From positions 124,001-188,000 of the forward strand of contig NZ_LGKN01000009.1 in NCBI RefSeq assembly GCF_001306175.1: a stretch of DNA of 64,000 nucleotides, read 5' to 3'. Below, piece after piece: positions 1 through 64,000 of this stretch. Position numbers and translations under genes: made by a program. The DNA is from Ardenticatena maritima. Lineage in GTDB: Bacteria; Chloroflexota; Anaerolineae; Ardenticatenales; Ardenticatenaceae. Below the pieces are notes generated by a model. The model was given only the letters and a program-made list of their open reading frames with translations. It had not been told where the DNA came from and searched no databases. Within the stretch, counting starts at the first letter, position 1. Every line of letters starts with the position of its first letter.

Positions 1-969
1 GGCGCCAAAACGCTCATCGAACAAGCGCAACGCGTCCACCGCCACACGCAACGCGCTTTCAGCCAGTTGCGTATCATCGGTGAAGCCCCAATGGTGAACG
101 CGCACGCCATCTACCACTTGCTCGTGGTGCCGATACGCCGGCGACGCCAAAATCGTAAAATCGCGCGCAGGGCCACTCACCAGCACCTTCTTTGTTGGGG
201 TTTCATCCAAAGCCACGCCTGTGCTCACAATCTGCCACTCCGGCGGGTGCTCAACCTGAACACGGTAGAGCGACGTCAGGCTGACAACGGCGTCCCCTTC
301 GGCGTAAACCGGGCGCACATCCCACGCGCCATTGCGCCAGGCGGCAAGCATGGGATACCAGTTTGCAAGGGCGGCTATTGGTTCGCGGCGGCTCAGGTGG
401 AAAATGCCGTAAATGTCGTCGGCGGGAAAATCAACAGGAAGCGTGCCGCGAAACGTCACATGCAACGTGTGCAGGGAGTCGGGCGCCAGCGGGGTATCAA
501 GGGGAATACGCCACGCTGTTCCATCGTCCAATATCGCTTCTCCTGAACGGTTCACGCCATCCACCGCAACCGAGAGCAATTCCAGCGCGCCGCCGTAAAT
601 CACATCAGCGTTGGGATAGAGCCGCAACACAATATCCGCGAGCGGTGCGCCACTCCCGTTGAGAAACGTGATGACGCCTTTGCCCTCATAAGTCCCCTCT
701 TCAATCGAGCGCAAATCCAGCCAGAGGTCATAGCAGGCTTGCAAAGGCAACTGCTCCCACGCAAGCGCCACACCTTCACGCATGGCGTGCTGCTGCTCGT
801 CCACAGGACAGGCTGCCAGCAGCCCTGTCTGAGCGTGGGAGGTAGGTGTCGGCGTGGGTGTGTTGGTGGCAGTTGGCGTCGCTGTGGGTGTCGGCGTGGG
901 TGGTGTTTGGCGGCAGGCTACGCTCAACCAGAGCAGCAGAAGCAGAGATGTAGCCACTGTTTTGCGCAT
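1..969 (-). CDS. M1-family metallopeptidase-like lipoprotein, N-terminal part (runs off the left edge)
   Basis: The reading frame is open for 323 codons to the window edge, so the C-terminal catalytic region is missing. The protein starts with MRKTVATSLLLLWLSVAC, a lipoprotein signal with lipobox Cys18. A Pro/Thr linker follows (residues about 21-42), then a beta-rich domain with the marks of an M1 aminopeptidase N-terminal domain: a WYPMLA motif, a GD-x-VVSLTSLYRV stretch and a PARDF motif. The ATG has GGAG seven bases upstream. The zinc site (HExxH) would lie beyond the edge, so peptidase activity cannot be confirmed here. Likely an outward-facing anchored peptidase. Confidence 0.7.
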   Translation of the reverse strand, partial: MRKTVATSLLLLLWLSVACRQTPPTPTPTATPTATNTPTPTPTSHAQTGLLAACPVDEQQHAMREGVALAWEQLPLQACYDLWLDLRSIEEGTYEGKGVITFLNGSGAPLADIVLRLYPNADVIYGGALELLSVAVDGVNRSGEAILDDGTAWRIPLDTPLAPDSLHTLHVTFRGTLPVDFPADDIYGIFHLSRREPIAALANWYPMLAAWRNGAWDVRPVYAEGDAVVSLTSLYRVQVEHPPEWQIVSTGVALDETPTKKVLVSGPARDFTILASPAYRHHEQVVDGVRVHHWGFTDDTQLAESALRVAVDALRLFDERFGA

Positions 970-1007
970 GAGCATACTCCATGTGAGGTTTACGGGTTGG
1001 GGCGAAC

Positions 1008-1033
1008 AAAAAAAGCCACCCAGCACGGTGGCT
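1008..1033 (-). terminator. Terminator after tRNA-Arg
   Basis: On the minus strand a GCCACC/GGTGGC stem with a six-base loop is followed by seven T residues. It lies just downstream of the tRNA-Arg gene and upstream of the lipoprotein gene, separating the two units. Confidence 0.75.
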
Positions 1034-1040
1034 TCAACAG

Positions 1041-1112
1041 TACCCCCGGCAGGACTCGAACCTGCGCACCCGGCTCCGGAGGCCGGTGCTCTATCCACTG
1101 AGCTACGGGGGC
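1041..1112 (-). tRNA. tRNA-Arg (anticodon CCG)
   Basis: On the minus strand the cloverleaf is complete: a 7-bp acceptor starting GCCCCCG (G1 pairs with U), D arm GCTC...GAGC, anticodon stem CCGGC/GCCGG around loop CTCCGGA (anticodon CCG, reads CGG), and T arm GCAGG-TTCGAGT-CCTGC. The 3' CCA is not encoded. A promoter and a terminator flank it, so it is a single-gene unit. Confidence 0.95.
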
Positions 1113-1125
1113 GTATCCGCTGCTT

Positions 1126-1153
1126 AGTATATTCAAAAGCAGGGCTTGTTCAA
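1126..1153 (-). promoter_or_regulatory. Promoter of tRNA-Arg
   Basis: Minus strand: -35 TTGAAC (1148-1153), 16-base spacer, -10 TATACT (1126-1131). The -10 ends 13 bases before the tRNA 5' end, a good distance for a short tRNA leader. Confidence 0.65.
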
Positions 1154-1258
1154 ATTTTCAGCCGTAGAGATTTGTCTTTCACGGCATTCGCGCGCAACCT
1201 ACACATGCAGCGTTGCGTATGGCAAGCATGCAAACACAAGAGGAAAACAGGTGGGGCA

Positions 1259-1915
1259 ATGTCCACACGTGAAACCATTGAGCAGGAACTGGCGTGGGTA
1301 CAAGCCGCGTTGAATGGAGACGAAGCCGCATTTACGGCGCTCGTCGAAGCCTACGCGACGCCAGTGTACAACCTCTGCTATCGGATGCTGGGCGATGCGG
1401 CGGAAGCCGAAGACGCCGCTCAGGAAACGTTTGTTCGCCTCTACCGCCGACTGCACACATACGACCAAAGCCGCAAATTTTCTTCATGGGTGCTGGCTAT
1501 TGCCTCGCACCACTGCATTGACCGCCTGCGCCGTCGGCGCTTGAAACAGGTTTCGATTGAGGAACTTCCACCCTGGCAACCACTGGTCTCGCGCCGGGCG
1601 CGCCCGGAAGAGGTTGTTGCCGAGCGCGACCGCGACGAACGCCTGCAAGCGCTGTTGATGGAGTTGCCGGAGGATTATCGGCTCCCGCTGGTGTTGCACT
1701 ACTGGTACGGCTACTCCTACGAAGAAATTTGCGAGATAACCGGTTTGAGCCTGAGCGCGTTGAAAAGCCGCTTGCATCGCGCCCGCCATCGCCTGGCGAA
1801 ACTGATGCGCGAAAAAAGCCCAGACCTGCTCCCGCCGCATGCTCGTACAAACGGCAAAGACCGCTCATCACAGCCGGTCAATTCGACGAAACGACAAAAT
1901 GAAACGTATTCCTAA
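1259..1915 (+). CDS. RNA polymerase ECF-type sigma factor
   Basis: This 218-residue protein directs RNA polymerase to stress or envelope promoters. Sigma region 2 is seen around DAAEAEDAAQETFVRLYRRL, with the tryptophan/aromatic melting motif after it (FSSWVLAIASHHCIDRLRRRR). Region 4 is a helix-turn-helix ending SLSALKSRLHRARHRL. The ATG at 1259 was chosen because a GGTGGGG ribosome site sits just before it; a longer frame upstream runs through the tRNA and is not credible. The basic tail after residue about 190 is variable. The next gene is its likely zinc anti-sigma factor, 21 bases downstream, so the pair probably forms one regulatory switch. Confidence 0.93.
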   Translation: MSTRETIEQELAWVQAALNGDEAAFTALVEAYATPVYNLCYRMLGDAAEAEDAAQETFVRLYRRLHTYDQSRKFSSWVLAIASHHCIDRLRRRRLKQVSIEELPPWQPLVSRRARPEEVVAERDRDERLQALLMELPEDYRLPLVLHYWYGYSYEEICEITGLSLSALKSRLHRARHRLAKLMREKSPDLLPPHARTNGKDRSSQPVNSTKRQNETYS

Positions 1916-1936
1916 GATGATTGCGTTGGGGGAACG

Positions 1937-2515
1937 ATGATGAGTGAGTTTACAACCAACACCATATCTTGTGATGAGGTGCAAATCATGATGTCGCACG
2001 CACTCGACCATGAATTGGGGGATGAACAATGGCAATTGTTGCGCGCGCACATTCGCGCTTGCCAGGAATGCATGGAGACGTGGCAGGCGTTGCGCCACCT
2101 GGATACGGTGCTGCGCGCGGCTCCGATAGCCACACCACCGCCCGGCTTTGCACAACGCGCCGCTGCGCATGCGTTCAACGCACAGCGACGCCGTGAACGC
2201 TTGTGGCTGTTGCTTGCCTTGATGGGCGGCACATTTGCGCTGGGCAGTTTCTTGTTGGCGATGGTTTTGCTCTCGTCGGGGACATGGCTGGGGCTGCTCA
2301 CCATGCCCGATGTCTTTGTCGAAAGTGGACGCACGTTGATGGAAGGTGCGCAATTGCTGGGTGAAGGAATTCTCACCTTCCTCGTCCAGCTCAACCAAGT
2401 GATGTTTGACCAGTTCTTGTGGCTTACAACCAGCCTGAGCATTCTGGCATGTTTGACTTGGCTCATGCTTCTACGCATTGTGCAACGCACTTCCCCTGTT
2501 CTGGTCGAGGCGTAA
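1937..2515 (+). CDS. Zinc-finger (ZAS-type) membrane anti-sigma factor
   Basis: This 192-residue protein begins with a short cytoplasmic domain carrying the zinc anti-sigma signature H38-x3-C42-x2-C45. Hydrophobic segments follow at about residues 72-100 and 157-180, so it is membrane-anchored. By family knowledge, the N-terminal domain would bind and silence the sigma factor encoded just upstream and release it on an envelope or redox signal. Two ATG codons are adjacent at the start; GGGGGAACG precedes them. The gene is followed after 17 bases by the polymer-forming membrane protein, which is probably part of the same operon. Confidence 0.88.
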   Translation: MMSEFTTNTISCDEVQIMMSHALDHELGDEQWQLLRAHIRACQECMETWQALRHLDTVLRAAPIATPPPGFAQRAAAHAFNAQRRRERLWLLLALMGGTFALGSFLLAMVLLSSGTWLGLLTMPDVFVESGRTLMEGAQLLGEGILTFLVQLNQVMFDQFLWLTTSLSILACLTWLMLLRIVQRTSPVLVEA

Positions 2516-2532
2516 AAGAAAGGAGGCTTGCA

Positions 2533-3756
2533 ATGAAGCGCACATTTTGGATGTTGCTCGGGCTTTTGGCGATTGTCGCCACTCTAGCCGCCACCCCAGT
2601 CTGGGCGGATACGTGCGACCGCACAGAGGATGTTGCCCTGTTGGGGCAAAACATGACGATTGAAAGCGGTGAGACCTTCTGCGGCGATATCGCCATTATG
2701 GGCGGGTCGCTTGTCGTGGAACAAGACGCCAAAGTGCGCGGCGATATTGCCATTGCCGGCGGGTCGGCAACAGTGGATGGGACTGTAGACGGCGATATCG
2801 CCGTCTTTGGCGGGCAAGTGACGTTGGGCGAAACGGCGCTTGTCACGGGTGATGTCGCACTGGCAGGCGGCACGCTCAATCGTGAAGCCGGCGCACGGGT
2901 CGAAGGGCGGGTTGCCGAAGCAGGCGATTTCCCCGATTTGGGCTTCAACTTCACGCCCGGCACGTTCAACTTCCTGGAAGGTGGGGCTGTTCGGGCGCGT
3001 GGTCCCATGGAGATGGTGCTTGCCGCGATGTGGTGGGGTTTTCGCACCGTCATGAAGATTTTCATCCTGGGTGCCCTGGCGTTCTTGCTAGCGTTGCTTG
3101 CCCCCAACGCCCTGCGCAACGCCACACGCACCGCCGAACAAAGCCCGATTGAAAGTTTTGCAGTCGGCTGTCTGGGCATCCTCGCCATGGTTCTGCTCAT
3201 CATTTTGTCAGCCATCACCATTATCGGCATCCCCGTGGCGCTCGTGCTGGTTGTGATTCTTGTCGCCGGCTTGCTCTACGGCCTCATCGTGACTGGAACC
3301 TTGCTCGGCGAGCGCTTGCTGAAAGGGTTGAACGTGACGGCTGTGCGCCTCACGACGGCGGCGGTTGTCGGGGTCGTGCTTATCGAGATTTTGCGCGCCC
3401 TGACAGACGTTGTGCCGCTCATGGGCGGGTTGCTCAGTTTCACCGTCTCGGTGCTCGTCATCAGCCTGGGGGCAGGCGCAGTGGTTTTGAGCCGCGGGGG
3501 GCAACAGGTGTATGGCGGCAAAGGCATCTCGGCTTTTTTGCCGGGCGATAGCGGCAACACGCCACCACCGCCAGCGACGCCGACGCCGACACCGCCAGCG
3601 CCACCAGCGCCACCAGCACCAACCGGTCCCGACCCTCTGGATGAACTCTTCGCAGACCTGGAAACAGAGGCAACAGACGAAGAGGCGGAAGAAGACAAAC
3701 CGACTGACGACGAAGCGACAGACGACGATACCCCAACCTCACCTTCCGCTTCGTAA
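2533..3756 (+). CDS. Bactofilin-like polymer-forming membrane protein
   Basis: This 407-residue protein has a signal peptide (residues 1-25) and then a short right-handed beta-helix of repeats of the form GDIAIxGG/GDIAVFGG (about 45-125), as in the polymer-forming (bactofilin-like) family. Four or so hydrophobic segments follow (about 160-300), and the C-terminus is a Pro/Ala/Thr linker with a strongly acidic tail. An AGGAGG site precedes the ATG. The linker DNA (about 3565-3625) is a low-complexity CCA/GCG repeat. It is third in the sigma/anti-sigma operon and may be a sensor or target at the envelope; that role is inferred. Confidence 0.8.
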   Translation: MKRTFWMLLGLLAIVATLAATPVWADTCDRTEDVALLGQNMTIESGETFCGDIAIMGGSLVVEQDAKVRGDIAIAGGSATVDGTVDGDIAVFGGQVTLGETALVTGDVALAGGTLNREAGARVEGRVAEAGDFPDLGFNFTPGTFNFLEGGAVRARGPMEMVLAAMWWGFRTVMKIFILGALAFLLALLAPNALRNATRTAEQSPIESFAVGCLGILAMVLLIILSAITIIGIPVALVLVVILVAGLLYGLIVTGTLLGERLLKGLNVTAVRLTTAAVVGVVLIEILRALTDVVPLMGGLLSFTVSVLVISLGAGAVVLSRGGQQVYGGKGISAFLPGDSGNTPPPPATPTPTPPAPPAPPAPTGPDPLDELFADLETEATDEEAEEDKPTDDEATDDDTPTSPSAS

Positions 3757-3775
3757 AGCGGTTCCCCTCTTATGG

Positions 3776-3802
3776 AAAGGCGGCCACATGGCCGCCTTTT
3801 TT
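3776..3802 (+). terminator. Terminator of the ECF sigma operon
   Basis: The stem AAGGCGGCC/GGCCGCCTT closes on a four-base loop and is followed by six T residues, 20 bases after the last gene of the operon. Confidence 0.85.
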
Positions 3803-3872
3803 GCTGGGCGCAAGTTTTCAATTTTTTGACGGGTAGAACAAAAATTGTACCAAAAAATGAGCAAAATTTTGC

Positions 3873-3902
3873 TTGACATTGTTCAAAGGCGCATGATACA
3901 AT
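3873..3902 (+). promoter_or_regulatory. Promoter of the orphan antitoxin gene
   Basis: A perfect -35 TTGACA (3873-3878), an 18-base spacer and -10 TACAAT (3897-3902) preceded by TGA, that is an extended -10. This is one of the strongest promoters visible in the window. Confidence 0.75.
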
Positions 3903-3956
3903 TTTGACACACGACCGACATGAAGGTTGCGCAGGCTCTGGACGAAAGGATGGGCA

Positions 3957-4256
3957 ATGGCAACACGTATTGATTTAGTCGAAGATGTGCTTCCCATTTC
4001 AGAGTTGCGGCTGCGTGCCGCAGAAGTCATCAAAAAAATTCGCGAAACGCAACGCCCCCTCGTGATTACCCAGTACGGACGGGCGGTTGCCGTTTTGCTG
4101 GATGTGAACCAGTTTCAGACGCTGCAAGATACGCTGACCGAGATGGAAAACCAAATCGAAGCCCTGCATGCTCGCCTGGCTGAGCTGCAAAACGAGGCGA
4201 ACGACGAAACAGATGATGAAGCCGCGGCAACCGACGTTGAAGCGGCTGCTTCCTGA
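3957..4256 (+). CDS. Phd/YefM-family antitoxin-like protein, no toxin partner
   Basis: This 99-residue protein has the Phd/YefM fold signature: a start of the type LPISELRLRAAEVIKKI, then RPLVITQYGRAVAVLLDVNQF, in which a DNA-binding N-terminal domain normally meets a toxin-neutralising tail. The tail here is a short coiled coil (residues about 55-80) and an acidic Asp/Glu/Ala stretch. The ATG at 3957 has GAAAGGA upstream. There is no toxin gene on either side: a terminator follows 20 bases after the stop, and the next gene is tex on the other strand. It may act as a stand-alone repressor. Confidence 0.85.
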   Translation: MATRIDLVEDVLPISELRLRAAEVIKKIRETQRPLVITQYGRAVAVLLDVNQFQTLQDTLTEMENQIEALHARLAELQNEANDETDDEAAATDVEAAAS

Positions 4257-4274
4257 GAAGTGGGAACAGATGAA

Positions 4275-4304
4275 AAAAGTGGCGACACATGTCGCCACTT
4301 TTTT
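4275..4304. terminator. Bidirectional terminator between antitoxin and tex
   Basis: The stem AAGTGGCGACA/TGTCGCCACTT has T runs on both strands, so it can end both the antitoxin transcript (+) and the tex transcript (-). Confidence 0.85.
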
Positions 4305-4324
4305 GTTGCCCGACCGGCGCGTGT

Positions 4325-6469
4325 TCACAGCCGCATGCTCAACGCAATGCGCCCCCGCTCTTTATCCACGCTGAGCACGCGCACTTTCACCACATCGCCC
4401 ACACGCACCACCTCATGGGGGTCGCGCACAAAACGGTCGGCCATTTCGGAAATGTGCACCAACCCATCCTGCTTGACGCCGATATCCACAAAAGCGCCAA
4501 ACGCCACCACGTTGCGCACCGTGCCTTGCAACACCATGCCTTCGCGCAAATCGTCCATGCTCAGCACATCGCGGCGCAGAATAGGCGGCGGCAAATCGTC
4601 GCGCGGGTCGCGCCCTGGTTTGGCGAGCGCATCCAGAATGTCATGCAACGTCGGCTCGCCAACACCCAGTTGCGCAGCCAATTCAGGCACACGCGCTTTC
4701 AAATCAGCCAGCGGCAAGCGGCGCAATGTCTCGGATGTGATGCGTGTTTCACCAAAGGCGGCGAGCAATTGTTCCACCACCGCATAACTTTCGGGGTGAA
4801 TGGCGGTGTTGTCGAGCGGATTGTCGCCGTCGGGAATGCGCAAGAAACCGGCGGCTTGCTCGAAGGCTTTGGGGCCCAGCCCTTTCACATCCAGCAACGC
4901 CTGGCGCGTGCGGAATGGTCCATGCGCATCGCGATGGGCGACGATGTTCGCCGCGGTGCGCTTCGTCAAACCGGCTACCCGTTCCAGCAGGGCGGGCGAG
5001 GCGGTATTCACATTCACGCCCACACTGTTGACGACAGATTCCACCACAGCGTCGAGCGCCTCGGCCAGCGCTTTCTGGTCCACATCATGCTGGTACAAGC
5101 CGACGCCAATGCTTTTGGGGTCAATCTTCACCAATTCGGCCAGGGGGTCTTGCAGGCGGCGTGCAATCGAGACCGCGCCGCGCAGGGAAACGTCCAGGTC
5201 GGGGAGTTCCTGGCGCGCCAATGGTGAAGCCGAATACACACTTGCGCCCGCTTCATTGACAATGGCATACGCCGTTTCGCCGCCCAGTTCCCCTAGCAGT
5301 TCGGCAACCAACGCTTCTGTTTCGCGGCTTGCTGTGCCGTTGCCAATCGCGATCGCACGCACCTGATACGTCTCAATCCACTGACGCAGCATCGCCTTGG
5401 CTTCTTCCCACTGCTTTTGCGGCTCATGCGGGTAGATCGTCCCCGTGGCCAGCACTTTGCCCGTCGGGTCACATACGGCGACTTTGCACCCAGTGCGGTA
5501 GCCTGGGTCTATGCCGAGGACCGTAGCGCCTTTGAGCGGCGGCTGTAAGAGCAGGTTGCGCAAATTTTCTTTGAACGTTGCGATTGCCACCGTGTCGGCG
5601 CTTTCGGTTAGCAAACGCCGCACTTCCCGTTCGACCGAGGGGGCAATCAGGCGGTAGAACCCATCTTCAACCGCCGCCTGAAATTCCGCCGCAAAAGGTG
5701 ACGCCGCCCGTATGCCACTGAGCGCCGCAATCTCTTCCACCAGGCGGTCTGTATCCAACTCAAACGCCACACGCAAGACGCCCTCTTTTTCCCCTCGGTT
5801 GATGGCCAGCACCTGATAGGCTTGTAGCTCACGCACGGGGGCGCGAAAATCGTAGTAGAGCGCGTATTTGCGCTGGGGGTCAGCGGTTTCGTCGGCGCAT
5901 TCGACGCGCAAGACGGCTTCTTTCTGCAAGCGTTCACGCACCAATTGGCGCACCGCCGCTGTTTCAGCCACCACTTCGGCGACGATATCGCGCGCCCCCG
6001 CCAAAGCGGCTTCAACGTCGGGCACTTCCTCGGAAAGGTACGCCATGGCGACTGTCTCCGGGTCGCCCGTGTCAGGTTGCGCCAAAATCACGTCGGCGAG
6101 CGGCTCCAAACCACGCTCGCGGGCGATAGTGGCGCGTGTGCGGCGTTTCGGCTTATACGGCAAATAGAGGTCTTCAACTTCCTGGAGCGTTTCGGCAGCT
6201 TCAATTGCGGCTCGCAAGTCTTCGGTCAACTTCCCCTGCTCGGCGATCGAAGCCAGCACAGTCTGTTTGCGGGCTTCGAGATTGCGCAGATAGTCAAGGC
6301 GCGCGGCAACAGCACGCAACTGCTCTTCATCGAGCAAGCCGGTCATCTCTTTTCGATAGCGCGCAATGAACGGAATGGTATTGCCTTCATCCAGCAAACG
6401 CACAGCGCCGGCAACCTGGGTTTCTCGTAAGCCGAGGTCGGTAGCGATACGTTGAATCAGCGTCTCCAT
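4325..6469 (-). CDS. tex: Tex family RNA-binding transcription accessory protein
   Basis: This 714-residue protein has the full Tex architecture: an N-terminal helical domain with the IPFIARYRKEMTG motif, a YqgF/RNase H-like domain (GIDPGYRTGCKVAV, about residue 325), paired helix-hairpin-helix motifs (VNVNTASPALL...GLTKRTAANIVAHR, about 490-540) and a C-terminal S1 RNA-binding domain (GMVLQGTVRNVVAFGAFVDIGV, about 640-710). Tex binds nucleic acid and affects transcription and translation. The ATG at 6469 is preferred; an in-frame TTG at 6478 is an alternative because the GAGGGG site sits very close to the ATG. It is transcribed alone. Confidence 0.95.
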   Translation of the reverse strand: METLIQRIATDLGLRETQVAGAVRLLDEGNTIPFIARYRKEMTGLLDEEQLRAVAARLDYLRNLEARKQTVLASIAEQGKLTEDLRAAIEAAETLQEVEDLYLPYKPKRRTRATIARERGLEPLADVILAQPDTGDPETVAMAYLSEEVPDVEAALAGARDIVAEVVAETAAVRQLVRERLQKEAVLRVECADETADPQRKYALYYDFRAPVRELQAYQVLAINRGEKEGVLRVAFELDTDRLVEEIAALSGIRAASPFAAEFQAAVEDGFYRLIAPSVEREVRRLLTESADTVAIATFKENLRNLLLQPPLKGATVLGIDPGYRTGCKVAVCDPTGKVLATGTIYPHEPQKQWEEAKAMLRQWIETYQVRAIAIGNGTASRETEALVAELLGELGGETAYAIVNEAGASVYSASPLARQELPDLDVSLRGAVSIARRLQDPLAELVKIDPKSIGVGLYQHDVDQKALAEALDAVVESVVNSVGVNVNTASPALLERVAGLTKRTAANIVAHRDAHGPFRTRQALLDVKGLGPKAFEQAAGFLRIPDGDNPLDNTAIHPESYAVVEQLLAAFGETRITSETLRRLPLADLKARVPELAAQLGVGEPTLHDILDALAKPGRDPRDDLPPPILRRDVLSMDDLREGMVLQGTVRNVVAFGAFVDIGVKQDGLVHISEMADRFVRDPHEVVRVGDVVKVRVLSVDKERGRIALSMRL

Positions 6470-6614
6470 ACCCCTCAATTCCCATCTTGATTGGTTGGTG
6501 CAGAGTCAGCGCGCGGATTATACGCAGGCACACTATTTGCCCAAACGCATTTCCCCGAAAATGGAACATGGTTTCGTTTATTGGAGCAGAGAGCCCCATT
6601 CCACGTTTTTTATT

Positions 6615-6643
6615 TTGTTATATAAATTGTAAGATTTTACATT
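6615..6643 (+). promoter_or_regulatory. Possible promoter of the receiver-MinD gene
   Basis: TTGTTA (6615-6620), 17-base spacer, TACATT (6638-6643), in an AT-rich patch of an otherwise GC-rich region. It would give a leader of about 70 bases. Confidence 0.4.
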
Positions 6644-6719
6644 TAAAATGAGAGCATCCTATTCAAGCGAGCCCACTAGCCTGTAATCGCGCCAAATTGC
6701 AAAGACAGGAGTTGTTGTC

Positions 6720-7925
6720 ATGACAGCTGAGCGAACAGTCCCCCTCATCCTTATTGTTGAAGACGACCCAGCGTCAGCGAAGTTGATTCGCTGGACATTG
6801 GTGCAAGAAGGCTACAACGTCATCATGAGCGAAAGTGGGCCTGACGCCCACGAAAAAGCGATCCAGTACGAACCCGACCTGGTCATCATTGACGTCATGC
6901 TGAAAGGCATTGATGGGCTTACATTGACACGCCAAATCCGGTCTACGCCCTCGATTATGCGCGTGCCTATCCTCATCGTCAGCGCCAAAGCGGACATCAG
7001 CGATAAAGTGGCCGGTTTTGAAGCCGGCGCAGACGATTACCTCGCCAAACCTTTCAGCCCCGAGGAACTGTTATTGCGTGTCAAGGCGCTGCTTGCCCGC
7101 GTGTATGGCACACGCATGGTCGAGCCGGACAAGCAACCTGAGAAAGAAGGGCGTGTTATCTGCTTCTTTGGTCCCAAGGGCGGCGTAGGCAAAACCACTT
7201 TGCTGGTCAACCTTGCCATCGCCCTACGCGAGCAATCGGGGCAAAGTGTTGTGGTGATGGACGCTGATTTCTACTTCGGGACCGTTGGGGTGCATTTGAA
7301 CATTCCACCGACTGTTTCGATTATTGACATCATCCAAAGCCCCACCTTCACCCCTGAAACGATTGAATCAGCACTGATTACGCACAAGCAAAGTGGTGTG
7401 CGCGTGTTGCTCAATCCCTTTTTCCCCGAACAAGCCGAATTGGTACGTCCCGACCATGTGCAAGCCATCATCACGTATCTGACAACGGCGTATGATTACG
7501 TGCTGATTGATTGCCAATCGAGCTATGATGAACGCACACTAGTTGCGCTTGAAAACGCCCACGATATCATGCTTGTCATCACCCCCGAAGTTGGCACCAT
7601 CAAAAACGCAAGCCGCTTCCTGGAACTTGTGGACAAGCTGGAAATGCCGCTTGAAAGCGTTCATCTGTTGCTCAATCGCGCCGACTCCAACGTGGGGGTC
7701 CAACCCCGAGAAATCGAGCGCTCGCTAGGGAAACCCATCGCCTTCCAGTTTGGGAGCGGCGGGCGGCCAGTGGCGTTGTCAGTCAATCGGGGGGTGCCGA
7801 TTGTGTTGGACCGCCCCAAGCATCCATTTGCGCAACAAATTCGCCGCATGGCTGAAAAAATCATCACCCAAACGGTTGAACAAGCCACCGAGGGCGGGGG
7901 GCTGCGCCGTCTGTTGTGGCGGTAA
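6720..7925 (+). CDS. Receiver domain - MinD/CpaE-like ATPase fusion
   Basis: This 401-residue protein joins two modules. Residues 8-130 are a CheY-type receiver with acidic pocket D15/D16, phosphoacceptor D58 and K110. Residues about 145-380 are a MinD/ParA-type ATPase with the deviant Walker A KGGVGKTT (K153, K158) and VVVMDADFYFG. This is the CpaE/TadZ layout, which places pilus assembly machines at the cell pole. Unlike typical CpaE, the receiver keeps a full set of phosphorylation residues. No tad/pilus genes and no kinase are near it. The ATG follows a CAGGAG site. Confidence 0.88.
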   Translation: MTAERTVPLILIVEDDPASAKLIRWTLVQEGYNVIMSESGPDAHEKAIQYEPDLVIIDVMLKGIDGLTLTRQIRSTPSIMRVPILIVSAKADISDKVAGFEAGADDYLAKPFSPEELLLRVKALLARVYGTRMVEPDKQPEKEGRVICFFGPKGGVGKTTLLVNLAIALREQSGQSVVVMDADFYFGTVGVHLNIPPTVSIIDIIQSPTFTPETIESALITHKQSGVRVLLNPFFPEQAELVRPDHVQAIITYLTTAYDYVLIDCQSSYDERTLVALENAHDIMLVITPEVGTIKNASRFLELVDKLEMPLESVHLLLNRADSNVGVQPREIERSLGKPIAFQFGSGGRPVALSVNRGVPIVLDRPKHPFAQQIRRMAEKIITQTVEQATEGGGLRRLLWR

Positions 7926-7951
7926 GCCTATGCAGCAGGCATGCGAAAAAC

Positions 7952-7980
7952 AAAGAGCGGCTCGTGTGAGCCGCTCTTTT
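7952..7980. terminator. Bidirectional terminator
   Basis: The stem AAAGAGCGGCTC/GAGCCGCTCTTT with T runs on both strands separates the convergent receiver-MinD gene (+) and the helix-hairpin-helix gene (-). Confidence 0.85.
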
Positions 7981-7996
7981 GCTTGCCCCGTGGTGT

Positions 7997-8404
7997 TCAG
8001 TATTCCAGAACAGGCGCAAGCGACTTGGCTTGTTCAACCCACTTCTGCACCATATTGAGCGAGGGCACACGCCCGGCAAGACGCATTTCGGCGTTGAGTT
8101 TGACAATCGCCTCATGCAAGTTTTCGGGATTGCGGCGGGCGAGTTCTTTCACCGTATCCACGCCAGCGGCTTCCAGCAAATCGGAATAGACGCCCCCAAT
8201 GCCACGCACACGCGCCAAATCGGCACGATTGGCCAATTCCAACACGATACTCGGGTCAACCCCCAGTTTCGCCGCCAAATCACGCCGTGCGGCCGGCGTT
8301 TTGACATGTTCCAACAAGTCGTCGCTGTTCTTGATGCCCAGCGCTTTCAGTTTCGTTTCGAGTTGCGGGTTCATGCCACGCAATTCACGCAGAGTGACGC
8401 CCAT
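7997..8404 (-). CDS. DUF4332-like helix-hairpin-helix protein
   Basis: This 135-residue protein carries tandem helix-hairpin-helix-like motifs: LRELRGMNPQLETKLKALGI near the N-terminus and LARVRGIGGVYSDLLEAAGV at about residue 64. This matches the DUF4332 type, expected to bind DNA without sequence specificity or to mediate protein contacts. No catalytic residues are evident. It follows a small helical protein gene by three bases on the same strand and is surely co-transcribed with it. The function is unknown. Confidence 0.75.
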   Translation of the reverse strand: MGVTLRELRGMNPQLETKLKALGIKNSDDLLEHVKTPAARRDLAAKLGVDPSIVLELANRADLARVRGIGGVYSDLLEAAGVDTVKELARRNPENLHEAIVKLNAEMRLAGRVPSLNMVQKWVEQAKSLAPVLEY

Positions 8405-8407
8405 ACC

Positions 8408-8650
8408 TTACTCCTTCGTCGTCTCTTCGTTACCGCCAAACAGGTTGCCCAGCCCCTTCATGAGAGACTGTGCATCACCCATATCAAAACCGCCACTTCC
8501 GCCGCCGCTGCCCAACAAAGCCTGCACCTGCCCGCGGAACGGTTCAGGCACACGCTCTTCCAGGTATTCCCAGACAACAGCGACAACTTTTTCAGCCACA
8601 TCTTCGCTGAGGCCCGTTCGTTCGGCAATGAGTTTGCTCAATTCGTCCAT
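8408..8650 (-). CDS. Small helical protein of unknown function
   Basis: This 80-residue protein has an N-terminal helical part (MDELSKLIAERTGLSEDVAEKVVAVVWEYL) resembling the small DUF2267/DUF937-like helical families, then a glycine/serine linker and a short helix. It has no membrane segment or signal. The ATG follows AAAGGAGGC. It starts a two-gene unit with the DUF4332-like gene, which suggests a shared role. I do not recognise a function. Confidence 0.6.
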   Translation of the reverse strand: MDELSKLIAERTGLSEDVAEKVVAVVWEYLEERVPEPFRGQVQALLGSGGGSGGFDMGDAQSLMKGLGNLFGGNEETTKE

Positions 8651-8722
8651 GCAATACGCCTCCTTTCATACACATTCAGGTACACCTTTACCATACGCAA
8701 TGAATATTACAGAAAAAATTAC

Positions 8723-8757
8723 GAAACGGCGCGGTATGATGCCCGCGCCGTTTTTTT
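8723..8757 (-). terminator. Terminator after the RqcH operon
   Basis: The stem AACGGCGCGG/CCGCGCCGTT with an eight-base loop lies between two minus-strand units. The T run is longer on the plus strand (seven T) than on the minus (three T), so on the minus strand it is a moderate terminator. Confidence 0.6.
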
Positions 8758-8781
8758 CAGCACACACGCACACCTTTCCAC

Positions 8782-10488
8782 CTACATGTCCACCACCTCA
8801 TCCGGCGGACGCGGCGCCGCCCAGACGGTTTGCTCGTTGCGATAGGTGACCAACCCCGGATGAGCCCCCGGCACACGGCGCACATAGCGCCGCTCGGTGT
8901 AATCCACCAATACCTCACTGCCCCCCTTGCGCGCCGGCGAATACCAGGCCGCCAGGCTTGCCACTCGTTCAATCACATCCTGCGGTACGGGACGCCCCGC
9001 ATTTTTGAGAATGACATGCGCGCCAGGCATACCACGCACGTGAAACCACAAATCATCCCCTGAGGCACGCTTGAACGTCACTTCATCGTTCTGCCGCGCG
9101 TTGCGCCCCACATAGACGGGAAACCCGCCCACTTCAAAGCGCAGTGGTCGCCCGACCGGCGCACCTTTGCGCCGCCTGGAAGTTGTTTCAAAACCCGCTT
9201 CAATCAGCGCATCACGCACGGCGTCAATTTCCATGCGGTCTTCGGCCAATTCCAGGTCGGCCAAGAGTTGCTGCAAAAACGCCCGCTCGGTTTCAAATTG
9301 CGCAATGCGTTTTGGCACTTCTTCCGCCGCACGGCGCAGTTTTTCGTAGCGCTCAAAGTAGGCTTGCGCATTTTCAACCGGCGTTTTGGTGGGGTCGAGT
9401 GTGATGGTGCGCGGCTGGCCTTCGTAATCGGGCAGGGTTGCCTCGCGTGCGCCGCGCGGCACTTGCCACTGGTACGCCAGCAGCAGTTCGCCCGCTTCGC
9501 GCAGGCGGGTTATCTCTTCTTCGGGGACGATTTGCTCGCGCAATTGGTCAAGCGAGCGTTCCACACGCGCCAATGCGTCCTCAATGCGTGCGCGCACCTG
9601 CTGACGCGCGGCGGCGTAGGGGTCGGTATCCAGGCGGGCGCTGAAATAGCGCCACATGGCGGTGCTGATATCGTCCACCGGTTCACGGCGGGGCTGATGC
9701 CGCAGTTCGTAGGGGGCAAACGCCACCACCGTTCCCTCTTCATCCAATGCAACATGCGGCGCCCACGCCCCTGTTTCAGGCAAGCGGTACAACGCAGCCA
9801 GGGCGTCGAGAAGCGCCGCGGGTTCAACGTCATGCGGGGTTGCGTCGGCGGAACCGGTTGCGCGATAGACCGCTTCGCGTGCGGCTGTGGGGCTGACGCC
9901 CAAGAGCCAGCGCGGCAAGAGGCGCGCCACTTCTTCATCAGCGGGGGCGTTGGCGAGCAAGCGCGCCAAGGTATCCGGTGTGAGGTCGAGCGGCGCGATT
10001 TTGTCAGCGGGCGGGGGCGGCGGGACGTAGGGTTTGCCGGGCAATGTGACGCGGTAGCGGTTCATGTCAGGCCCAATGCGTTTGAGGGCGTCCAGCACGC
10101 GCCCGTCATGTACCAGCACAAGATTGCTGTACCGCCCCATGATTTCAGCAATCAGAACGCACGCCCCGGCCTCACCTTCAAAATGCAATTCCAGCACGCG
10201 CTCCCATTCGGGTTGGCGCACGTCAACCAGCCGCGCGCCACGCACCCACTTGCGCAACAACAAGAGCAGCGGGGTCTCCGTATCCAGCCCACGCCGCAAT
10301 TTTTGCGGCACAAACAACATGCGGGCGTACTGTGGATGCGCCGAAAGCAAGAGATACGCGCGTCGCCCAGCGTACAATTCGAGTTCGATGCTCCATTCAT
10401 CAGGGAACACCACTTGTTGCACACGCGCCCCTAAAAACGTATCGAGGTCGTCGCGCAAACAGGCGAGTGTGAGATAATCAACATGCAT
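8782..10488 (-). CDS. rqcH: NFACT-family ribosome quality control factor (RqcH/FbpA)
   Basis: This 568-residue protein begins with an NFACT-N domain (MHVDYLTLACLRDDLDTFLG...), then helix-hairpin-helix and coiled-coil parts (about 290-430), and ends with the NFACT-R/DUF814 domain (YVGRNARQNDEVTFKRASGDDLWFH..., about 475-560). In bacteria this family binds stalled 50S subunits carrying peptidyl-tRNA and adds C-terminal alanine tails. At the family's key Asp-Arg pair the sequence reads Glu96-Arg97, a conservative change. ATG at 10488 with AGGAG seven bases upstream; a longer frame upstream overlaps the neighbour and is rejected. It ends an operon with the PAP2-like and molybdenum hydroxylase genes. 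Confidence 0.92.
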   Translation of the reverse strand: MHVDYLTLACLRDDLDTFLGARVQQVVFPDEWSIELELYAGRRAYLLLSAHPQYARMLFVPQKLRRGLDTETPLLLLLRKWVRGARLVDVRQPEWERVLELHFEGEAGACVLIAEIMGRYSNLVLVHDGRVLDALKRIGPDMNRYRVTLPGKPYVPPPPPADKIAPLDLTPDTLARLLANAPADEEVARLLPRWLLGVSPTAAREAVYRATGSADATPHDVEPAALLDALAALYRLPETGAWAPHVALDEEGTVVAFAPYELRHQPRREPVDDISTAMWRYFSARLDTDPYAAARQQVRARIEDALARVERSLDQLREQIVPEEEITRLREAGELLLAYQWQVPRGAREATLPDYEGQPRTITLDPTKTPVENAQAYFERYEKLRRAAEEVPKRIAQFETERAFLQQLLADLELAEDRMEIDAVRDALIEAGFETTSRRRKGAPVGRPLRFEVGGFPVYVGRNARQNDEVTFKRASGDDLWFHVRGMPGAHVILKNAGRPVPQDVIERVASLAAWYSPARKGGSEVLVDYTERRYVRRVPGAHPGLVTYRNEQTVWAAPRPPDEVVDM

Positions 10489-10498
10489 GGTCGCGCTC

Positions 10499-11077
10499 CT
10501 ACGGCTTGATGAACCAGAGAACGGCGGCGGGAATGAGCACGCCGGCCAGCGCACCGGCGACCAGTTGGGCGGGCGTATGTTTGCGCCGTTCAAGGCGCGC
10601 CCAAGCCACCGGCACCAGGGCAAGGTAGCCCCACGCCCAGCCCAACCCAAACACATAGACCAAAACGGTCATGAAGCCGGCCACGCTCACCATGTGCAGG
10701 CTAATTTTCCAGACACTGGAAATGAGCAACATGCTCACGCCCAGACAGGCGTAAATCAGGGCGAACGCCCAGACCAGGCGGGGCGCCCCACCCATGCCGA
10801 GGAGAACGAGCGCCAGCAGGTCGCTGGCGAGGCTCACCGCAATGAAGCGTGGACGTTCGCGGCGGTCGCTCAGTTCCCAATCCGAAACCCAGCCGCGCCG
10901 ACGCCCGATGATGAGATACGCGAGCGGTACGCCGTTCAAAAGAAGCATGGCGATGAGCGCCCACACGAGACCACGCGCCCCGCCCGCATGCCAGCCCACC
11001 AGTGGAAAAACCCAGAGCGAGAGCACGGAACTATCCGAGAGGATGGAGATGAGACGCGCCAGCGCTGCACGGTTCAT
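10499..11077 (-). CDS. Divergent PAP2-like integral membrane protein
   Basis: This 192-residue protein has about five or six hydrophobic helices. A loop motif SDWELSDRRERPRF (about 67-80) and a C-terminal KHTPAQLVAGALAG resemble the divergent PAP2 phosphatase-like membrane proteins. The canonical PSGH motif is not clear, so lipid phosphatase activity is uncertain. The ATG overlaps the stop of the upstream molybdenum hydroxylase gene as ATGA, so translation is coupled. RqcH follows 10 bases after its stop. Confidence 0.6.
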   Translation of the reverse strand: MNRAALARLISILSDSSVLSLWVFPLVGWHAGGARGLVWALIAMLLLNGVPLAYLIIGRRRGWVSDWELSDRRERPRFIAVSLASDLLALVLLGMGGAPRLVWAFALIYACLGVSMLLISSVWKISLHMVSVAGFMTVLVYVFGLGWAWGYLALVPVAWARLERRKHTPAQLVAGALAGVLIPAAVLWFIKP

Positions 11078-13332
11078 GCGTCGCCCCCCTGCAACGCCCG
11101 CCAGACGCGTTGCGGTGTCATGGGCAAGTCGGAGAGGCGCACACCGGTCGCATGCGCTATGGCGTTCGCCACCGCCGCCGCCGTCGCCACCACGGGCGGC
11201 TCGCCGACACCACGCGCGCCAAATGGACCATGCTCCGAGGGGACTTCGACCAGAATGCACTCGATTGCTTCGGCAACATGGGGTGCACGCGGCACGCTGT
11301 AATCCATCCATGAGGCGGTCAGCACCTGCCCGTTTTCATCATAGGCAATCTGCTCGTGCAACGCCCAGCCAAGGCCTTGCACCGCGCCCCCCATCATCTG
11401 CCCTTCAATCAGCAAGGGGTTGATGGCACGCCCCACGTCTTGCGCGAGCACAAGCCGATGCACCCGCACCACGCCGGTGTCGGGGTCTACGCTCACCTCG
11501 GCAAGTTGGGCGCAGAAACCGGGCGCTTGTTCTGTGATGGCGGTACGCCCATGCCCCAACACGGGCGCATACCGCCCACCAAAACGCATGGTTTTGCCCG
11601 CAATCTCCGCCAGCGAGAGCGAACGCCCCGGCACGCCCCGCACATGCACCGCCCCGTCGCGCAATTCCAGGTCGCCGGGATCGGCTTCGAGTTCTTCGGC
11701 GGCAATGGCAAGCACCTGTTGTTTGGCTTCTTCCACCGCTTGCAACACGGCTGCGCCGACCGTGTAGGTGATTTTGCTTCCGCCGGTCGCCCCGGCATAG
11801 GGCGCAGTGAGCGTATCGCCCGTGACGATGCGGATTTTTTCAGGCGGCACGTCAAAAACTTCGGCGGCAATCAACGCAAAGGCGGTTGTCGAACCGGTCA
11901 GGTCCACTGAGCCGACGTTGATGGTGAGCGTACCATCACGCTGCAAAAGGCAGGTCGCCGCCGCCGGCTCTATGCCGCCGGGCCATCCGCCAACCGCCAC
12001 GCCCACACCACGCCCTTCGGCGCGCGCCTGTTCGCGGTTCTGCCAGAGCGGATGCTCGCGGATGGCTTCCAGCACGTTGCGCAACCCAATGCGCGGCCAG
12101 GGACGCCCGCGAATGGTGGGGTCGCCTGTGGCGGATGCGTGGCGCAAGCGAAGTTCGATCGCGTCCACGCCCAGGCGTTGGGCGAGTTCGTCCATAGCGC
12201 TTTCGATGGCAAACGTGGCTTGGGGCGCACCCGGCGCGCGGTAGGCGTCGTTGGATGCCTTGAAGGTCAGCACTTCCACGCCTTCAATCTCGACGTTGGG
12301 GATTTGGTAATAACTGCCGAGCAAGAAAGCGGCAACCCCCACAGGTGTGCCGGGATAACAGCCACTATCAAACAGAAGATGCGCGCGCAATACGGTAATC
12401 GTACCGTCGCGGCGCGCCCCCAGTTGCACGTGGATGCGTGCCGCGGGCGCGGGCTTGGTTGCCAACAATTCTTCCATGCGCGTCAGTTTGAGCCGCACAG
12501 GGCGGCGCAATTTCTGCGCGGCAAACGCCACCAGCGGCTCGAACAGCAAGAATTTGCCGCCAAAACCGCCCCCCACTGGTGTTGGAATGACGCGCACGTC
12601 GCTTTCGGTCATGCCGAGAAGGTCGGCGACTTCGCTTTGCACAAAGAACGGCGCTTGCGTGCTCGTCCAAATGGTGATGCCTTCCGGTTCAGGACGCGCC
12701 ACAACGGTTTGGGGTTCCAGGTAGTTTTGGTGCACGCGCGATGTGGTGTAGGTGCGTTCCACCACAACCTCAGCCTCGGCGAGCGCCTGTGCGGCGTCGC
12801 CCCGCGCAAAATGCACCCGGTTGGAGATGTTGCTCCGCGTCGGTTGCACGTCTTCCCCGCCGACGTCGGCGCCGTGCGCGGCGGCGGTTTCATCATCGCT
12901 TCCGGGGATACCCTCAGGCCAGACCAGCGGCGCATCGGGCGCCATGGCGGCTTCGGGGTCCACCACCGCCGGCAAGGGGTCGTAGTCCACAAAAACCAGG
13001 TCGGCGGCGTCTTGCGCTGTGGCTTCATCCTCGGCAACGACCAGCGCCACCGGCTGCCCCGCAAAAATCACCCGGTCGCGCGCCAGCAGCAAGCGGTGGC
13101 GAGACGTGGGCACGATGTCGGGCAAATCCTCCGCCGTCAAAACAGCCACCACGCCGGGCACGGCCCGCGCCTGGCTTGTGTCAATCGCCCGTATCGCGGC
13201 GTGCGGATAGGGGCTCAACACCAGGCGCGCATGCAACAAACCGGGCAACGCCACATCGCCCGCGTAGTTGACACGCCCGGCGGCTTTGCTTGCACCATCA
13301 CGCAGGGGAACACGTTTGCCAATTGCCGTCAT
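11074..13332 (-). CDS. Molybdenum hydroxylase (xanthine dehydrogenase family) large subunit
   Basis: This 752-residue protein is a molybdopterin-binding large subunit of the XdhA/CoxL/aldehyde oxidase family. Visible are the N-terminal ab hammerhead domain (GKRVPLRDGASKAAGRVNYAGD), the PVGGGFGGK cofactor motif (about 245), AYRAPGAPQ (about 370) and the GARGVGEPP motif with the catalytic base Glu711. It lacks the CoxL active-site cysteine loop, so it is not an obvious CO dehydrogenase. The FAD and 2Fe-2S subunits are not adjacent, so partners must be elsewhere. The substrate cannot be read from the sequence. Confidence 0.88.
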   Translation of the reverse strand: MTAIGKRVPLRDGASKAAGRVNYAGDVALPGLLHARLVLSPYPHAAIRAIDTSQARAVPGVVAVLTAEDLPDIVPTSRHRLLLARDRVIFAGQPVALVVAEDEATAQDAADLVFVDYDPLPAVVDPEAAMAPDAPLVWPEGIPGSDDETAAAHGADVGGEDVQPTRSNISNRVHFARGDAAQALAEAEVVVERTYTTSRVHQNYLEPQTVVARPEPEGITIWTSTQAPFFVQSEVADLLGMTESDVRVIPTPVGGGFGGKFLLFEPLVAFAAQKLRRPVRLKLTRMEELLATKPAPAARIHVQLGARRDGTITVLRAHLLFDSGCYPGTPVGVAAFLLGSYYQIPNVEIEGVEVLTFKASNDAYRAPGAPQATFAIESAMDELAQRLGVDAIELRLRHASATGDPTIRGRPWPRIGLRNVLEAIREHPLWQNREQARAEGRGVGVAVGGWPGGIEPAAATCLLQRDGTLTINVGSVDLTGSTTAFALIAAEVFDVPPEKIRIVTGDTLTAPYAGATGGSKITYTVGAAVLQAVEEAKQQVLAIAAEELEADPGDLELRDGAVHVRGVPGRSLSLAEIAGKTMRFGGRYAPVLGHGRTAITEQAPGFCAQLAEVSVDPDTGVVRVHRLVLAQDVGRAINPLLIEGQMMGGAVQGLGWALHEQIAYDENGQVLTASWMDYSVPRAPHVAEAIECILVEVPSEHGPFGARGVGEPPVVATAAAVANAIAHATGVRLSDLPMTPQRVWRALQGGDA

Positions 13333-13383
13333 CGGTTGCCTCCATGCAACGTTCTCGGCTTCTTCACACAGTTAGCGAGGCTC

Positions 13384-13412
13384 ATTATAAAAGAAAGCAG
13401 GGTTTGCAGAAA
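13384..13412 (-). promoter_or_regulatory. Promoter of the molybdenum hydroxylase operon
   Basis: Minus strand: -10 TATAAT (13384-13389), 17-base spacer and a weak -35 TTTCTG (13407-13412). It would give a leader of about 45 bases. The poor -35 hints that an activator may be needed. Confidence 0.5.
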
Positions 13413-13449
13413 AACCGCTTTCCTCAGGCTCTCGTCCGGAACGGCGGTC

Positions 13450-13477
13450 TTGTCCAAATGGCAAGGCGTGCTATCTT
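13450..13477 (+). promoter_or_regulatory. Possible promoter of the DUF1405 gene
   Basis: TTGTCC (13450-13455), 16-base spacer, TATCTT (13472-13477), 32 bases before the ATG, divergent from the molybdenum hydroxylase promoter. Confidence 0.45.
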
Positions 13478-13509
13478 TGCGCCATCAGACCAAAGGCGAG
13501 GGAGACACA

Positions 13510-14118
13510 ATGCTGCCAACACTTTTGGGGAGTGTACGGCGTCTGCTGAGCGATAAACGCATTGAAACCGCGCTCATCGTCATCAACGTGCTGGGGTTTT
13601 TGATTGGCGCGATTTACTGGTACGGGCCGCAAATGCGTATCGTGCCGCCCTATTTGTGGCCCTGGCTGGTGGATTCGCCGCTCTCGGTTTTGGGCTTTGC
13701 CATCGCCCTACCCTGGATTCGACGCCGCCCGCATGACTGGGGCGCACAAATGGCTGCCACGTGGGCGGTGTTCAGCAATGTGAAATATGGGCTGTGGACG
13801 GTCTTGTTCTGGATTTTGTGGTGGCGTGGTCCCGGCTGGTTCACGCTGGAAAGCATTACCATGACCTTCACCCACAGCGCGATGGTGCTCATGGGGTTGA
13901 GTTTGCTGCTTTTCTACCGCCCCAAGCCCCTGCACGTCTTTTTGGCGGCGGGCTGGTTTGGGCTGAACGACTACCTGGACTATTGGCGCGGTATTGCGCC
14001 CACCGTGCCCGCCGGTGTGGATTTGCGCATTTTGCAGTGGGAACAAGTGCTGATGACCACCCTGCTCACCGTGGGGATGCTCTGGCTGGCGCGTTCAGCA
14101 AAGCCAAACGAGCGTTGA
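13510..14118 (+). CDS. DUF1405-family membrane protein
   Basis: This 202-residue protein has six or so transmembrane helices and the DUF1405 family marks: an N-terminal GFLIGAIYWYGPQM segment, SNVKYGLWTVLFW in the middle and GWFGLNDYLDYW near the C-terminus. The family is found in Firmicutes and Chloroflexota; its biochemical role is not known. The ATG follows GAGGGAG. A strong promoter for the next gene begins within its stop codon, so the downstream acyltransferase can be expressed separately. Confidence 0.8.
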   Translation: MLPTLLGSVRRLLSDKRIETALIVINVLGFLIGAIYWYGPQMRIVPPYLWPWLVDSPLSVLGFAIALPWIRRRPHDWGAQMAATWAVFSNVKYGLWTVLFWILWWRGPGWFTLESITMTFTHSAMVLMGLSLLLFYRPKPLHVFLAAGWFGLNDYLDYWRGIAPTVPAGVDLRILQWEQVLMTTLLTVGMLWLARSAKPNER

Positions 14119-14143
14119 CATGTCATCGGGCGAATTGTACAAT
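14115..14143 (+). promoter_or_regulatory. Promoter of the PlsY-like gene
   Basis: -35 TTGACA (14115-14120), 17-base spacer, -10 TACAAT (14138-14143): near-perfect housekeeping promoter. The -10 lies within an imperfect palindrome GCGAATTGTACAATCGC (14130-14146). Confidence 0.75.
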
Positions 14144-14254
14144 CGCGCTGAGTACGCCCACACACCTTCAACTTCCTATCGTAACCCAAACACCAAGAGC
14201 GGGTTTTTGTCAATGGCAGACGGTATCACAATGTTGTGAAGGGGGGATTTGCTT

Positions 14255-14857
14255 GTGACGCTCATCATCGCCATTCTCATCGGCTATCTTGTTGGCTCTA
14301 TTCCGAACGGTGTGCTGATTGGTCGCTACCTTTTTGGGGTTGACCCCCGCACAGTCGGCAGTGGCCGCACCGGCGGGACCAACGTCTATCGCGCCGCCGG
14401 TCCCAAAGCGGGCATTCTCACCGCGATTACGGACGCTTTCAAAGGCATTTTGGCGGTTTTGCTGGTGCGTATGCTCATCACCGACAATGAAATGGCCGCC
14501 CAACTGGCCGGCTTGTTCGCCGTGGTGGGGCACAACTGGTCTATCTTCCTCAAATTCAAAGGCGGCGCCGGCACCATGCCCAACCTAGGCGCAATGGCGA
14601 CCCTTTCGGCGACGATGTTTGTCCCGGCGGGGTTGTTGGGGCTGATTTCGCTCTACGTCTGGCGCATGGCCTCGCTGGCGTCGCTGGTGGTCGCGTGGAC
14701 GGGCTTGCTGGCGGCGCTTTTGTTCGCCCGCGAATACTGGTTGTACGCCATCGGGCAAGCGCTGGTCGTCACATGGGCGCTTCGTCCCAATATCAAACGC
14801 ATTTTGAACGGAACAGAACGCCGCATCGGTGAACGCAACAAAACGCCCGTGAATTGA
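14255..14857 (+). CDS. plsY: PlsY-like glycerol-3-phosphate acyltransferase, variant motifs
   Basis: This 200-residue membrane protein matches PlsY, which transfers acyl groups from acyl phosphate to glycerol-3-phosphate in phospholipid synthesis. The GSIPNGVLIGR, TGGTNVYRAAG and HNWSIFLKFKGG motifs are in the right order among about five to seven membrane helices. Two motifs deviate: GSGN reads GSGR, and the KGGK motif reads KGGA, losing a conserved lysine. It may be a lineage-specific paralogue. The GTG start at 14255 is preferred (AGGGGGG eight bases upstream) over TTG at 14249. The terminator stem contains its stop codon. Confidence 0.75.
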   Translation: MTLIIAILIGYLVGSIPNGVLIGRYLFGVDPRTVGSGRTGGTNVYRAAGPKAGILTAITDAFKGILAVLLVRMLITDNEMAAQLAGLFAVVGHNWSIFLKFKGGAGTMPNLGAMATLSATMFVPAGLLGLISLYVWRMASLASLVVAWTGLLAALLFAREYWLYAIGQALVVTWALRPNIKRILNGTERRIGERNKTPVN

Positions 14858-14872
14858 TTCACGGGCGTTTTG
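14839..14872 (+). terminator. Terminator of the PlsY-like gene
   Basis: The stem AAAACGCCCGTGAAT/ATTCACGGGCGTTTT overlaps the stop codon of the PlsY-like gene and ends in a T run. It insulates the following regulator gene, although the downstream gene starts only 26 bases later. Confidence 0.8.
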
Positions 14873-14897
14873 CCATACCAACAGAAGGACGCACGCC

Positions 14898-16880
14898 ATG
14901 CCCCCTCACCTCAGTCGCTTGAAAACATGTTGGCAACACTTTATCACCACCGGTACACTTGACGAAGCAGAGATTGCCGCGCTTTCGCACCCCATTTACC
15001 GCTCGTGGCAACGGTGCGCCCTGCGCCTCTCCCCCACGCGCCCGCCCCGCTTGCCGCAGGCGCGTACCGACGTGTTGGAACAGGTGCGGCTCGCGCTGTT
15101 TGAGATGCTGGCAACCGCCCGCCCCTGTCTGGAAGATGTGCTCCAATTCAGTGAAGGTTCGGGCTTTGTGCTGGTGTTGACCGACGGCACCGGTTGCGTG
15201 CTGGATGTCCTGGGCGAACCCGATGCGGTACGCGCCATGTCCACCTACCATCTCCGCCCCGGCGCGTATTGGAGCGAAGGCGCGGCGGGGACGAACGCCA
15301 TCGCGCTGGCACTGCTCGATGCAATGCCCATCGAAGTGGTTGGACCGGCGCACTATCTGCAAGCCTTCCACACGCTGACAAGCGCCGCCGCGCCGATTCA
15401 CGATGTGCGCGGGCATATCATCGGCACGGTTGCCATGGTGGGACCAGTAGACCGCTACAACGCTCATACGCTTGCCACCGTCATGGCAACCACCAAAGCC
15501 ATCCACAACCAACTCCATACCGACTACTACCTGGCCACCGCGAACCGCCACCTGACGGAGTTGCAAAGCGTCTTCCGCGCCATTTCGGATGGTGTGATTT
15601 CGTGGAATCCCGATGGGCGCATCATGCACATCAACGAACGCGCCGGCGACCTTTTAGGCATTGCACCAGAACAAGCACGCGGGCGTTTTCTGCATGACGT
15701 GGTGCAACTCCCCCCGCTGGTGCAACAGGCGCAGCAGGAAGAACGCACCCTGCTGGACGCCGAAGTGACGCTTTGGGTTGGGCGTCGCAGTTTCGACGTC
15801 ATGCTCTGCTTCCACCCCATTCGCCACGGGGCGCACTGCCTTGGCTATCTGGCAACCATTCGCCCCGCCCAGCGTGTACGCAACATGGTGCAACGCATCG
15901 TCAGCATGCCCACGACGCTCACCCTCGACGATATTCCCGCCCATGCGCCCGCCTCGCGCCGCCTGGTGCGCCTGGCACGCCAAGCCGCCCGCGGGCGCGC
16001 CCCCGTTCTGCTCTACGGGGAAAGCGGTGTCGGCAAAAGCCCACTCGCCGCCGCCATTCACAACAGCAGCCCGCGCGCCGATCACCCCTTCATCACAGTG
16101 CATTGCCGCGCCATCCCACACGAGTTGATGATTGCCGAATTTCTGGGCATTGACCAAAGCGCCGACCAGAGCCGCCCCAGCAAGTTTGAACTGGCGGACG
16201 GCGGCACGCTCCACCTGACGGATATCGAATACCTCTCGCTGGAAATGCAAAGCGCGCTCCTGCATGTCATTGACAGCGGCATGGTCATGCGGCTGGCGGG
16301 AACGCGCGCCATCCCTGTGGACGTGCGCATCATCGCCACCACCACCGCCGACCTCGACGCACTGGTCGGCGCAGGGCACTTTCACGCCGACTTGCTCTAT
16401 CGCTTCAACGCATTCCGCATCTTTGTGCCCCCCCTGCGCGAACGCACAGAAGACCTGGAAACGCTCATCGAACGCACCGCCGCCCGTATCGGCCGCCAAG
16501 CCCAACGGCGTGTGCACATTACCCCCGAAGCGATGGAACTGCTTCGCCGCTACACGTGGCACGGCAACATCCGCGAACTCGAATCGGTCATGGAGCGCAT
16601 CATCCTGACGAACGACCGCTCGGTCATACGCCCCGAAGACCTGCCGTCGAATATTCGCTTTGCCACGGCGCGGACATCGGCAAATGCCGCTTCCCCCGCT
16701 TTGCCGGTGCGCTCTCTCGACGACCTGGAACGTGAAGCCATTGAACGCGCCGGCTGGGCATGTCGCGGCAATGTCTCACGCATGGCGGCGCAACTCGGTA
16801 TCAGCCGCACTACACTCTGGCGGCGCTTGAAACAGTACGGCATTGACCCCAACCGCTTCCGCGCACCTTCACGCTCATAA
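14898..16880 (+). CDS. dhaR: DhaR/AcoR-type transcription activator of the glycerol/DHA operon
   Basis: This 660-residue protein has an N-terminal GAF-like sensor (about 60-200), a PAS domain (about 218-320), an AAA+ domain (about 345-580) and a C-terminal Fis-type helix-turn-helix (NVSRMAAQLGISRTTLWRRL, about 625-645). The Walker A GESGVGKS (374-381) and the LLYRF/PPLRER arginine-finger region are kept. The sigma-54 contact loop GAFTGA is absent (residues 417-428 are unrelated), and Walker B reads LHLTDIE rather than LFLDEI. It is therefore probably not a sigma-54 activator; E. coli DhaR likewise works with sigma-70. Its position and family point to control of the downstream operon, sensing DhaK/DhaL state. 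Confidence 0.85.
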   Translation: MPPHLSRLKTCWQHFITTGTLDEAEIAALSHPIYRSWQRCALRLSPTRPPRLPQARTDVLEQVRLALFEMLATARPCLEDVLQFSEGSGFVLVLTDGTGCVLDVLGEPDAVRAMSTYHLRPGAYWSEGAAGTNAIALALLDAMPIEVVGPAHYLQAFHTLTSAAAPIHDVRGHIIGTVAMVGPVDRYNAHTLATVMATTKAIHNQLHTDYYLATANRHLTELQSVFRAISDGVISWNPDGRIMHINERAGDLLGIAPEQARGRFLHDVVQLPPLVQQAQQEERTLLDAEVTLWVGRRSFDVMLCFHPIRHGAHCLGYLATIRPAQRVRNMVQRIVSMPTTLTLDDIPAHAPASRRLVRLARQAARGRAPVLLYGESGVGKSPLAAAIHNSSPRADHPFITVHCRAIPHELMIAEFLGIDQSADQSRPSKFELADGGTLHLTDIEYLSLEMQSALLHVIDSGMVMRLAGTRAIPVDVRIIATTTADLDALVGAGHFHADLLYRFNAFRIFVPPLRERTEDLETLIERTAARIGRQAQRRVHITPEAMELLRRYTWHGNIRELESVMERIILTNDRSVIRPEDLPSNIRFATARTSANAASPALPVRSLDDLEREAIERAGWACRGNVSRMAAQLGISRTTLWRRLKQYGIDPNRFRAPSRS

Positions 16881-16885
16881 CATCC

Positions 16886-16932
16886 GTTTCAATTTGAAAC
16901 ACCATCGCATCGAAAGCGTTTCAATCTGAAAC
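16886..16932 (+). promoter_or_regulatory. Tandem palindromic operators upstream of the glycerol/DHA operon
   Basis: Two near-identical palindromes, GTTTCAATTTGAAAC (16886-16900) and GTTTCAATCTGAAAC (16918-16932), lie 32 bases apart centre to centre, about three helical turns, on the same face of the helix. They sit between dhaR and glpF, about 59 and 91 bases upstream of the proposed transcription start. Probable binding sites of the DhaR-like regulator. Confidence 0.65.
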
Positions 16933-16948
16933 ACTTTTAGCAAAACGC

Positions 16949-16977
16949 TCGCATTTCTGCGCCACATTTCGTACACT
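16949..16977 (+). promoter_or_regulatory. Possible activator-dependent promoter of the glpF-dha-glp operon
   Basis: A weak -35 TCGCAT (16949-16954), 17-base spacer and -10 TACACT (16972-16977). The poor -35 and the upstream palindromes fit a sigma-70 promoter that needs an activator. The leader would be about 177 bases. Confidence 0.4.
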
Positions 16978-17160
16978 GGAAAACGTGCCGGTTGTCTTGC
17001 CGTCCTCTTGTTCTCTCATGTGCCGCACACAATCCACCAGCCGCTCAAACGCGAAAGGGGGTGATGCCGCCCTGCCAACAACGGAGTTGTGAGTTGCACA
17101 CACGCGTTGTGCCGCTTGTCCTTCTACTCGATCAACTGCGAAAAATGGAGGAGGGTTCTC

Positions 17161-17874
17161 ATGAACGTCTATTTGGCCGAACTGATCGGCACCATGATTC
17201 TCATCATCCTCGGTGACGGCGTCGTGGCGAACGTGGTGCTCAACAAATCCAAAGGGCAAAATTCAGGCTGGATTGTCATTACCACAGGCTGGGGTTTGGC
17301 GGTCGCCGTCGCCGTCTATGCTGTGGGGTGGATTAGTGGTGCGCACATCAACCCCGCTGTGACGGTGGGGCTGGCCGCCATCGGGCAGTTTGATTGGGGC
17401 ATGGTGCCCGGCTACATCATCGCGCAGATTGTGGGCGCGTTCCTCGGCGCGGTCATCGTCTGGCTGGCGTATTTGCCCCACTGGGAAGCGACCGAAGACC
17501 CCGGCGCGAAACTGGCTGTCTTCTCAACCGGTCCCGCCATCCGCAACACAGCCGCGAACTTCATCACAGAAGTCATCGGCACGGCGGTGCTGGTGGGCGG
17601 CGTGCTCTGGATTGGCAACGCCAACAACGGCATCGGCAACGGGCTCGGTCCGCTGTTGGTCGGTTTCCTCGTGTGGAGCATCGGTCTCTCGCTTGGTGGT
17701 CCCACCGGCTACGCCATCAACCCCGCCCGCGACCTTGGCCCACGCATTGCCCACCAACTGCTCCCCATTCCAGGCAAAGGCGATTCGGATTGGGCGTATG
17801 GCTGGATTCCGGTCGTCGCGCCCATTGTTGGCGGGGTGATTGGTGCGCTGTTCTACAACATTTTCTGGCCGTAA
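17161..17874 (+). CDS. glpF: Glycerol facilitator (aquaglyceroporin)
   Basis: This 237-residue MIP-family channel lets glycerol diffuse across the inner membrane. Both half-helix NPA motifs are present: SGAHINPAVT (about 60-69) and GYAINPARDLGPR (about 185-197). The Asp directly after the second NPAR is a mark of glycerol-transporting members rather than water-only channels. Six hydrophobic helices are visible. The ATG at 17161 is preceded by GGAGGAGGG. It is the first gene of the eight-gene glycerol/DHA operon and feeds both GlpK and the rest of the pathway. Confidence 0.93.
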   Translation: MNVYLAELIGTMILIILGDGVVANVVLNKSKGQNSGWIVITTGWGLAVAVAVYAVGWISGAHINPAVTVGLAAIGQFDWGMVPGYIIAQIVGAFLGAVIVWLAYLPHWEATEDPGAKLAVFSTGPAIRNTAANFITEVIGTAVLVGGVLWIGNANNGIGNGLGPLLVGFLVWSIGLSLGGPTGYAINPARDLGPRIAHQLLPIPGKGDSDWAYGWIPVVAPIVGGVIGALFYNIFWP

Positions 17875-17945
17875 TCGTGCGTCCATCCGCGCGCCTCTTC
17901 CCCCTATGAAGGGACGCGCCCCCAATCAACATCAGGAGGCCCCCC

Positions 17946-19052
17946 ATGAAAAAACTCATCAACAAGGTCGAAAATGTGGTGCGTGAAAGCCTTGAAGGCA
18001 TGGCGCTGGCGCACAGCGACCTGATTCGCGTCCACTTCGACCCCACCTTTGTGTATCGCGCGGACGCCCCCGTCGCCAACAAAGTCGCCGTCATCTCCGG
18101 CGGTGGGAGTGGGCACGAACCCATGCATGGCGGTTTCGTGGGCGTCGGCATGCTCGACGCGGCATGCCCCGGCGAAGTCTTCACATCCCCCACCCCCGAC
18201 CAAATGCTGGAAGCCGCCCGCACGGTCAACAGCGGCGCAGGGGTGCTCTACATCGTCAAAAACTACACGGGCGACGTGATGAACTTTGAAATGGCGGCGG
18301 AGTTGGCCGCATCCGAGGGCATCCCTGTGCAAAATATCCTCATTGACGACGACGTTGCCGTGAAAGACAGCCTCTACACCGCCGGGCGGCGTGGTGTCGG
18401 CACAACGGTGCTTGCCGAAAAAATTGTGGGCGCCGCCGCAGAAGAAGGGCGCGACCTGAAAGCCCTCGCCGACCTCTGTCGGCGCGTCAACATCAATGGG
18501 CGCAGTATGGGCATGGCGCTCACATCCTGCACCGTGCCTGCCAAAGGCTCGCCCACGTTTGAACTGGGCGACGACGAAATGGAAATCGGTATCGGCATTC
18601 ACGGCGAACCGGGGCGCGAGCGCATGAAGCTGAAAAGCGCCGATGAAATCACCGAAATGCTGGCGCTCGCCATCATCGAAGACGACGCCTACACCCGCAC
18701 CGTCCGCGAATTCGACCTGGACAAGGGGACGTGGGTTGACGTCGAACTCACTGACCCGCCCTTCCAGCCGGGCGACAATGTGCTGGCGTTTGTCAACAGC
18801 ATGGGCGGCACCCCTGTTTCTGAACTCTACATCGTGTACCGCAAGTTGCACGAAATCTGCGAGAAGAAGGGGCTGCGCATCGTCCGCAACCTTGTCGGCG
18901 CTTACATCACCTCGCTCGAAATGCAAGGCGTCTCCATCACGCTCTTGCGTATGGACGATGAGATGATTCGCCTGTGGGACGCCCCCGTCAACACCCCCGC
19001 CCTGCGCTGGGGTCCCGGAAGCACCGCCGCCCTGAGCAAACCGCTGGCGTAG
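17946..19052 (+). CDS. dhaK: PTS-dependent dihydroxyacetone kinase, substrate-binding subunit DhaK
   Basis: This 368-residue protein binds dihydroxyacetone covalently as a hemiaminal and presents it to DhaL-ADP. The active-site residues are clear: GGGSGHEP with His57, NYTGD with Asp110, and GIGIHGEPG with His219, the residue that binds the substrate carbonyl. Its length is close to the 356 residues of E. coli DhaK. The gene is followed 14 bases later by dhaL, each with its own ribosome site. It may also report substrate status to the regulator, as in E. coli. Confidence 0.95.
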
Positions 19053-19066
19053 AGAAGGAGCACACT

Positions 19067-19705
19067 ATGACGTTGACCAAAACCGACGTACTCGCCTGGC
19101 TGAAACGTGTCGCCGAGGTCATTGCCGAAAACAAGGAGTACCTGACCCAACTCGACGCCGCCATTGGCGACGCCGACCACGGCATCAACATGGATCGCGG
19201 CTTCCAGCGGGTTATGAGCCAACTCCCCACGGTGGAAGACAAAGACATCGGCACCATCCTGAAAACCACCGGCATGGCGCTCCTCTCCAGCGTTGGGGGG
19301 GCTGGGGGACCACTCTACGGCACGTTCTTCATGCGCATGGGCATGGCTGTTGCCGGCAAAGAAGAACTTTCACCCGAAGAAGTCCTGACCATGCTCAAAG
19401 CCGGCCTGGATGGCGTTGTGCAACGCGGCAAAGCCGAAGTGGGCGACAAAACCATGGTTGACACGCTGACGCCCGCCATCCGCACGCTGGAAGACGCCCT
19501 CGCCGCCGGACACCAATTCGACGACGCGCTCGACCGCATGGTCGCCGCCGCCGAAGAAGGCATGAAAGCCACCATTCCGCTGGTGGCACGCAAAGGGCGC
19601 GCCAGCTATCTCGGTCAACGGAGCGCCGGGCATCAAGACCCTGGGGCAACATCGTCCTATCTCATCCTGGCGACGCTGCGCGACACGTTCAAATCACGCG
19701 AGTAA
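19067..19705 (+). CDS. dhaL: Dihydroxyacetone kinase ADP-binding subunit DhaL
   Basis: This 212-residue all-helical protein holds ADP/ATP as a permanent cofactor and passes the phosphate to DhaK-bound dihydroxyacetone. The Mg-binding trio D30, D35 and D37 in the IGDADHG motif matches E. coli numbering exactly, and GGAGGPLYG and GRASYLGQRSAGHQDPGA loops are present. GAAGGAG precedes the ATG. In the PTS-dependent system the bound ADP is rephosphorylated by DhaM, encoded five genes downstream, rather than exchanged. Confidence 0.95.
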   Translation: MTLTKTDVLAWLKRVAEVIAENKEYLTQLDAAIGDADHGINMDRGFQRVMSQLPTVEDKDIGTILKTTGMALLSSVGGAGGPLYGTFFMRMGMAVAGKEELSPEEVLTMLKAGLDGVVQRGKAEVGDKTMVDTLTPAIRTLEDALAAGHQFDDALDRMVAAAEEGMKATIPLVARKGRASYLGQRSAGHQDPGATSSYLILATLRDTFKSRE

Positions 19706-19749
19706 GCGGCAAATCCTACCAACCAGCACCATGACCAAAGGAGGTCAAC

Positions 19750-21267
19750 ATGAGTAAGTATGTCGGGGCAATTGACCAGGGCACAACCAGCACCCGCTTC
19801 ATGGTCTTCGACCACAGCGGGCTGGAAGTTGCCAAGCACCAGCTCGAACACGAGCAAATCTACCCGCAGGCGGGCTGGGTTGAACACGACCCGCTGGAAA
19901 TCTGGGCACGCACGCAGGACGTCATCAAGGGCGCCATGCAAAAAGCCGGCCTGGACGCCTCGCAACTGGTCGCTATCGGCGTGACCAACCAGCGCGAGAC
20001 AACCGTTGTCTGGAACAAGCAGACCGGCAAGCCCTACTACAACGCCATCGTCTGGCAAGATACGCGCACCGACCGCATCTGCAACCAGCTGGAACGCGAC
20101 GGGCTCGCCGACCTCTTCCGCCGCAAAACCGGCTTGCCCATCGCCACCTACTTCTCCGGTCCCAAAATCAAGTGGATTTTGGACAATGTGGAAGGCGTGC
20201 GCGAAGCCGCCGAACGTGGCGACGCCCTCTTTGGCAACATTGACACCTGGATTATCTGGAACCTCACCGGCGGTCCCAACGGCGGCAAACACATCACCGA
20301 CGTGACCAACGCCAGCCGCACCATGCTCATGAACCTGGAAACACTCGACTGGGACGATGAACTTCTGCGCATTCTGGGTATCCCGCGCCAAATGCTGCCC
20401 GAAATCCGCCCATCGAGCGACCCCAGCATCTACGGCATGACTGCCGCGAATGGTCCGTTCGGCGCTGAAATCCCCGTTTGTGGCGACCTCGGCGACCAGC
20501 AAGCCGCCACGGTGGGGCAAACCTGCTTCGACGTGGGCGAAGCCAAGAACACCTACGGCACCGGCTGTTTCATGCTGCTCAACACCGGCACCGAAATTGT
20601 GCCCAGCAAGAGCGGCTTGCTCACCACCGTCTGCTACAAATTCGGCGACGAACCCGCCGTGTACGCGCTGGAAGGCTCCATCGCCATCACCGGCGCGCTC
20701 GTGCAATGGCTGCGCGACAACCTGGACTTCTTCGACTTCTCGCACCACATTGAAGACTACGCCCGCACTGTCGAGGATAACGGCGGCGTCTACTTCGTGC
20801 CCGCCTTCTCCGGCTTGTTCGCCCCCTACTGGCGCAGTGACGCCCGCGGCGTCATCGTCGGGCTGACCCGCTACGCCAACAAGGGGCACATCTGCCGCGC
20901 CGCGCTCGAAGCCACCGCCTACCAGACGCGCGAAGTGCTGGACGCCATGAAAGCCGACTCCGGCGTAGACCTGGCCGCGCTGAAAGTGGACGGGGGCATG
21001 GTTTACAACGAACTGCTCATGCAATTCCAGGCCGACATCCTCAACGTGCCGGTCGTGCGCCCGCAAGTCGCCGAAACCACCTCACTGGGGGCGGCGTATG
21101 CCGCCGGTCTGGCGGTTGGCTTCTGGTCGAACCTGGACGACTTGCGCCAAAACTGGCAAGTGGATAAAACCTGGACTCCCGCCATGGACGCCGAGAAACG
21201 CGAAAAACTCTATCGCGATTGGAAACGCGCCGTCGAGCGCACATTCGGGTGGGTTGAACAGGACTGA
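19750..21267 (+). CDS. glpK: Glycerol kinase
   Basis: This 505-residue FGGY-family enzyme makes glycerol-3-phosphate from glycerol and ATP. The N-terminal [16 protein letters not shown] phosphate loop, the NQRETTVVW and [13 protein letters not shown] motifs and the [14 protein letters not shown] segment are typical of GlpK. The length matches the family (about 500). AGGAGG precedes the ATG. It is placed between dhaL and glpA, so glycerol can flow to G3P and then to DHAP through GlpABC. Two stable hairpins follow it, before glpA. Confidence 0.95.
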
Positions 21268-21278
21268 GCGGCGCAACT

Positions 21279-21357
21279 GTGGGGGAGCGCGCACCGTCGC
21301 TCCCCCACTCTCCACGACCCGACACCTGCGCCAAAAGGTCTTGGCTCGTGGAGAGTG
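21279..21357 (+). other. Double hairpin between glpK and glpA
   Basis: Two long stems stand in the 133-base gap: GTGGGGGAGCG/CGCTCCCCCAC (21279-21289 with 21298-21308) and CACTCTCCACGA/TCGTGGAGAGTG (21306-21317 with 21346-21357). They share three bases, so both cannot be fully formed at once. No T run follows, so this is not an intrinsic terminator. It could protect the upstream message end or lower expression of glpABC. Confidence 0.6.
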
Positions 21358-21400
21358 AAGAGTGGCAATCAACCAACCAAAGGGACATGCCGAGGAAACC

Positions 21401-23020
21401 ATGCGGACAGTTCAAACCGAAGTGCTTGTCATTGGGGGTGGCGCAACCGGCGCCGGCATCATTCGCGACCTCGCCATGCGCGGCTTCGACGCCATCCTTG
21501 TCGAAAAGCGCGACCTGACGCACGGCACTACCGGACGCTACCACGGGCTTTTGCACAGCGGCGGGCGCTACGCCGTCAAAGACCCCAAAGCGGCGGTCGA
21601 ATGCATCGAAGAAAACCGCATTTTGCGGCGCATCATGCCCCACTGCCTGGAAGACACCGGCGGCTTTTTCGTCGTCACCCCGTGGGACGACCCCGACTTC
21701 GGCGACACCTTCATGGAAGGGTGCCGCAAGGCGGGCATTCCTGTGGAAGAAATCAGCGTCGCCCAAATGCTGCGCGAAGAACCGCTCCTCAACCCCAACA
21801 TCTCGCGCTGTTTCCGCGTGCCCGACGCCGCCGCCGACTCATTCCTGGCAACGCGCCTCAACGCCGAATCGGCGCGCGAATACGGCGCACACATCTGGAC
21901 GTACCACGAAGTGCGCGACCTGATGATGGACGGGCAACGCGTCATCGGCGCCGTCTGCCACGACCTGGTGCGCGATGAAGAAGTGCGCATCTACGCCGAC
22001 ATGGTGGTCAACGCCGCCGGGGCGTGGGCGGGCAAAATCGCCGCCATGGCGGGGCTGGACGTCCACATCACCCCCGGCAAAGGCGTCATGGTCGCCATCA
22101 ACCACCGCGTGCTCAATACCGTCGTCAACCGGTGCAAAATGCCGTCCGACGGGGACATCATCGTCCCCATCCACACGGTCGCCGTCATTGGTACCACCGA
22201 CGTCAAAGTCAGCGACCCCGAACACTTCGCCATCGAACCCTGGGAAATCGAACTCATGCTGGACGAGGGCGAAAAATTGGTGCCCGGCGTCAAAAACATG
22301 CGCATTTTGCGCGCCTGGGCGGGCGTGCGCCCACTCTACCAGGAAACCAAAGCGGTGGATACGCGCGACATCACTCGCGCCTACACCCTGCTGGACCACG
22401 AAACGCGCGACGGCGTCAGCGGCATCATCACCATGACCGGCGGGAAATGGACCACCTACCGCCAAATGGCGCAAGTGACCGTTGACCGTGTCTGCGAAAA
22501 ATTCGGCGTCCAACGCGAATGCCGCACCCACCTTGAACCGCTGCCCGGTGCGGAAAAGCACGGCGGCTACCACTGGCTGGGCGCACGTTTCGCCGACGTG
22601 GAACGCCGCCAAGCCTACGGCGACCTCATCTGCGAATGCGAACTCGCCACCCGTGAAGACGTGGAACGCGCCATCGTCCAAGGCGACGCCAAAACCATTG
22701 ACGATATTCGGCGCATGGTGCGGCTCGGTATGGGACCCTGCCAGGGCGGCTTCTGCACGTTCCGCGCCGTGGGGTTGCTGCACCGCCTGCGCCACCCCGA
22801 CGTGGAAGACGCCAACGCCGCCCTGCGCGATTTTCTGCAAGAACGCTGGAAAGGGCTGTTGCCCATTCTCTGGGGGCAACAACTGCGCCAGGAGCGCCTG
22901 GATGAACTCATCTACCTGAGCGTGCTCAACGTTGACCACTTGCCGGGTCCCAAAGCCACACCTCTGGCGCCCGTCATGTACGACCCGCCAACCGGCGAAG
23001 AACCGCAAGCACGTGTCTGA
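21401..23020 (+). CDS. glpA: Anaerobic-type glycerol-3-phosphate dehydrogenase, subunit A
   Basis: This 539-residue flavoprotein oxidises glycerol-3-phosphate to DHAP. The N-terminal FAD site VIGGGATGAGIIRDLAMRG, the HGTTGRYHGLLHSGGRY segment and WAGVRPLY are seen. The C-terminal BFD-like 2Fe-2S domain (about 428-490) has CECE and GPCQGGFC cysteines, a mark of GlpA rather than GlpD. ATG at 21401 with GAGG upstream; an in-frame GTG at 21362 lacks a ribosome site. It is followed by glpB and glpC, giving the full three-subunit complex. Confidence 0.93.
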   Translation: MRTVQTEVLVIGGGATGAGIIRDLAMRGFDAILVEKRDLTHGTTGRYHGLLHSGGRYAVKDPKAAVECIEENRILRRIMPHCLEDTGGFFVVTPWDDPDFGDTFMEGCRKAGIPVEEISVAQMLREEPLLNPNISRCFRVPDAAADSFLATRLNAESAREYGAHIWTYHEVRDLMMDGQRVIGAVCHDLVRDEEVRIYADMVVNAAGAWAGKIAAMAGLDVHITPGKGVMVAINHRVLNTVVNRCKMPSDGDIIVPIHTVAVIGTTDVKVSDPEHFAIEPWEIELMLDEGEKLVPGVKNMRILRAWAGVRPLYQETKAVDTRDITRAYTLLDHETRDGVSGIITMTGGKWTTYRQMAQVTVDRVCEKFGVQRECRTHLEPLPGAEKHGGYHWLGARFADVERRQAYGDLICECELATREDVERAIVQGDAKTIDDIRRMVRLGMGPCQGGFCTFRAVGLLHRLRHPDVEDANAALRDFLQERWKGLLPILWGQQLRQERLDELIYLSVLNVDHLPGPKATPLAPVMYDPPTGEEPQARV

Positions 23021-23048
23021 AGAACCAATCAAACTGGATGAACGAAGC

Positions 23049-24344
23049 ATGCCTATGAACAGCAACCCGGACGTGATTGTCATCGGAGCAGGTCTCAGTG
23101 GGCTTACCGCCGCCTGGCAACTGGCGCAACGCGGGCATCGCGTGCGCGTCGTCACCAAAGGCTGGGGCGCAACCCACTGGCACAGCGGCTGCATTGACGT
23201 GCTCGGCTACCATCCCATCGAATCCGATACACCCGTCGCAACACCACGCGACGCCGTCGCCGACCTCATCGCCGCCCAACCACACCACCCCTACGCACTG
23301 GTAGGGCTGGATGGGCTCGCCGCGGCACTCGACGCCTTCGCCACCCTCTGCCGTGACGCCGGTTACCCGCTCCACGGCACGCTTGACCGACAATGGCTTC
23401 TGCCCTCGGCGGTGGGGGCTTTTCGTCCTACCTGCCTCGCGCCTGAGACCATGATTGCCGGCGACCTGACGCGCCATGACACCGAACCAATGCTCATTGT
23501 CGGCTTCGAGCGCCTGAACGACTTTTACCCTGAATTGATTGCCGACAACCTCATCAAACAAGGGCACCTGGCGCGGGGCACACTTGTTGACACCCCCACC
23601 TTGCGCCGCCAAAAAATCGTCAACACGCTGGTACTCGCGCGGCTCTTCGAGCAAGCCGCCTTTCGCGCGGAATTCATCGCCGCCGTCAAGCCCAAACTGG
23701 GCAAGGCGCAACGCATCGGTGTTCCTGCTGTGCTGGGCTTTGAGAACGCCATCGCCATCAAAAACGAACTGGAAGCCGCCTTCGAGCGCCCCATTTTTGA
23801 GATTCCCACCGTGCCGCCCTCTGTGCCCGGCATGCGGTTGCACCGCATTCTGACGCGCGCGATTGAACGCGCAGGGGGCGACATTCGCACCGGCATGCAG
23901 GTCGTCGCCGCCGACGCCGAAGGCGACCGCGCCACCACCATTTGGAGCGAAGCCGCCGCGCGCCGAGTGCCGCACCACGCCGAGGTGTTCGTGCTGGCAA
24001 CGGGGGGCATTCTGGGCGGGGGCATCACCACCACCTACACGGGCGACGTGCGCGAAGTGGTGTTTGGATTGCCCGTGAACGCGCCCACCGACCGCATGGC
24101 GTGGCTGCACCGCGATTTTCTGGACGCGCGCGGGCATCCCATCTTCCGCGCCGGTTTGCAGGTGGATACAGCCTTCCGCCCGCTTGCGGACGGCGCGCCG
24201 CGCTACGCCAACGTCCACGCCATCGGCACCACACTCGACGCCTGCGAACCCCTGCGCGAACGCTCGTTTGAAGGCATCGCCCTGGCAACCGGCTTTGCCG
24301 TTGCCCACCACGTCCAACTTGCCAACCATTCAACATCCGCCTGA
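23049..24344 (+). CDS. glpB: Anaerobic glycerol-3-phosphate dehydrogenase, subunit B
   Basis: This 431-residue flavoprotein has an N-terminal dinucleotide fold (DVIVIGAGLSGLTAAWQLAQRG) and a KGWGATHWHSGCIDVLGY segment typical of GlpB. GlpB transfers electrons from GlpA to the membrane subunit GlpC. The start is ambiguous between ATG at 23049 and ATG at 23055, with only a weak ribosome site. It lies 28 bases after glpA, and its last codons contain the ribosome site of glpC. The assignment is supported by position between glpA and glpC. Confidence 0.88.
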   Translation: MPMNSNPDVIVIGAGLSGLTAAWQLAQRGHRVRVVTKGWGATHWHSGCIDVLGYHPIESDTPVATPRDAVADLIAAQPHHPYALVGLDGLAAALDAFATLCRDAGYPLHGTLDRQWLLPSAVGAFRPTCLAPETMIAGDLTRHDTEPMLIVGFERLNDFYPELIADNLIKQGHLARGTLVDTPTLRRQKIVNTLVLARLFEQAAFRAEFIAAVKPKLGKAQRIGVPAVLGFENAIAIKNELEAAFERPIFEIPTVPPSVPGMRLHRILTRAIERAGGDIRTGMQVVAADAEGDRATTIWSEAAARRVPHHAEVFVLATGGILGGGITTTYTGDVREVVFGLPVNAPTDRMAWLHRDFLDARGHPIFRAGLQVDTAFRPLADGAPRYANVHAIGTTLDACEPLRERSFEGIALATGFAVAHHVQLANHSTSA

Positions 24345-24351
24345 GGCTGCT

Positions 24352-25599
24352 ATGTTCGTCGAACAAACGCTCGACAACTGTATCAAGTGCAACATCTGTG
24401 TAACCGAATGCCCGGTGGCGGCGGTCACCGACAAATTCCCCGGTCCCAAGTACGAAGGACCGCAAGCCGCCCGCTTCCGCCAACCGAACCAACCGCTCAC
24501 CGACGCATCGGTGGACTATTGCAGCGGCTGCCGCGTCTGCAACATGGTCTGCCCCACGGGCGTGCGCATCGCCGAAATCAACGCCCGCGCCCGCGCCGAC
24601 ATGGTGCGCAAAGGGGCGTTCGGCTGGCGCGCACGGCTGCGCAACAACTTGCTGGCGCGCTCCGAATTGCTGGGCAAAATCGGGCAACCGATTGCCCCGC
24701 TGGCAAACGCCCTTCTGCAAAATCCGTTGGGGCGCTTGGCGGCGGAACTCACGCTTGGCATCGCCCGCCATGCCCCCCTGCCCGCGTTCAGCCGCGAACG
24801 CTTTACCGCCTGGTATCGCGCGCATCAGGCGACAAGCGCCCCCAAGGGCAAGGTCGTGTACTTCCACGGCTGTTCAACAGAGTACTACGAGCCGCGTGTG
24901 GGACGCGCCGCTGTGCGTGTGCTGGAAGCCAACGGCTTTGAAGTCATCATCCCGCCCCAAAACTGTTGCGGCTTGCCACTCCTTTCCAACGGCGAATTCG
25001 ACGCCGCCCGCGGCTACCACCGCCGCAACGTCAACTCGCTGGTCGAATACGCCCGCCAGGGCATTCCCATCGTGGGGACATCCACCAGTTGCACGCTGAC
25101 GCTCAAAGAAGAAGCACCCGAACTGCTGGACGCCTTTGATGAAGAGAGCCGCCTGGTGGCGGAGCAGACGTTCGACCTGAGCGAATTTTTGCTGAACCTG
25201 CACGCACGCGGTGAACTCAACACCGAATTTCGCCCCATCACCTTGCGGGCGGTCTATCACCCACCATGCCAGTATCGCGCCCACCGCGTGGGACGCCCTT
25301 CACTCGAACTCCTGCGCCTCATTCCGGGGCTGGACATTGTGGAAAGCCAGGCCGCTTGTTGCGGCATCGCCGGCACATACGGCTTCAAAGCCGAAAAATA
25401 CGAGATTGCCATGCAGGTAGGGCAACCACTGTTCGACCTGGTGCGTGCCACCGGCGGCCCCATCGCCATTTGCGACAGCGAAACGTGCCGCTGGCAAATC
25501 ACGCACGGGAGCGGCGTGCCTTCTGTGCATCCCATCGAACTGCTGGCGCTGGCGTACGGCTACGAACCCGAAGGCGTGCTCAGTCAACTCAACTTGTGA
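24352..25599 (+). CDS. glpC: Anaerobic glycerol-3-phosphate dehydrogenase, iron-sulfur subunit C
   Basis: This 415-residue protein has two N-terminal 4Fe-4S motifs (CIKCNICVTECP at about 10-21 and CSGCRVCNMVCP at about 59-70) and two CCG domains (PPQNCCGLPL at about 203 and QAACCGIAGTYG at about 337), as in GlpC and other heterodisulfide-reductase-like subunits. It anchors GlpAB at the membrane and passes electrons to quinone. The ribosome site TGAGG overlaps the stop of glpB. Confidence 0.92.
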   Translation: MFVEQTLDNCIKCNICVTECPVAAVTDKFPGPKYEGPQAARFRQPNQPLTDASVDYCSGCRVCNMVCPTGVRIAEINARARADMVRKGAFGWRARLRNNLLARSELLGKIGQPIAPLANALLQNPLGRLAAELTLGIARHAPLPAFSRERFTAWYRAHQATSAPKGKVVYFHGCSTEYYEPRVGRAAVRVLEANGFEVIIPPQNCCGLPLLSNGEFDAARGYHRRNVNSLVEYARQGIPIVGTSTSCTLTLKEEAPELLDAFDEESRLVAEQTFDLSEFLLNLHARGELNTEFRPITLRAVYHPPCQYRAHRVGRPSLELLRLIPGLDIVESQAACCGIAGTYGFKAEKYEIAMQVGQPLFDLVRATGGPIAICDSETCRWQITHGSGVPSVHPIELLALAYGYEPEGVLSQLNL

Positions 25600-25608
25600 G
25601 AAAACATC

Positions 25609-28107
25609 ATGGTTGGCATTGTCATCGTTTCCCACAGTCCCACACTCGCCGAAGGTGTGCGCGAACTGGCGCAACAAATGAGCCCAACACCGGTGCCTAT
25701 CGCTCTGGCTGCCGGCACGGGCGACCCGCAGCACCCTATCGGTACGAACCCCGAGGCGATTCTCAACGCTATCCGCGCCGTCTGGTCGCCGGACGGGGTT
25801 GTGGTGCTCATGGACCTGGGAAGCGCCATTCTCAGCGCCGAAAGTGCGCTCGATTTTCTCACTGAGGAAGAGCGGGCGCGTGTGCGGCTGGTTGCCGCGC
25901 CGTTGGTGGAAGGGGCGCTAAGCGCCGTCGCCACCGCCGGCACAGGTGCGCCGCTTGAACAGGTCGTTGCGGAAGCACGCCAGGCGCTTGCCCCCAAGCA
26001 AGCCCACCTGGGTGAAGAACCACCCGCCCAATCCGCCGAGGTCGGCGCTCCAGAAGCCGGCGATGAATTGCGCCTGGTCGTGCACAATCCGGCGGGGCTG
26101 CACGCCCGCCCGGCGGCGCGCCTTGTGGCGGAAGTCGCACGCTACGACGCCGACGTGCATGTGCGCAACATCACCCGCCAAAAAGGACCCGTCAGCGCCC
26201 GGAGCATCAACCAACTCGCCCTGCTTGACGTGCGCCAGGGCGATGAAATCGGCGTCCGCGCCACCGGTCCCGACGCACCGCGCGCGCTCAGCGCCGTGCG
26301 CGACCTGGTGGAACGCGCCTTCGATGAGCCGCTCACGCCGCTTTCTGAACCCGCCGCCGCCATCGAAAGCGCCCCGCGTGAAGTCGAAGCGGGCGCGGTC
26401 CTGCAAGGCATTCCCATCTCGCCCGGCATTGCCATCGGGAACGTGGCGCATTTTCACCGCGCGCCACTCCCCACCACCCCGCCGGATACACCCGCCGAAG
26501 CCCCCGATGCGGAGTGGGCGCGCCTGCAACAAGCCATCGCAGAGACACGCCACGCGCTGGATGAACTGGAAGCCCAAACCGCGGCGCAAGCCGGCGCTGA
26601 GGAAGCGGCGATTTTCGAGGCGCATAAACTCTTCCTGGACGACCCGGCGTTGCTGGAACGCGCGCGCGCGCTTGTCTTCGATGAACACCGTTCCGCCGAA
26701 TATGCGTGGCATCGCGCGGTGAGTGAAGTCGCCGCCCAATATGCCGCGCTGGAAACGCCCTACCTGCAAGCCCGCCGCGCCGATGTGGAAGACGTAGGCG
26801 CGCAAGTCTTCGCCCATTTGACGAACGAGCCCGTCCACACAGACCTGCCGGCGGGGAGCATCCTGGTCGCCGCCGACCTGCTCCCGTCCGACGTGGCGCG
26901 TCTCTCGCCGGAACAGGTGCAAGGTGTTTGCCTGGCGCTTGGGGGGGCAACCGCCCACGCCGCCATTTTGATTCGGGGGTTGGGTATTCCAGCGGTGGCG
27001 GGGGTTGGCGCCGCCATCCTCAACGTGCCCGAAGGCACGCGCATCGCGCTGGACGGCTCACGCGGCACTGTCTGGATTGACCCCGATGAAGCCACCTTGC
27101 GCGACTTGGAAGCCCGCCGCGCCGCCTGGCTGGCGGAAGAAGCCGAAGCCCGCCGCGCCGCCGAACAAGAGGGCGCCACCCGCGACGGGGTGCGTATTGA
27201 AGTCGCCGCCAACGTGCGCCGCCTTGCCGACGCGGAAAGCGCCGTGCGATTTGGCGCAGAAGGGGTTGGGCTGCTGCGCACAGAGTTTCTGTTCATGGCG
27301 CGCCGCGAAGCCCCAAGCGAAGCGTTGCAAGTGCAAATGTACCAGGCGGTTGCCGAAGCGTTGCAGGGGCGTCCCGTCATCATCCGCACGCTGGATGTGG
27401 GAGGCGACAAGCCGCTGCCGTTTGTGGAAATGCCGCGCGAAGCCAACCCGTTTTTGGGACAGCGGGGCATCCGTTTTTCGCTTGCGCACCCCGATTTGTT
27501 CAAAACGCAATTGCGAGCCATTCTCCGCGCCGCCGCCACGCATCCCATCCACCTGATGTTCCCCATGGTCAGCACAGTGGACGAAGTGCGCCAGGCGCGG
27601 GCGCTGCTCGACGCCGCCCGCCGCGAAGCCATGGAAGCGGGGCACGACGTGGGCACGCCGCAGGTTGGCATCATGGTCGAAACGCCCTCTGCGGTCTGGC
27701 TCGCCGACCATCTGGCAACGCTGGTGGATTTTTTCAGCATCGGCACAAACGACCTGACGCAATATCTCTTCGCCGCCGACCGCACCAATCCACACGTTGC
27801 CGAACTGGCAGACCCCTTCCACCCTGCGGTTTTGCGTGCGATTACCCACACGGCGCGCGTTGCGGGCGAGCATGGTGTGTGGGTGGGGGTATGCGGCGAA
27901 CTCGCCGGCGACCCGCTGGGCGCGGTTCTGCTGGTGGGGCTGGGTGTACGCGAGTTGAGCATGAACCCGCCCGCCATTCCGCGCGTCAAGCGGGCGCTGG
28001 GGCGCTTCACGCTTGCCGAAGCGCAACACCTGGCGCAACAGGCGCTCACCCTGGAAGACGGCAAGGCTGTGCGGGCGTGGGGGGCTGAACAGATGCGCAA
28101 TTCGTGA
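25609..28107 (+). CDS. dhaM: DhaM: EIIA(Dha)-HPr-complete enzyme I fusion
   Basis: This 832-residue protein carries a whole PTS relay in one chain. Residues 1-130 are the DhaM EIIA domain with phospho-His9 (VSHSP). Residues about 153-238 are HPr with NPAGLHARPA (His165). Residues about 262 to the end are enzyme I: GGATAHAAIL with phospho-His450, the LLRTEFLFM and SIGTNDLTQY PEP-site motifs, and GVCGELAG with Cys762. E. coli DhaM stops after a partial enzyme I; here the PEP-binding domain is complete, so PEP could charge DhaL through this single protein. It ends the operon. Confidence 0.93.
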   Translation: MVGIVIVSHSPTLAEGVRELAQQMSPTPVPIALAAGTGDPQHPIGTNPEAILNAIRAVWSPDGVVVLMDLGSAILSAESALDFLTEEERARVRLVAAPLVEGALSAVATAGTGAPLEQVVAEARQALAPKQAHLGEEPPAQSAEVGAPEAGDELRLVVHNPAGLHARPAARLVAEVARYDADVHVRNITRQKGPVSARSINQLALLDVRQGDEIGVRATGPDAPRALSAVRDLVERAFDEPLTPLSEPAAAIESAPREVEAGAVLQGIPISPGIAIGNVAHFHRAPLPTTPPDTPAEAPDAEWARLQQAIAETRHALDELEAQTAAQAGAEEAAIFEAHKLFLDDPALLERARALVFDEHRSAEYAWHRAVSEVAAQYAALETPYLQARRADVEDVGAQVFAHLTNEPVHTDLPAGSILVAADLLPSDVARLSPEQVQGVCLALGGATAHAAILIRGLGIPAVAGVGAAILNVPEGTRIALDGSRGTVWIDPDEATLRDLEARRAAWLAEEAEARRAAEQEGATRDGVRIEVAANVRRLADAESAVRFGAEGVGLLRTEFLFMARREAPSEALQVQMYQAVAEALQGRPVIIRTLDVGGDKPLPFVEMPREANPFLGQRGIRFSLAHPDLFKTQLRAILRAAATHPIHLMFPMVSTVDEVRQARALLDAARREAMEAGHDVGTPQVGIMVETPSAVWLADHLATLVDFFSIGTNDLTQYLFAADRTNPHVAELADPFHPAVLRAITHTARVAGEHGVWVGVCGELAGDPLGAVLLVGLGVRELSMNPPAIPRVKRALGRFTLAEAQHLAQQALTLEDGKAVRAWGAEQMRNS

Positions 28108-28131
28108 ACGTTGCACAGCCCCCATTCCACC

Positions 28132-28160
28132 TTGTCAGCACATTCAGCCTATCGTACAAT
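28132..28160 (+). promoter_or_regulatory. Promoter of the 4CL-like ligase gene
   Basis: -35 TTGTCA (28132-28137), 17-base spacer, -10 TACAAT (28155-28160). It gives the ligase gene its own start, although no terminator is visible after dhaM. Confidence 0.65.
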
Positions 28161-28198
28161 GCCCCTTGCCCACATCAACCAAGCAAGGAGGCTTGTTC

Positions 28199-29758
28199 AT
28201 GTTTCGCAGCCCGCTTCCAGATGTCACCATCCCCGTCGTCCCTCTGACCGATTTTGTGCTGGGTGATGCCGCTCGCTTTGGCGACAAACCCGCCCTCATT
28301 GATGGCCCCACCGGACGCACCATCACCTACACGCAACTGGCACAGGCTGTTGAACGGGTTGCCGCAGGGCTGGCGGCGCGAGGTTTGCGTAAAGGCGATG
28401 TGGTTGCCGTTTACAGCCCCAACCTGCCGGAATACGCGATTGCGTTTCATGGCACATTGCGCGCTGGTGGCATTGTCACCACGGCAAACCCGCTTTACAC
28501 CGTGGAAGAACTGACGCACCAGCTCAACGATGCCGGCGCGACTTTTCTCATCACCATTCCCCCTTTGCTGGAAACAGCATTAGCCGCCGCCCAACAAAGC
28601 AACGTGCGCGAAGTCTTTGTGTTTGGCGAAGCCGAAGGCGCAACGCCCTTTGCAGCGCTCTTGCAAAGTGAAGGCGCCGCGCCCAACGTGGAGATTGACC
28701 CGCGCGAAGACGTGGCGGTGCTGCCCTATTCCAGCGGGACCACGGGGTTGCCCAAAGGCGTCATGCTGACGCACTACAACCTTGTTTCAAACTTATGTCA
28801 AATTGCTGCCCTGGAACCGCTGACGCCCGACGATGTGCTCATCGGCATTCTGCCCTTCTTCCACATCTACGGCATGATTGTGATTTTGAACAGCGCCCTC
28901 AACAACGGCGCAACGGTCGTCTCCATGCCACGCTTCGACCTTGTGCAATTCCTAGAACTGATGCAGAAGCACCGTGTCACCCGCGCCCATCTTGTGCCCC
29001 CTGTGGTGCTCGCCCTTGCCAAACACCCCATCGTTGACCAATACGACCTCTCCGCCCTGCGCATGATTATGAGCGGCGCGGCGCCGCTGGGTGAAGAACT
29101 CGCTGTAGCTGTCAGCGAACGGCTGGGCTGCAAAGTCAAACAAGCCTATGGCATGACGGAAGCCAGCCCCGCAACGCACATCACCCCCGACGACCGTATC
29201 AAACCCGCGGCGGTCGGTGTGCTAGTGCCCAACACCGAAGCGCGCATTGTTGACCCTGCCACCGGGCAAGATGTTGGCGTAGGAGAACGGGGCGAAATTT
29301 GGATTCGGGGACCGCAGGTCATGAAGGGGTATCTCAACCGCCCCGACGCGACCGCCGCGACTGTGGACGCCGAGGGGTGGCTCCACACGGGCGATGTGGG
29401 GTACGCCGATGAAGATGGGTACTTCTACATTGTTGACCGCGTGAAAGAACTCATCAAATACAAAGGGTATCAGGTTGCGCCGGCGGAACTGGAAGCCGTC
29501 TTGCTTTCACATCCAGCCGTTGCCGACGCCGCCGTTATCCCCGTGCCGGATGAAGAAGCCGGCGAAATTCCCAAAGCGTTTGTGGTGAAAAAAGCCGACG
29601 TGGATGCCGATGAATTGATGGCTTATGTGGCCGAGCATGTCGCACCGTACAAAAAAGTGCGCGAAATCGAGTTCGTCGAGAGCATTCCCAAATCAGCGTC
29701 GGGAAAGATTTTGCGGCGTGTGTTGGTGGAACAAGAACGCGCCCGTCGTGCACGCTGA
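28199..29758 (+). CDS. 4-coumarate:CoA ligase-like acyl-CoA synthetase
   Basis: This 519-residue ANL-superfamily enzyme activates a carboxylic acid to acyl-AMP and then acyl-CoA. The P-loop YSSGTTGLPKG (about 177), the AYGMTEASP motif, the GWLHTGDVGY hinge region and the catalytic lysine in PKSASGKILRR near the C-terminus are all present. The FFHIYGM segment resembles 4-coumarate-CoA ligases, but the true acid is unknown. AGGAGG precedes the ATG. It is monocistronic, flanked by its own promoter and a bidirectional terminator. Confidence 0.88.
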   Translation: MFRSPLPDVTIPVVPLTDFVLGDAARFGDKPALIDGPTGRTITYTQLAQAVERVAAGLAARGLRKGDVVAVYSPNLPEYAIAFHGTLRAGGIVTTANPLYTVEELTHQLNDAGATFLITIPPLLETALAAAQQSNVREVFVFGEAEGATPFAALLQSEGAAPNVEIDPREDVAVLPYSSGTTGLPKGVMLTHYNLVSNLCQIAALEPLTPDDVLIGILPFFHIYGMIVILNSALNNGATVVSMPRFDLVQFLELMQKHRVTRAHLVPPVVLALAKHPIVDQYDLSALRMIMSGAAPLGEELAVAVSERLGCKVKQAYGMTEASPATHITPDDRIKPAAVGVLVPNTEARIVDPATGQDVGVGERGEIWIRGPQVMKGYLNRPDATAATVDAEGWLHTGDVGYADEDGYFYIVDRVKELIKYKGYQVAPAELEAVLLSHPAVADAAVIPVPDEEAGEIPKAFVVKKADVDADELMAYVAEHVAPYKKVREIEFVESIPKSASGKILRRVLVEQERARRAR

Positions 29759-29773
29759 CGCCACGCACCACTA

Positions 29774-29806
29774 AAAAAACGGGGCGGCTCAACACCGCCC
29801 CGTTTT
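29774..29806. terminator. Bidirectional terminator
   Basis: The stem AAAAACGGGGCGG/CCGCCCCGTTTTT has T runs on both strands and separates the convergent ligase (+) and solute-binding-protein (-) genes. Confidence 0.85.
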
Positions 29807-29820
29807 TGCTGCACAGCGTT

Positions 29821-31032
29821 TTACTTCGCCAACATCTCGTTCAGCCGCGCCACCGTCGGTTCGAGATGGCGCTTGATGAAGGGTTCGGGATCAGCTGTAG
29901 GGTGATTGAGGACATCATGCCAAACACGCATCAGCGCATCGGTAATGCGATCTTCGACAATGCCCAAAAGCGGCACTGTTGGGTATCCTCGCCCTACACG
30001 CACGGCGTCCGCCAAGCGTTGCAAGTAAGGGTCTTCGGTGAATGGTGCGCGTTCCAGCGATTCAGTCCGCACAGGTAAAACCAGCAACGTATCCGCCATG
30101 GCGGTCTGCACATCTGGGTTGGTGGCGGCACGCAAAAACTTCAACACCTCACTGCGCCGCAAACTATGCCGCCAAATCACCAGCAACGAACCACCCAGGA
30201 AAGGCCGCGCCGGCGGGTGCAGAATATCCAATTTGCCTTCCCATTCCTCCCGAGGCAGGTTTTGCAACGCGCCCCACATCCACATACCCGCAATCGTTGC
30301 AGCAATACGACGCTGGGTGAACAGTTCGGCATTCACCGCTACATCCGTCAATATCTGCCCCTTCACAGGCATAAACCGCGCCAAGCGATAAAAGGCTTTC
30401 AAACCTTCCAGAGCTGGGCCGTCGAGCAACGCCACACGTGAATAATCCGGCGAGAACAAATCGCCGCCGGCAGCCCACACCCATGAAATGGCCATCTGCA
30501 AATGCAAGAAGCGCGCATTCGACCCCATGGGGATAGCAAACGGTGTTGCCACGCCGTGCGCTTGCAAGGCGGTGAACGTCGCCTCCACCGATTCAAGAGA
30601 GGTAAATGCCTGTTCGGGGTCCACGCCCGCGGCTTCGAGCATATCACGCCACACAAACACAACGCGCACATCAGCAAAAAGCGGAACCGCCCACACATCA
30701 GCGGTGCCGGGCATTTGCGTCACTTCCCACATCCCCGGCACAAAAGTGCGCCCATACTGCAATGCGGTTGCCTCTTCCGGTTCCAGTGGGCGGATCGCAT
30801 CCATAGCCACCAGCGCACTCAGCCAGGTTGAGCCAATTTCAGAGACATCTGGGCCACGGTTGTATGCCGCGTATTGCACCAGGCGGTTCCATCCTCGCTC
30901 CCAATCCAAAATTTCGATGTTCAAGCCATCGAGAACGGAGCGATCGCCATACATCGCCAATGCTTTGCGAAAATCCTCTTCCAAGGTTGAGGGATTCGCA
31001 CCATGGAACATGAATGAGACTTCTAGAGGCAT
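29821..31032 (-). CDS. ABC-type extracellular solute-binding protein fold without signal peptide
   Basis: This 403-residue protein resembles sugar-type solute-binding proteins (SBP family 1/8): WAVPLFADVRVVFVWRDMLEAAG, a SWVWAAGGDLFSPD segment and a GGSLLVIWRHSLRR stretch. It starts MPLEVSFMFHGANPS and has no signal peptide or lipobox. The ATG at 31032 has a good GGGGGAGAT site; the frame upstream also encodes no signal. No permease or ATPase gene is near. It may be a cytoplasmic ligand-binding protein or a sensor relative. Confidence 0.7.
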   Translation of the reverse strand: MPLEVSFMFHGANPSTLEEDFRKALAMYGDRSVLDGLNIEILDWERGWNRLVQYAAYNRGPDVSEIGSTWLSALVAMDAIRPLEPEEATALQYGRTFVPGMWEVTQMPGTADVWAVPLFADVRVVFVWRDMLEAAGVDPEQAFTSLESVEATFTALQAHGVATPFAIPMGSNARFLHLQMAISWVWAAGGDLFSPDYSRVALLDGPALEGLKAFYRLARFMPVKGQILTDVAVNAELFTQRRIAATIAGMWMWGALQNLPREEWEGKLDILHPPARPFLGGSLLVIWRHSLRRSEVLKFLRAATNPDVQTAMADTLLVLPVRTESLERAPFTEDPYLQRLADAVRVGRGYPTVPLLGIVEDRITDALMRVWHDVLNHPTADPEPFIKRHLEPTVARLNEMLAK

Positions 31033-31092
31033 ATCTCCCCCCAAACAGGCATCGTTGTCTCGAACAACATATTTGGGATGGCTTGCGCAAGT

Positions 31093-31121
31093 AGTATATC
31101 CCTTCTCACACTCTTTCACAA
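31093..31121 (-). promoter_or_regulatory. Promoter of the solute-binding-protein-like gene
   Basis: Minus strand: -35 TTGTGA (31116-31121), 17-base spacer, -10 TATACT (31093-31098). A perfect palindrome CTTGCGCAAG (31082-31091) covers the expected start site and may be an operator. Confidence 0.65.
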
Positions 31122-31159
31122 TCAGACCAGAGGATTATGAAAGCGTTTTCAACATATCT

Positions 31160-31197
31160 CAAAAACCCTGGCAGGTCAAGTCAAACCTGCCAGGGTG
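31160..31197 (-). terminator. Terminator of the ferredoxin-NADP reductase operon
   Basis: The stem CCCTGGCAGGT/ACCTGCCAGGG is followed on the minus strand by five T residues, 14 bases after the reductase stop codon. The stem core is similar to that of the terminator at 63700-63737. Confidence 0.75.
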
Positions 31198-31210
31198 TGC
31201 TGATAGCGGC

Positions 31211-32614
31211 TCATCCCGCCGTCATCTTTTCACGGCGGATGGCTTCAAGCATCTCTTCGACGCTGGTAAACTTCACGCGTGGGCGCCCCTGCGCCTTGCC
31301 ACGCTCCACTTCCAGGCGGTCCAGAATCAACCAATCCTCCCACGAAACGAAGTCGGGCTGGCGCTCGCGCACAAATTGCTCGATGACATCCGGGTCTGTT
31401 GTTTCGGGCGCAAGCAACCGCCCTGCACGCGCATCTTCGATGATGTGTTCGCTCGTCGCGACTGCATCGGGTTTGTTGGTGCCAATGACACCTTGCGCCC
31501 CACGTTTGATCCAGCCTGTGCAGTACAGCCCGTACAGAGGCTGGTTGGTCTCGGGGTCGAGCACGCGGCCATCGGCGTTGAGGATCACGCCCCAGCGTTC
31601 ATGGAAAGGCACATCGGGCAACGGCACGCCCCGATACCCAATCGCGCGGTACACCTCGGTCACAGGCAACTCTTCGTAGCGGTCGGTTGGGCGTGGGCGC
31701 AGCGTGCCGGCTTCGGTCGCGTACAGTTCGTTATGGACGAGTTTCATGGATTGGACGCCTGTTTCCTCATCGCCCAACAGTTCTGTGGGGGAAACCAGGA
31801 AGCGCAAAATCAGGCGGCGCGGTTTTCCTTCGGGTTGTTTGTGCGCCAATTCCTGAATCAATTCAACTTTGGCTTCCACATCCTTGTCGGGGTTCTCTTC
31901 CAATTCCTTGCGGCTCAATGGGTCCAGTTCGGCTTCTTCGGGCGGCACAATCACATCAATGTTGGGCAACGAAGTCAATTCGCGAATTTCAGGGTATGTG
32001 AATTTGGCTTGCGCGGGACCACGCCGCCCCAGCAAATAGACTTCGCGCACCTTGCTTTTACGCAACGCTTCGAGCGCATAATCGGCGATATCGGTTTTGG
32101 CGAGTTCATCGGGGTCTTTCAACAAAATGCGAGTCACGTCCACAGCCACGTTCCCGACGCCGACCACAGCAATACGCTCTTGTTCCAAATCAAAAGTCAG
32201 GTGGGCGTAGTCAGGATGACCATTGTACCAGGCGACAAATTCAGTAGCGGGATAACTCCGCGGCAAATCTTCACCAGGAATACCCATTTTGCGATCAACA
32301 GAAGCGCCTGTGGCGAAGAGAATGGCATGATAGAAGCGCTTCAAATCTGCAAGCATGATGTCTTTGCCATACGTCACATTTCCAAAGAAGCGAAAACGCG
32401 GATGGCTGGCGGTTTTACTAAAAACCTTGGTCACATTCTTGATTTTTTGGTGGTCGGGCGCCACGCCGTAGCGCACCAAGCCAAAAGGTGTGGGCAGATG
32501 TTCGTACATGTCCACCCAGACTTCCGGGTCGCTTTGAAGCAGCAAATGCCCAGCCGCATAAAACGCCGATGGACCCGAACCAATGATAGCCACACGGATG
32601 CTGTTTGTGCTCAT
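31211..32614 (-). CDS. Ferredoxin-NADP reductase, adrenodoxin reductase type (FprA-like)
   Basis: This 467-residue flavoprotein has the FAD site VAIIGSGPSAFYAAGHLL, the PTPFGLVRYGVAPDH signature, the NADP site VVGVGNVAVDVTRILL and the C-terminal GWIKRGAQGVIGTNKPDA motif. This is the adrenodoxin-reductase/FprA family, which moves electrons between NADPH and ferredoxin. AGGAGG-like GGAGGAAG precedes the ATG. It follows two CBS-domain genes and a methionine/folate gene on the same strand; a link to MTHFR electron supply is possible but is inference. Confidence 0.92.
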   Translation of the reverse strand: MSTNSIRVAIIGSGPSAFYAAGHLLLQSDPEVWVDMYEHLPTPFGLVRYGVAPDHQKIKNVTKVFSKTASHPRFRFFGNVTYGKDIMLADLKRFYHAILFATGASVDRKMGIPGEDLPRSYPATEFVAWYNGHPDYAHLTFDLEQERIAVVGVGNVAVDVTRILLKDPDELAKTDIADYALEALRKSKVREVYLLGRRGPAQAKFTYPEIRELTSLPNIDVIVPPEEAELDPLSRKELEENPDKDVEAKVELIQELAHKQPEGKPRRLILRFLVSPTELLGDEETGVQSMKLVHNELYATEAGTLRPRPTDRYEELPVTEVYRAIGYRGVPLPDVPFHERWGVILNADGRVLDPETNQPLYGLYCTGWIKRGAQGVIGTNKPDAVATSEHIIEDARAGRLLAPETTDPDVIEQFVRERQPDFVSWEDWLILDRLEVERGKAQGRPRVKFTSVEEMLEAIRREKMTAG

Positions 32615-32655
32615 GACGCTTCCTCCATGAAAAGGTGTTTTCCTTTGCGCTTTGT

Positions 32656-33117
32656 TCAGGATTCAGATTCATGCCGACGCCATTCAAAACGCTCCATAAG
32701 GCGCGTTTGCAATGTATCAATCTCGCCCAGGTATTGGTCGCGTTGGGCTTTCAAAACATCGCGAATGGAGAGAATACCAATGAGTTGACCATCTTCGACC
32801 ACAGGGATATGCCGAAAATGTTTTTCGACCATCACATGCGCAATAATGCGCAAATCATCTTGTGGCAAAGCGGTAATGGGGTCAGGGGTCATCACTTCGC
32901 GGACAGGCAAATGCAATACCTCCGCGCCCTGCGTGGCGCAATGGCGCACCAGGTCGCGCTCGGTGAAAATGCCCACCACACGGTCGTCATCATCCACGAC
33001 GACAACCGCACCAATGTTGTGCTCCGCCAGTATGCGTACAGCATCCAGCACACTGGTGTCGGGGTGAACCGTGATGGTTCCAAAACCTTTGGTTGATAAA
33101 AGATTGCGTACTGTCAT
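32656..33117 (-). CDS. CBS-domain pair protein
   Basis: This 153-residue protein consists of two CBS domains (about 8-60 and 73-128) and a short basic helical tail. The repeats are clear: VVVVDDDDRVVGIFTERDLVRH and IPVVEDGQLIGILSIRDVLKAQ. CBS pairs usually bind adenosine nucleotides or S-adenosylmethionine and act as sensors. AAGGAGGC precedes the ATG. It is in line with a second CBS-pair gene upstream and the reductase downstream. Confidence 0.88.
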   Translation of the reverse strand: MTVRNLLSTKGFGTITVHPDTSVLDAVRILAEHNIGAVVVVDDDDRVVGIFTERDLVRHCATQGAEVLHLPVREVMTPDPITALPQDDLRIIAHVMVEKHFRHIPVVEDGQLIGILSIRDVLKAQRDQYLGEIDTLQTRLMERFEWRRHESES

Positions 33118-33173
33118 TTCAAGCCTCCTTTGCTTGATTGGGCATCATTGCCCTTACTTGACGTTTTTGGCCT

Positions 33174-33620
33174 TCACTCACTCGTTTCAACCGGTTCCAG
33201 CAAGCGAATCAAATGGTCAATGAGGTCGGAACGCGTGAGAATGCCCACCAAAGCGCCGTCACGTTCCACCACAGGAAGCCCGCCGACACGCGCCACACGC
33301 ATGAGTTTGGCGGCTTCAACAATCGGCTCATCTGCTTCGATGGTGATGAGCACCGTGCGCATGATTTCGCTCACGCGGTGCTCTTCAAAATGGCGTCGCA
33401 CATCTTCGGGCATCACCTGCAAGAGCGGGGAATCAGCCGCCAGCCGCAAATCGCGGTCGCTGATAATCCCCACCAACTCGCCGCGCTCGGTTACGACAGG
33501 CAAGCGGCGGATGCCATGTTCAATCATCAATTGCAGGGCTGCGGCTAATGTGGCGTCAGGCGTGACGGTGATTGGGTCGGGCGTCATAATCTCGCGAACA
33601 GTCTGCGGCACCTTGCTCAT
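33174..33620 (-). CDS. CBS-domain pair protein
   Basis: This 148-residue protein has two CBS domains (about 8-60 and 84-138), ending in LVGILTRSDLIDHLIRLLEP. The first begins VREIMTPDPITVTPDATL, as in stand-alone CBS proteins. It starts 10 bases after the stop of the homocysteine methyltransferase/MTHFR gene with an AGGAGGGAG site, so the two are co-transcribed. A role in sensing adenylates or S-adenosylmethionine for methionine metabolism is possible but unproven. Confidence 0.88.
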   Translation of the reverse strand: MSKVPQTVREIMTPDPITVTPDATLAAALQLMIEHGIRRLPVVTERGELVGIISDRDLRLAADSPLLQVMPEDVRRHFEEHRVSEIMRTVLITIEADEPIVEAAKLMRVARVGGLPVVERDGALVGILTRSDLIDHLIRLLEPVETSE

Positions 33621-33629
33621 CGCTCCCTC

Positions 33630-35507
33630 CTATTCTTCTTGCATGGCATTGGCATGGTTTCCACGATAGACGGCGCGGATAATCTGGGCGGCGATGTCAT
33701 ATTTGCGGAACGGCGGCATAATGTAGATACCATCCACCAAATCGCGCACGGCGTCAATCAATTCGAGTGCGATACGCACCCCCTCCTGGGGCTTGTTCTC
33801 GGCGGTTGCCATGCGTTCGAGCACATGTTCGGGAATGGTAATACCAGGCACTTCGTTATGCAGGAAGGCGGCATGCCGTTCGTTGTAGAGGGGTAATACG
33901 CCCATCAACACAGGAATTTCCACGGGACCGCCATAGGCTTCGATAAAGCGACGCGGTACGTCCGGGTCGTAGAAAGGCATGGTCAAGCAAAAATCCGCGC
34001 CGCTGGCTATTTTCTTGCGGAGCAGTTTCACCTCGCGTTCGAGGTTGGCGGCGCCAAAGTTCAACGCACAGCCAACAAGAAAGTGCGTCGGCGCTCCCAG
34101 GTCGTTGCCGCCAAAATCCCGCCCCTGGTTGAAGCCTTCTTTGATGAGTTTCATCAAGCCGGTGGGAACAATGTCGTAACTATCGGTAGCGTCCGGATAA
34201 TCGCCAATCGCGGTGGGGTCGCCCATGACAACGAAGATGTTGCGCACACCCAGCGCATGCGCCGCCAGGAGATCGCCTTGCACGCGGAGCAAGTTGCGCC
34301 CCCGTGTTGGGAAGTGGAGCACGGTTTCAATACCCACACGGCTCTGGATGAGGCTGGCAACCGCCCAGGGGCTCATGCGCATACGCGCCAGCGGGCTATC
34401 GGCGACATTGAGGACTGTCGCGCCAGCGCCTTTGAGCATGGCGGCGGTGTTGAGCAAGTCGGTCAGGTCAACACCGCGCGGCGGTTCCAGTTCAACCGTG
34501 GTGACAAAATGTCCGCTGGCGAAGGCGCGCGCCAATGCCGTCGGGGCGGGGTTTTCGGCAATGTGGCGCACATGCACAGCCACCGGCTCACGCGGGCGCG
34601 CCGGGATGGGTTCGCCAGCCTGCCATGAATCGAGTGCGGCACGCATGGCGCGGATGTGGTCGGGTGTGGTGCCGCAGCAGCCCCCGATGAGGCGCACGCC
34701 CATTTCGGCGGCTTCGCGGGCGAAGTTGGCAAAGTATTCCGGTGTGGCGGGGTAGAGGATGCGCCCATCCATCTGCTCCGGCCACCCCGCGTTGGGGATA
34801 GCAGAGTAGGTGGCATGGGGATATTGCGCCTGCATGGTGCGAATAGCGGCGAGCACGCTCCGCGGTCCAATACCGCAATTCGCGCCCACGACGTCCGCGC
34901 CGTTGGCGAGCAATGCCGCCGCAACGTCCACAGGCGCATGCCCCAATTTGGTCACACCGTCGCGTCCAAACGTCATTTGGGCGATGACGGGGATGTCGGG
35001 GGCAATCTCCTTGGCGGCACGCAGGGCTTCCTGAATTTCGGCGAGACTGCTGAATGTTTCCAGGATAATACCATCCACGCCGGCTTCAATCAGCGCCTGG
35101 ATTTGCTCGCGGAAGATAGCGCGGGCTTCCTGCGGCGAAAGGGCACCAAGGGGGGCAAGCATACGCCCAAGCGGTCCTACCGCCCCAAGGATGAAGGCGG
35201 GTTGGCGCAAGGCTTCACGGGCGGCTTGCGCAATCTGCACCGCCGCCCGGTTGATCTCCGCGACACGGTCTTGCAAGCCGTGTTCGGCCAGTTTGACGCG
35301 ATTGGCGCCAAAGGTGTTGGTTTCCAGGACGTCAGCGCCAGCCAGCAGGTAGGCTTCGTGAATATCGCGCACCACCTGCGGGCGCTCGATGTTGGCGCTA
35401 TCGAACCCTTGTTTGAACGAATAGCCGCGGCTGTAAAGTTGTGTTCCCATTGCCCCATCGGTCAACAAGGGACCCTGGGCAAGCCGCATCAACAAAGGAT
35501 GTGTCAT
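33630..35507 (-). CDS. Bifunctional homocysteine S-methyltransferase / methylenetetrahydrofolate reductase
   Basis: This 625-residue protein joins two enzymes. Residues 1 to about 300 are a homocysteine S-methyltransferase domain with zinc-binding cysteines in GANCGIG and GGCCGTTPDHI. Residues about 330-620 are an MTHFR domain (TVELEPPRGVDL, NIFVVMGDPTAIGDYPDA, FCLTMPFYDPDVPRRF). It would reduce methylene-THF and methylate homocysteine, as proposed for YitJ-type proteins of Bacillus. ATG at 35507 with GGAGGGAACG; the longer frame upstream lacks support. A promoter and a palindrome lie upstream. Confidence 0.93.
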   Translation of the reverse strand: MTHPLLMRLAQGPLLTDGAMGTQLYSRGYSFKQGFDSANIERPQVVRDIHEAYLLAGADVLETNTFGANRVKLAEHGLQDRVAEINRAAVQIAQAAREALRQPAFILGAVGPLGRMLAPLGALSPQEARAIFREQIQALIEAGVDGIILETFSSLAEIQEALRAAKEIAPDIPVIAQMTFGRDGVTKLGHAPVDVAAALLANGADVVGANCGIGPRSVLAAIRTMQAQYPHATYSAIPNAGWPEQMDGRILYPATPEYFANFAREAAEMGVRLIGGCCGTTPDHIRAMRAALDSWQAGEPIPARPREPVAVHVRHIAENPAPTALARAFASGHFVTTVELEPPRGVDLTDLLNTAAMLKGAGATVLNVADSPLARMRMSPWAVASLIQSRVGIETVLHFPTRGRNLLRVQGDLLAAHALGVRNIFVVMGDPTAIGDYPDATDSYDIVPTGLMKLIKEGFNQGRDFGGNDLGAPTHFLVGCALNFGAANLEREVKLLRKKIASGADFCLTMPFYDPDVPRRFIEAYGGPVEIPVLMGVLPLYNERHAAFLHNEVPGITIPEHVLERMATAENKPQEGVRIALELIDAVRDLVDGIYIMPPFRKYDIAAQIIRAVYRGNHANAMQEE

Positions 35508-35533
35508 CGTTCCCTCCGTGTGGCCTCGCTGCC

Positions 35534-35572
35534 CACGGAATACCCCTAAGGAAGGAGTGTAGTCCGTGGGCG
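35534..35572 (-). promoter_or_regulatory. Leader hairpin before the homocysteine methyltransferase/MTHFR gene
   Basis: On the minus strand CCCACGGA pairs with TCCGTGGG around a 23-base interior, ending about 27 bases before the start codon. It does not show the conserved core of a SAM riboswitch. It may modulate translation. Confidence 0.35.
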
Positions 35573-35585
35573 GGTTGTTGTGTAG

Positions 35586-35597
35586 TGACAATTGTCA
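35586..35597. promoter_or_regulatory. Palindromic operator candidate TGACAATTGTCA
   Basis: A perfect 12-base palindrome lies just downstream of the predicted start of the methionine/folate operon, a typical place for a repressor site. The regulator is unknown. Confidence 0.45.
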
Positions 35598-35630
35598 AGT
35601 GGGGTGGCATCGTTGCGCATATTTTGGGTG

Positions 35631-35659
35631 ATTATAGGAGAGGGAGGGAACACGGGCAA
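35631..35659 (-). promoter_or_regulatory. Promoter of the methionine/folate - CBS - reductase operon
   Basis: Minus strand: -35 TTGCCC (35654-35659), 17-base spacer, -10 TATAAT (35631-35636). The expected leader is about 117 bases and contains the palindrome and hairpin described separately. Confidence 0.65.
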
Positions 35660-35703
35660 CGTACGAGAGGGTACAGAGGAACCAAGACACGTTGAACGAA
35701 AGA

Positions 35704-35787
35704 TGGGCCGGGTGGGATTCGAACCCACACGGGCAAAATGCCCAGGGGATTTTAAGTCCCCTGCGTCTACCGTTCCGCCACCGGCCC
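35704..35787 (-). tRNA. tRNA-Leu (anticodon TAA)
   Basis: An 84-base class II tRNA on the minus strand: acceptor GGGCCGG/CCGGCCC, anticodon stem GGGGA/TCCCC around loop CTTAAAA (anticodon TAA), a long variable arm (GGGCATTTTGCCC) and T arm GTGGG-TTCGAAT-CCCAC. The discriminator is A, as expected for leucine. CCA is not encoded. Confidence 0.95.
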
Positions 35788-35799
35788 GTGGCGGGCTGC

Positions 35800-35828
35800 A
35801 TTCTACACAAGTTGCCTTCTCTTGTCCA
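35800..35828 (-). promoter_or_regulatory. Promoter of tRNA-Leu
   Basis: Minus strand: -35 TGGACA (35823-35828), 17-base spacer, -10 TAGAAT (35800-35805), 12 bases before the tRNA 5' end. Confidence 0.65.
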
Positions 35829-35899
35829 GACAATTATGGTTGTTGAATGAAAATGAGTATCATCTTTTATCCTCAATCAATATGGAAAGGAGGTGCGTG

Positions 35900-36193
35900 A
35901 TGAACCGCACACAATTGCAAGGACGTTGGCGGCAAATTCGCGGGCGTGTACGCGAACGCTGGGGACACCTGACCAACGACGACCTGGATGTTATCGCAGG
36001 TCGCTGGGACCGCCTGGTAGGGACTGTACAAGAACGTTACGGGCTCACGCGTGAGCAAGCCGAACGCCAGGTGGACGAATTTCTGGCGAGTCTCGAAGAT
36101 GCCAAAAGCCCCAGTGTGTGGGCACTCGTCGGCATTGCTCTTGTCGCTTTGCTTATCCTGGCCTTTGTGCTCTCTCGACGTGATGAGTGGTAA
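35900..36193 (+). CDS. CsbD-like stress protein with C-terminal membrane helix
   Basis: This 97-residue protein begins with a CsbD-type domain (MNRTQLQGRWRQIRGRVRERWG, then DLDVIAGRWDRLVGTVQERYG) and ends with one transmembrane helix (about 74-92). CsbD proteins are small general-stress proteins of unknown mechanism; the added membrane anchor is less common. A strong AAAGGAGGTG site precedes the ATG. It is followed by its own terminator. Confidence 0.82.
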   Translation: MNRTQLQGRWRQIRGRVRERWGHLTNDDLDVIAGRWDRLVGTVQERYGLTREQAERQVDEFLASLEDAKSPSVWALVGIALVALLILAFVLSRRDEW

Positions 36194-36210
36194 AGACGCC
36201 GGCGGAACAC

Positions 36211-36238
36211 AAAAGCCGCCTGTCCAGGCGGCTTTTGT
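36211..36238 (+). terminator. Terminator of the CsbD-like gene
   Basis: The stem AAAGCCGCC/GGCGGCTTT with a six-base loop and a short T run, 17 bases after the stop codon. Confidence 0.75.
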
Positions 36239-36338
36239 CAATCCATCCAATGATACCCTGTACTTTTGGATTATTGCTTTTCCACGCATTCTCCCATACT
36301 ATGGAAACACGTGAGCCCGTCAGAAACTGAATTTACCC

Positions 36339-39122
36339 ATGATGAGAAATATGACGTATCAACAAATGCCCTTCACCCCATTCCTCATCGCAGTCATTCT
36401 TCTTGACTTGACAGCGGTCATTTGGTTGTGGGTGCGCTACCGCAACCGTTGGAATGGCCGCATGAGTGCCATTCTCCTGCTTGAAGTCGCATTGTGGATG
36501 TTCGGCAATCTGTTGTTGATAAGCATTCCTGATGTACAGTCGCAATTATTGGCGCTCAAAATCATATACACAGCAGTCGTCTTTGTTCCCGCCACATGGC
36601 TTCTGTGGACCTATTCGTTCATCAGCCTTGAAGACGATTGGTCGCCCACAACGTATCTTTTTTTCTTTGGCAGTAGTCTTTTCTTTCTGGTGATGGCATG
36701 GACAAACGATGTGCACAATCTCTTCTGGCGCTCCCCACGGTTGGAGTCGTTCGATACCTATCTGATTCTCGTCATTGAGCGCGGTCCGCTCTTTTGGGTG
36801 TTCATTCTGTATGCCTTCGCATGCGTTTTCTACAGCCTCTACCTGTTAGGGCGATATTTCTACAAAACACGCTCGTTTTACAACTGGCAGATTACGTCGC
36901 TTATGGCGGCCATGTTTTTTCCCGCCCTGCTTGCCTTTGCAGATGCTGTGTACATCAAGAAACCCATTGATTTGTCCCCCATTTTCTTGGGCACCTTTAC
37001 GCTTGGTTTGTTTGCCCTTTCTCTTTCAACGCGCGGTCGGCGCCTGGCGCCTATCGTGTATAACCGCATTCTCGAATACATGCCTGACGCCCTCATCGTT
37101 CTTGACGCCCAGCACTGCATTCGAGAACTGAGCAAAAGCGCCGAAAAACTTCTGCAAGGCGACCGGTCAACACTTCTCGGGCTTCCACTCTCCAGCGTCT
37201 GGACAGTCGAAACGCACTACCTGGAACGCCTGCTTGCCGATGAAGAAGTCTCTTTTGAACTCCAACTCCCAATTGATGAGCAGGTATGCACTTTCCACGT
37301 TCAAACCGGCCTCATTTACGCGCCGGAAGGCAATCTCTTCGCACGTCTCATCTTGTTTCGGGATATGACCGAGCACCATCAAATTCTTGAGCGGCTCCGC
37401 GAGAGCGAAGAGCGGTATGTGCTGGCGGCACGCGGCGCGTCCGCCGGCTTGTTCGATTGGGATTTGCGCACGAACACCATTTTCTACGCCCCCCGTTGGA
37501 AAACGATGCTCGGGTACACAGAAAGCGAAATCAGCGACTCGCCGAACGAGTGGTTTTGGCGCGTACACCCCGATGACCGCCCAGCATTGAAAACCGCTAT
37601 CACCGAGCACCTGGCTGGTAAAACGGACTACATGGAAAGTGAATACCGTATCCGCCACAAAAGCGGTTCTTACCTGTGGATGTGGTGCCGCGCCCAAGCC
37701 TTGCGCACGCCCGAAGGGCAAGCCTATCGCCTGGCGGGGTCGCAAACCGATATCACAGAGCGTAAACGCATTGAAGAAGCGCTGCGGTTTGAAGCCGAAC
37801 ACGACCCCCTCACCCGCCTGCCCAACCGCAACAAGTTCATGCAACGCCTGCGCGAAGAGTTTGAACGCGCCCAGCAAAACCCCATGTACTCCTATGCGGT
37901 TGTCTTTATTGACCTCGACCGCTTCAAACTCATCAACGATACCATGGGGCATACGTTTGGCGATGAATTGCTCAAACTCGTTGCGCAACGGCTCCAGCAC
38001 TATATCCAATGGGACATGATGCTGGCACGCTTTGGTGGCGATGAGTTCGTCGTCCTGATTACAGGGAGCGACGCCATCCAACGCGCCATGCATCTCGGTT
38101 CGGTACTGGTGCGGGCATTCCAACAACCTTTTACCTACCAGGGGCACACGTTCCACTTTACTTTGAGCATGGGGATTGCGCCTGCAACGCTCAGCGCCCC
38201 CGAAGATGTGCTCCGTAATGCTGACCTGGCGCTCTACCGCGCAAAAGAGCAGGGGGGTGGGCGGTTCGCCGTCTTCGATGAAACCCTCTTCCGCAATGCG
38301 ACCATGCGCCTGCAATTGGAAAACGCGCTCCGTGAAGCGCTCGCCCACCAGGATTTGGAGATTTATTTTCAGCCCATCGTGCGGCTCTCCACGGGGCGGC
38401 TGGTCGGCTTCGAGGTGCTCGTACGCTGGCACCACCCCGAATACGGCTTCATCCCACCTTCACGCTTTATCCCCATAGCCGAAGAAATGGGATTGGTGAG
38501 TGAAATTGACCACTACGTGCTCTCGTCCGCGTTGGCGACGCTGGCACGCTGGCACCACCTTTACCCGTCCAGCCCTCCCATCTGGATTGCCGTCAACTTT
38601 TCGGGGCAAGAGTTCCAAACACCGGGCTTTGCTCGCTCAATCCGCAATCTTTTGCGCACCCATGGCGTGCGCCCCGAAGATTTGCACATTGAAATTACCG
38701 AGCGGGTTCTGCTCCAACGCACGCAAGAAGCCATAGAGGAGATTACCGCGTTAGAGCGGCTTGGTGTTCCGTTCTACATTGATGATTTTGGGACGGGCTA
38801 CTCTTCACTCAGTTATCTGCACCGCTTCAACATCAGCGGTTTGAAGATTGACCGCTCATTTGTGCAAAACACCCCCCACTCACCATCCACACAAACGCTG
38901 GTGCGCGCCATTGTAGCAATGGCGCACGCTTTGGAGATAGCCGTTGTTGTTGAGGGTGTGGAAACAGTGGAACAGATGACACTGCTCCGTGCCATGGGGT
39001 GTGAATATGGGCAAGGGTATTTCTTCGGGCGACCACTCAAAGAGCAAGAAGCCGAGGAGTGGCTGGCGCAAGGTCGCCATACATTCCCCATAGACGAATC
39101 CACGGCGTCTAACGCCGGCTAG
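36339..39122 (+). CDS. Membrane PAS-PAS-GGDEF-EAL cyclic-di-GMP enzyme
   Basis: This 927-residue protein has an N-terminal seven-helix membrane sensor (about 10-235, like the histidine-kinase 7TM type), a degenerate PAS domain (about 245-350), a PAC-containing PAS domain (about 355-480), a GGDEF domain (ARFGGDEF at about 565) and an EAL domain (FEVLVRW at about 690, YIDDFGTGYSSL at about 810). Both active-site motifs look intact, so it could make and break c-di-GMP. No RxxD product-inhibition site is seen at the usual place before GGDEF. It is not in an operon. Confidence 0.93.
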   Translation: MMRNMTYQQMPFTPFLIAVILLDLTAVIWLWVRYRNRWNGRMSAILLLEVALWMFGNLLLISIPDVQSQLLALKIIYTAVVFVPATWLLWTYSFISLEDDWSPTTYLFFFGSSLFFLVMAWTNDVHNLFWRSPRLESFDTYLILVIERGPLFWVFILYAFACVFYSLYLLGRYFYKTRSFYNWQITSLMAAMFFPALLAFADAVYIKKPIDLSPIFLGTFTLGLFALSLSTRGRRLAPIVYNRILEYMPDALIVLDAQHCIRELSKSAEKLLQGDRSTLLGLPLSSVWTVETHYLERLLADEEVSFELQLPIDEQVCTFHVQTGLIYAPEGNLFARLILFRDMTEHHQILERLRESEERYVLAARGASAGLFDWDLRTNTIFYAPRWKTMLGYTESEISDSPNEWFWRVHPDDRPALKTAITEHLAGKTDYMESEYRIRHKSGSYLWMWCRAQALRTPEGQAYRLAGSQTDITERKRIEEALRFEAEHDPLTRLPNRNKFMQRLREEFERAQQNPMYSYAVVFIDLDRFKLINDTMGHTFGDELLKLVAQRLQHYIQWDMMLARFGGDEFVVLITGSDAIQRAMHLGSVLVRAFQQPFTYQGHTFHFTLSMGIAPATLSAPEDVLRNADLALYRAKEQGGGRFAVFDETLFRNATMRLQLENALREALAHQDLEIYFQPIVRLSTGRLVGFEVLVRWHHPEYGFIPPSRFIPIAEEMGLVSEIDHYVLSSALATLARWHHLYPSSPPIWIAVNFSGQEFQTPGFARSIRNLLRTHGVRPEDLHIEITERVLLQRTQEAIEEITALERLGVPFYIDDFGTGYSSLSYLHRFNISGLKIDRSFVQNTPHSPSTQTLVRAIVAMAHALEIAVVVEGVETVEQMTLLRAMGCEYGQGYFFGRPLKEQEAEEWLAQGRHTFPIDESTASNAG

Positions 39123-39176
39123 ATTGGTGCCGTCAGCCCTTGCCGCGCCAAACACGCCCAGACGCCAACGCGCGCT

Positions 39177-40238
39177 TTACCCTTCACGTACCACCAAACG
39201 CCGCAAGCGCGCCCACCCCGCCCGACGTTGCGTCGCGCGTTGTCGCCATGTGCCTAAAAGCCCATAGGGGAAATAGAGCACGATGAGGACATACGCCAGC
39301 CCAAACACCAGCGGCCAACGGGGTCCGAAGAGACGGTTCAGCACATCCCCCAGAATTTCGAGCACGCCCGCGCCCAAAATTGGCCCCACCAGCGTCCCTA
39401 CCCCGCCGATAATCACCATCAACAGCGCCTCAATGGTCATGTCAACGCTCAAAAAGCCGGGGTCGGCGAACCCTTGCCACAAGGCGTTGAACGCCCCCGC
39501 CAGCGCCGCCATCACGCCCGCCACGACCAACGCCACCAGTTTGTACGCCAGCGGGTTGAACCCCAACGCCGCAGCGCGGGATTCGTTTTCGCGCACGGCT
39601 TGCATGGCACGCCCGGTTGGCGAGTTGACCAACCGCCGCGCCAGCCAATACATCACCAGCAAGAACAGCAGCGCCGTCAAATAGAAACGGGTGAAATGGT
39701 CGGTGCGGCTCAGCCACCCCGTGAGCGGGATGCCGTGCAAACCATCCTTCGCGCCCGTATAGGCTGCAAAATCATTCGCCTGTGCCAGACGGTAGAAGCC
39801 TTCCGCCAACGCCAACGTCACCATCGTGAAGTAAATGCCCCGCACGCGCAGGGAAAGCACGCCCACCAAAAGCGCCTGCACAACAGCCAGCACCACCACC
39901 AGCACAAGCGCCCCCCAAATCGGCCACCCCAAATGCTTGACGGTGATGCCCAAGGCATACGCCCCCGTGCCGAAAAAGAGCGCATGCCCAAATGAAAGAA
40001 TCCCCGTATAGCCCATCAACAGGTCATAACTGACCGCATACACCGCCAAAATAAACGTGTTGATGAGCACCAACTGCACCGTGACAGCCAATCCACTGTC
40101 CGTATCAGTACCGCCAAGCCACGCCAACACCCAGGGAAGCCCCGCCAGTGCCGCCACTACAAGCACCGCCGTAAGCGAAAATCGTTCGCGCCAGGGCATG
40201 CCCGCCACTCCCTTCGCCGGTCTTGTTTGTTCATTCAT
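39177..40238 (-). CDS. livM: Branched-chain-type ABC transporter permease LivM
   Basis: This 353-residue integral membrane protein has about nine or ten helices and the LivM signatures DLLMGYTGILSFGHALFFGTGAY and AALGFNPLAYKLVALVVAGVMAALAGA. It pairs with LivH to form the membrane channel of a branched-chain amino acid-type importer. The ATG at 40238 overlaps the end of livH by eight bases, so the two are translationally coupled. It is the last gene of the 11 kb minus-strand cluster. Confidence 0.9.
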   Translation of the reverse strand: MNEQTRPAKGVAGMPWRERFSLTAVLVVAALAGLPWVLAWLGGTDTDSGLAVTVQLVLINTFILAVYAVSYDLLMGYTGILSFGHALFFGTGAYALGITVKHLGWPIWGALVLVVVLAVVQALLVGVLSLRVRGIYFTMVTLALAEGFYRLAQANDFAAYTGAKDGLHGIPLTGWLSRTDHFTRFYLTALLFLLVMYWLARRLVNSPTGRAMQAVRENESRAAALGFNPLAYKLVALVVAGVMAALAGAFNALWQGFADPGFLSVDMTIEALLMVIIGGVGTLVGPILGAGVLEILGDVLNRLFGPRWPLVFGLAYVLIVLYFPYGLLGTWRQRATQRRAGWARLRRLVVREG

Positions 40239-41709
40239 CAGATTCACCAAGTAAGCCGCTTGGGCGAATGAGCAACACAATCGCCATAATGATGACCGTC
40301 GAGGCTTCGGCGACGGTGGGCGAAAAGTACCAGGTGTGTCCCCCAGGCAAGGGATACCCAACCGCCCCCCAAAAGTCGAACATGGCACGCCCAAGCCCCA
40401 CCAGCAACGCGCCTAACGCCGCGCCGCTGTAGCGTCCCATGCCGCCAATTACCACCGCAATCACCGCGGCAAGCAGGAACCGAAACCCCATGCCGGGGTC
40501 AAGCCCTTCGACGGGCGCCAGCACCACACCCCCCAACGCCGCCAGCGCCGACCCCAGCGCAAACACCAGCGTGAAGACGCGGCGCACATCAATCCCCAGC
40601 GCCTGCACCATGCTATCGTCTTCCACACCCGCACGAATAATCAACCCCAGGCGCGTTCGTTGCAGCAACAACCCCACCGCCAAAAAGGTCGCCAATGCAA
40701 TCCCCACCACAAACAGGCGATAGGTGGGCACATTGCGCCCCAACACCTTTACCGCACTGCAATGCTCGCTCAGCCACGCCGCAAACGACGCCGAGGTACA
40801 CCGTTCTGCAAAGAGGCTTGGCGCGGGCATAGGGGGATACGCCGCCTGCCCCCACACCAACTTCACCAACTCCGCCCCCACAAAAACCAACCCCAACGTG
40901 AGCAAAATCTGGTAAATCGGGCGGGCGTACAAAGGGCGAATCAGTCCCCATTCCAGCAGTGCGCCCAGCACAGCGCCCGTGCCCGCCCCCACCAGCAAGG
41001 CTATCACAAAGCGCACATCGGTGGGCAACGCCAGGATGCCCTGTTCAAGCGCTGTGCGCGCCGGCAACACCATCACCGCTGCCCCAAGCAGAACCCCCAG
41101 CGCCAGCCAGACACGCCGCCGCACGCCAGCCCGCACGTGCAAAGGCGGCAACAAAACGCCCAAGGTCGCGCCTGCCGCCACCAGCCACAGCACGCGCATG
41201 AGCATGCGCCCCAGCGGTTCTTGCGCTTCGGCGGTCGGCACAGCGCCCCCCACCGAGGTGCCCGCAAACGCCCGCAATGCTTCCAGTGGGATATGCCGCC
41301 ACCCCAGCCAGAGAAAAAGCCCCAACGCCGCCAGCGCCAACCAACGCCGCCATCCAGTGGCGCGCCACGCAGCCCCCATCCCCACCGCCCACGCAACGCC
41401 AAACATCACCACCACCAGGGGCATGGTGTTGAGGAAGAGGCGCGGGTTCGCAAAAACCGTGTAGCCCGCATATGCGCCGAACATGAGAATGGTGCCGTGC
41501 GCAAAGTTGAGCACATCCATCAAGCCAAAAATCAGCGAAAACCCCGACGCCACCAGGAAGGTGATACTCGCCAAATACAACCCCGATTGAATGAGCGTCA
41601 CCCACTGTTTGACGTTGGCGCTCCGCATGCCGTTGGCAACCACCAGCAGCAACACCAGCACAACGCCCACTGTCGCAGGCGATATGTTTCGTTTCGCAAA
41701 ACGGTTCAT
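40231..41709 (-). CDS. livH: Branched-chain-type ABC transporter permease LivH with large insertion
   Basis: This 492-residue membrane protein has the LivH core: FLVASGFSLIFGLMDVLNFAHGTILMFGAY (about 52-80), the RPLYARPIYQILLTLGLVF segment (about 258-276) and a C-terminal GGMGRYSGAALGALLVGL. Usual LivH proteins have about 290-310 residues. The extra length lies between about residues 95 and 235 and holds additional hydrophobic helices and a short polar loop. The ATG at 41709 is used; GTG at 41715 has better spacing from GAGGGGG. Confidence 0.88.
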   Translation of the reverse strand: MNRFAKRNISPATVGVVLVLLLVVANGMRSANVKQWVTLIQSGLYLASITFLVASGFSLIFGLMDVLNFAHGTILMFGAYAGYTVFANPRLFLNTMPLVVVMFGVAWAVGMGAAWRATGWRRWLALAALGLFLWLGWRHIPLEALRAFAGTSVGGAVPTAEAQEPLGRMLMRVLWLVAAGATLGVLLPPLHVRAGVRRRVWLALGVLLGAAVMVLPARTALEQGILALPTDVRFVIALLVGAGTGAVLGALLEWGLIRPLYARPIYQILLTLGLVFVGAELVKLVWGQAAYPPMPAPSLFAERCTSASFAAWLSEHCSAVKVLGRNVPTYRLFVVGIALATFLAVGLLLQRTRLGLIIRAGVEDDSMVQALGIDVRRVFTLVFALGSALAALGGVVLAPVEGLDPGMGFRFLLAAVIAVVIGGMGRYSGAALGALLVGLGRAMFDFWGAVGYPLPGGHTWYFSPTVAEASTVIIMAIVLLIRPSGLLGESDE

Positions 41710-41731
41710 ACGCACCAAATGCCCCCTCTGC

Positions 41732-42427
41732 TCAGGATGCGCCCAAATAGCGCCGAATGGTCTCATGGTCGTGTGCCAGGTCGTGCATGCGTCCGGTTTG
41801 AACGCTTTTGCCGTCATCAATGATGACGTAGGTATCGGCCAACTTCTGCGCCATGAGGAAATTCTGCTCCACCAGCACAATCGTCATCTCGCCCCGCAGA
41901 GCCTGCAACGCCGCAATAATGCTCTCGATGATGACAGGTGCTAACCCCTCGCTCGGTTCATCCACCAACAACAAGCGGTTGTCGGGCACAAGCGCGCGGG
42001 CAATCGCCAACATTTGCTGTTGTCCCCCCGATAGTTGCCCGCCCCGCAAGCCAATTAGCCGCCGCAAATCGGGAAACAGTTCAAAAATGAAGTCGCTTTT
42101 GCGGGCAAGGTCGCCCTTGCGCCGCTCGGCGAGTTGCAGATTTTCCAGCACGGTCAGCCCGCGAAAAATGGCACGGTGTTCGGGCACGTAGCCAATGCCG
42201 CGCCGCGCGATGGCGTGCGGCGGTTCTCCCTGAATCTCCACCCCGTCGAACAGAATACGCCCGCGGCGGGGCGGTGTCAGCCCCATGATGCTTTTGAGCG
42301 TGGTGGTTTTGCCGGCGCCATTGCGCCCCAGCAACGCCACAATCGAGCCGTGCGGCACGCTGAACGAGACGCCTTCCAAAATATGAAACTGTCCGATGAA
42401 CGTATGAATGTTTTCAACCTGCAACAT
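41732..42427 (-). CDS. livF: Branched-chain-type ABC transporter ATPase LivF
   Basis: This 231-residue ATPase has Walker A GRNGAGKTT (about 37-45), the ABC signature LSGGQQQML and Walker B LLLVDEPSEGL. The MLQVENIHTFIGQFHILEGV start is typical for LivF. An in-frame GTG at 42454 overlaps the livG stop as GTGA and could be an alternative start, but the ATG at 42427 gives the usual family length. It energises the LivHM channel together with LivG. Confidence 0.92.
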   Translation of the reverse strand: MLQVENIHTFIGQFHILEGVSFSVPHGSIVALLGRNGAGKTTTLKSIMGLTPPRRGRILFDGVEIQGEPPHAIARRGIGYVPEHRAIFRGLTVLENLQLAERRKGDLARKSDFIFELFPDLRRLIGLRGGQLSGGQQQMLAIARALVPDNRLLLVDEPSEGLAPVIIESIIAALQALRGEMTIVLVEQNFLMAQKLADTYVIIDDGKSVQTGRMHDLAHDHETIRRYLGAS

Positions 42428-42450
42428 GGTTCGCCTGCCTCGCTTGCCGC

Positions 42451-43215
42451 TCACTCTTCGTACAACTGCCCCAAATACGCCCGCTGGACACGTTCATCGG
42501 CGCGAATTTCCGCAGGTGCGCCTTCCGCCAACACGCGCCCTTGCACCATCACGGTAATCACATCGCTCGCCGCCATGACAACATGCATGTTGTGCTCCAC
42601 CAGCACAATCGTTTTGTCGCCCACGGCGCGAATGCGCTCGATGAGCGCCATCAATTCGGGCACTTGCTCGCTTGCCATGCCCGCCGTTGGTTCATCCAGC
42701 AACAGCAAGCGCGGGTTGGGCGCCAGAATCATCGCCAATTCCAGTTTGCGTTTGTCGCCGTGCGCCAGCGTTCCCGCGGGAAGATGCGCCCGCTTTTGCA
42801 AGCCCACCATCGCCAGCACTTCCCACGCCCGCTCGATATACTCCGGAAAGGCGCGGTAATCGCGCCAAAAAGTGAAGTTGTGCTTGCCAACGGCTTGCGC
42901 GGCAAGCCGGACGTTCTCCAACACGGTGAGCGAAGGGAAAATGTTGGTAATCTGAAACGAGCGCCCAATCCCCAAATGCGCGATGCCATGCGCGGGGACG
43001 TTGGTAATGTCGCGCCCCTCGAAGAGAATGCGCCCGCTGGTTGGCGGGAGAACGCCGCTCATGAGGTTGAAAAGGGTGGTTTTGCCGGCGCCGTTGGGTC
43101 CGATGATGCTGTGCAACGTTCCACGCCGCACCTGCAACGAGACATCGTCCACCGCCACCAAGCCGCCAAATGTGCGGCGCAAGTGTTCTGTTTGCAGGAT
43201 GATGCGCTCAGTCAT
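42451..43215 (-). CDS. livG: Branched-chain-type ABC transporter ATPase LivG
   Basis: This 254-residue ATPase has Walker [10 protein letters not shown] (about 39-47) and Walker B LLLLDEPTAGM followed by the LivG-typical MASEQVPELMALIERIR. The ABC signature reads GDKRKLELA, as in other LivG proteins. It lies between livK and livF on the same strand and is the partner of LivF. Confidence 0.92.
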   Translation of the reverse strand: MTERIILQTEHLRRTFGGLVAVDDVSLQVRRGTLHSIIGPNGAGKTTLFNLMSGVLPPTSGRILFEGRDITNVPAHGIAHLGIGRSFQITNIFPSLTVLENVRLAAQAVGKHNFTFWRDYRAFPEYIERAWEVLAMVGLQKRAHLPAGTLAHGDKRKLELAMILAPNPRLLLLDEPTAGMASEQVPELMALIERIRAVGDKTIVLVEHNMHVVMAASDVITVMVQGRVLAEGAPAEIRADERVQRAYLGQLYEE

Positions 43216-43265
43216 GGGGGTGTCTCCTTGGGGGCGCGGCGCTTGACCACGCCCCCACTCGCGAT

Positions 43266-44615
43266 TTATGGGCAGCGGTTCAACTCAGGCGGCACCTGGC
43301 ACGGGGGCGCTGTTTCCTCCGGACCAAACTCGCGCACCAACTCGAAGAAGCGAAATTCGGGGTCGTCGGTGTTGACGAGGCGCACCAGATACATCGGTTG
43401 CAACATCACGTGGTCTTCGGGGCGCACAATGTACTCGCCCTTGGGACCCTGGAAACGCAACTGTTCCAGCACAGGAATGAGCGCCGCGGCACTTGTATCG
43501 CCGCCCGTGGCTTCCAGCCCCGCCACCAGCATTTGCGCCGCCGTAAAACCGCCCTCGGTAAAGAGGTCGGGCGGCACGCCAAACGCTTCTTTGTGGCGCT
43601 GGACAAGCCAATCGTTCACGGCGTTGTCGGGCAACGTGTAGTGATACACGGAGACACCAACCGCCCCAATCGCGTCGGTATAGCCCGCGGCAATGGTCTG
43701 GTTGTCGCCGAAGCCTGTCGCCACCGTCATCTCATCGAAAATGCCCAACTGCTGCATTTGCTGGAAGAGCGGCACAAACCCCGCGCCCGCCCAGGTCACG
43801 ATGAGCACGTCGGCGCCCGAATCGAGCACCTGGTTGAGGTAGGTGGTGAAGTCGGTGGTATCTTGCGGGATGAAAATTGCGCCGAATTGCTGATCGTTAT
43901 CGTTGATGACGAATTGCCCGCCCAGCGATTTCACCACGTTGTAGAAGCCCATTGCCGAGCCGTAGCCAAAAGCATAGTCGGGGGCGATTTGCACAAAGGT
44001 GTCGCCCAGTTCCACCAGCGCCGCCCCCATGGTCAGCGCGTCTTGCACGCTGGTGCGGCTGGTGCGGAAGGTAAATTCGTTGAAGTTTTCGCCGGTAATG
44101 GCGGGACTGGCGGCGGGGGTGACGATGAGAATCTTCTCGTTCTCCTTGGCGACTTCCATGACCGCCAGCGTCGCGCCGGATGAGACGGTGCCCACCAGCA
44201 CGTCCACGCCCTCGGCGGAAATCAGTTCACGCGCCTGGCTAACGGCGGTTTCGGGGTCGGATGCGTTGTCTTTTACAATCACCTCAATCGGACGCCCAGC
44301 GACTTGCATGGTGCCGTTCGTGGCGTATTCCAGCCCCAGGCGAAACCCGTTTTCCTGCTGCGGACCATAAATTGCCAACGCGCCGCTCTGGTCGGTCAGC
44401 AACCCGATTTTGATCGGTTCGCCTGTTGTCGGTTCTTCCGCTGCGGGTTCGCTTGTCGGTTCGGCGGCGGCTTCGGTGGCTGTGGGTTCGGGGGCTTGCG
44501 TGGGCTCCTCGGCGACGGTTGTCGGGGGTGGTTCCGTAGCGGGTGGGGTCTCAGCGCCCCCGCCACACGCCGCCAACGCAACAACCAAAACAATGAGTGC
44601 GAGCAGACGTTTCAT
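43266..44615 (-). CDS. livK: Branched-chain-type substrate-binding lipoprotein LivK
   Basis: This 449-residue protein has a lipoprotein signal ending LVVALAAC (lipobox Cys), a Pro/Thr/Glu linker (about 22-66) and a type I periplasmic binding fold: PIKIGLLTDQSGALAIYG, DNASDPETAVSQARELI and VDVLVGTVSSGATLAVMEVAKEN. This family binds leucine-type amino acids, amides, urea or aromatic acids. A GTG three bases before the ATG is also possible; AGGAGG precedes both. It delivers an unknown ligand to LivHM. Confidence 0.92.
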   Translation of the reverse strand: MKRLLALIVLVVALAACGGGAETPPATEPPPTTVAEEPTQAPEPTATEAAAEPTSEPAAEEPTTGEPIKIGLLTDQSGALAIYGPQQENGFRLGLEYATNGTMQVAGRPIEVIVKDNASDPETAVSQARELISAEGVDVLVGTVSSGATLAVMEVAKENEKILIVTPAASPAITGENFNEFTFRTSRTSVQDALTMGAALVELGDTFVQIAPDYAFGYGSAMGFYNVVKSLGGQFVINDNDQQFGAIFIPQDTTDFTTYLNQVLDSGADVLIVTWAGAGFVPLFQQMQQLGIFDEMTVATGFGDNQTIAAGYTDAIGAVGVSVYHYTLPDNAVNDWLVQRHKEAFGVPPDLFTEGGFTAAQMLVAGLEATGGDTSAAALIPVLEQLRFQGPKGEYIVRPEDHVMLQPMYLVRLVNTDDPEFRFFELVREFGPEETAPPCQVPPELNRCP

Positions 44616-44701
44616 CACAATTCTCCTCCTTATGTCAACTCAAAAACGGTGTTTGCGGCTGAACAATAGCGAATGGCTCACATACGCGCCTCCTCTCTTC
44701 A

Positions 44702-45760
44702 TCAAGATTCGTCAAGCCAGGCGAACCATGCCGCTTGAAACTCGTCCGGGCGTTCCAGGTAGGGCGAATGTCCCGCGTCCTCGATGACTACTTCGCGAAA
44801 ACGCCCGCCCTGTTCAGCGTATCGCTGGAAAACCGCGCGCGTTTGCGAGACCATGGGTTGCGGCGGGTACACGTCTTCACCAGGCCAGCCGGGCACCAAC
44901 CCCAATTTGCCCAGGTAGCCAATGTCGAACATGGATGCGTCGGAAACAATCTGGTCGTCGGCGCCGCGCACCCAGAGCAACGGCGGTTTGGGCGTGATGG
45001 CGACAATCCCGCTCAGGTTGCAGTAGATGGGCGCCATGGTGTTGTTGATGCCCCGCGTACCGGGCGCCACCCCAGGCCAATGCGCTGAGGGCGTGCTGTC
45101 GCCGGGGTAATGGTCGGGACCCACGGCGGTGGAGAGCATGGCATCAAGCAGGGCTTCTTCGCGCGGGTGGATGAAGGGCGCTTTCCCGTAGAAGGTGCGC
45201 AGGACGTTGCGCGGCGAGGCGGGGCTTTCGGTGGAACGGTCGCCCGCCGCCAGCCGCTGGACAAATTCGGGGTTGGCGACACCGGCACCGCTCCCCGCCC
45301 CGTCGGGCCAAATGCGTTCGCCTTCCAGCCCTTTTGTGCCGCCATAGCCGTAAGGCGAGACCGGGCACACAACCGTCAGGGTACGCACCCGCTCAGGGTG
45401 TTCGATGGTGTACTGCATGGCAACACCGCCCCCCATGCTGTGCCCAATCAGGTGGAACGTGTCGAGGTCGAGGGTGTCCACAAGGGCGCTCAAATCATCG
45501 CTGAAATCACGCAAGCCGCGCGTGGCGTCCACCGGCAGGCGCTCGCTTTCGCCGTAGCCGCGCTGGTCGTATGCCACGGCGCGGTACGTGGGCGGCAACG
45601 CCAGCATCAACTCTTCCCAGAAGGTTGCCGAAGAGACGTTGCCATGCACAAAAACCACCGGCTCGCCGTCGGCGGGACCACGCTCCAAAAGGTGGAAGCG
45701 GCCGCGCGGCGTTTCCACCATGCGGCAGGTGATACCGTCTAAATGCGGAATATGGGACAT
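44702..45760 (-). CDS. Alpha/beta-fold hydrolase
   Basis: This 352-residue enzyme has the oxyanion motif VVFVHGNVSSA (about 35-45), nucleophile Ser108 in GHSMGG, a candidate acid in GADDQI and His331 in DAGHSPYLERPDEF. An insertion of roughly 90 residues between the core strands (about 135-240) forms a large cap. This layout fits esterases, epoxide hydrolases or carbon-carbon hydrolases; I cannot choose one. It lies between a 3-hydroxybutyrate dehydrogenase-like gene and livK. Confidence 0.85.
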   Translation of the reverse strand: MSHIPHLDGITCRMVETPRGRFHLLERGPADGEPVVFVHGNVSSATFWEELMLALPPTYRAVAYDQRGYGESERLPVDATRGLRDFSDDLSALVDTLDLDTFHLIGHSMGGGVAMQYTIEHPERVRTLTVVCPVSPYGYGGTKGLEGERIWPDGAGSGAGVANPEFVQRLAAGDRSTESPASPRNVLRTFYGKAPFIHPREEALLDAMLSTAVGPDHYPGDSTPSAHWPGVAPGTRGINNTMAPIYCNLSGIVAITPKPPLLWVRGADDQIVSDASMFDIGYLGKLGLVPGWPGEDVYPPQPMVSQTRAVFQRYAEQGGRFREVVIEDAGHSPYLERPDEFQAAWFAWLDES

Positions 45761-45781
45761 AAGGCGCTCCTTCCTCTTCTC

Positions 45782-46543
45782 TCAACGTGCTGTCCAACCC
45801 AGGTCAATGGTCAACGCCGAGCCGGTGATTGCCCCCGCGCGCTCACTGCACAGGTAGAGCACCAGGTCGGCGACTTCGGACGGTTCAATGAGCCGCTTGA
45901 TTGCCGCGGGTTCCAGCATGACGTGCTGCACGACTTCATCTTCACTGATGCCGCGCGTGCGCGCCTGATCGGCAATCTGGTTTTCCACCAGCGGCGTGCG
46001 CACATACGCGGGGCAAATGGCGTTCACGGTGATCCCATGCGCGCCACCTTCCAGCGCGGCGGTGCGCGTCAATCCAATCAGCCCATGCTTGGCGGCGATG
46101 TAGGCGCTCTTGAAGGGGGACGCCACCAATCCGTGAATAGAGGCGATGTTGACGATACGCCCCCAACCGTTGGCTTTCATCGAGGGCCACACGTACTTGG
46201 TCAGCAAAAAGGGGGCGGTGAGCATGACGGCAAGCATGGTCTCCCAGGTCTCTTCGGGGAACGCTTCGATGGGGTCAATGTGCTGGAAGCCGGCATTGTT
46301 GACGAGAATGTCCACGCGGCCATAGGTCGCCAACGTCGCGTCAACCACCCGCCGACACGCCGCACGTTCCGCCAGATTGGCATGGACAAAGAGCCCGTGT
46401 AACCGCTCAGCGACCGCCCGCCCCGCTTCGGCGTTGATGTCGGTGATGACAACGTGATATCCCTCGCGCGCCAGGGCTTCGGCAATCGCCAGCCCAATGC
46501 CGCTTGCCGCGCCCGTCACAATGGCCACTCGCTCTTCACGCAT
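45782..46543 (-). CDS. 3-hydroxybutyrate dehydrogenase-like short-chain dehydrogenase
   Basis: This 253-residue SDR has the NAD site [15 protein letters not shown], the NNAG motif, catalytic Ser135, Tyr148 and Lys152 ([10 protein letters not shown]), and the [18 protein letters not shown] segment typical of D-3-hydroxybutyrate dehydrogenase. The C-terminal [19 protein letters not shown] and a final GWTAR match that family as well. It would oxidise a 3-hydroxyacid to the 3-oxo acid with NAD. It is co-oriented with the acyl-CoA synthetase 59 bases upstream. Confidence 0.85.
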
Positions 46544-46602
46544 ACAAGCCCTCCTTTGGGTGTTGGTTGTTCACGACACACCCTTTTTCGTATCATGGGC
46601 GG

Positions 46603-48144
46603 CTACGGTGCGCCAAATCGGCGCACGAGCGCTTGCTTGTCCACCTTGCCCGCGCCCGTCTTGGGGAGTTCGTCCACGAAGACCACCGATTTGGGGACTT
46701 TGTAGCCCGCCAGCCGCTCGCGCAACCACGCCAGCAACGCCTCGGCGCTGAGCGATTGCCCCGCGCGGCATACCACCACCGCCCGCCCCACTTCGCCCCA
46801 TTTGGGGTCGGGCACGGGAATGAGCGCCGCCTCGCTCACCGCGGGATGACCGAGCATGACGCTCTCGACTTCCGCGGGGTAAATGTTTTCGCCGCCGGAG
46901 ATGATGACGTCCTTTTTGCGCCCGACGATGTAGGTGTAGCCCTCTTCATCGCAGTGCGCGAGGTCGCCCGTGTGCAACCAGCCGTCCACAATCGTGCTCG
47001 CCGTGGCGTCGGGGCGGTTCCAGTAGCCGGGGATGACATGCGGTCCTCGGATGAGCAGTTCGCCGACTTCGCCCGCTTCGCAGTCGCGCCCATCGTCGGC
47101 GACAATGCGCGTTTCTACGTGCATCAGCGGAAAGCCCACCGCGCCCACCTTGCGCTGCACATCTTCGGGGGGAAGCCAGAAATTGTTGGGTCCCGCTTCG
47201 GTCAGCCCGTAGCCGGTTTTGAACGCCACGCCCTTCTCGAAAAAGCGCTCGAAGACGGGGCGCGGACAGGGCGCGCCGCCCGAAATGATGAGCTTGGTCT
47301 TCTCAAAACTCGCTTCCGCCCAACGGGGGTGTTCCTGCAACATGATGAACATGGTCGGGACGCCGAAAAAAAGCGTCGCCTCGCCCGTCGTCAGGAAGTC
47401 AAACACCTGGTCGGCATCGAACCCCGTGCAGACGATGGAATGCCCCCCCACGTGTACCAGCGGGGTGGTGAAGACATTGAGCCCGCCCGTGTGAAAAAGC
47501 GGCGCGTTCAAAATCGCCGTGTCATCGGCGGTCAAGCCCCATGTGCTCACCGTGTTGACCGCGTTCCACGTCACCGTGCCATACGTCAGGATGGCGGCTT
47601 TGGGCAAGCCCGTGGTGCCCCCCGTGTAGCACAGCACCCAAGGGTCGTCCAATGTGCGCGGCGGGGGCGTCGGCGCCCGCGACGAGGCGCGCGCCAGCAT
47701 GTTCCCCCATTGCGGATGGACGCCGCTCAGCGGTTCATCCAGCGCCACGCCCAGCACATGGGGCATATCGTCCAACACCGCCGCGGCTTTGGGCGCATTG
47801 GCGGCGTCATACAACAGCAGGGTTGGCTCGCCGTCACGCACCAGCGAGCGCAATTCGTGCGCCGTCAACCGCCAGTTGAGCGCCTGCAAAATCGCCCCCG
47901 TCTTCTGGCACGCAAAGAGCACGTCCAAATACTCCACGCGGTTCTGCGCCAGCACCGCCACACGCTCGCCTTGCCGAACGCCCAACGCCCGCAACGTGTT
48001 CGCCGCACGGTTGGCGCGGGTGTTCCACTCCGCGTAGGTCATCCGCTCGCCGGTTTCCGCAATGGTGAGCGCAGGACGATGGGGGGAAAACCGCGCCCGT
48101 TTCGCCAGCCAATCCGTTGCACCGAAAACCTGCTGGTGAGGCAT
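46603..48144 (-). CDS. Acyl-CoA synthetase (AMP-forming)
   Basis: This 513-residue ANL enzyme has the P-loop YTGGTTGLPKA (about 167), the GYWNRPDATAS segment, GWLHTGDLAHCDEEGYTYIVGRKKDVI and the catalytic lysine in TGAGKVDKQAL near the C-terminus. It resembles medium- or long-chain fatty acyl-CoA ligases. The ATG at 48144 is chosen for its AAGGTGG site; the ATG at 48183 has none. Its cluster suggests that it activates the acid imported by the Liv transporter. Confidence 0.88.
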   Translation of the reverse strand: MPHQQVFGATDWLAKRARFSPHRPALTIAETGERMTYAEWNTRANRAANTLRALGVRQGERVAVLAQNRVEYLDVLFACQKTGAILQALNWRLTAHELRSLVRDGEPTLLLYDAANAPKAAAVLDDMPHVLGVALDEPLSGVHPQWGNMLARASSRAPTPPPRTLDDPWVLCYTGGTTGLPKAAILTYGTVTWNAVNTVSTWGLTADDTAILNAPLFHTGGLNVFTTPLVHVGGHSIVCTGFDADQVFDFLTTGEATLFFGVPTMFIMLQEHPRWAEASFEKTKLIISGGAPCPRPVFERFFEKGVAFKTGYGLTEAGPNNFWLPPEDVQRKVGAVGFPLMHVETRIVADDGRDCEAGEVGELLIRGPHVIPGYWNRPDATASTIVDGWLHTGDLAHCDEEGYTYIVGRKKDVIISGGENIYPAEVESVMLGHPAVSEAALIPVPDPKWGEVGRAVVVCRAGQSLSAEALLAWLRERLAGYKVPKSVVFVDELPKTGAGKVDKQALVRRFGAP

Positions 48145-48192
48145 AGTCCACCTTGCCTTTTGACTTGTTGGATCTCTGCTCATGTTGGCGGG

Positions 48193-48933
48193 TCAAATCA
48201 CCGCGCCGCCGTCCACACTGAGCACATGACCGTTCACATACGACGCCTCGTCAGACGCCAGCCAGAGATACGCCGCCGCCACTTCGTCGGGCGTGCCCAT
48301 GCGCCCCAGCGGCACACGTTCCAGCAATTTGGCGATGACTTTTTCGGGAATGCCGGCGGTCATGCGTGTTTCGATGAAGCCGGGGGCAACCGCGTTCACA
48401 CGCACCCCTTTGCGCCCCAATTCACGCGCCCATACTTTCGTCATGCCAATCACGGCGCTTTTGCTGGCAACATAGTTGGTTTGCCCAAAGTTGCCGTACA
48501 GCGCCACAACCGACGAGGCGTTGAGAATCACGCCCGCCCCCTGCGCCACCATGTGCGGCGCGACGGCTTGCGTGCAATGGAAAACGCCCGTGATATTGAC
48601 ATCGAGCACCGCCTGAAAATCATCGGGGGAAAGTTTGAGCAGTTGCGCATCGCGGATAATGCCCGCGTTGTTCACCAGAATGTCAATGCGCCCCCAAGCG
48701 TCCAGCACGGTGCGCACCATCGCATCCACCGAGGCGCGGTCGCGCACGTTGACCACCACCGCCAGCGCCGTGCCCCCCTGCGCCGCAATCGCATCGGCGA
48801 CACGTTGCGCCCCTTCGGCGTCCAGGTCGGCGACCGCCACGCGCGCCCCCTCAGCGGCAAAACGCAGCGCCGTCGCCCGCCCAATCCCATGCGCCGCCCC
48901 GGTGATGATGGCGGTTTTGTTCGCTAATCGCAT
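48193..48933 (-). CDS. FabG-like short-chain dehydrogenase (3-oxoacyl reductase type)
   Basis: This 246-residue SDR has TGAAHGIGRATALRFAAEGA, NNAGIIRD, Ser140, Tyr154 and Lys158 (TNYVASKSAVIGMTK) and a VAPGFIETRMT segment, all typical of FabG/PhaB 3-oxoacyl-(ACP/CoA) reductases. It would interconvert a 3-oxoacyl and a 3-hydroxyacyl thioester. AGGAGC precedes the ATG. It is the second gene of the cluster, 23 bases after the ketoacyl synthase. Confidence 0.88.
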   Translation of the reverse strand: MRLANKTAIITGAAHGIGRATALRFAAEGARVAVADLDAEGAQRVADAIAAQGGTALAVVVNVRDRASVDAMVRTVLDAWGRIDILVNNAGIIRDAQLLKLSPDDFQAVLDVNITGVFHCTQAVAPHMVAQGAGVILNASSVVALYGNFGQTNYVASKSAVIGMTKVWARELGRKGVRVNAVAPGFIETRMTAGIPEKVIAKLLERVPLGRMGTPDEVAAAYLWLASDEASYVNGHVLSVDGGAVI

Positions 48934-48956
48934 CGTCCTTGCTCCTTTCGTTGTCG

Positions 48957-49964
48957 CTACCAGCGTATCGCCACGGCGCTCCACGTGTAGCCCGTCCCCG
49001 CCGCCGCCAACACAACCAACGCGCCTTCATGAAGCACCCCGCGCGCATGCGCCAGTTCCAGCGCCATAATCTGGTCAACCGATTGCATGTGCCCGTATTC
49101 GTCCAGATAAAGCGACTGGTCGGCGCGCAATCCCAGCGCATCGAGCAACGCTTCATGAAACGAACGCTTCATGTGCACCAGCGCCAGAAAATCAATATCT
49201 TGCACACGTGCGCCGCTTGCTTCCACCGCCTGCTGAATCACACGCAGGAAATTGGGCATGGAAACCTCGCCCAAGCGCCGCCCCATAAAATCAAGGTCGG
49301 GCACGTCGAGCGTGTGCAAGCCGCGCGCCACCGTCTCCTGGCTCGGCGGCATACGGCTGCCCCCCGCCGGCATAATCACGGCTTCGCTGAGCGTGCCATC
49401 GCTGATGACGGCGCTCCCCAGAATGGTGTGCCGCCGCCACTCACGTTCCAGCAAGAGCGCCCCCGCCCCAGCCCCAAAGTTGAACATGAAACGGGCGCGC
49501 GGGTTGGCGTAATCCACCAGGTCGTTTTCGCGCGACGCCGTCACCAACAAGACGCGGCGCAGGCGAGCATCATCGCGCATCAGGGCGCGCGCGGTTTTCA
49601 GCGCGATAGGTGTGCCCGCGCAGAGGGCGTAGAGTTCAAACGCGGCGGCGTTGGACGCGCCAATCAAGCGTTGCACATGGGTGGCGGCGTTCCAGACGAA
49701 ATGCTCTTTGTATTCGCTCCCGTGGTAGAGAATGAGGTCTATGCTTTCAGGGGGAACGCCCGCCCGTTCCAGCGCGAGGCGGGCGGCGCGCGCCGCCATC
49801 GCGGCGCAGTGGTCATCTTCGCCCGCCACATGTTTGCGGCGCAACCCCATCTTGTGCGCCACAACGTCTTCGGGAATGCCCGTCCGGGCGGCGACATCAG
49901 CCGCCGTTTCGACATGAGGGGGAACATACGTTCCCCACGCACGCAAACCAACCGAGAAAGCCAC
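48957..49964 (-). CDS. Ketoacyl synthase III-like condensing enzyme, Cys-His-His type
   Basis: This 335-residue thiolase-fold enzyme resembles FabH: nucleophile Cys115 in ELYALCAGTP, His264 in LVHMKRS and a C-terminal AAAGTGYTWSAVAIRW. The third catalytic residue, Asn in FabH (HGN), reads His292 (EYGHMQ), so this is a variant triad. The GTG at 49964 is seven bases from AGGAG and is preferred; the ATG at 49970 is too close to that site. It heads the 11 kb cluster, so it may condense acyl-CoA units or cleave a 3-oxo compound. Confidence 0.8.
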   Translation of the reverse strand: MAFSVGLRAWGTYVPPHVETAADVAARTGIPEDVVAHKMGLRRKHVAGEDDHCAAMAARAARLALERAGVPPESIDLILYHGSEYKEHFVWNAATHVQRLIGASNAAAFELYALCAGTPIALKTARALMRDDARLRRVLLVTASRENDLVDYANPRARFMFNFGAGAGALLLEREWRRHTILGSAVISDGTLSEAVIMPAGGSRMPPSQETVARGLHTLDVPDLDFMGRRLGEVSMPNFLRVIQQAVEASGARVQDIDFLALVHMKRSFHEALLDALGLRADQSLYLDEYGHMQSVDQIMALELAHARGVLHEGALVVLAAAGTGYTWSAVAIRW

Positions 49965-50091
49965 AAGCATGCTCCTTTGCGAGACGGGTTGTCAGGGCGT
50001 GGTGATACGATGAGGATAGCAAAAAGCGGTTACAAATGAGTTACACAGCGGGCGAAAACGGCGAAAAAGGGGCGGAGAAAGGGGCGAAAAG

Positions 50092-50124
50092 CAAAAAGCC
50101 GCGTCGCGGTGGCGACGCGGCTTT
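50092..50124 (-). terminator. Terminator of miaB
   Basis: The stem AAAGCCGCGTCG/CGACGCGGCTTT is followed on the minus strand by a T run (TTTTT), 20 bases after the miaB stop codon. Confidence 0.8.
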
Positions 50125-50144
50125 GGTTCTGCACACGTGGGGCG

Positions 50145-51527
50145 CTAGGGCGTGAGAATGTTTTCCATATCGAGCACGGGCGTTTTGGGCGGCGCATCGG
50201 CGGGCACGCCCTGCATGCTGTACGGTCCCGTCCAGGTGATACGCACTTGCGCCAAATCGCCGCGCCGGTCGCGCTCATCTTCAAAGAAGACCAACTTGTT
50301 GGTGCGTGTACGCCCGCGCCACTTGCCCTTGTGCAAATCTTCAACCAGCACCTCAACCGTCTGGTCCAGGTAGGCGCTGTTGATTTCCGCCATAATGTCG
50401 TGCATCAGGTCATCCAGCATCTTGCGGCGGCGTTCTTTTTCTTCCCACGGCACATCATCTTCCCAGCGGGCGGCGGCGGTATGCGGCCGCGGGCTGAAAC
50501 AGGCGATATGCGCCTTGTCCAGTTTCAATTCCGCCAGCAAGTTGTACGTATCCATGAATTGCTCTTCGGTCTCGCCGGGGAAGCCAACGATGATATCGGT
50601 GATGATACTCGCCCCCGGCACCAGTTCACGGATACGATCAATCAGGCGGCGGTAATCGTCCACCGTGTAGCCGCGGCGCATACGGCGCAGCACGTCATCG
50701 TTCCCCGCCTGCACCGGGACTTCGATATGCTCCATCACTTTGGGCAGTTCAGCCACCGTGCGGAGCAGTTCATCGGTCATGTAATTGGGGTGCGATGTCA
50801 GGAAACGGATACGTTCCAGCCCTTCAATGTCATGCAGCACGCGCAGCAAATCAGGCAGGCGCGGTCCATCGGGCACGTCATACCCGTAGCGGTCAACAAT
50901 TTGCCCCAACAGCGTGACTTCCTTCACACCTTGCTCAACCAGACTGCGCACTTCTTGCACAATATCACCAATACGGCGGCTGCGTTCACGCCCGCGGCGG
51001 TAAGGGATAATGCAGAACGAGCAGACATGGTCGCACCCATAGATGATGGGCACATGCGCCGTCACCTGTTTGCCGCGCACATGAGCGGGCAACACAATCT
51101 CGCCATCTTGCATGGCGTTGAGCGCCTGGCGTTGCTTCACCTGCTCGTAGTAGGCGTCGTAATCCCACTCGCGCCCGTCGAGATACGCCAGCAATGGACC
51201 AGGCTCACTCGGCGGCATGAAGACGTCCACCCAAGGCCACGCTTTGCGCAAAGGCGCCGGGTTCTTCACGCCCACAAGGCACCCCATCAACCCCACAATG
51301 GGACCGCCTTCGCCGCGCGTTTTGAGCGGTTTGAGGGACCCCAGGCGACCATAAATTTTTTGCTCCGCCTGCTCGCGCACAACGCAGGTGTTGAGCACAA
51401 TCACGTCGGCTTCTTCGACCTCGTCGGTCCACTCATAGCCGCGCTTCTCCAATTCCGACCCCAAGCGTTGGGAGTCGGCGACATTCATCTGACAACCGAT
51501 TGTCCAAATGTGATATTTTTTGCCCAT
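50145..51527 (-). CDS. miaB: tRNA-2-methylthio-N6-dimethylallyladenosine synthase (MiaB)
   Basis: This 460-residue radical SAM methylthiotransferase adds a methylthio group to i6A37 of tRNAs. The N-terminal domain holds Cys12, Cys48 and Cys83 for one 4Fe-4S cluster. The radical SAM triad is Cys165-x3-Cys169-x2-Cys172. A TRAM RNA-binding domain ends the protein (about 385-460). ATG at 51527 with AGGTGG upstream. A hairpin with a T run stands in its leader. Confidence 0.93.
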   Translation of the reverse strand: MGKKYHIWTIGCQMNVADSQRLGSELEKRGYEWTDEVEEADVIVLNTCVVREQAEQKIYGRLGSLKPLKTRGEGGPIVGLMGCLVGVKNPAPLRKAWPWVDVFMPPSEPGPLLAYLDGREWDYDAYYEQVKQRQALNAMQDGEIVLPAHVRGKQVTAHVPIIYGCDHVCSFCIIPYRRGRERSRRIGDIVQEVRSLVEQGVKEVTLLGQIVDRYGYDVPDGPRLPDLLRVLHDIEGLERIRFLTSHPNYMTDELLRTVAELPKVMEHIEVPVQAGNDDVLRRMRRGYTVDDYRRLIDRIRELVPGASIITDIIVGFPGETEEQFMDTYNLLAELKLDKAHIACFSPRPHTAAARWEDDVPWEEKERRRKMLDDLMHDIMAEINSAYLDQTVEVLVEDLHKGKWRGRTRTNKLVFFEDERDRRGDLAQVRITWTGPYSMQGVPADAPPKTPVLDMENILTP

Positions 51528-51555
51528 CGCGCACCACCTCTCGCGCACTCAACGT

Positions 51556-51577
51556 GAAAAAACGGGCTCGCGCCCGT
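51556..51577 (-). promoter_or_regulatory. Terminator-like hairpin in the miaB leader
   Basis: On the minus strand ACGGGC-GCGA-GCCCGT, a six-base stem capped by a GNRA tetraloop, is followed by six T residues. It lies 29 bases before the miaB ATG, and no minus-strand gene is upstream, so it could act as an attenuator. Confidence 0.5.
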
Positions 51578-51744
51578 GTTGTGGTCAAGGTATTGTATTC
51601 AATTCCTCGGATACTGTCCAACGCTCTATGCCCATCGCTGTGCCCATCGCTCGTCTCACACGTGCCGCTTGCAAAACCTGCGCAATTCAGGACAATGACC
51701 GATGGCATGCACACGATCACTCACACGAAGCAAAGGGGGCTCTT

Positions 51745-52605
51745 ATGGCAAACATTTTGGACGGCAAAGCACTGGCTGCCCGTTTACGTGAAGAACTGAT
51801 GACCGAAGCCCAGGCGTTCATCGAAGCGACCGGGCATGTTCCCACCATTGCCATGCTTCGCGCAGGCGATGACCCCGCGCTGCTTTCACACGCCCGTTCG
51901 GTACGGCGTTCGTTTGAAAAAGCGGGGTTTGGTTTCCAGGAACACGAACTGCCCGCCGATTGTTCGCAAGCCGATTTGAGCGCCAAACTGGCTGAACTCA
52001 ACGCCGACCCGCATGTGCATGGTATTCTCATTCAAGAACCACTGCCCAACCACATTGATGAAGACGCGCTCATCCTGGCACTCGACCCGCGCAAAGACGT
52101 GGACGGTGTCCACCCGCTGAACGCGGGGCTGTTGCAACAGCAGCGTGGGCGCTACCACGTCTCTTCAACGCCGCTGGGGGGCATCGCCATTCTGGACGCC
52201 TACAACATTGACGTGAAGGGCAAGCGCGCGGTAGTGATTGGGCGGAGCAACATTGTAGGCAAACCGATGGCGCTCTTGCTCCTTCACCGCCATGCGACCG
52301 TCACCATTGCGCACAGCCGCACGCAAAATCTGGCGGCGCTTTGCCGCGAAGCGGATATCGTGTGCGCCGCTGTGGGACGGGCGGGGCTTGTCACGCGCGA
52401 CTTCATCAAGCCCGGCGCGGTGGTGATTGATTTCGGCATCAACTTTGTGGACGGCAAACTCGTGGGCGATGTCGCGTTTGATGAAGTTGCCGAAGTCGCC
52501 GGCTGGATTACGCCCGTGCCCGGTGGTACGGGACCCGTGACGTCGGTCATGTTGCTTCGCAACACACTCAACGCGGCAAAATGGTTGTTGGAAACGTCGT
52601 CGTGA
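51745..52605 (+). CDS. folD: FolD methylenetetrahydrofolate dehydrogenase/cyclohydrolase, catalytic Lys missing
   Basis: This 286-residue protein has the FolD fold: GILIQEPLPNHID, DPRKDVDGVHPLNAG, the NADP site VVIGRSNIVGKPMALLL and ITPVPGGTGPVTSVML. At the active site the Tyr-x3-Lys pair of the family (Y50/K54 in E. coli) reads His49 and Val53. The lysine is essential for the cyclohydrolase step in studied homologues, so this enzyme may have lost it. AAAGGGGG precedes the ATG. It is followed eight bases later by an acyltransferase gene. Confidence 0.88.
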   Translation: MANILDGKALAARLREELMTEAQAFIEATGHVPTIAMLRAGDDPALLSHARSVRRSFEKAGFGFQEHELPADCSQADLSAKLAELNADPHVHGILIQEPLPNHIDEDALILALDPRKDVDGVHPLNAGLLQQQRGRYHVSSTPLGGIAILDAYNIDVKGKRAVVIGRSNIVGKPMALLLLHRHATVTIAHSRTQNLAALCREADIVCAAVGRAGLVTRDFIKPGAVVIDFGINFVDGKLVGDVAFDEVAEVAGWITPVPGGTGPVTSVMLLRNTLNAAKWLLETSS

Positions 52606-52612
52606 GGGAGAT

Positions 52613-53254
52613 ATGACCGAGGAGCAAACCACATTCCCACCTTTGCCGCCGGCGCTGGAAGCGGTCCATATCGGGCGCGGCTGGCAAAAGATGGCGCAAC
52701 GCATCTTTCAAACGTTGGGCTGGCGCGTTGAAGGCACATTGCCGAACGAACCCAAGTTCGTGATTGCCGCCGCCCCGCACACAAGCAACTGGGACGGGGT
52801 GTTGCTGCTCTTAGCCGCCACGTCGCTGGGGGTGCGGCTCAACTGGATTGGCAAGCACACGCTCTTTCGCCCCCCGATTGGTTGGTTCATGCGGCGGCTG
52901 GGGGGCATTCCTGTGGACCGGCGCAAGCGGCAAAACCTTGTGGACCAGGTGGCGGCTGCGTTCGCCAAACGCACGCACATGATTCTGGTGATTGCCACCG
53001 AAGCCACACGCAAGGAAGTGCCCTACTGGCGCTCCGGCTTCTACTACATCGCTCTGAAAGCGGGCGTGCCCATTCTGCTTGCGGGCCCCGATTACCCAAC
53101 CAAGCGCATTGTGCTAGGACCGCTCATCTGGCCCAGCGGCGACATTGATGCCGACATGGAAAAAATCGCCGCCTGGTTCAACGCCAAGGGCTTGCGCGGC
53201 ATCAAAGGCAAGCCGATGAGCCCGGTGCGATTGCGCCCGCGCGATGACGCCTGA
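52613..53254 (+). CDS. PlsC-like lysophospholipid acyltransferase family protein
   Basis: This 213-residue protein has the acyltransferase motif H56-x4-D61 (HTSNWD) and the GGIPVDR motif. The usual PEGTR motif reads ATEATRK. It fits the 1-acyl-glycerol-3-phosphate acyltransferase superfamily and probably acts on lipids at the membrane face. A GAGGGAG site lies between the folD stop and the ATG, so it is co-transcribed with folD. Its precise acceptor is unknown. Confidence 0.82.
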   Translation: MTEEQTTFPPLPPALEAVHIGRGWQKMAQRIFQTLGWRVEGTLPNEPKFVIAAAPHTSNWDGVLLLLAATSLGVRLNWIGKHTLFRPPIGWFMRRLGGIPVDRRKRQNLVDQVAAAFAKRTHMILVIATEATRKEVPYWRSGFYYIALKAGVPILLAGPDYPTKRIVLGPLIWPSGDIDADMEKIAAWFNAKGLRGIKGKPMSPVRLRPRDDA

Positions 53255-53271
53255 CCCCACGCAGAACACAG

Positions 53272-53306
53272 CAACGGTCTGAGCCGCTCGGCTCAGACCG
53301 TTTTTT
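53272..53306. terminator. Bidirectional terminator
   Basis: The stem AACGGTCTGAGC/GCTCAGACCGTT has T runs on both strands and overlaps the 3' end of the MFS gene. It ends both the folD unit (+) and the MFS unit (-). Confidence 0.85.
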
Positions 53307-54498
53307 GTTGCAGGCGGCGCTGAACCGTTGCGACGAACACGCCCCACCCCGCCAGCGCCAGCAACGGCGTCACCATGTAGAGCGCGCGAACACCAAACCG
53401 TTCAACAAACATCCCGCCCGACGTCGCCCCAAACAGCGACCCCAGACCGTACACCGTTCCCATGAACAAAAATTGTGCCGTGGCGCGGCGCTCCGAGGGG
53501 ATGAGTTCCGCCAGCAACCCCATGCTCCCCACCAGGAATGTGCCAAACGAAAGCCCATGCAACACCTGCACCGCAACCGCCCACCCCGGCGAGGGAGAGA
53601 CCACGTAGAGGAACCAGCGCAGGGCAAACACCAGGAACGCCACTTGCAAAATACGCGCCGAACCAAAACGCTGTGTCAGCCGCGACGCGTAGAAGACCAC
53701 GGGAATCTCGCTCAGAGAGCCAATTGCCCAGGCAACGCCCACCAGGGTTTCCGACGCCCCCATGCGGTTCAAAAAGAGGCTGTAAAAGTTGTTGGCGGCG
53801 CTCATGGCAATCCCCAACAACAGCAACGCCGCCAGCATAAAAGTGAAGGGCGGCTTGAGCACATCGCGCACGCCTTCACGCAACGAGGCTTTGGCGCGCT
53901 GTCCACGTTCGGGGTGAAAGGGCGTGGTGAAAAACGTCATCACCAACAAGCCTATCCCCAGCCAGAAGAACATTTCAAAGAACGTCCATTCCAGAATTTT
54001 GCCTGTGAGCAAGGTCGCCAGCGTCCAGCCAATGGAGCCCCAAACACGAATTTCACCAAACGAAGAACGCCCGTATGCGCGCACGCTCTCGATCGTCAAC
54101 CCGTCCAGCAGGGGCACGGTCGCGCTGTTGAGCGCACCGTACACAATCACCACCACAAACACCAGCGCAAAAGAGTCCACGCGCGAAAGCGCGAACAAAG
54201 CCAGCGCCACGCCCAACAGAATGGCTTGCAACAAACGCCGCTCGCTGGACACATTATCCGCCAGCGTGCCCCACACCAGCGACATGGGAACCGAGACCGC
54301 CGTCACCACCGCCGCCAGCAAGCCGATTTGCTCATCGTTCAAGCCCAGGCGGGCGTAGTAGAGCGGCAGGAACGGGAAAATTGCCCCCAGCGCCATGAAA
54401 TAGAAGAAGTACGCCGCCCCCAGCGACCAAAGGCGCGCCGGCGGCGTAGCCGGTTCACATTGACACGTTGTGGAAAGTGTGAGTGATGGATTCGACAT
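53293..54498 (-). CDS. Major facilitator superfamily transporter (MFS_1-like)
   Basis: This 401-residue protein has about 12 hydrophobic helices, the short loop motif WGTLADNVSSERRLL between helices 2 and 3, and RSSFGEIRVWGSIGW, all typical of the LacY/NupG-like MFS branch. The substrate is unknown; nucleosides, sugars or aromatic acids are possible. ATG at 54498 with GAGGTG upstream; a longer frame reads through the leader hairpin and is rejected. Its promoter overlaps a palindrome shared with the divergent PAP2 gene. Confidence 0.85.
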   Translation of the reverse strand: MSNPSLTLSTTCQCEPATPPARLWSLGAAYFFYFMALGAIFPFLPLYYARLGLNDEQIGLLAAVVTAVSVPMSLVWGTLADNVSSERRLLQAILLGVALALFALSRVDSFALVFVVVIVYGALNSATVPLLDGLTIESVRAYGRSSFGEIRVWGSIGWTLATLLTGKILEWTFFEMFFWLGIGLLVMTFFTTPFHPERGQRAKASLREGVRDVLKPPFTFMLAALLLLGIAMSAANNFYSLFLNRMGASETLVGVAWAIGSLSEIPVVFYASRLTQRFGSARILQVAFLVFALRWFLYVVSPSPGWAVAVQVLHGLSFGTFLVGSMGLLAELIPSERRATAQFLFMGTVYGLGSLFGATSGGMFVERFGVRALYMVTPLLALAGWGVFVATVQRRLQQKTV

Positions 54499-54516
54499 AG
54501 AGCACCTCGCGTGTTC

Positions 54517-54548
54517 AAAAAGAAAAACAACCCGCCAGACGGGGGTTG
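54517..54548 (-). promoter_or_regulatory. Terminator-like hairpin in the MFS gene leader
   Basis: On the minus strand CAACCC/GGGTTG closes on a nine-base loop and is followed by TTTTTCTTTTT, 19 bases before the MFS start codon. Together with its own upstream promoter this looks like a transcription attenuator. Confidence 0.5.
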
Positions 54549-54607
54549 CCGGTCGCCAACATGGCTTGTTTGAGATTTTGGCAGTGCGCGATAGACTACG
54601 CCGCGAC

Positions 54608-54637
54608 ATCATACCAACAACTGTTTGCCAGGCAAAC
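54608..54637 (-). promoter_or_regulatory. MFS promoter with overlapping palindromic operator
   Basis: Minus strand: -10 TATGAT (54608-54613), 17-base spacer, -35 TTTGCC (54631-54636). The -35 lies inside a perfect palindrome GTTTGCCAGGCAAAC (54623-54637), a probable repressor site that is also 15 bases before the PAP2 start codon. Confidence 0.55.
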
Positions 54638-54651
54638 TTGACGGAGGCACA

Positions 54652-55509
54652 ATGCACGAATGGGGGTATCTCATCATTCAGGCGCTCCAAAACGCCCGCA
54701 CACCCTGGCTTGATGCGTTGTTCAAAGCCCTGACGTGGACGGGCAATGAAGGGTTTTACCTCGTTTTCGTTCCCTTGCTCTACTGGGGCGTTCATCCGCG
54801 CTTTGGGTTTCGCTTTTTCCTCGTCTTTATGCTGACCGGCGCGGTCAACACGCTTGCCAAACTGGCGCTCATCCAACCCCGCCCCTCACCCGCGCGCGTG
54901 CTGCATCTTGTGGAAGCCGATGGGTTCGGTTTCCCCAGTGGGCACGCTCAAAACGCCGTCGTTGTGTGGGGGTGGCTGGCGGCGCAAAGCCGCCAACCGT
55001 GGGCGTACATTGCCGCCGCCGTCATGGCGATTCTGGTGGGCGTCTCGCGGGTCTATCTGGGGGTGCACTTTCCGCACGATGTGCTGGGAGGCTGGCTGTT
55101 GGGGCTGCTCGTCTTGCTGGTGGCGCTGCGTATCGAAGCCCCCCTGCAAGCGTGGCTGGCACAACGCTCCACCACGGCGCACCTCTGCCTGGCGCTCGCC
55201 CCTCTGGCGGTGCTGCTCTTCACCCGCGATACAACCCTCGTTCGCCAAACCGGCGTGCTTGTGGGAACGCTGGTCGGGTTCTGGGGGGAACGGCGCACCG
55301 TGCGCCTGGGTGCGCCGCCAACCGCCGCCGCGCTGCTCCTGCGTTTTGTGGTGGGCGGTCTCGGCGTGGCGCTGCTCTACACCGTACCGCGCGCGCTCCT
55401 GCCCGCTGAGTGGTGGGCGGCGGCACTGCGCTATGCGCTGTTGGGGCTCTGGCTGGCGTGGGGCGCGCCCATCCTCTTCGCACGCCTGGAACGGCGGCGC
55501 GGCGCATAA
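54652..55509 (+). CDS. PAP2-family membrane phosphatase
   Basis: This 285-residue protein has the three PAP2 motifs: K70-x6-R77-P78, PSGH (95-98) and S132-R133-x5-H139 with D143. The first half holds the catalytic domain; hydrophobic helices continue to the C-terminus. It probably dephosphorylates a lipid phosphate such as undecaprenyl diphosphate or phosphatidic acid at the outer face of the membrane. ACGGAGGC precedes the ATG. It is divergent from the MFS gene. Confidence 0.9.
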   Translation: MHEWGYLIIQALQNARTPWLDALFKALTWTGNEGFYLVFVPLLYWGVHPRFGFRFFLVFMLTGAVNTLAKLALIQPRPSPARVLHLVEADGFGFPSGHAQNAVVVWGWLAAQSRQPWAYIAAAVMAILVGVSRVYLGVHFPHDVLGGWLLGLLVLLVALRIEAPLQAWLAQRSTTAHLCLALAPLAVLLFTRDTTLVRQTGVLVGTLVGFWGERRTVRLGAPPTAAALLLRFVVGGLGVALLYTVPRALLPAEWWAAALRYALLGLWLAWGAPILFARLERRRGA

Positions 55510-55555
55510 AAAACTTTGCCGCACAAAATTTCTAGCACTCACACTCCGCTTTTGC

Positions 55556-55583
55556 TTGCAAGCGCCAACGCTTTGTCTATAAT
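55556..55583 (+). promoter_or_regulatory. Promoter of the NEW3 protein - ABC exporter operon
   Basis: -35 TTGCAA (55556-55561), 16-base spacer, consensus -10 TATAAT (55578-55583), giving a leader of about 75 bases. Confidence 0.65.
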
Positions 55584-55664
55584 CTCGCGCCGTGTGCAAC
55601 CAGTTTGTTGCGTGTTCGTTCGTGTCCAACTCAACCATCAAGCGAACAAAGGGAGGGAGACGCA

Positions 55665-56831
55665 ATGCGAACACTTCGCTGGCTGTTGGTTGCCGTGGTT
55701 GCGCTGACCTTTGGTGTGTTCCCCGTTTCGGCGCAAGAAGGTGTGACTGAAACCCCTGCGATTGACGTCTTCTCGCGCTACCCCGTGCAAGTGTTGGAAG
55801 CCGGTCAACGTGCTGATTTTGAACTGCGCTTCAACGTGACGGGTGTCGCGCAAACCATCTACCTCGACCTGGAAGGCTTGCCGGAAGGGTGGGACGCCAC
55901 CTTCCAGGGCGGCGGCGATACCATCCAGGCGATCTATGTCCGCCCCGAAGATGAAGACCAGGTGGTGCGCCTACGCGTCGAAGTGCCCGACGGCGTGGAA
56001 GCCGGTTCCTATCCGCTGACGGTCATTGCGCGCGGCGACCGCGACACGGTGCGCGTGCCGCTGGAAATTCGCGTGAAAGAGCGTGTCCCCGCCAAACTCT
56101 CCTTCACGGTTGATTTGCCCGTTCTGCGCGGCACGCCAACCACCACGTTCCGCTACTCGGCGGAATTGAAGAACGAAGGTGATGAAGAAATCACCGCCAA
56201 CCTGACCTACGAAGCGCCGCAAGGCTTCCTGGTCACCTTCAAACTGACCGGGCAAGAAACCACCAGCGTGCCGCTCGGTCCGAACGAATCGAAGCGCATC
56301 AGCATCGAAGTCAAGCCCTACACCGACGTGCCGGCCGGGCAATACCCCGTCAGTGTGGCGGCGGTAGCCGGTGAAAGCGTGGTGACGCTCGACCTGGTCG
56401 CCGACATCACGGGGCAACCCGAACTCTCGCTGACCACCGAAGACGGCCGCCTTTCGGCGAATGCGACCGCCGGCAAAGAAACGCCCGTCACGCTGGTGCT
56501 GCGCAACGACGGCACGGCGTCCGCGCTGAACGTGGAATTGAGCGCCTCGGCGCCGTCCAACTGGTCGGTGGAATTCGACCCCAAGACGATTGAAGAGTTG
56601 CCCGTGGGGCAAGAAGTCAAAGTCAACGCCACCATCAAACCCACCGAAAAGGCGGTGGCGGGGGACTACATTGTGACCATGCGCGCCCGCCCCGAAAACG
56701 GCAACACCGAATCGGCCGAATTCCGCATCACGGTAACGACTTCGACGCTCTGGGGCATTGTTGGTGTGGCGTTGATTGCGGTGGCTGTGGGTGTGGTGGC
56801 GCTGGCTGTGATGCGCTTTGGCCGCCGCTAA
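55665..56831 (+). CDS. Secreted NEW3-domain protein with C-terminal membrane helix
   Basis: This 388-residue protein has a signal peptide (residues 1-23), three beta-sandwich repeats of the NEW3/CARDB-like type (for example DGVEAGSYPLTVIARGDRD and VPAGQYPVSVAAVAGES) and one C-terminal transmembrane helix (about 362-383) with a short basic tail. It is therefore an outward-facing anchored protein. It shares an operon with an ABC ATPase and permease, 18 bases downstream, so it may help the transporter bind or deliver its substrate. Confidence 0.82.
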   Translation: MRTLRWLLVAVVALTFGVFPVSAQEGVTETPAIDVFSRYPVQVLEAGQRADFELRFNVTGVAQTIYLDLEGLPEGWDATFQGGGDTIQAIYVRPEDEDQVVRLRVEVPDGVEAGSYPLTVIARGDRDTVRVPLEIRVKERVPAKLSFTVDLPVLRGTPTTTFRYSAELKNEGDEEITANLTYEAPQGFLVTFKLTGQETTSVPLGPNESKRISIEVKPYTDVPAGQYPVSVAAVAGESVVTLDLVADITGQPELSLTTEDGRLSANATAGKETPVTLVLRNDGTASALNVELSASAPSNWSVEFDPKTIEELPVGQEVKVNATIKPTEKAVAGDYIVTMRARPENGNTESAEFRITVTTSTLWGIVGVALIAVAVGVVALAVMRFGRR

Positions 56832-56849
56832 TGGCGGAGGAGGTGCATC

Positions 56850-57809
56850 ATGAGCAAGCAAAATGAATTCGTCATCGAAACACGCCATCTCACCAAAAAG
56901 TACGGCGATTTCGTCGCGGTCAACGACCTCAATTTGCGCGTGCGCCGTGGAGAAGTCTTTGGCGTGTTGGGGCCCAACGGGGCTGGCAAAACAACCACCA
57001 TCCTCATGCTCCTGGGGCTGACCGACCCTACCGAGGGCGAGGTGCGCGTGCTCGGGCTGGACCCGACGCGCCGCCCGCTCTCGGTCAAATCGCGCGTGGG
57101 CTACCTGCCCGACCAGGTAGGCTTTTACGATGAACTGACCGCGCGCGAAAACCTGATTTACACCGCCAAGTTGAACGGGCTGCCGCGGCAAGAAGCCTAT
57201 CGCCGCATCGAGGAGGCGCTGACGCAAGTGGGCTTGGCGCACGTCGCCGACCAGCGTGTGGGCACGTTCTCGCGCGGTATGCGCCAGCGCCTGGGCGTGG
57301 CTGAAATTTTGATGAAGCAGCCCCAACTCGTCATCATGGACGAACCGACCCAGGGGCTGGACCCCGAAGCCTCGCGCGAGTTTCTCGACTTCATCCGCCA
57401 GTTGAAGCAACAGGGCATCACCATTTTGCTCTCGTCGCACTTGCTCTATCAGGTGCAAGCGGTCTGCGACCGTGTGGGGCTTTTCCACCGCGGGCGCATG
57501 GCGCTGGAAGGCACGGTGCAAGAATTGGCGAAGAAAGTGCTCGGGAGCGGGTATCGCGTCTTTGTGGAAGCCAGCGGCAACCAGGAAGCCATCCAAAACG
57601 CGCTGGCGGCGCTCAAAGGCGCAAGCGAGGTGCGCGTGGTCGGCAACAACCGCTACGAAATCGCCGCCACGCAAGACCTGCGCCCCGAAGCCGCCAAAGC
57701 CGTCATCGAAGCGGGCGGCAAACTCTTCTCGCTGGCTGTTGAAGAGCCGAACCTGGAAGAGATTTACGCCCGCTACTTCAAGGAGGTGGAACATGGCGAA
57801 GCCGCATGA
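56850..57809 (+). CDS. ABC transporter ATP-binding protein
   Basis: This 319-residue ATPase has Walker [10 protein letters not shown] (about 44-52), the ABC signature FSRGMRQRL and Walker [18 protein letters not shown]-terminal extension (about 225-319) resembles the regulatory region of CcmA/NatA-type exporters. AGGAGGTG precedes the ATG. Its last 17 bases overlap the permease gene, so the two are coupled. Confidence 0.92.
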
Positions 57810-58773
57810 GCAAGCCATCCGCATCCGCGAGGGCTCTCCATGGACGGGGCTCTGGGCGGTGGTGGGCAAAGAAATGGCCGACCACCTGACGAGCGCCCGC
57901 ATGCACATTCTCGAACTCATCATCCTGCTGACGGCGGCGGGCACCGTCTTTGCCGCGTCCGAAAACTTGCGCACCACGGTCGGGCAAGACCGCTTCCTGT
58001 TCCTGCGCCTCTTCACCACCGGGCGCGACCCTCTGCCGGCGCTGATTGGGTTTTTGGGCTTCCTCATTCCACTGATTGCGATTGCGCTGGCGTTTGACTC
58101 GGTGAATGGCGAATTCAACCGGCGCACCATGTCGCGCTTGCTGGCGCAACCCATCTACCGCGACGCCCTGCTCTTTGGGAAGTTCCTGGCGGGGCTTTTC
58201 ACGCTCTCGCTGGTGCTGAGCGTCATCTGGCTGCTCATCATCGGCATGGGCATTTTGCGGCTGGGGTTGCCGCCCTCGACGGAGGAAGTGTTGCGCAGCC
58301 TGATTTACCTTATCGTCGCCATCTTTTACGGCGGCGTCTGGCTGGCGCTAGCCATGCTCTTCTCCATCATCTTCCGCCAGCCGGCGACAGCCGCGCTCGC
58401 TTCCATCGCCGTCTGGCTCTTCTTCATCGCGTTCTGGGGCTTCATCGCCAGTTCACTCGCGCTGGTCATCAGCCCGGTGCGCTACGGCTACCTGGAAGAA
58501 TACGCCCGCCTGGCGCAAACCGAGTTGTATCTGGCGCGGCTTGCGCCCAACACGCTGTACAGCGAAGCCACCATCGGGATTTTGCAGCCCGAAACGCGCG
58601 TGCTAGGTGTCGTGCTGCCCACGCAACTCCAAGGTGCGATCCTGGGGTCGCCCTTGCCGCTGGGGCAAAGCATCATGCTCATCTGGCCGCAGTTGACGGG
58701 ATTGATTGCCGCGACCATTCTGCTCTTCGCACTGGGCTATGTCATCTTTCAGCGCCAGGAAGTGCGCGCCTGA
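57793..58773 (+). CDS. ABC transporter permease (ABC-2 type)
   Basis: This 326-residue membrane protein has about six hydrophobic helices. The segment [21 protein letters not shown], after helix 2, is the hallmark of ABC-2 permeases of the NosY/gliding type. The AGGAGG site of this gene is inside the ATPase gene. With the ATPase and the NEW3 protein it forms an exporter or membrane-modifying complex of unknown substrate. Confidence 0.9.
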
Positions 58774-58790
58774 GCGACGCACCCACACAC

Positions 58791-58817
58791 AGGGCGGCCA
58801 CAGCGCCGCCCTTTTTT
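58791..58817 (+). terminator. Terminator of the NEW3-ABC operon
   Basis: The stem AGGGCGGC/GCCGCCCT with a six-base loop and six T residues, 17 bases after the permease stop codon. Confidence 0.85.
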
Positions 58818-58903
58818 GTGCCATTTGCCGCTTTCGGTGAACACAATACCATACAAAACCGTTAGCCGTTCTAAGTTTTCAATCTCACAGAGTGGAGGCA
58901 CGT

Positions 58904-59959
58904 ATGGACGTCAAACTCAATGAAGAATTTTTGAAACGCCTGCTGGAAGCCATTGGTCCAAGCGGTTTTGAAGACGACGCCGCGCAGGTCTGGATGGAAG
59001 CGGCGCAGACCTTTGCCGACCGCGTCGAACGCGATACGCACGGCAACACCTACGCGACCATCAACCCCGGCGGTTCGCCCCGCCTGCTCCTCGCCGGCCA
59101 CCTGGACGAAATCGGCCTCATTGTGAACTACATTGACGAAAAAGGGTATGTGTACGTGAAGGGGCTTGGCGGTTGGGACCCGCAAGTGCTGATTGGGCAA
59201 CGGGTACGCTTCAAGGGGCTGCAAGGCGATGTGATTGGTGTTGTCGGGCGCAAAGCCATTCACCTGCTGAAAAGCGAAGAACGCAAAAAAGCCGTGGAAT
59301 TGAAAGATTTGTGGATTGATATCGGCGCAAAAGATGGGGACGAAGCCAAGCAATACCTCGAAGTTGGCACCATTGGCGTCATCGAACAGCCGGTGGTGCA
59401 GGTGTTGAATGGGCGCGTGGTTTCGCGTGCGCTGGACAACCGCATCGGCGCGTTCACCGTGCTGGAAGCCCTGCGCCACATGAAAGCCAACGGGGTCACC
59501 GCCGAAGTGACAGCCGTTGCCACCGTGCAGGAAGAAATCGGCTTGAAAGGCGCGTTCACCTCGGCGTACCGCCTCAACCCCGACACGGCGCTGGTGGTGG
59601 ACGTGACACACTGCACCGACCAACCGGGCATCAGCAAGAAAGAATCGGGCGAATCGCCGCTCGGTTCCGGCGCGAACCTGACGGTCGGTCCGCAAATTCA
59701 CCCCAAAGTGTTGCGCCGCCTGCGCGACCTCGCCGAAGAGCACGCCGTGCCCTACACGCTCACCGCATCCACCCGCTACACCGGCACCGACACCGACGCC
59801 ATCTTCATCACCCGCGAGGGCATTCCGGCGGCGCTGCTCTCCATCCCGAACCGCTACATGCACTCACCCAGCGAAATGGTGGACCTGCACGATGTCGAAG
59901 CCGTTGTGAAACTGATGACACTCTACGCCCTCAACCCCGTGACGGATTTAGTACGCTAA
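58904..59959 (+). CDS. M42-family glutamyl/leucyl aminopeptidase-like metallopeptidase
   Basis: This 351-residue enzyme has the M42 metal site: H66 and D68 (AGHLDEIG), D178 (ALDNRIG), catalytic E210 with metal ligand E211 (VQEEIG), D233 (VDVTH) and H320 (NRYMHSPSE). M42 enzymes are cytoplasmic cobalt/zinc aminopeptidases that form large tetrahedral particles and recycle peptides; some were first called endoglucanases. ATG at 58904 with GGAGG upstream. Confidence 0.92.
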   Translation: MDVKLNEEFLKRLLEAIGPSGFEDDAAQVWMEAAQTFADRVERDTHGNTYATINPGGSPRLLLAGHLDEIGLIVNYIDEKGYVYVKGLGGWDPQVLIGQRVRFKGLQGDVIGVVGRKAIHLLKSEERKKAVELKDLWIDIGAKDGDEAKQYLEVGTIGVIEQPVVQVLNGRVVSRALDNRIGAFTVLEALRHMKANGVTAEVTAVATVQEEIGLKGAFTSAYRLNPDTALVVDVTHCTDQPGISKKESGESPLGSGANLTVGPQIHPKVLRRLRDLAEEHAVPYTLTASTRYTGTDTDAIFITREGIPAALLSIPNRYMHSPSEMVDLHDVEAVVKLMTLYALNPVTDLVR

Positions 59960-59991
59960 TTGACGCGGTATTGAACGCCGTTCACAATCAA

Positions 59992-60026
59992 ACCTGGTGG
60001 GGCTTTGCGCTCCGCCAGGTTTTTGC
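59992..60026 (+). terminator. Terminator of the M42 peptidase gene
   Basis: A 12-base stem ACCTGGTGGGGC/GCTCCGCCAGGT, with two G-T pairs, is followed by five T residues. Confidence 0.75.
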
Positions 60027-60054
60027 TTTTGAGAACCATTTGCGAGCGCATCTT

Positions 60055-60753
60055 ATGCAACTCCCGTTGACGATGTATCAGGAATGGCACCAACTGCTGT
60101 TCGCCCATTGGCCTGTGCCGCCTGAGATGCTCCGCCCACACATTCCTGCGGCGCTCAGGCTCGAAACGTTTGACGGCGTGGCGTGGATTGGCGTCGTGCC
60201 GTTCCACATGCGCAACATTCATTTGCACGGCGGTATCCCGCTGATTGGGGCGCATGCTTTTGCCGAGTTGAACGTGCGCACCTACGTGCGGCACGGCGAC
60301 CATGCGGGGGTCTGGTTCTTCAGTCTGGACGCCGCCAGCCGCCTGGCGGTATGGGGCGCGCGGCGCTTCTTCCACCTGCCCTACTTCTACGCCGACATGC
60401 ACACCCACCGCGAAGGGGAAACCGTCGTCTATCGCAGTCAGCGCCGCGATGCACGCGGGCACCCCGCCCGCTTCGTTGCCACGTATGCCCCAAGCGGTGC
60501 ACCATTCCAGGCGACGCCGGGAACGCTGGAACACTTTCTCACAGAACGCTACTGCCTTTTCGCCGCCGACAATCACGGGCGACTGTATCGGGGCGATATT
60601 CGCCACACACCCTGGCCGCTCCAACCCGCCACAGCCACCATCTCCGAAAACAGCATGTGGCTTCCCGAATGGCAACGCCCGACGCAAGCGCCCTTGTTGC
60701 ACTACGCCGAGCAATTGCATGTGGAAATTCTGCCGCTGGTGCGCATTTCCTGA
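60055..60753 (+). CDS. DUF2071 (YqjF-like) protein
   Basis: This 232-residue protein shows the DUF2071 pattern: LLFAHWPVPPEMLRPHIPAALRLETFDGVAWIGVVPFHM, then ELNVRTYVRHGDHAGVWFFSLDA and the FFHLPYFYADM segment. The family has an acetoacetate-decarboxylase-like fold and no known activity. The ATG at 60055 is chosen because the upstream frame contains the terminator of the previous gene; the ribosome site is weak. Confidence 0.82.
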   Translation: MQLPLTMYQEWHQLLFAHWPVPPEMLRPHIPAALRLETFDGVAWIGVVPFHMRNIHLHGGIPLIGAHAFAELNVRTYVRHGDHAGVWFFSLDAASRLAVWGARRFFHLPYFYADMHTHREGETVVYRSQRRDARGHPARFVATYAPSGAPFQATPGTLEHFLTERYCLFAADNHGRLYRGDIRHTPWPLQPATATISENSMWLPEWQRPTQAPLLHYAEQLHVEILPLVRIS

Positions 60754-60815
60754 TGACAAGGCGGCACGCCTGGCTATGATTGAAACCAACAACTTACTCA
60801 GAGGAGGAATCGCAC

Positions 60816-61307
60816 ATGTCTATCCAACGCTTGGGGTCATTGGTGCTTGCCTTGCTGGCGCCATTTACCGCAGCCGCACTCGGCGGCTTTGCCACCGCAC
60901 GCAACGTGAAAACCTGGTATCCGACCTTGCGCAAACCCCGCTGGAACCCGCCCGCATGGCTCTTTGGTCCCGTCTGGACGCTTCTCTACACGGCAATGGG
61001 GATTGCTTCCTGGCTCGTCTGGCAAAAGCGCCCAAACGCTCCGGAAACCAAAACAGCATTGACGGTGTACGGTGCGCAGTTAGGCTTGAATGCGCTCTGG
61101 TCGGTGCTCTTCTTCGGTCTTCGACGCCCTGCATGGGCATTTGCGGAAATTGTGGCGCTCTGGCTCGCCATTGTCGAAACCATACGCCGCTTCTGGGCGA
61201 TTGATTCTCGCGCAGGGGCTCTTTTGCTGCCCTATCTGGCATGGTCGAGTTTTGCCGCCATCCTCAACGCAACCATCTGGCGGCTCAACCGCACACGCTC
61301 CACATAG
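60816..61307 (+). CDS. TspO/MBR family tryptophan-rich sensory protein
   Basis: This 163-residue membrane protein has five helices and the TspO marks: WYPTLRKPRWNPPAWLFGPVWTLLYTAMG (about 35-63) and LGLNALWSVLFFGLRRPAWAF. TspO proteins bind porphyrins and other hydrophobic ligands and modulate stress responses. GAGGAGG precedes the ATG. It follows the DUF2071 gene by 62 bases on the same strand and ends near a convergent gene. Confidence 0.9.
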   Translation: MSIQRLGSLVLALLAPFTAAALGGFATARNVKTWYPTLRKPRWNPPAWLFGPVWTLLYTAMGIASWLVWQKRPNAPETKTALTVYGAQLGLNALWSVLFFGLRRPAWAFAEIVALWLAIVETIRRFWAIDSRAGALLLPYLAWSSFAAILNATIWRLNRTRST

Positions 61308-61450
61308 GCGCACACCTCGGTCAGCGCAAAATCTGTCAGCCGCATGACGCCTTCGCGCCACATGAGCCACATGTGCAGATAGGACGTTCTCATGCGGTCA
61401 CGTTCTATCCAGATGGCGGGCGAGTATTCTGGAAACAAGTGCCCCGCCAC
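61232..61450 (-). CDS. Doubtful small open frame
   Basis: A 72-codon frame with a GTG start lies in the gap between tspO and the Mrr-like gene and overlaps the 3' end of tspO by 76 bases on the other strand. The ribosome site is poor and I recognise no domain. It is listed only because nothing else fills the 164-base gap. Confidence 0.2.
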   Translation of the reverse strand: MAGHLFPEYSPAIWIERDRMRTSYLHMWLMWREGVMRLTDFALTEVCAYVERVRLSRQMVALRMAAKLDHAR

Positions 61451-61471
61451 CTTGTCCGCGCTACTCGCGCG

Positions 61472-62026
61472 CTACCCACCCATTCGCTCGCGGCTTTTCC
61501 AGGGCGACGGCAACTTGTTGGCTTGCAAGTACGCTTCTAACTCCTTGCCGTCCACAATCGCAATGGGGTAGCCGTTGCGGGTAAATTCGGCGGCTTCGCG
61601 GTGCAAGGCTTCGGAAACGCGCCCTGTGGTGAAAAAGAAGCCCTTGTCCGCTTGCTCGCGCACCATGACGCCATAAAATTCGCGCACCAGCGAGGCAGGG
61701 ACAGCGCGCTTGTAGCGTTTGCACTGCGCAATCACGTAGCGCCCATCCTTCCAACCCCGAATGTCAACACCGCCATCGCCGCTTCCCCCAACCACTTCGG
61801 TTTGGTAGCCCCATGCTTCCATCAGGCGCGCGCACAAATGCTCGAACTCTTCGGGCGACATCTTGAAAACGCTTTGCGTGCGCGGTTTTGGGCGGCGCGA
61901 ACGGCGTTTGCGTCCCCGCCGTCCCCAACGGCGGCGCAAGCGGTCCCACCAGCCCCGCAAACGCCACGCCCCCCATGCGCTCCCCGTGCCAACCAGCACC
62001 AACACCGCAATGTCCCACGCACTCAT
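61472..62026 (-). CDS. Membrane-anchored Mrr-type restriction endonuclease domain protein
   Basis: This 184-residue protein begins with one hydrophobic helix (about 5-20), then a very basic stretch (about 22-48, many Arg/Lys) and an Mrr_cat domain (about 56-170). The PD-(D/E)xK nuclease core is visible as GDGGVDIRG with Asp88 and AQCKRY with Gln101 and Lys103. No methyltransferase gene is near. The start overlaps the stop of the pseudouridine synthase gene as ATGA. Confidence 0.83.
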
Positions 62027-62694
62027 GACGAACGCCCCCGCTGTTGGCGTTGTTGGCGTCGTTTGCGGCGCGACCGCGAGGCGTTGCGCCGTTTGGCGGC
62101 TTCGGTGACATACTCGCGCAAGGTCTGCACTTCTTCGGGGGTCAGTTCACGCCACGCGCCGGGCGGCAAATCCCCCAATTCAAGCGGACCAATCGCCACG
62201 CGCACCAGGCGCAACGTGGGATACCCCACCGCCGCCGTCATGCGGCGCACCTGGCGTTTTTTGCCTTCGGTGATGGTGATTTTGAGCCACGACGTCGGCA
62301 CGCTTTTGCGCTCGCGAATGGGTTTACGGCGCGGCCAGAGGTCGGGCGGTTCAGGCAACCGTTCCACCTGCGCGGGGCGCGTTTTGTAGCCCCCCTTGAT
62401 GACCACGCCCCGCCGCAACTGGTCAAGCGCTTCATCAGTCGGTATCCCTTCCACCTGCACCAGGTAGGTTTTGCTGTGCCGATACCGTGGATGCGTGAGG
62501 CGATGGCTCAGTTTGCCGTCGTTGGTCAACAACATCAGCCCCTCGCTGTCATAATCGAGCCGCCCCGCAGCGTACACATCAGGCACGGGCACGTAATCCG
62601 CCAGCGTTTCGCGCCCGGCATTGTCGGGATCAGTGAAACTGGACAACACACCGTAGGGCTTGTTGAAGATGATGTAGCGCTTTTGCTCCGCCAT
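62023..62694 (-). CDS. rluE: 23S rRNA pseudouridine synthase, RluE-type
   Basis: This 223-residue enzyme has the RluB/E/F-type core: [16 protein letters not shown], catalytic Asp47 in [12 protein letters not shown], and [22 protein letters not shown]. It lacks an N-terminal S4 domain, as in RluE, which modifies U2457 in E. coli 23S rRNA. A basic C-terminal tail (about 200-223) is rich in Arg and Gln. It starts four bases after the stop of the epimerase gene. Confidence 0.88.
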
Positions 62695-62697
62695 GCC

Positions 62698-63675
62698 TCA
62701 AACACCCGTCTCAATCTGCGACGCCCAGTCTCGGTTTTCCTGATACCATCGCACCAAATTGGCGACCCCTTCCTCAAACGAGGTGTGCGGACGCCAACCG
62801 AGCAAACGTTCGGCTTTGGAGATGTCCGCCCATGTAGCGCGCACATCCGCCGGGTGCGCCTCGCGGTGCACCAGTTGCGCCGGTCGCCCCACCAGACGCT
62901 CCACCAGCCGAATGGCGTCCATAAGCACCACGGGGGTATCAGAACCGAGGTTGATAATCTCGTAGCCCAGTGGGCGCAAGGCGGCAATCGTGCCGCGTGC
63001 AATGTCGTCCACGTAGGTGAAATCGCGGGATTGCTGACCATCGCCAAAGACCACCACCGGCTTGCCCTCGGCAATCCACTGCACAAAGCGGAACAGGCTC
63101 ATGTCGGGGCGTCCAGCGGGTCCATACACGGTAAAGTAGCGCAAAATGCTCACATCAATGCCGTAAAGGTAGTGGTAGGTGTACGCCATCACTTCGGCGG
63201 CTTTTTTGGAAGCCGCATAGGGCGAGAGCGGCGAGTTGGTATCGGCGTCCTCGCGATAGGGCATTGGGTTGTGCCGCCCATACAGGCTGGATGTGGACGC
63301 CAGCACAAATTTGCCCACGCCATGCTGGCGGCACAGTTCCAGCAAGTTCAGCGTCCCCGTGGCGTTCGTTTCCATGTACACCCACGGATTGCGTACCGAC
63401 TGCCGCACGCCCGCCCGCGCCGCCAGATTGATGACGGCGTCGAAACGGTGCGCTTCAAAGAGGCTTTGTAGCGCGGCAAGGTCGCCAATATCGGTATGCG
63501 TGAAGGAAAAAGCGTTGTGCGGCTGCAATTGTTGGAGCCGCCACTGCTTCAAGCGCACGTCGTAGGCGTCGTTCAAATTGTCCACACCAACAACGGTGTG
63601 TCCTTCCGCCAGCAATCGCGCGGCGACATTGGCGCCAATGAAGCCAGCCGCGCCGGTGACAAGATATGTTCCCAT
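62698..63675 (-). CDS. UDP-glucuronate 4-epimerase-like NAD-dependent epimerase
   Basis: This 325-residue extended SDR has the NAD site GAAGFIG (8-14), the ASTSSLYG serine region, Tyr153 and Lys157 (SPYAASKKAAE), and YFTVYGPAGRPDMSLFRF with RDFTYVDDIARG. The last two are typical of UDP-glucuronate 4-epimerases, which make UDP-galacturonate for polysaccharides. UDP-glucose epimerase activity is an alternative. GGGGGAAAC precedes the ATG. Confidence 0.88.
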   Translation of the reverse strand: MGTYLVTGAAGFIGANVAARLLAEGHTVVGVDNLNDAYDVRLKQWRLQQLQPHNAFSFTHTDIGDLAALQSLFEAHRFDAVINLAARAGVRQSVRNPWVYMETNATGTLNLLELCRQHGVGKFVLASTSSLYGRHNPMPYREDADTNSPLSPYAASKKAAEVMAYTYHYLYGIDVSILRYFTVYGPAGRPDMSLFRFVQWIAEGKPVVVFGDGQQSRDFTYVDDIARGTIAALRPLGYEIINLGSDTPVVLMDAIRLVERLVGRPAQLVHREAHPADVRATWADISKAERLLGWRPHTSFEEGVANLVRWYQENRDWASQIETGV

Positions 63676-63699
63676 GTTTCCCCCATGTTCAAAAGATAA

Positions 63700-63737
63700 G
63701 AAAACCTGCCAGGCCAAAAGCGACCTGACAGGTTTTG
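63700..63737 (-). terminator. Terminator of the APS kinase gene
   Basis: On the minus strand ACCTGTCAGG/CCTGGCAGGT is followed by TTTTCTT. It separates the APS kinase gene from the epimerase gene. Confidence 0.7.
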
Positions 63738-63755
63738 ATTGAAATCAGCAAAATG

Positions 63756-64000
63756 TCAAGCCTGGGATGGCGTATCATCAGGCGGCGGCACAATCCCGAC
63801 GCGCACCAATTCTTGCAAGATGGTTTCGACAATCTCGTCCACGCTTTGCAAGTCAGTTTCGACAACCAGTTCGGGCGAGCGCGGTTCTTCGTAGGGCGCA
63901 TCCACGCCCGTGAAGTTCTTGATTTCGCCGCGCAGTGCCCGCGCATACAACCCCTTGGGGTCGCGCCGCTTGCACACCTCAACATCGCACTTCACATAGA
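63756..64000 (-). CDS. cysC: Adenylylsulfate (APS) kinase, C-terminal part (runs off the right edge)
   Basis: The last 81 residues of an APS kinase are visible; the ATP-binding N-terminal part lies outside the window. The segment CDVEVCKRRDPKGLYARA, then EIKNFTGVDAPYEEP and SPELVVET, are strong CysC signatures for APS and ATP contacts. The enzyme phosphorylates APS to PAPS in sulfate assimilation or sulfation. Its frame is open at the window edge. Confidence 0.9.
   Translation of the reverse strand, partial: YVKCDVEVCKRRDPKGLYARALRGEIKNFTGVDAPYEEPRSPELVVETDLQSVDEIVETILQELVRVGIVPPPDDTPSQA

Follow-up and report, generated by a model that had tools for sequence, protein, structure and literature searches.

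The window, meaning the whole analysed stretch of 64,000 nucleotides from Ardenticatena maritima, carries a folD gene whose product is predicted, from the residues at its active site, to be a dehydrogenase-only 5,10-methylene-tetrahydrofolate (methylene-THF) dehydrogenase. The gene and the active-site codons are:

51745..52605, plus strand: folD, 286 aa; open reading frame from the ATG at 51745, identified by Pfam, NCBIfam and PDB matches and by its modelled fold
51889..51891, plus strand: codon 49, His, where the FolD norm is Tyr (E. coli Tyr50), placed by alignment
51901..51903, plus strand: codon 53, Val, at the position of the cyclohydrolase lysine in bifunctional FolD (E. coli Lys54), placed by alignment
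52033..52035, plus strand: codon 97, Gln retained (E. coli Gln98), placed by alignment
52102..52104, plus strand: codon 120, Asp retained (E. coli Asp121, folate binding), placed by alignment

The protein is a full-length FolD that is spanned by both the catalytic and the NAD(P)-binding domains in Pfam (PF00763, 111.5 bits; PF02882, 209.4 bits), and a PDB sequence search matched 27 distinct FolD/MTHFD chains. An AlphaFold2 model, built from an input of eight sequences, has a mean pLDDT of 94 and agrees with solved FolDs, including 3l07, at a TM score of ~0.95, i.e. the fold is unchanged. The top NCBIfam match reaches 330 bits, short of the cut-offs curated for the narrow models, and the top models label the protein bifunctional. 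Among named records, Ardenticatena sp. WFOS01 comes closest (95% identity). The Ardenticatena assembly (G000; 98.6% complete, 12 contigs, 3.56 Mb) contains a single FolD-family gene, and a second folD was sought in it and found to be absent.

In FolD enzymes, the lysine acts as general acid/base of the cyclohydrolase step and is positioned by the glutamine, while the aspartate binds the pterin and the tyrosine makes van der Waals contact with the substrate (PMC3338484). The original prediction that this Tyr-x3-Lys pair is missing from the methenyl-THF site and replaced by His49/Val53 was borne out by alignment against E. coli Tyr50/Lys54, in which the site reads His-x3-Val and no gaps occur across it. 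The claim that the other FolD motifs are intact also holds, as the lysine-positioning Gln97, the folate-binding Asp120 and the GRS...HSR motif of the nucleotide site are all present. Another lysine aligned at the site would have spoken against the prediction; no substitute was found in the ungapped alignments, and the closest lysines are residues 8 and 59. The bifunctional enzymes of E. coli (1b0a) and human (MTHFD1, 1a4i) share the fold, the folate-site Gln and Asp and the nucleotide motif with the window FolD, but carry Tyr-x3-Lys instead of His-x3-Val.

Two trivial explanations were rejected. A shifted register that would bring another lysine to the site is ruled out by the ungapped alignments, with residue 59 as the next lysine. 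A sequencing error or a pseudogene is ruled out because the His/Val pair is conserved family-wide, being fixed in all six Ardenticatenaceae genomes found, which represent three genera.

How far the change extends was judged from an alignment of 188 FolDs, nearly all from Chloroflexota. The lysine is kept in 62 of these sequences and absent from 126, proportions that do not equal population frequencies because sequences entered the alignment through their similarity to a lysine-less query. Its position is taken by Ile (97), Leu (17), Val (9), Gln (2) or Glu (1), and in lysine-less FolDs position 262 is mostly Thr instead of Val and position 230 mostly Phe instead of Val. Loss of Gln98 affects 15/126 lysine-less versus 2/62 lysine-bearing FolDs, and Asp121 is changed to Glu in 6/126 lysine-less proteins. 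The tyrosine is present in 182 of the 188 sequences and is replaced by His only in the six Ardenticatenaceae; relatives outside this family always have it, with the lysine either present or replaced. The homologue alignment, which the original prediction had proposed as a check, confirms the change within the family and places the loss of the lysine in a far wider group. Judged from these sequences, lysine loss is old and widespread and tyrosine loss is limited to Ardenticatenaceae. As lysine loss is common to a large Chloroflexota clade, what sets the family apart is the tyrosine loss alone, and the Tyr-to-His change is the odd part of its FolD. This change probably came after cyclohydrolase function was gone.

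The absence of the lysine is associated with the position of fchA. Standalone FchA-type genes, mostly encoding 205-250 aa, were sought by PF04961 in the same genomes as the FolDs. In a class-level Chloroflexota sample of 77 FolDs, with adjacency defined as same strand and within 400 bp, 30 of 39 lysine-less FolDs but none of 38 lysine-bearing ones are adjacent to fchA, and fchA lies upstream of folD in all 30 pairs. For a broader sample of the phylum, with a distance limit of 600 bp, the corresponding numbers are 56/86 and 0/21. Over both samples, the lysine is absent from 86/86 fchA-adjacent FolDs, and adjacency occurs in 0/59 lysine-bearing ones. Of the genomes with a lysine-less FolD, only G003 (83% complete) and G241 (74% complete) gave no FTCD_C match, whereas 25 lysine-bearing FolDs are in genomes without such a match. 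The large adjacency counts are not independent of each other, because lysine presence or absence changes only ~3-4 times on the FolD tree, and an independent-pairs test of lysine against fchA was not significant, with too few pairs.

Independent support for the link between lysine and fchA comes from other lineages, e.g. Bacillota, where seven FolDs encoded directly downstream of fchA carry a Lys-to-Ala exchange and branch apart from the Ile/Leu/Val clade in the tree. The rule has an exception in the same phylum, since at two near-identical loci (L250 and L251) a folD that keeps Tyr-x3-Lys is located beside fchA in the opposite order, just upstream of it. A Fusobacterium FolD, which entered as an outgroup from a plasmid search for FolD relatives, has Gln at the lysine position, and the same record holds an FchA-type gene of 220 aa. 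In Neomarinimicrobiota, the FTCD_C domain is found in fused proteins of FTCD length (~565 aa), and both FolDs read retain the lysine. A literature search found no paper linking the FolD lysine to FchA.

The original prediction had also reasoned that the cell would need another cyclohydrolase, to be sought as FchA or as a second folD. The former part was confirmed by an intact standalone fchA at G000:C3:455983-456525, while the latter was not, in line with the single folD noted above. The best PDB match of this FchA is the methenyl-THF cyclohydrolase 7vg4 (E 1e-53), followed by the cyclodeaminases 1o5h and 1tt9 (~1e-27), and its sole NCBIfam match is the FchA equivalog, with 244.6 bits where the cut-off is 275. 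The gene for the formate-THF ligase Fhs is located at C3:953169. The genome also contains a formiminotransferase-domain gene at G000:C4:603814-604128 (in a 330-aa open frame), which is not fused to a cyclodeaminase domain, and many relatives likewise have a stand-alone gene of this kind. Because of this gene and of a score below the NCBIfam cut-off, FchA might work as a cyclodeaminase, either as a second role or in place of the cyclohydrolase role. The formiminotransferase domain was undetected in the lysine-less genomes G008, G013, G031, G041, G048, G065, G070 and G072, all of which have fchA beside or near folD.

Within Ardenticatenaceae, folD and fchA are adjacent in G002, G004 and G005, and the gene order in G002 and G005 is fchA-folD-[~120 aa]-PAP2. 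In the two Ardenticatena genomes, G000 and G001, this adjacency is absent; the cluster reads fchA-[120 aa]-PAP2 without folD, which is found at the window locus instead. G003 (83% complete) retains folD-[120 aa]-PAP2, and fchA was sought there and not found; a repeat-rich open reading frame (L053, bases 1-606) occupies the position that fchA has in other family members. We infer that folD moved out of an fchA-folD-PAP2 cluster while fchA stayed. The ancestor would have had fchA and folD as neighbours and passed on the split of activities, and folD would later have been relocated from the cluster to the window locus in Ardenticatena. In the window, an open reading frame at 52613-53254 on the plus strand, of lysophospholipid acyltransferase type by eye, begins 8 bp past the folD stop codon, and the present-day transcript of folD may include this frame rather than fchA.

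These observations are best explained by a dehydrogenase-only FolD that works together with FchA in an inherited split of the pathway steps, a reading to which we give a probability of roughly 0.87. Because the lysine is replaced by valine, FolD is expected to keep the NAD(P)-dependent 5,10-methylene-THF dehydrogenase and to lose the methenyl-THF cyclohydrolase. Since lysine loss accompanies a separate fchA in the wider lineage, this would be an ordinary division of labour and not a defect. FolD would oxidise methylene-THF to methenyl-THF and FchA would hydrolyse methenyl-THF to 10-formyl-THF, while Fhs would connect the pathway to formate and offer a second route to 10-formyl-THF. Both activities, the dehydrogenase of FolD and the cyclohydrolase of FchA, are assigned by inference, and the absence of cyclohydrolase activity from the window FolD is proposed from the loss of the lysine and by analogy with the K54N variant discussed below. 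The dehydrogenase-only function suggested by the original prediction thus gains support from the lack of a second FolD, the intact FchA and the association of lysine loss with fchA adjacency.

It is improbable that FolD is still bifunctional, with a residue such as His49 or an arginine on the same helix taking over proton transfer from the lysine. His49 is fixed in the family and is separated from position 53 by a single helix turn, histidine can serve as an acid/base, and the helix downstream of the site is rich in arginines. The lysine-less sister lineages, however, keep the tyrosine and are without such a histidine. Lysine-less lineages also carry fchA almost without exception, and a FolD capable of both reactions would leave that gene without purpose. 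A different role altogether, outside folate metabolism, can be considered on the grounds that both members of a near-invariant Tyr/Lys pair are lost, but it is exceedingly unlikely for the sole FolD of the genome, with its Gln97, Asp120 and GRS...HSR intact and its fold unchanged. The new role that the original prediction had envisaged found no support.

There is likewise only a slim chance that a dehydrogenase-only FolD works without FchA as its partner. Methenyl-THF would then be hydrolysed spontaneously at high temperature, or Fhs would supply formyl-THF from formate, and FchA would be the formimino-THF cyclodeaminase of histidine breakdown. In E. coli mutants of K54, methenyl-THF is described as turning over spontaneously (PMC5688156), the growth optimum of A. 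maritima is 50-70 °C (PMC4653789), and the genome has both Fhs and the separate formiminotransferase-domain gene. Against this stand the closer relationship of the Ardenticatena FchA to a solved methenyl-THF cyclohydrolase than to cyclodeaminases, the operon-like folD-fchA link across the phylum and the eight lysine-less genomes that combine fchA beside or near folD with an undetected formiminotransferase domain. The partnership of FolD with FchA amounts to a known pathway that is divided naturally between two enzymes, not to a new function; what is new is the rule that ties the lysine to fchA, together with the change from Tyr to His in Ardenticatenaceae.

Work attributed to Aluri et al. (2016) is said to have found that the FolD of Clostridium perfringens is a dehydrogenase only and that FchA supplies the cyclohydrolase step. 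The combination of FolD, FchA and Fhs in this organism, to which PMC7219735 refers by a citation, is a known precedent that resembles the split proposed for Ardenticatena. C. perfringens belongs to a different lineage. The Chloroflexota type has Ile, Leu or Val at the lysine position; the window FolD has Val there and, like the other Ardenticatenaceae, also His for Tyr.

A second comparison is offered by the E. coli FolD variant K54N, in which cyclohydrolase activity is undetectable and the dehydrogenase is kept at ~19% of wild-type (PMC5688156). The same lysine is gone in both proteins, but K54N is a carolacton-resistant variant that was selected in the laboratory, grows poorly and has no FchA (PMC5688156), while in the window FolD the lysine was lost naturally, the loss is fixed and FchA is present. 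Yeast MTD1 (1edz) is described, in reference titles of PMC11064299, as a natural dehydrogenase-only, NAD-dependent member of the superfamily; it is very distant from the window FolD (E 6e-11, compared with ~1e-49 or better for the other matches).

The association suggests a simple sequence rule, by which a lysine-less FolD is expected to be dehydrogenase-only and an fchA should be sought. As the top NCBIfam models say bifunctional, many Chloroflexota pathway models credit FolD with a step that it probably cannot perform. The separate losses in Chloroflexota and Bacillota make the choice between one enzyme and two in one-carbon metabolism open to comparison, and the His/Val site of Ardenticatenaceae is a natural probe of the contribution of the tyrosine to the dehydrogenase. 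More speculatively, and on balance doubtful, lysine loss could represent repeated specialisation instead of decay, with FolD and FchA forming a partnered and perhaps channelling unit in Chloroflexota and Bacillota. A remodelled FolD pocket would hand methenyl-THF to FchA, and Ardenticatenaceae would have gone further by changing the substrate-contacting Tyr to His.

Some genomes contain more than one FolD. At L143, L149, L152, L191 and L192 (G090, G314, G137, G361 and G101, respectively), a second, divergent lysine-less FolD is encoded away from fchA, with Leu at the site and the motif YGDxSAERYVRxLQ, and each of these genomes also holds an fchA-linked FolD. Two lysine-less FolDs in opposite orientations, ~3-4 kb apart and with one fchA near, are found at L059 (G008) and L087 (G054). 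At L029/L105 (G041), the FolD match lies in an open frame of 884 aa and is listed as containing one TAA.
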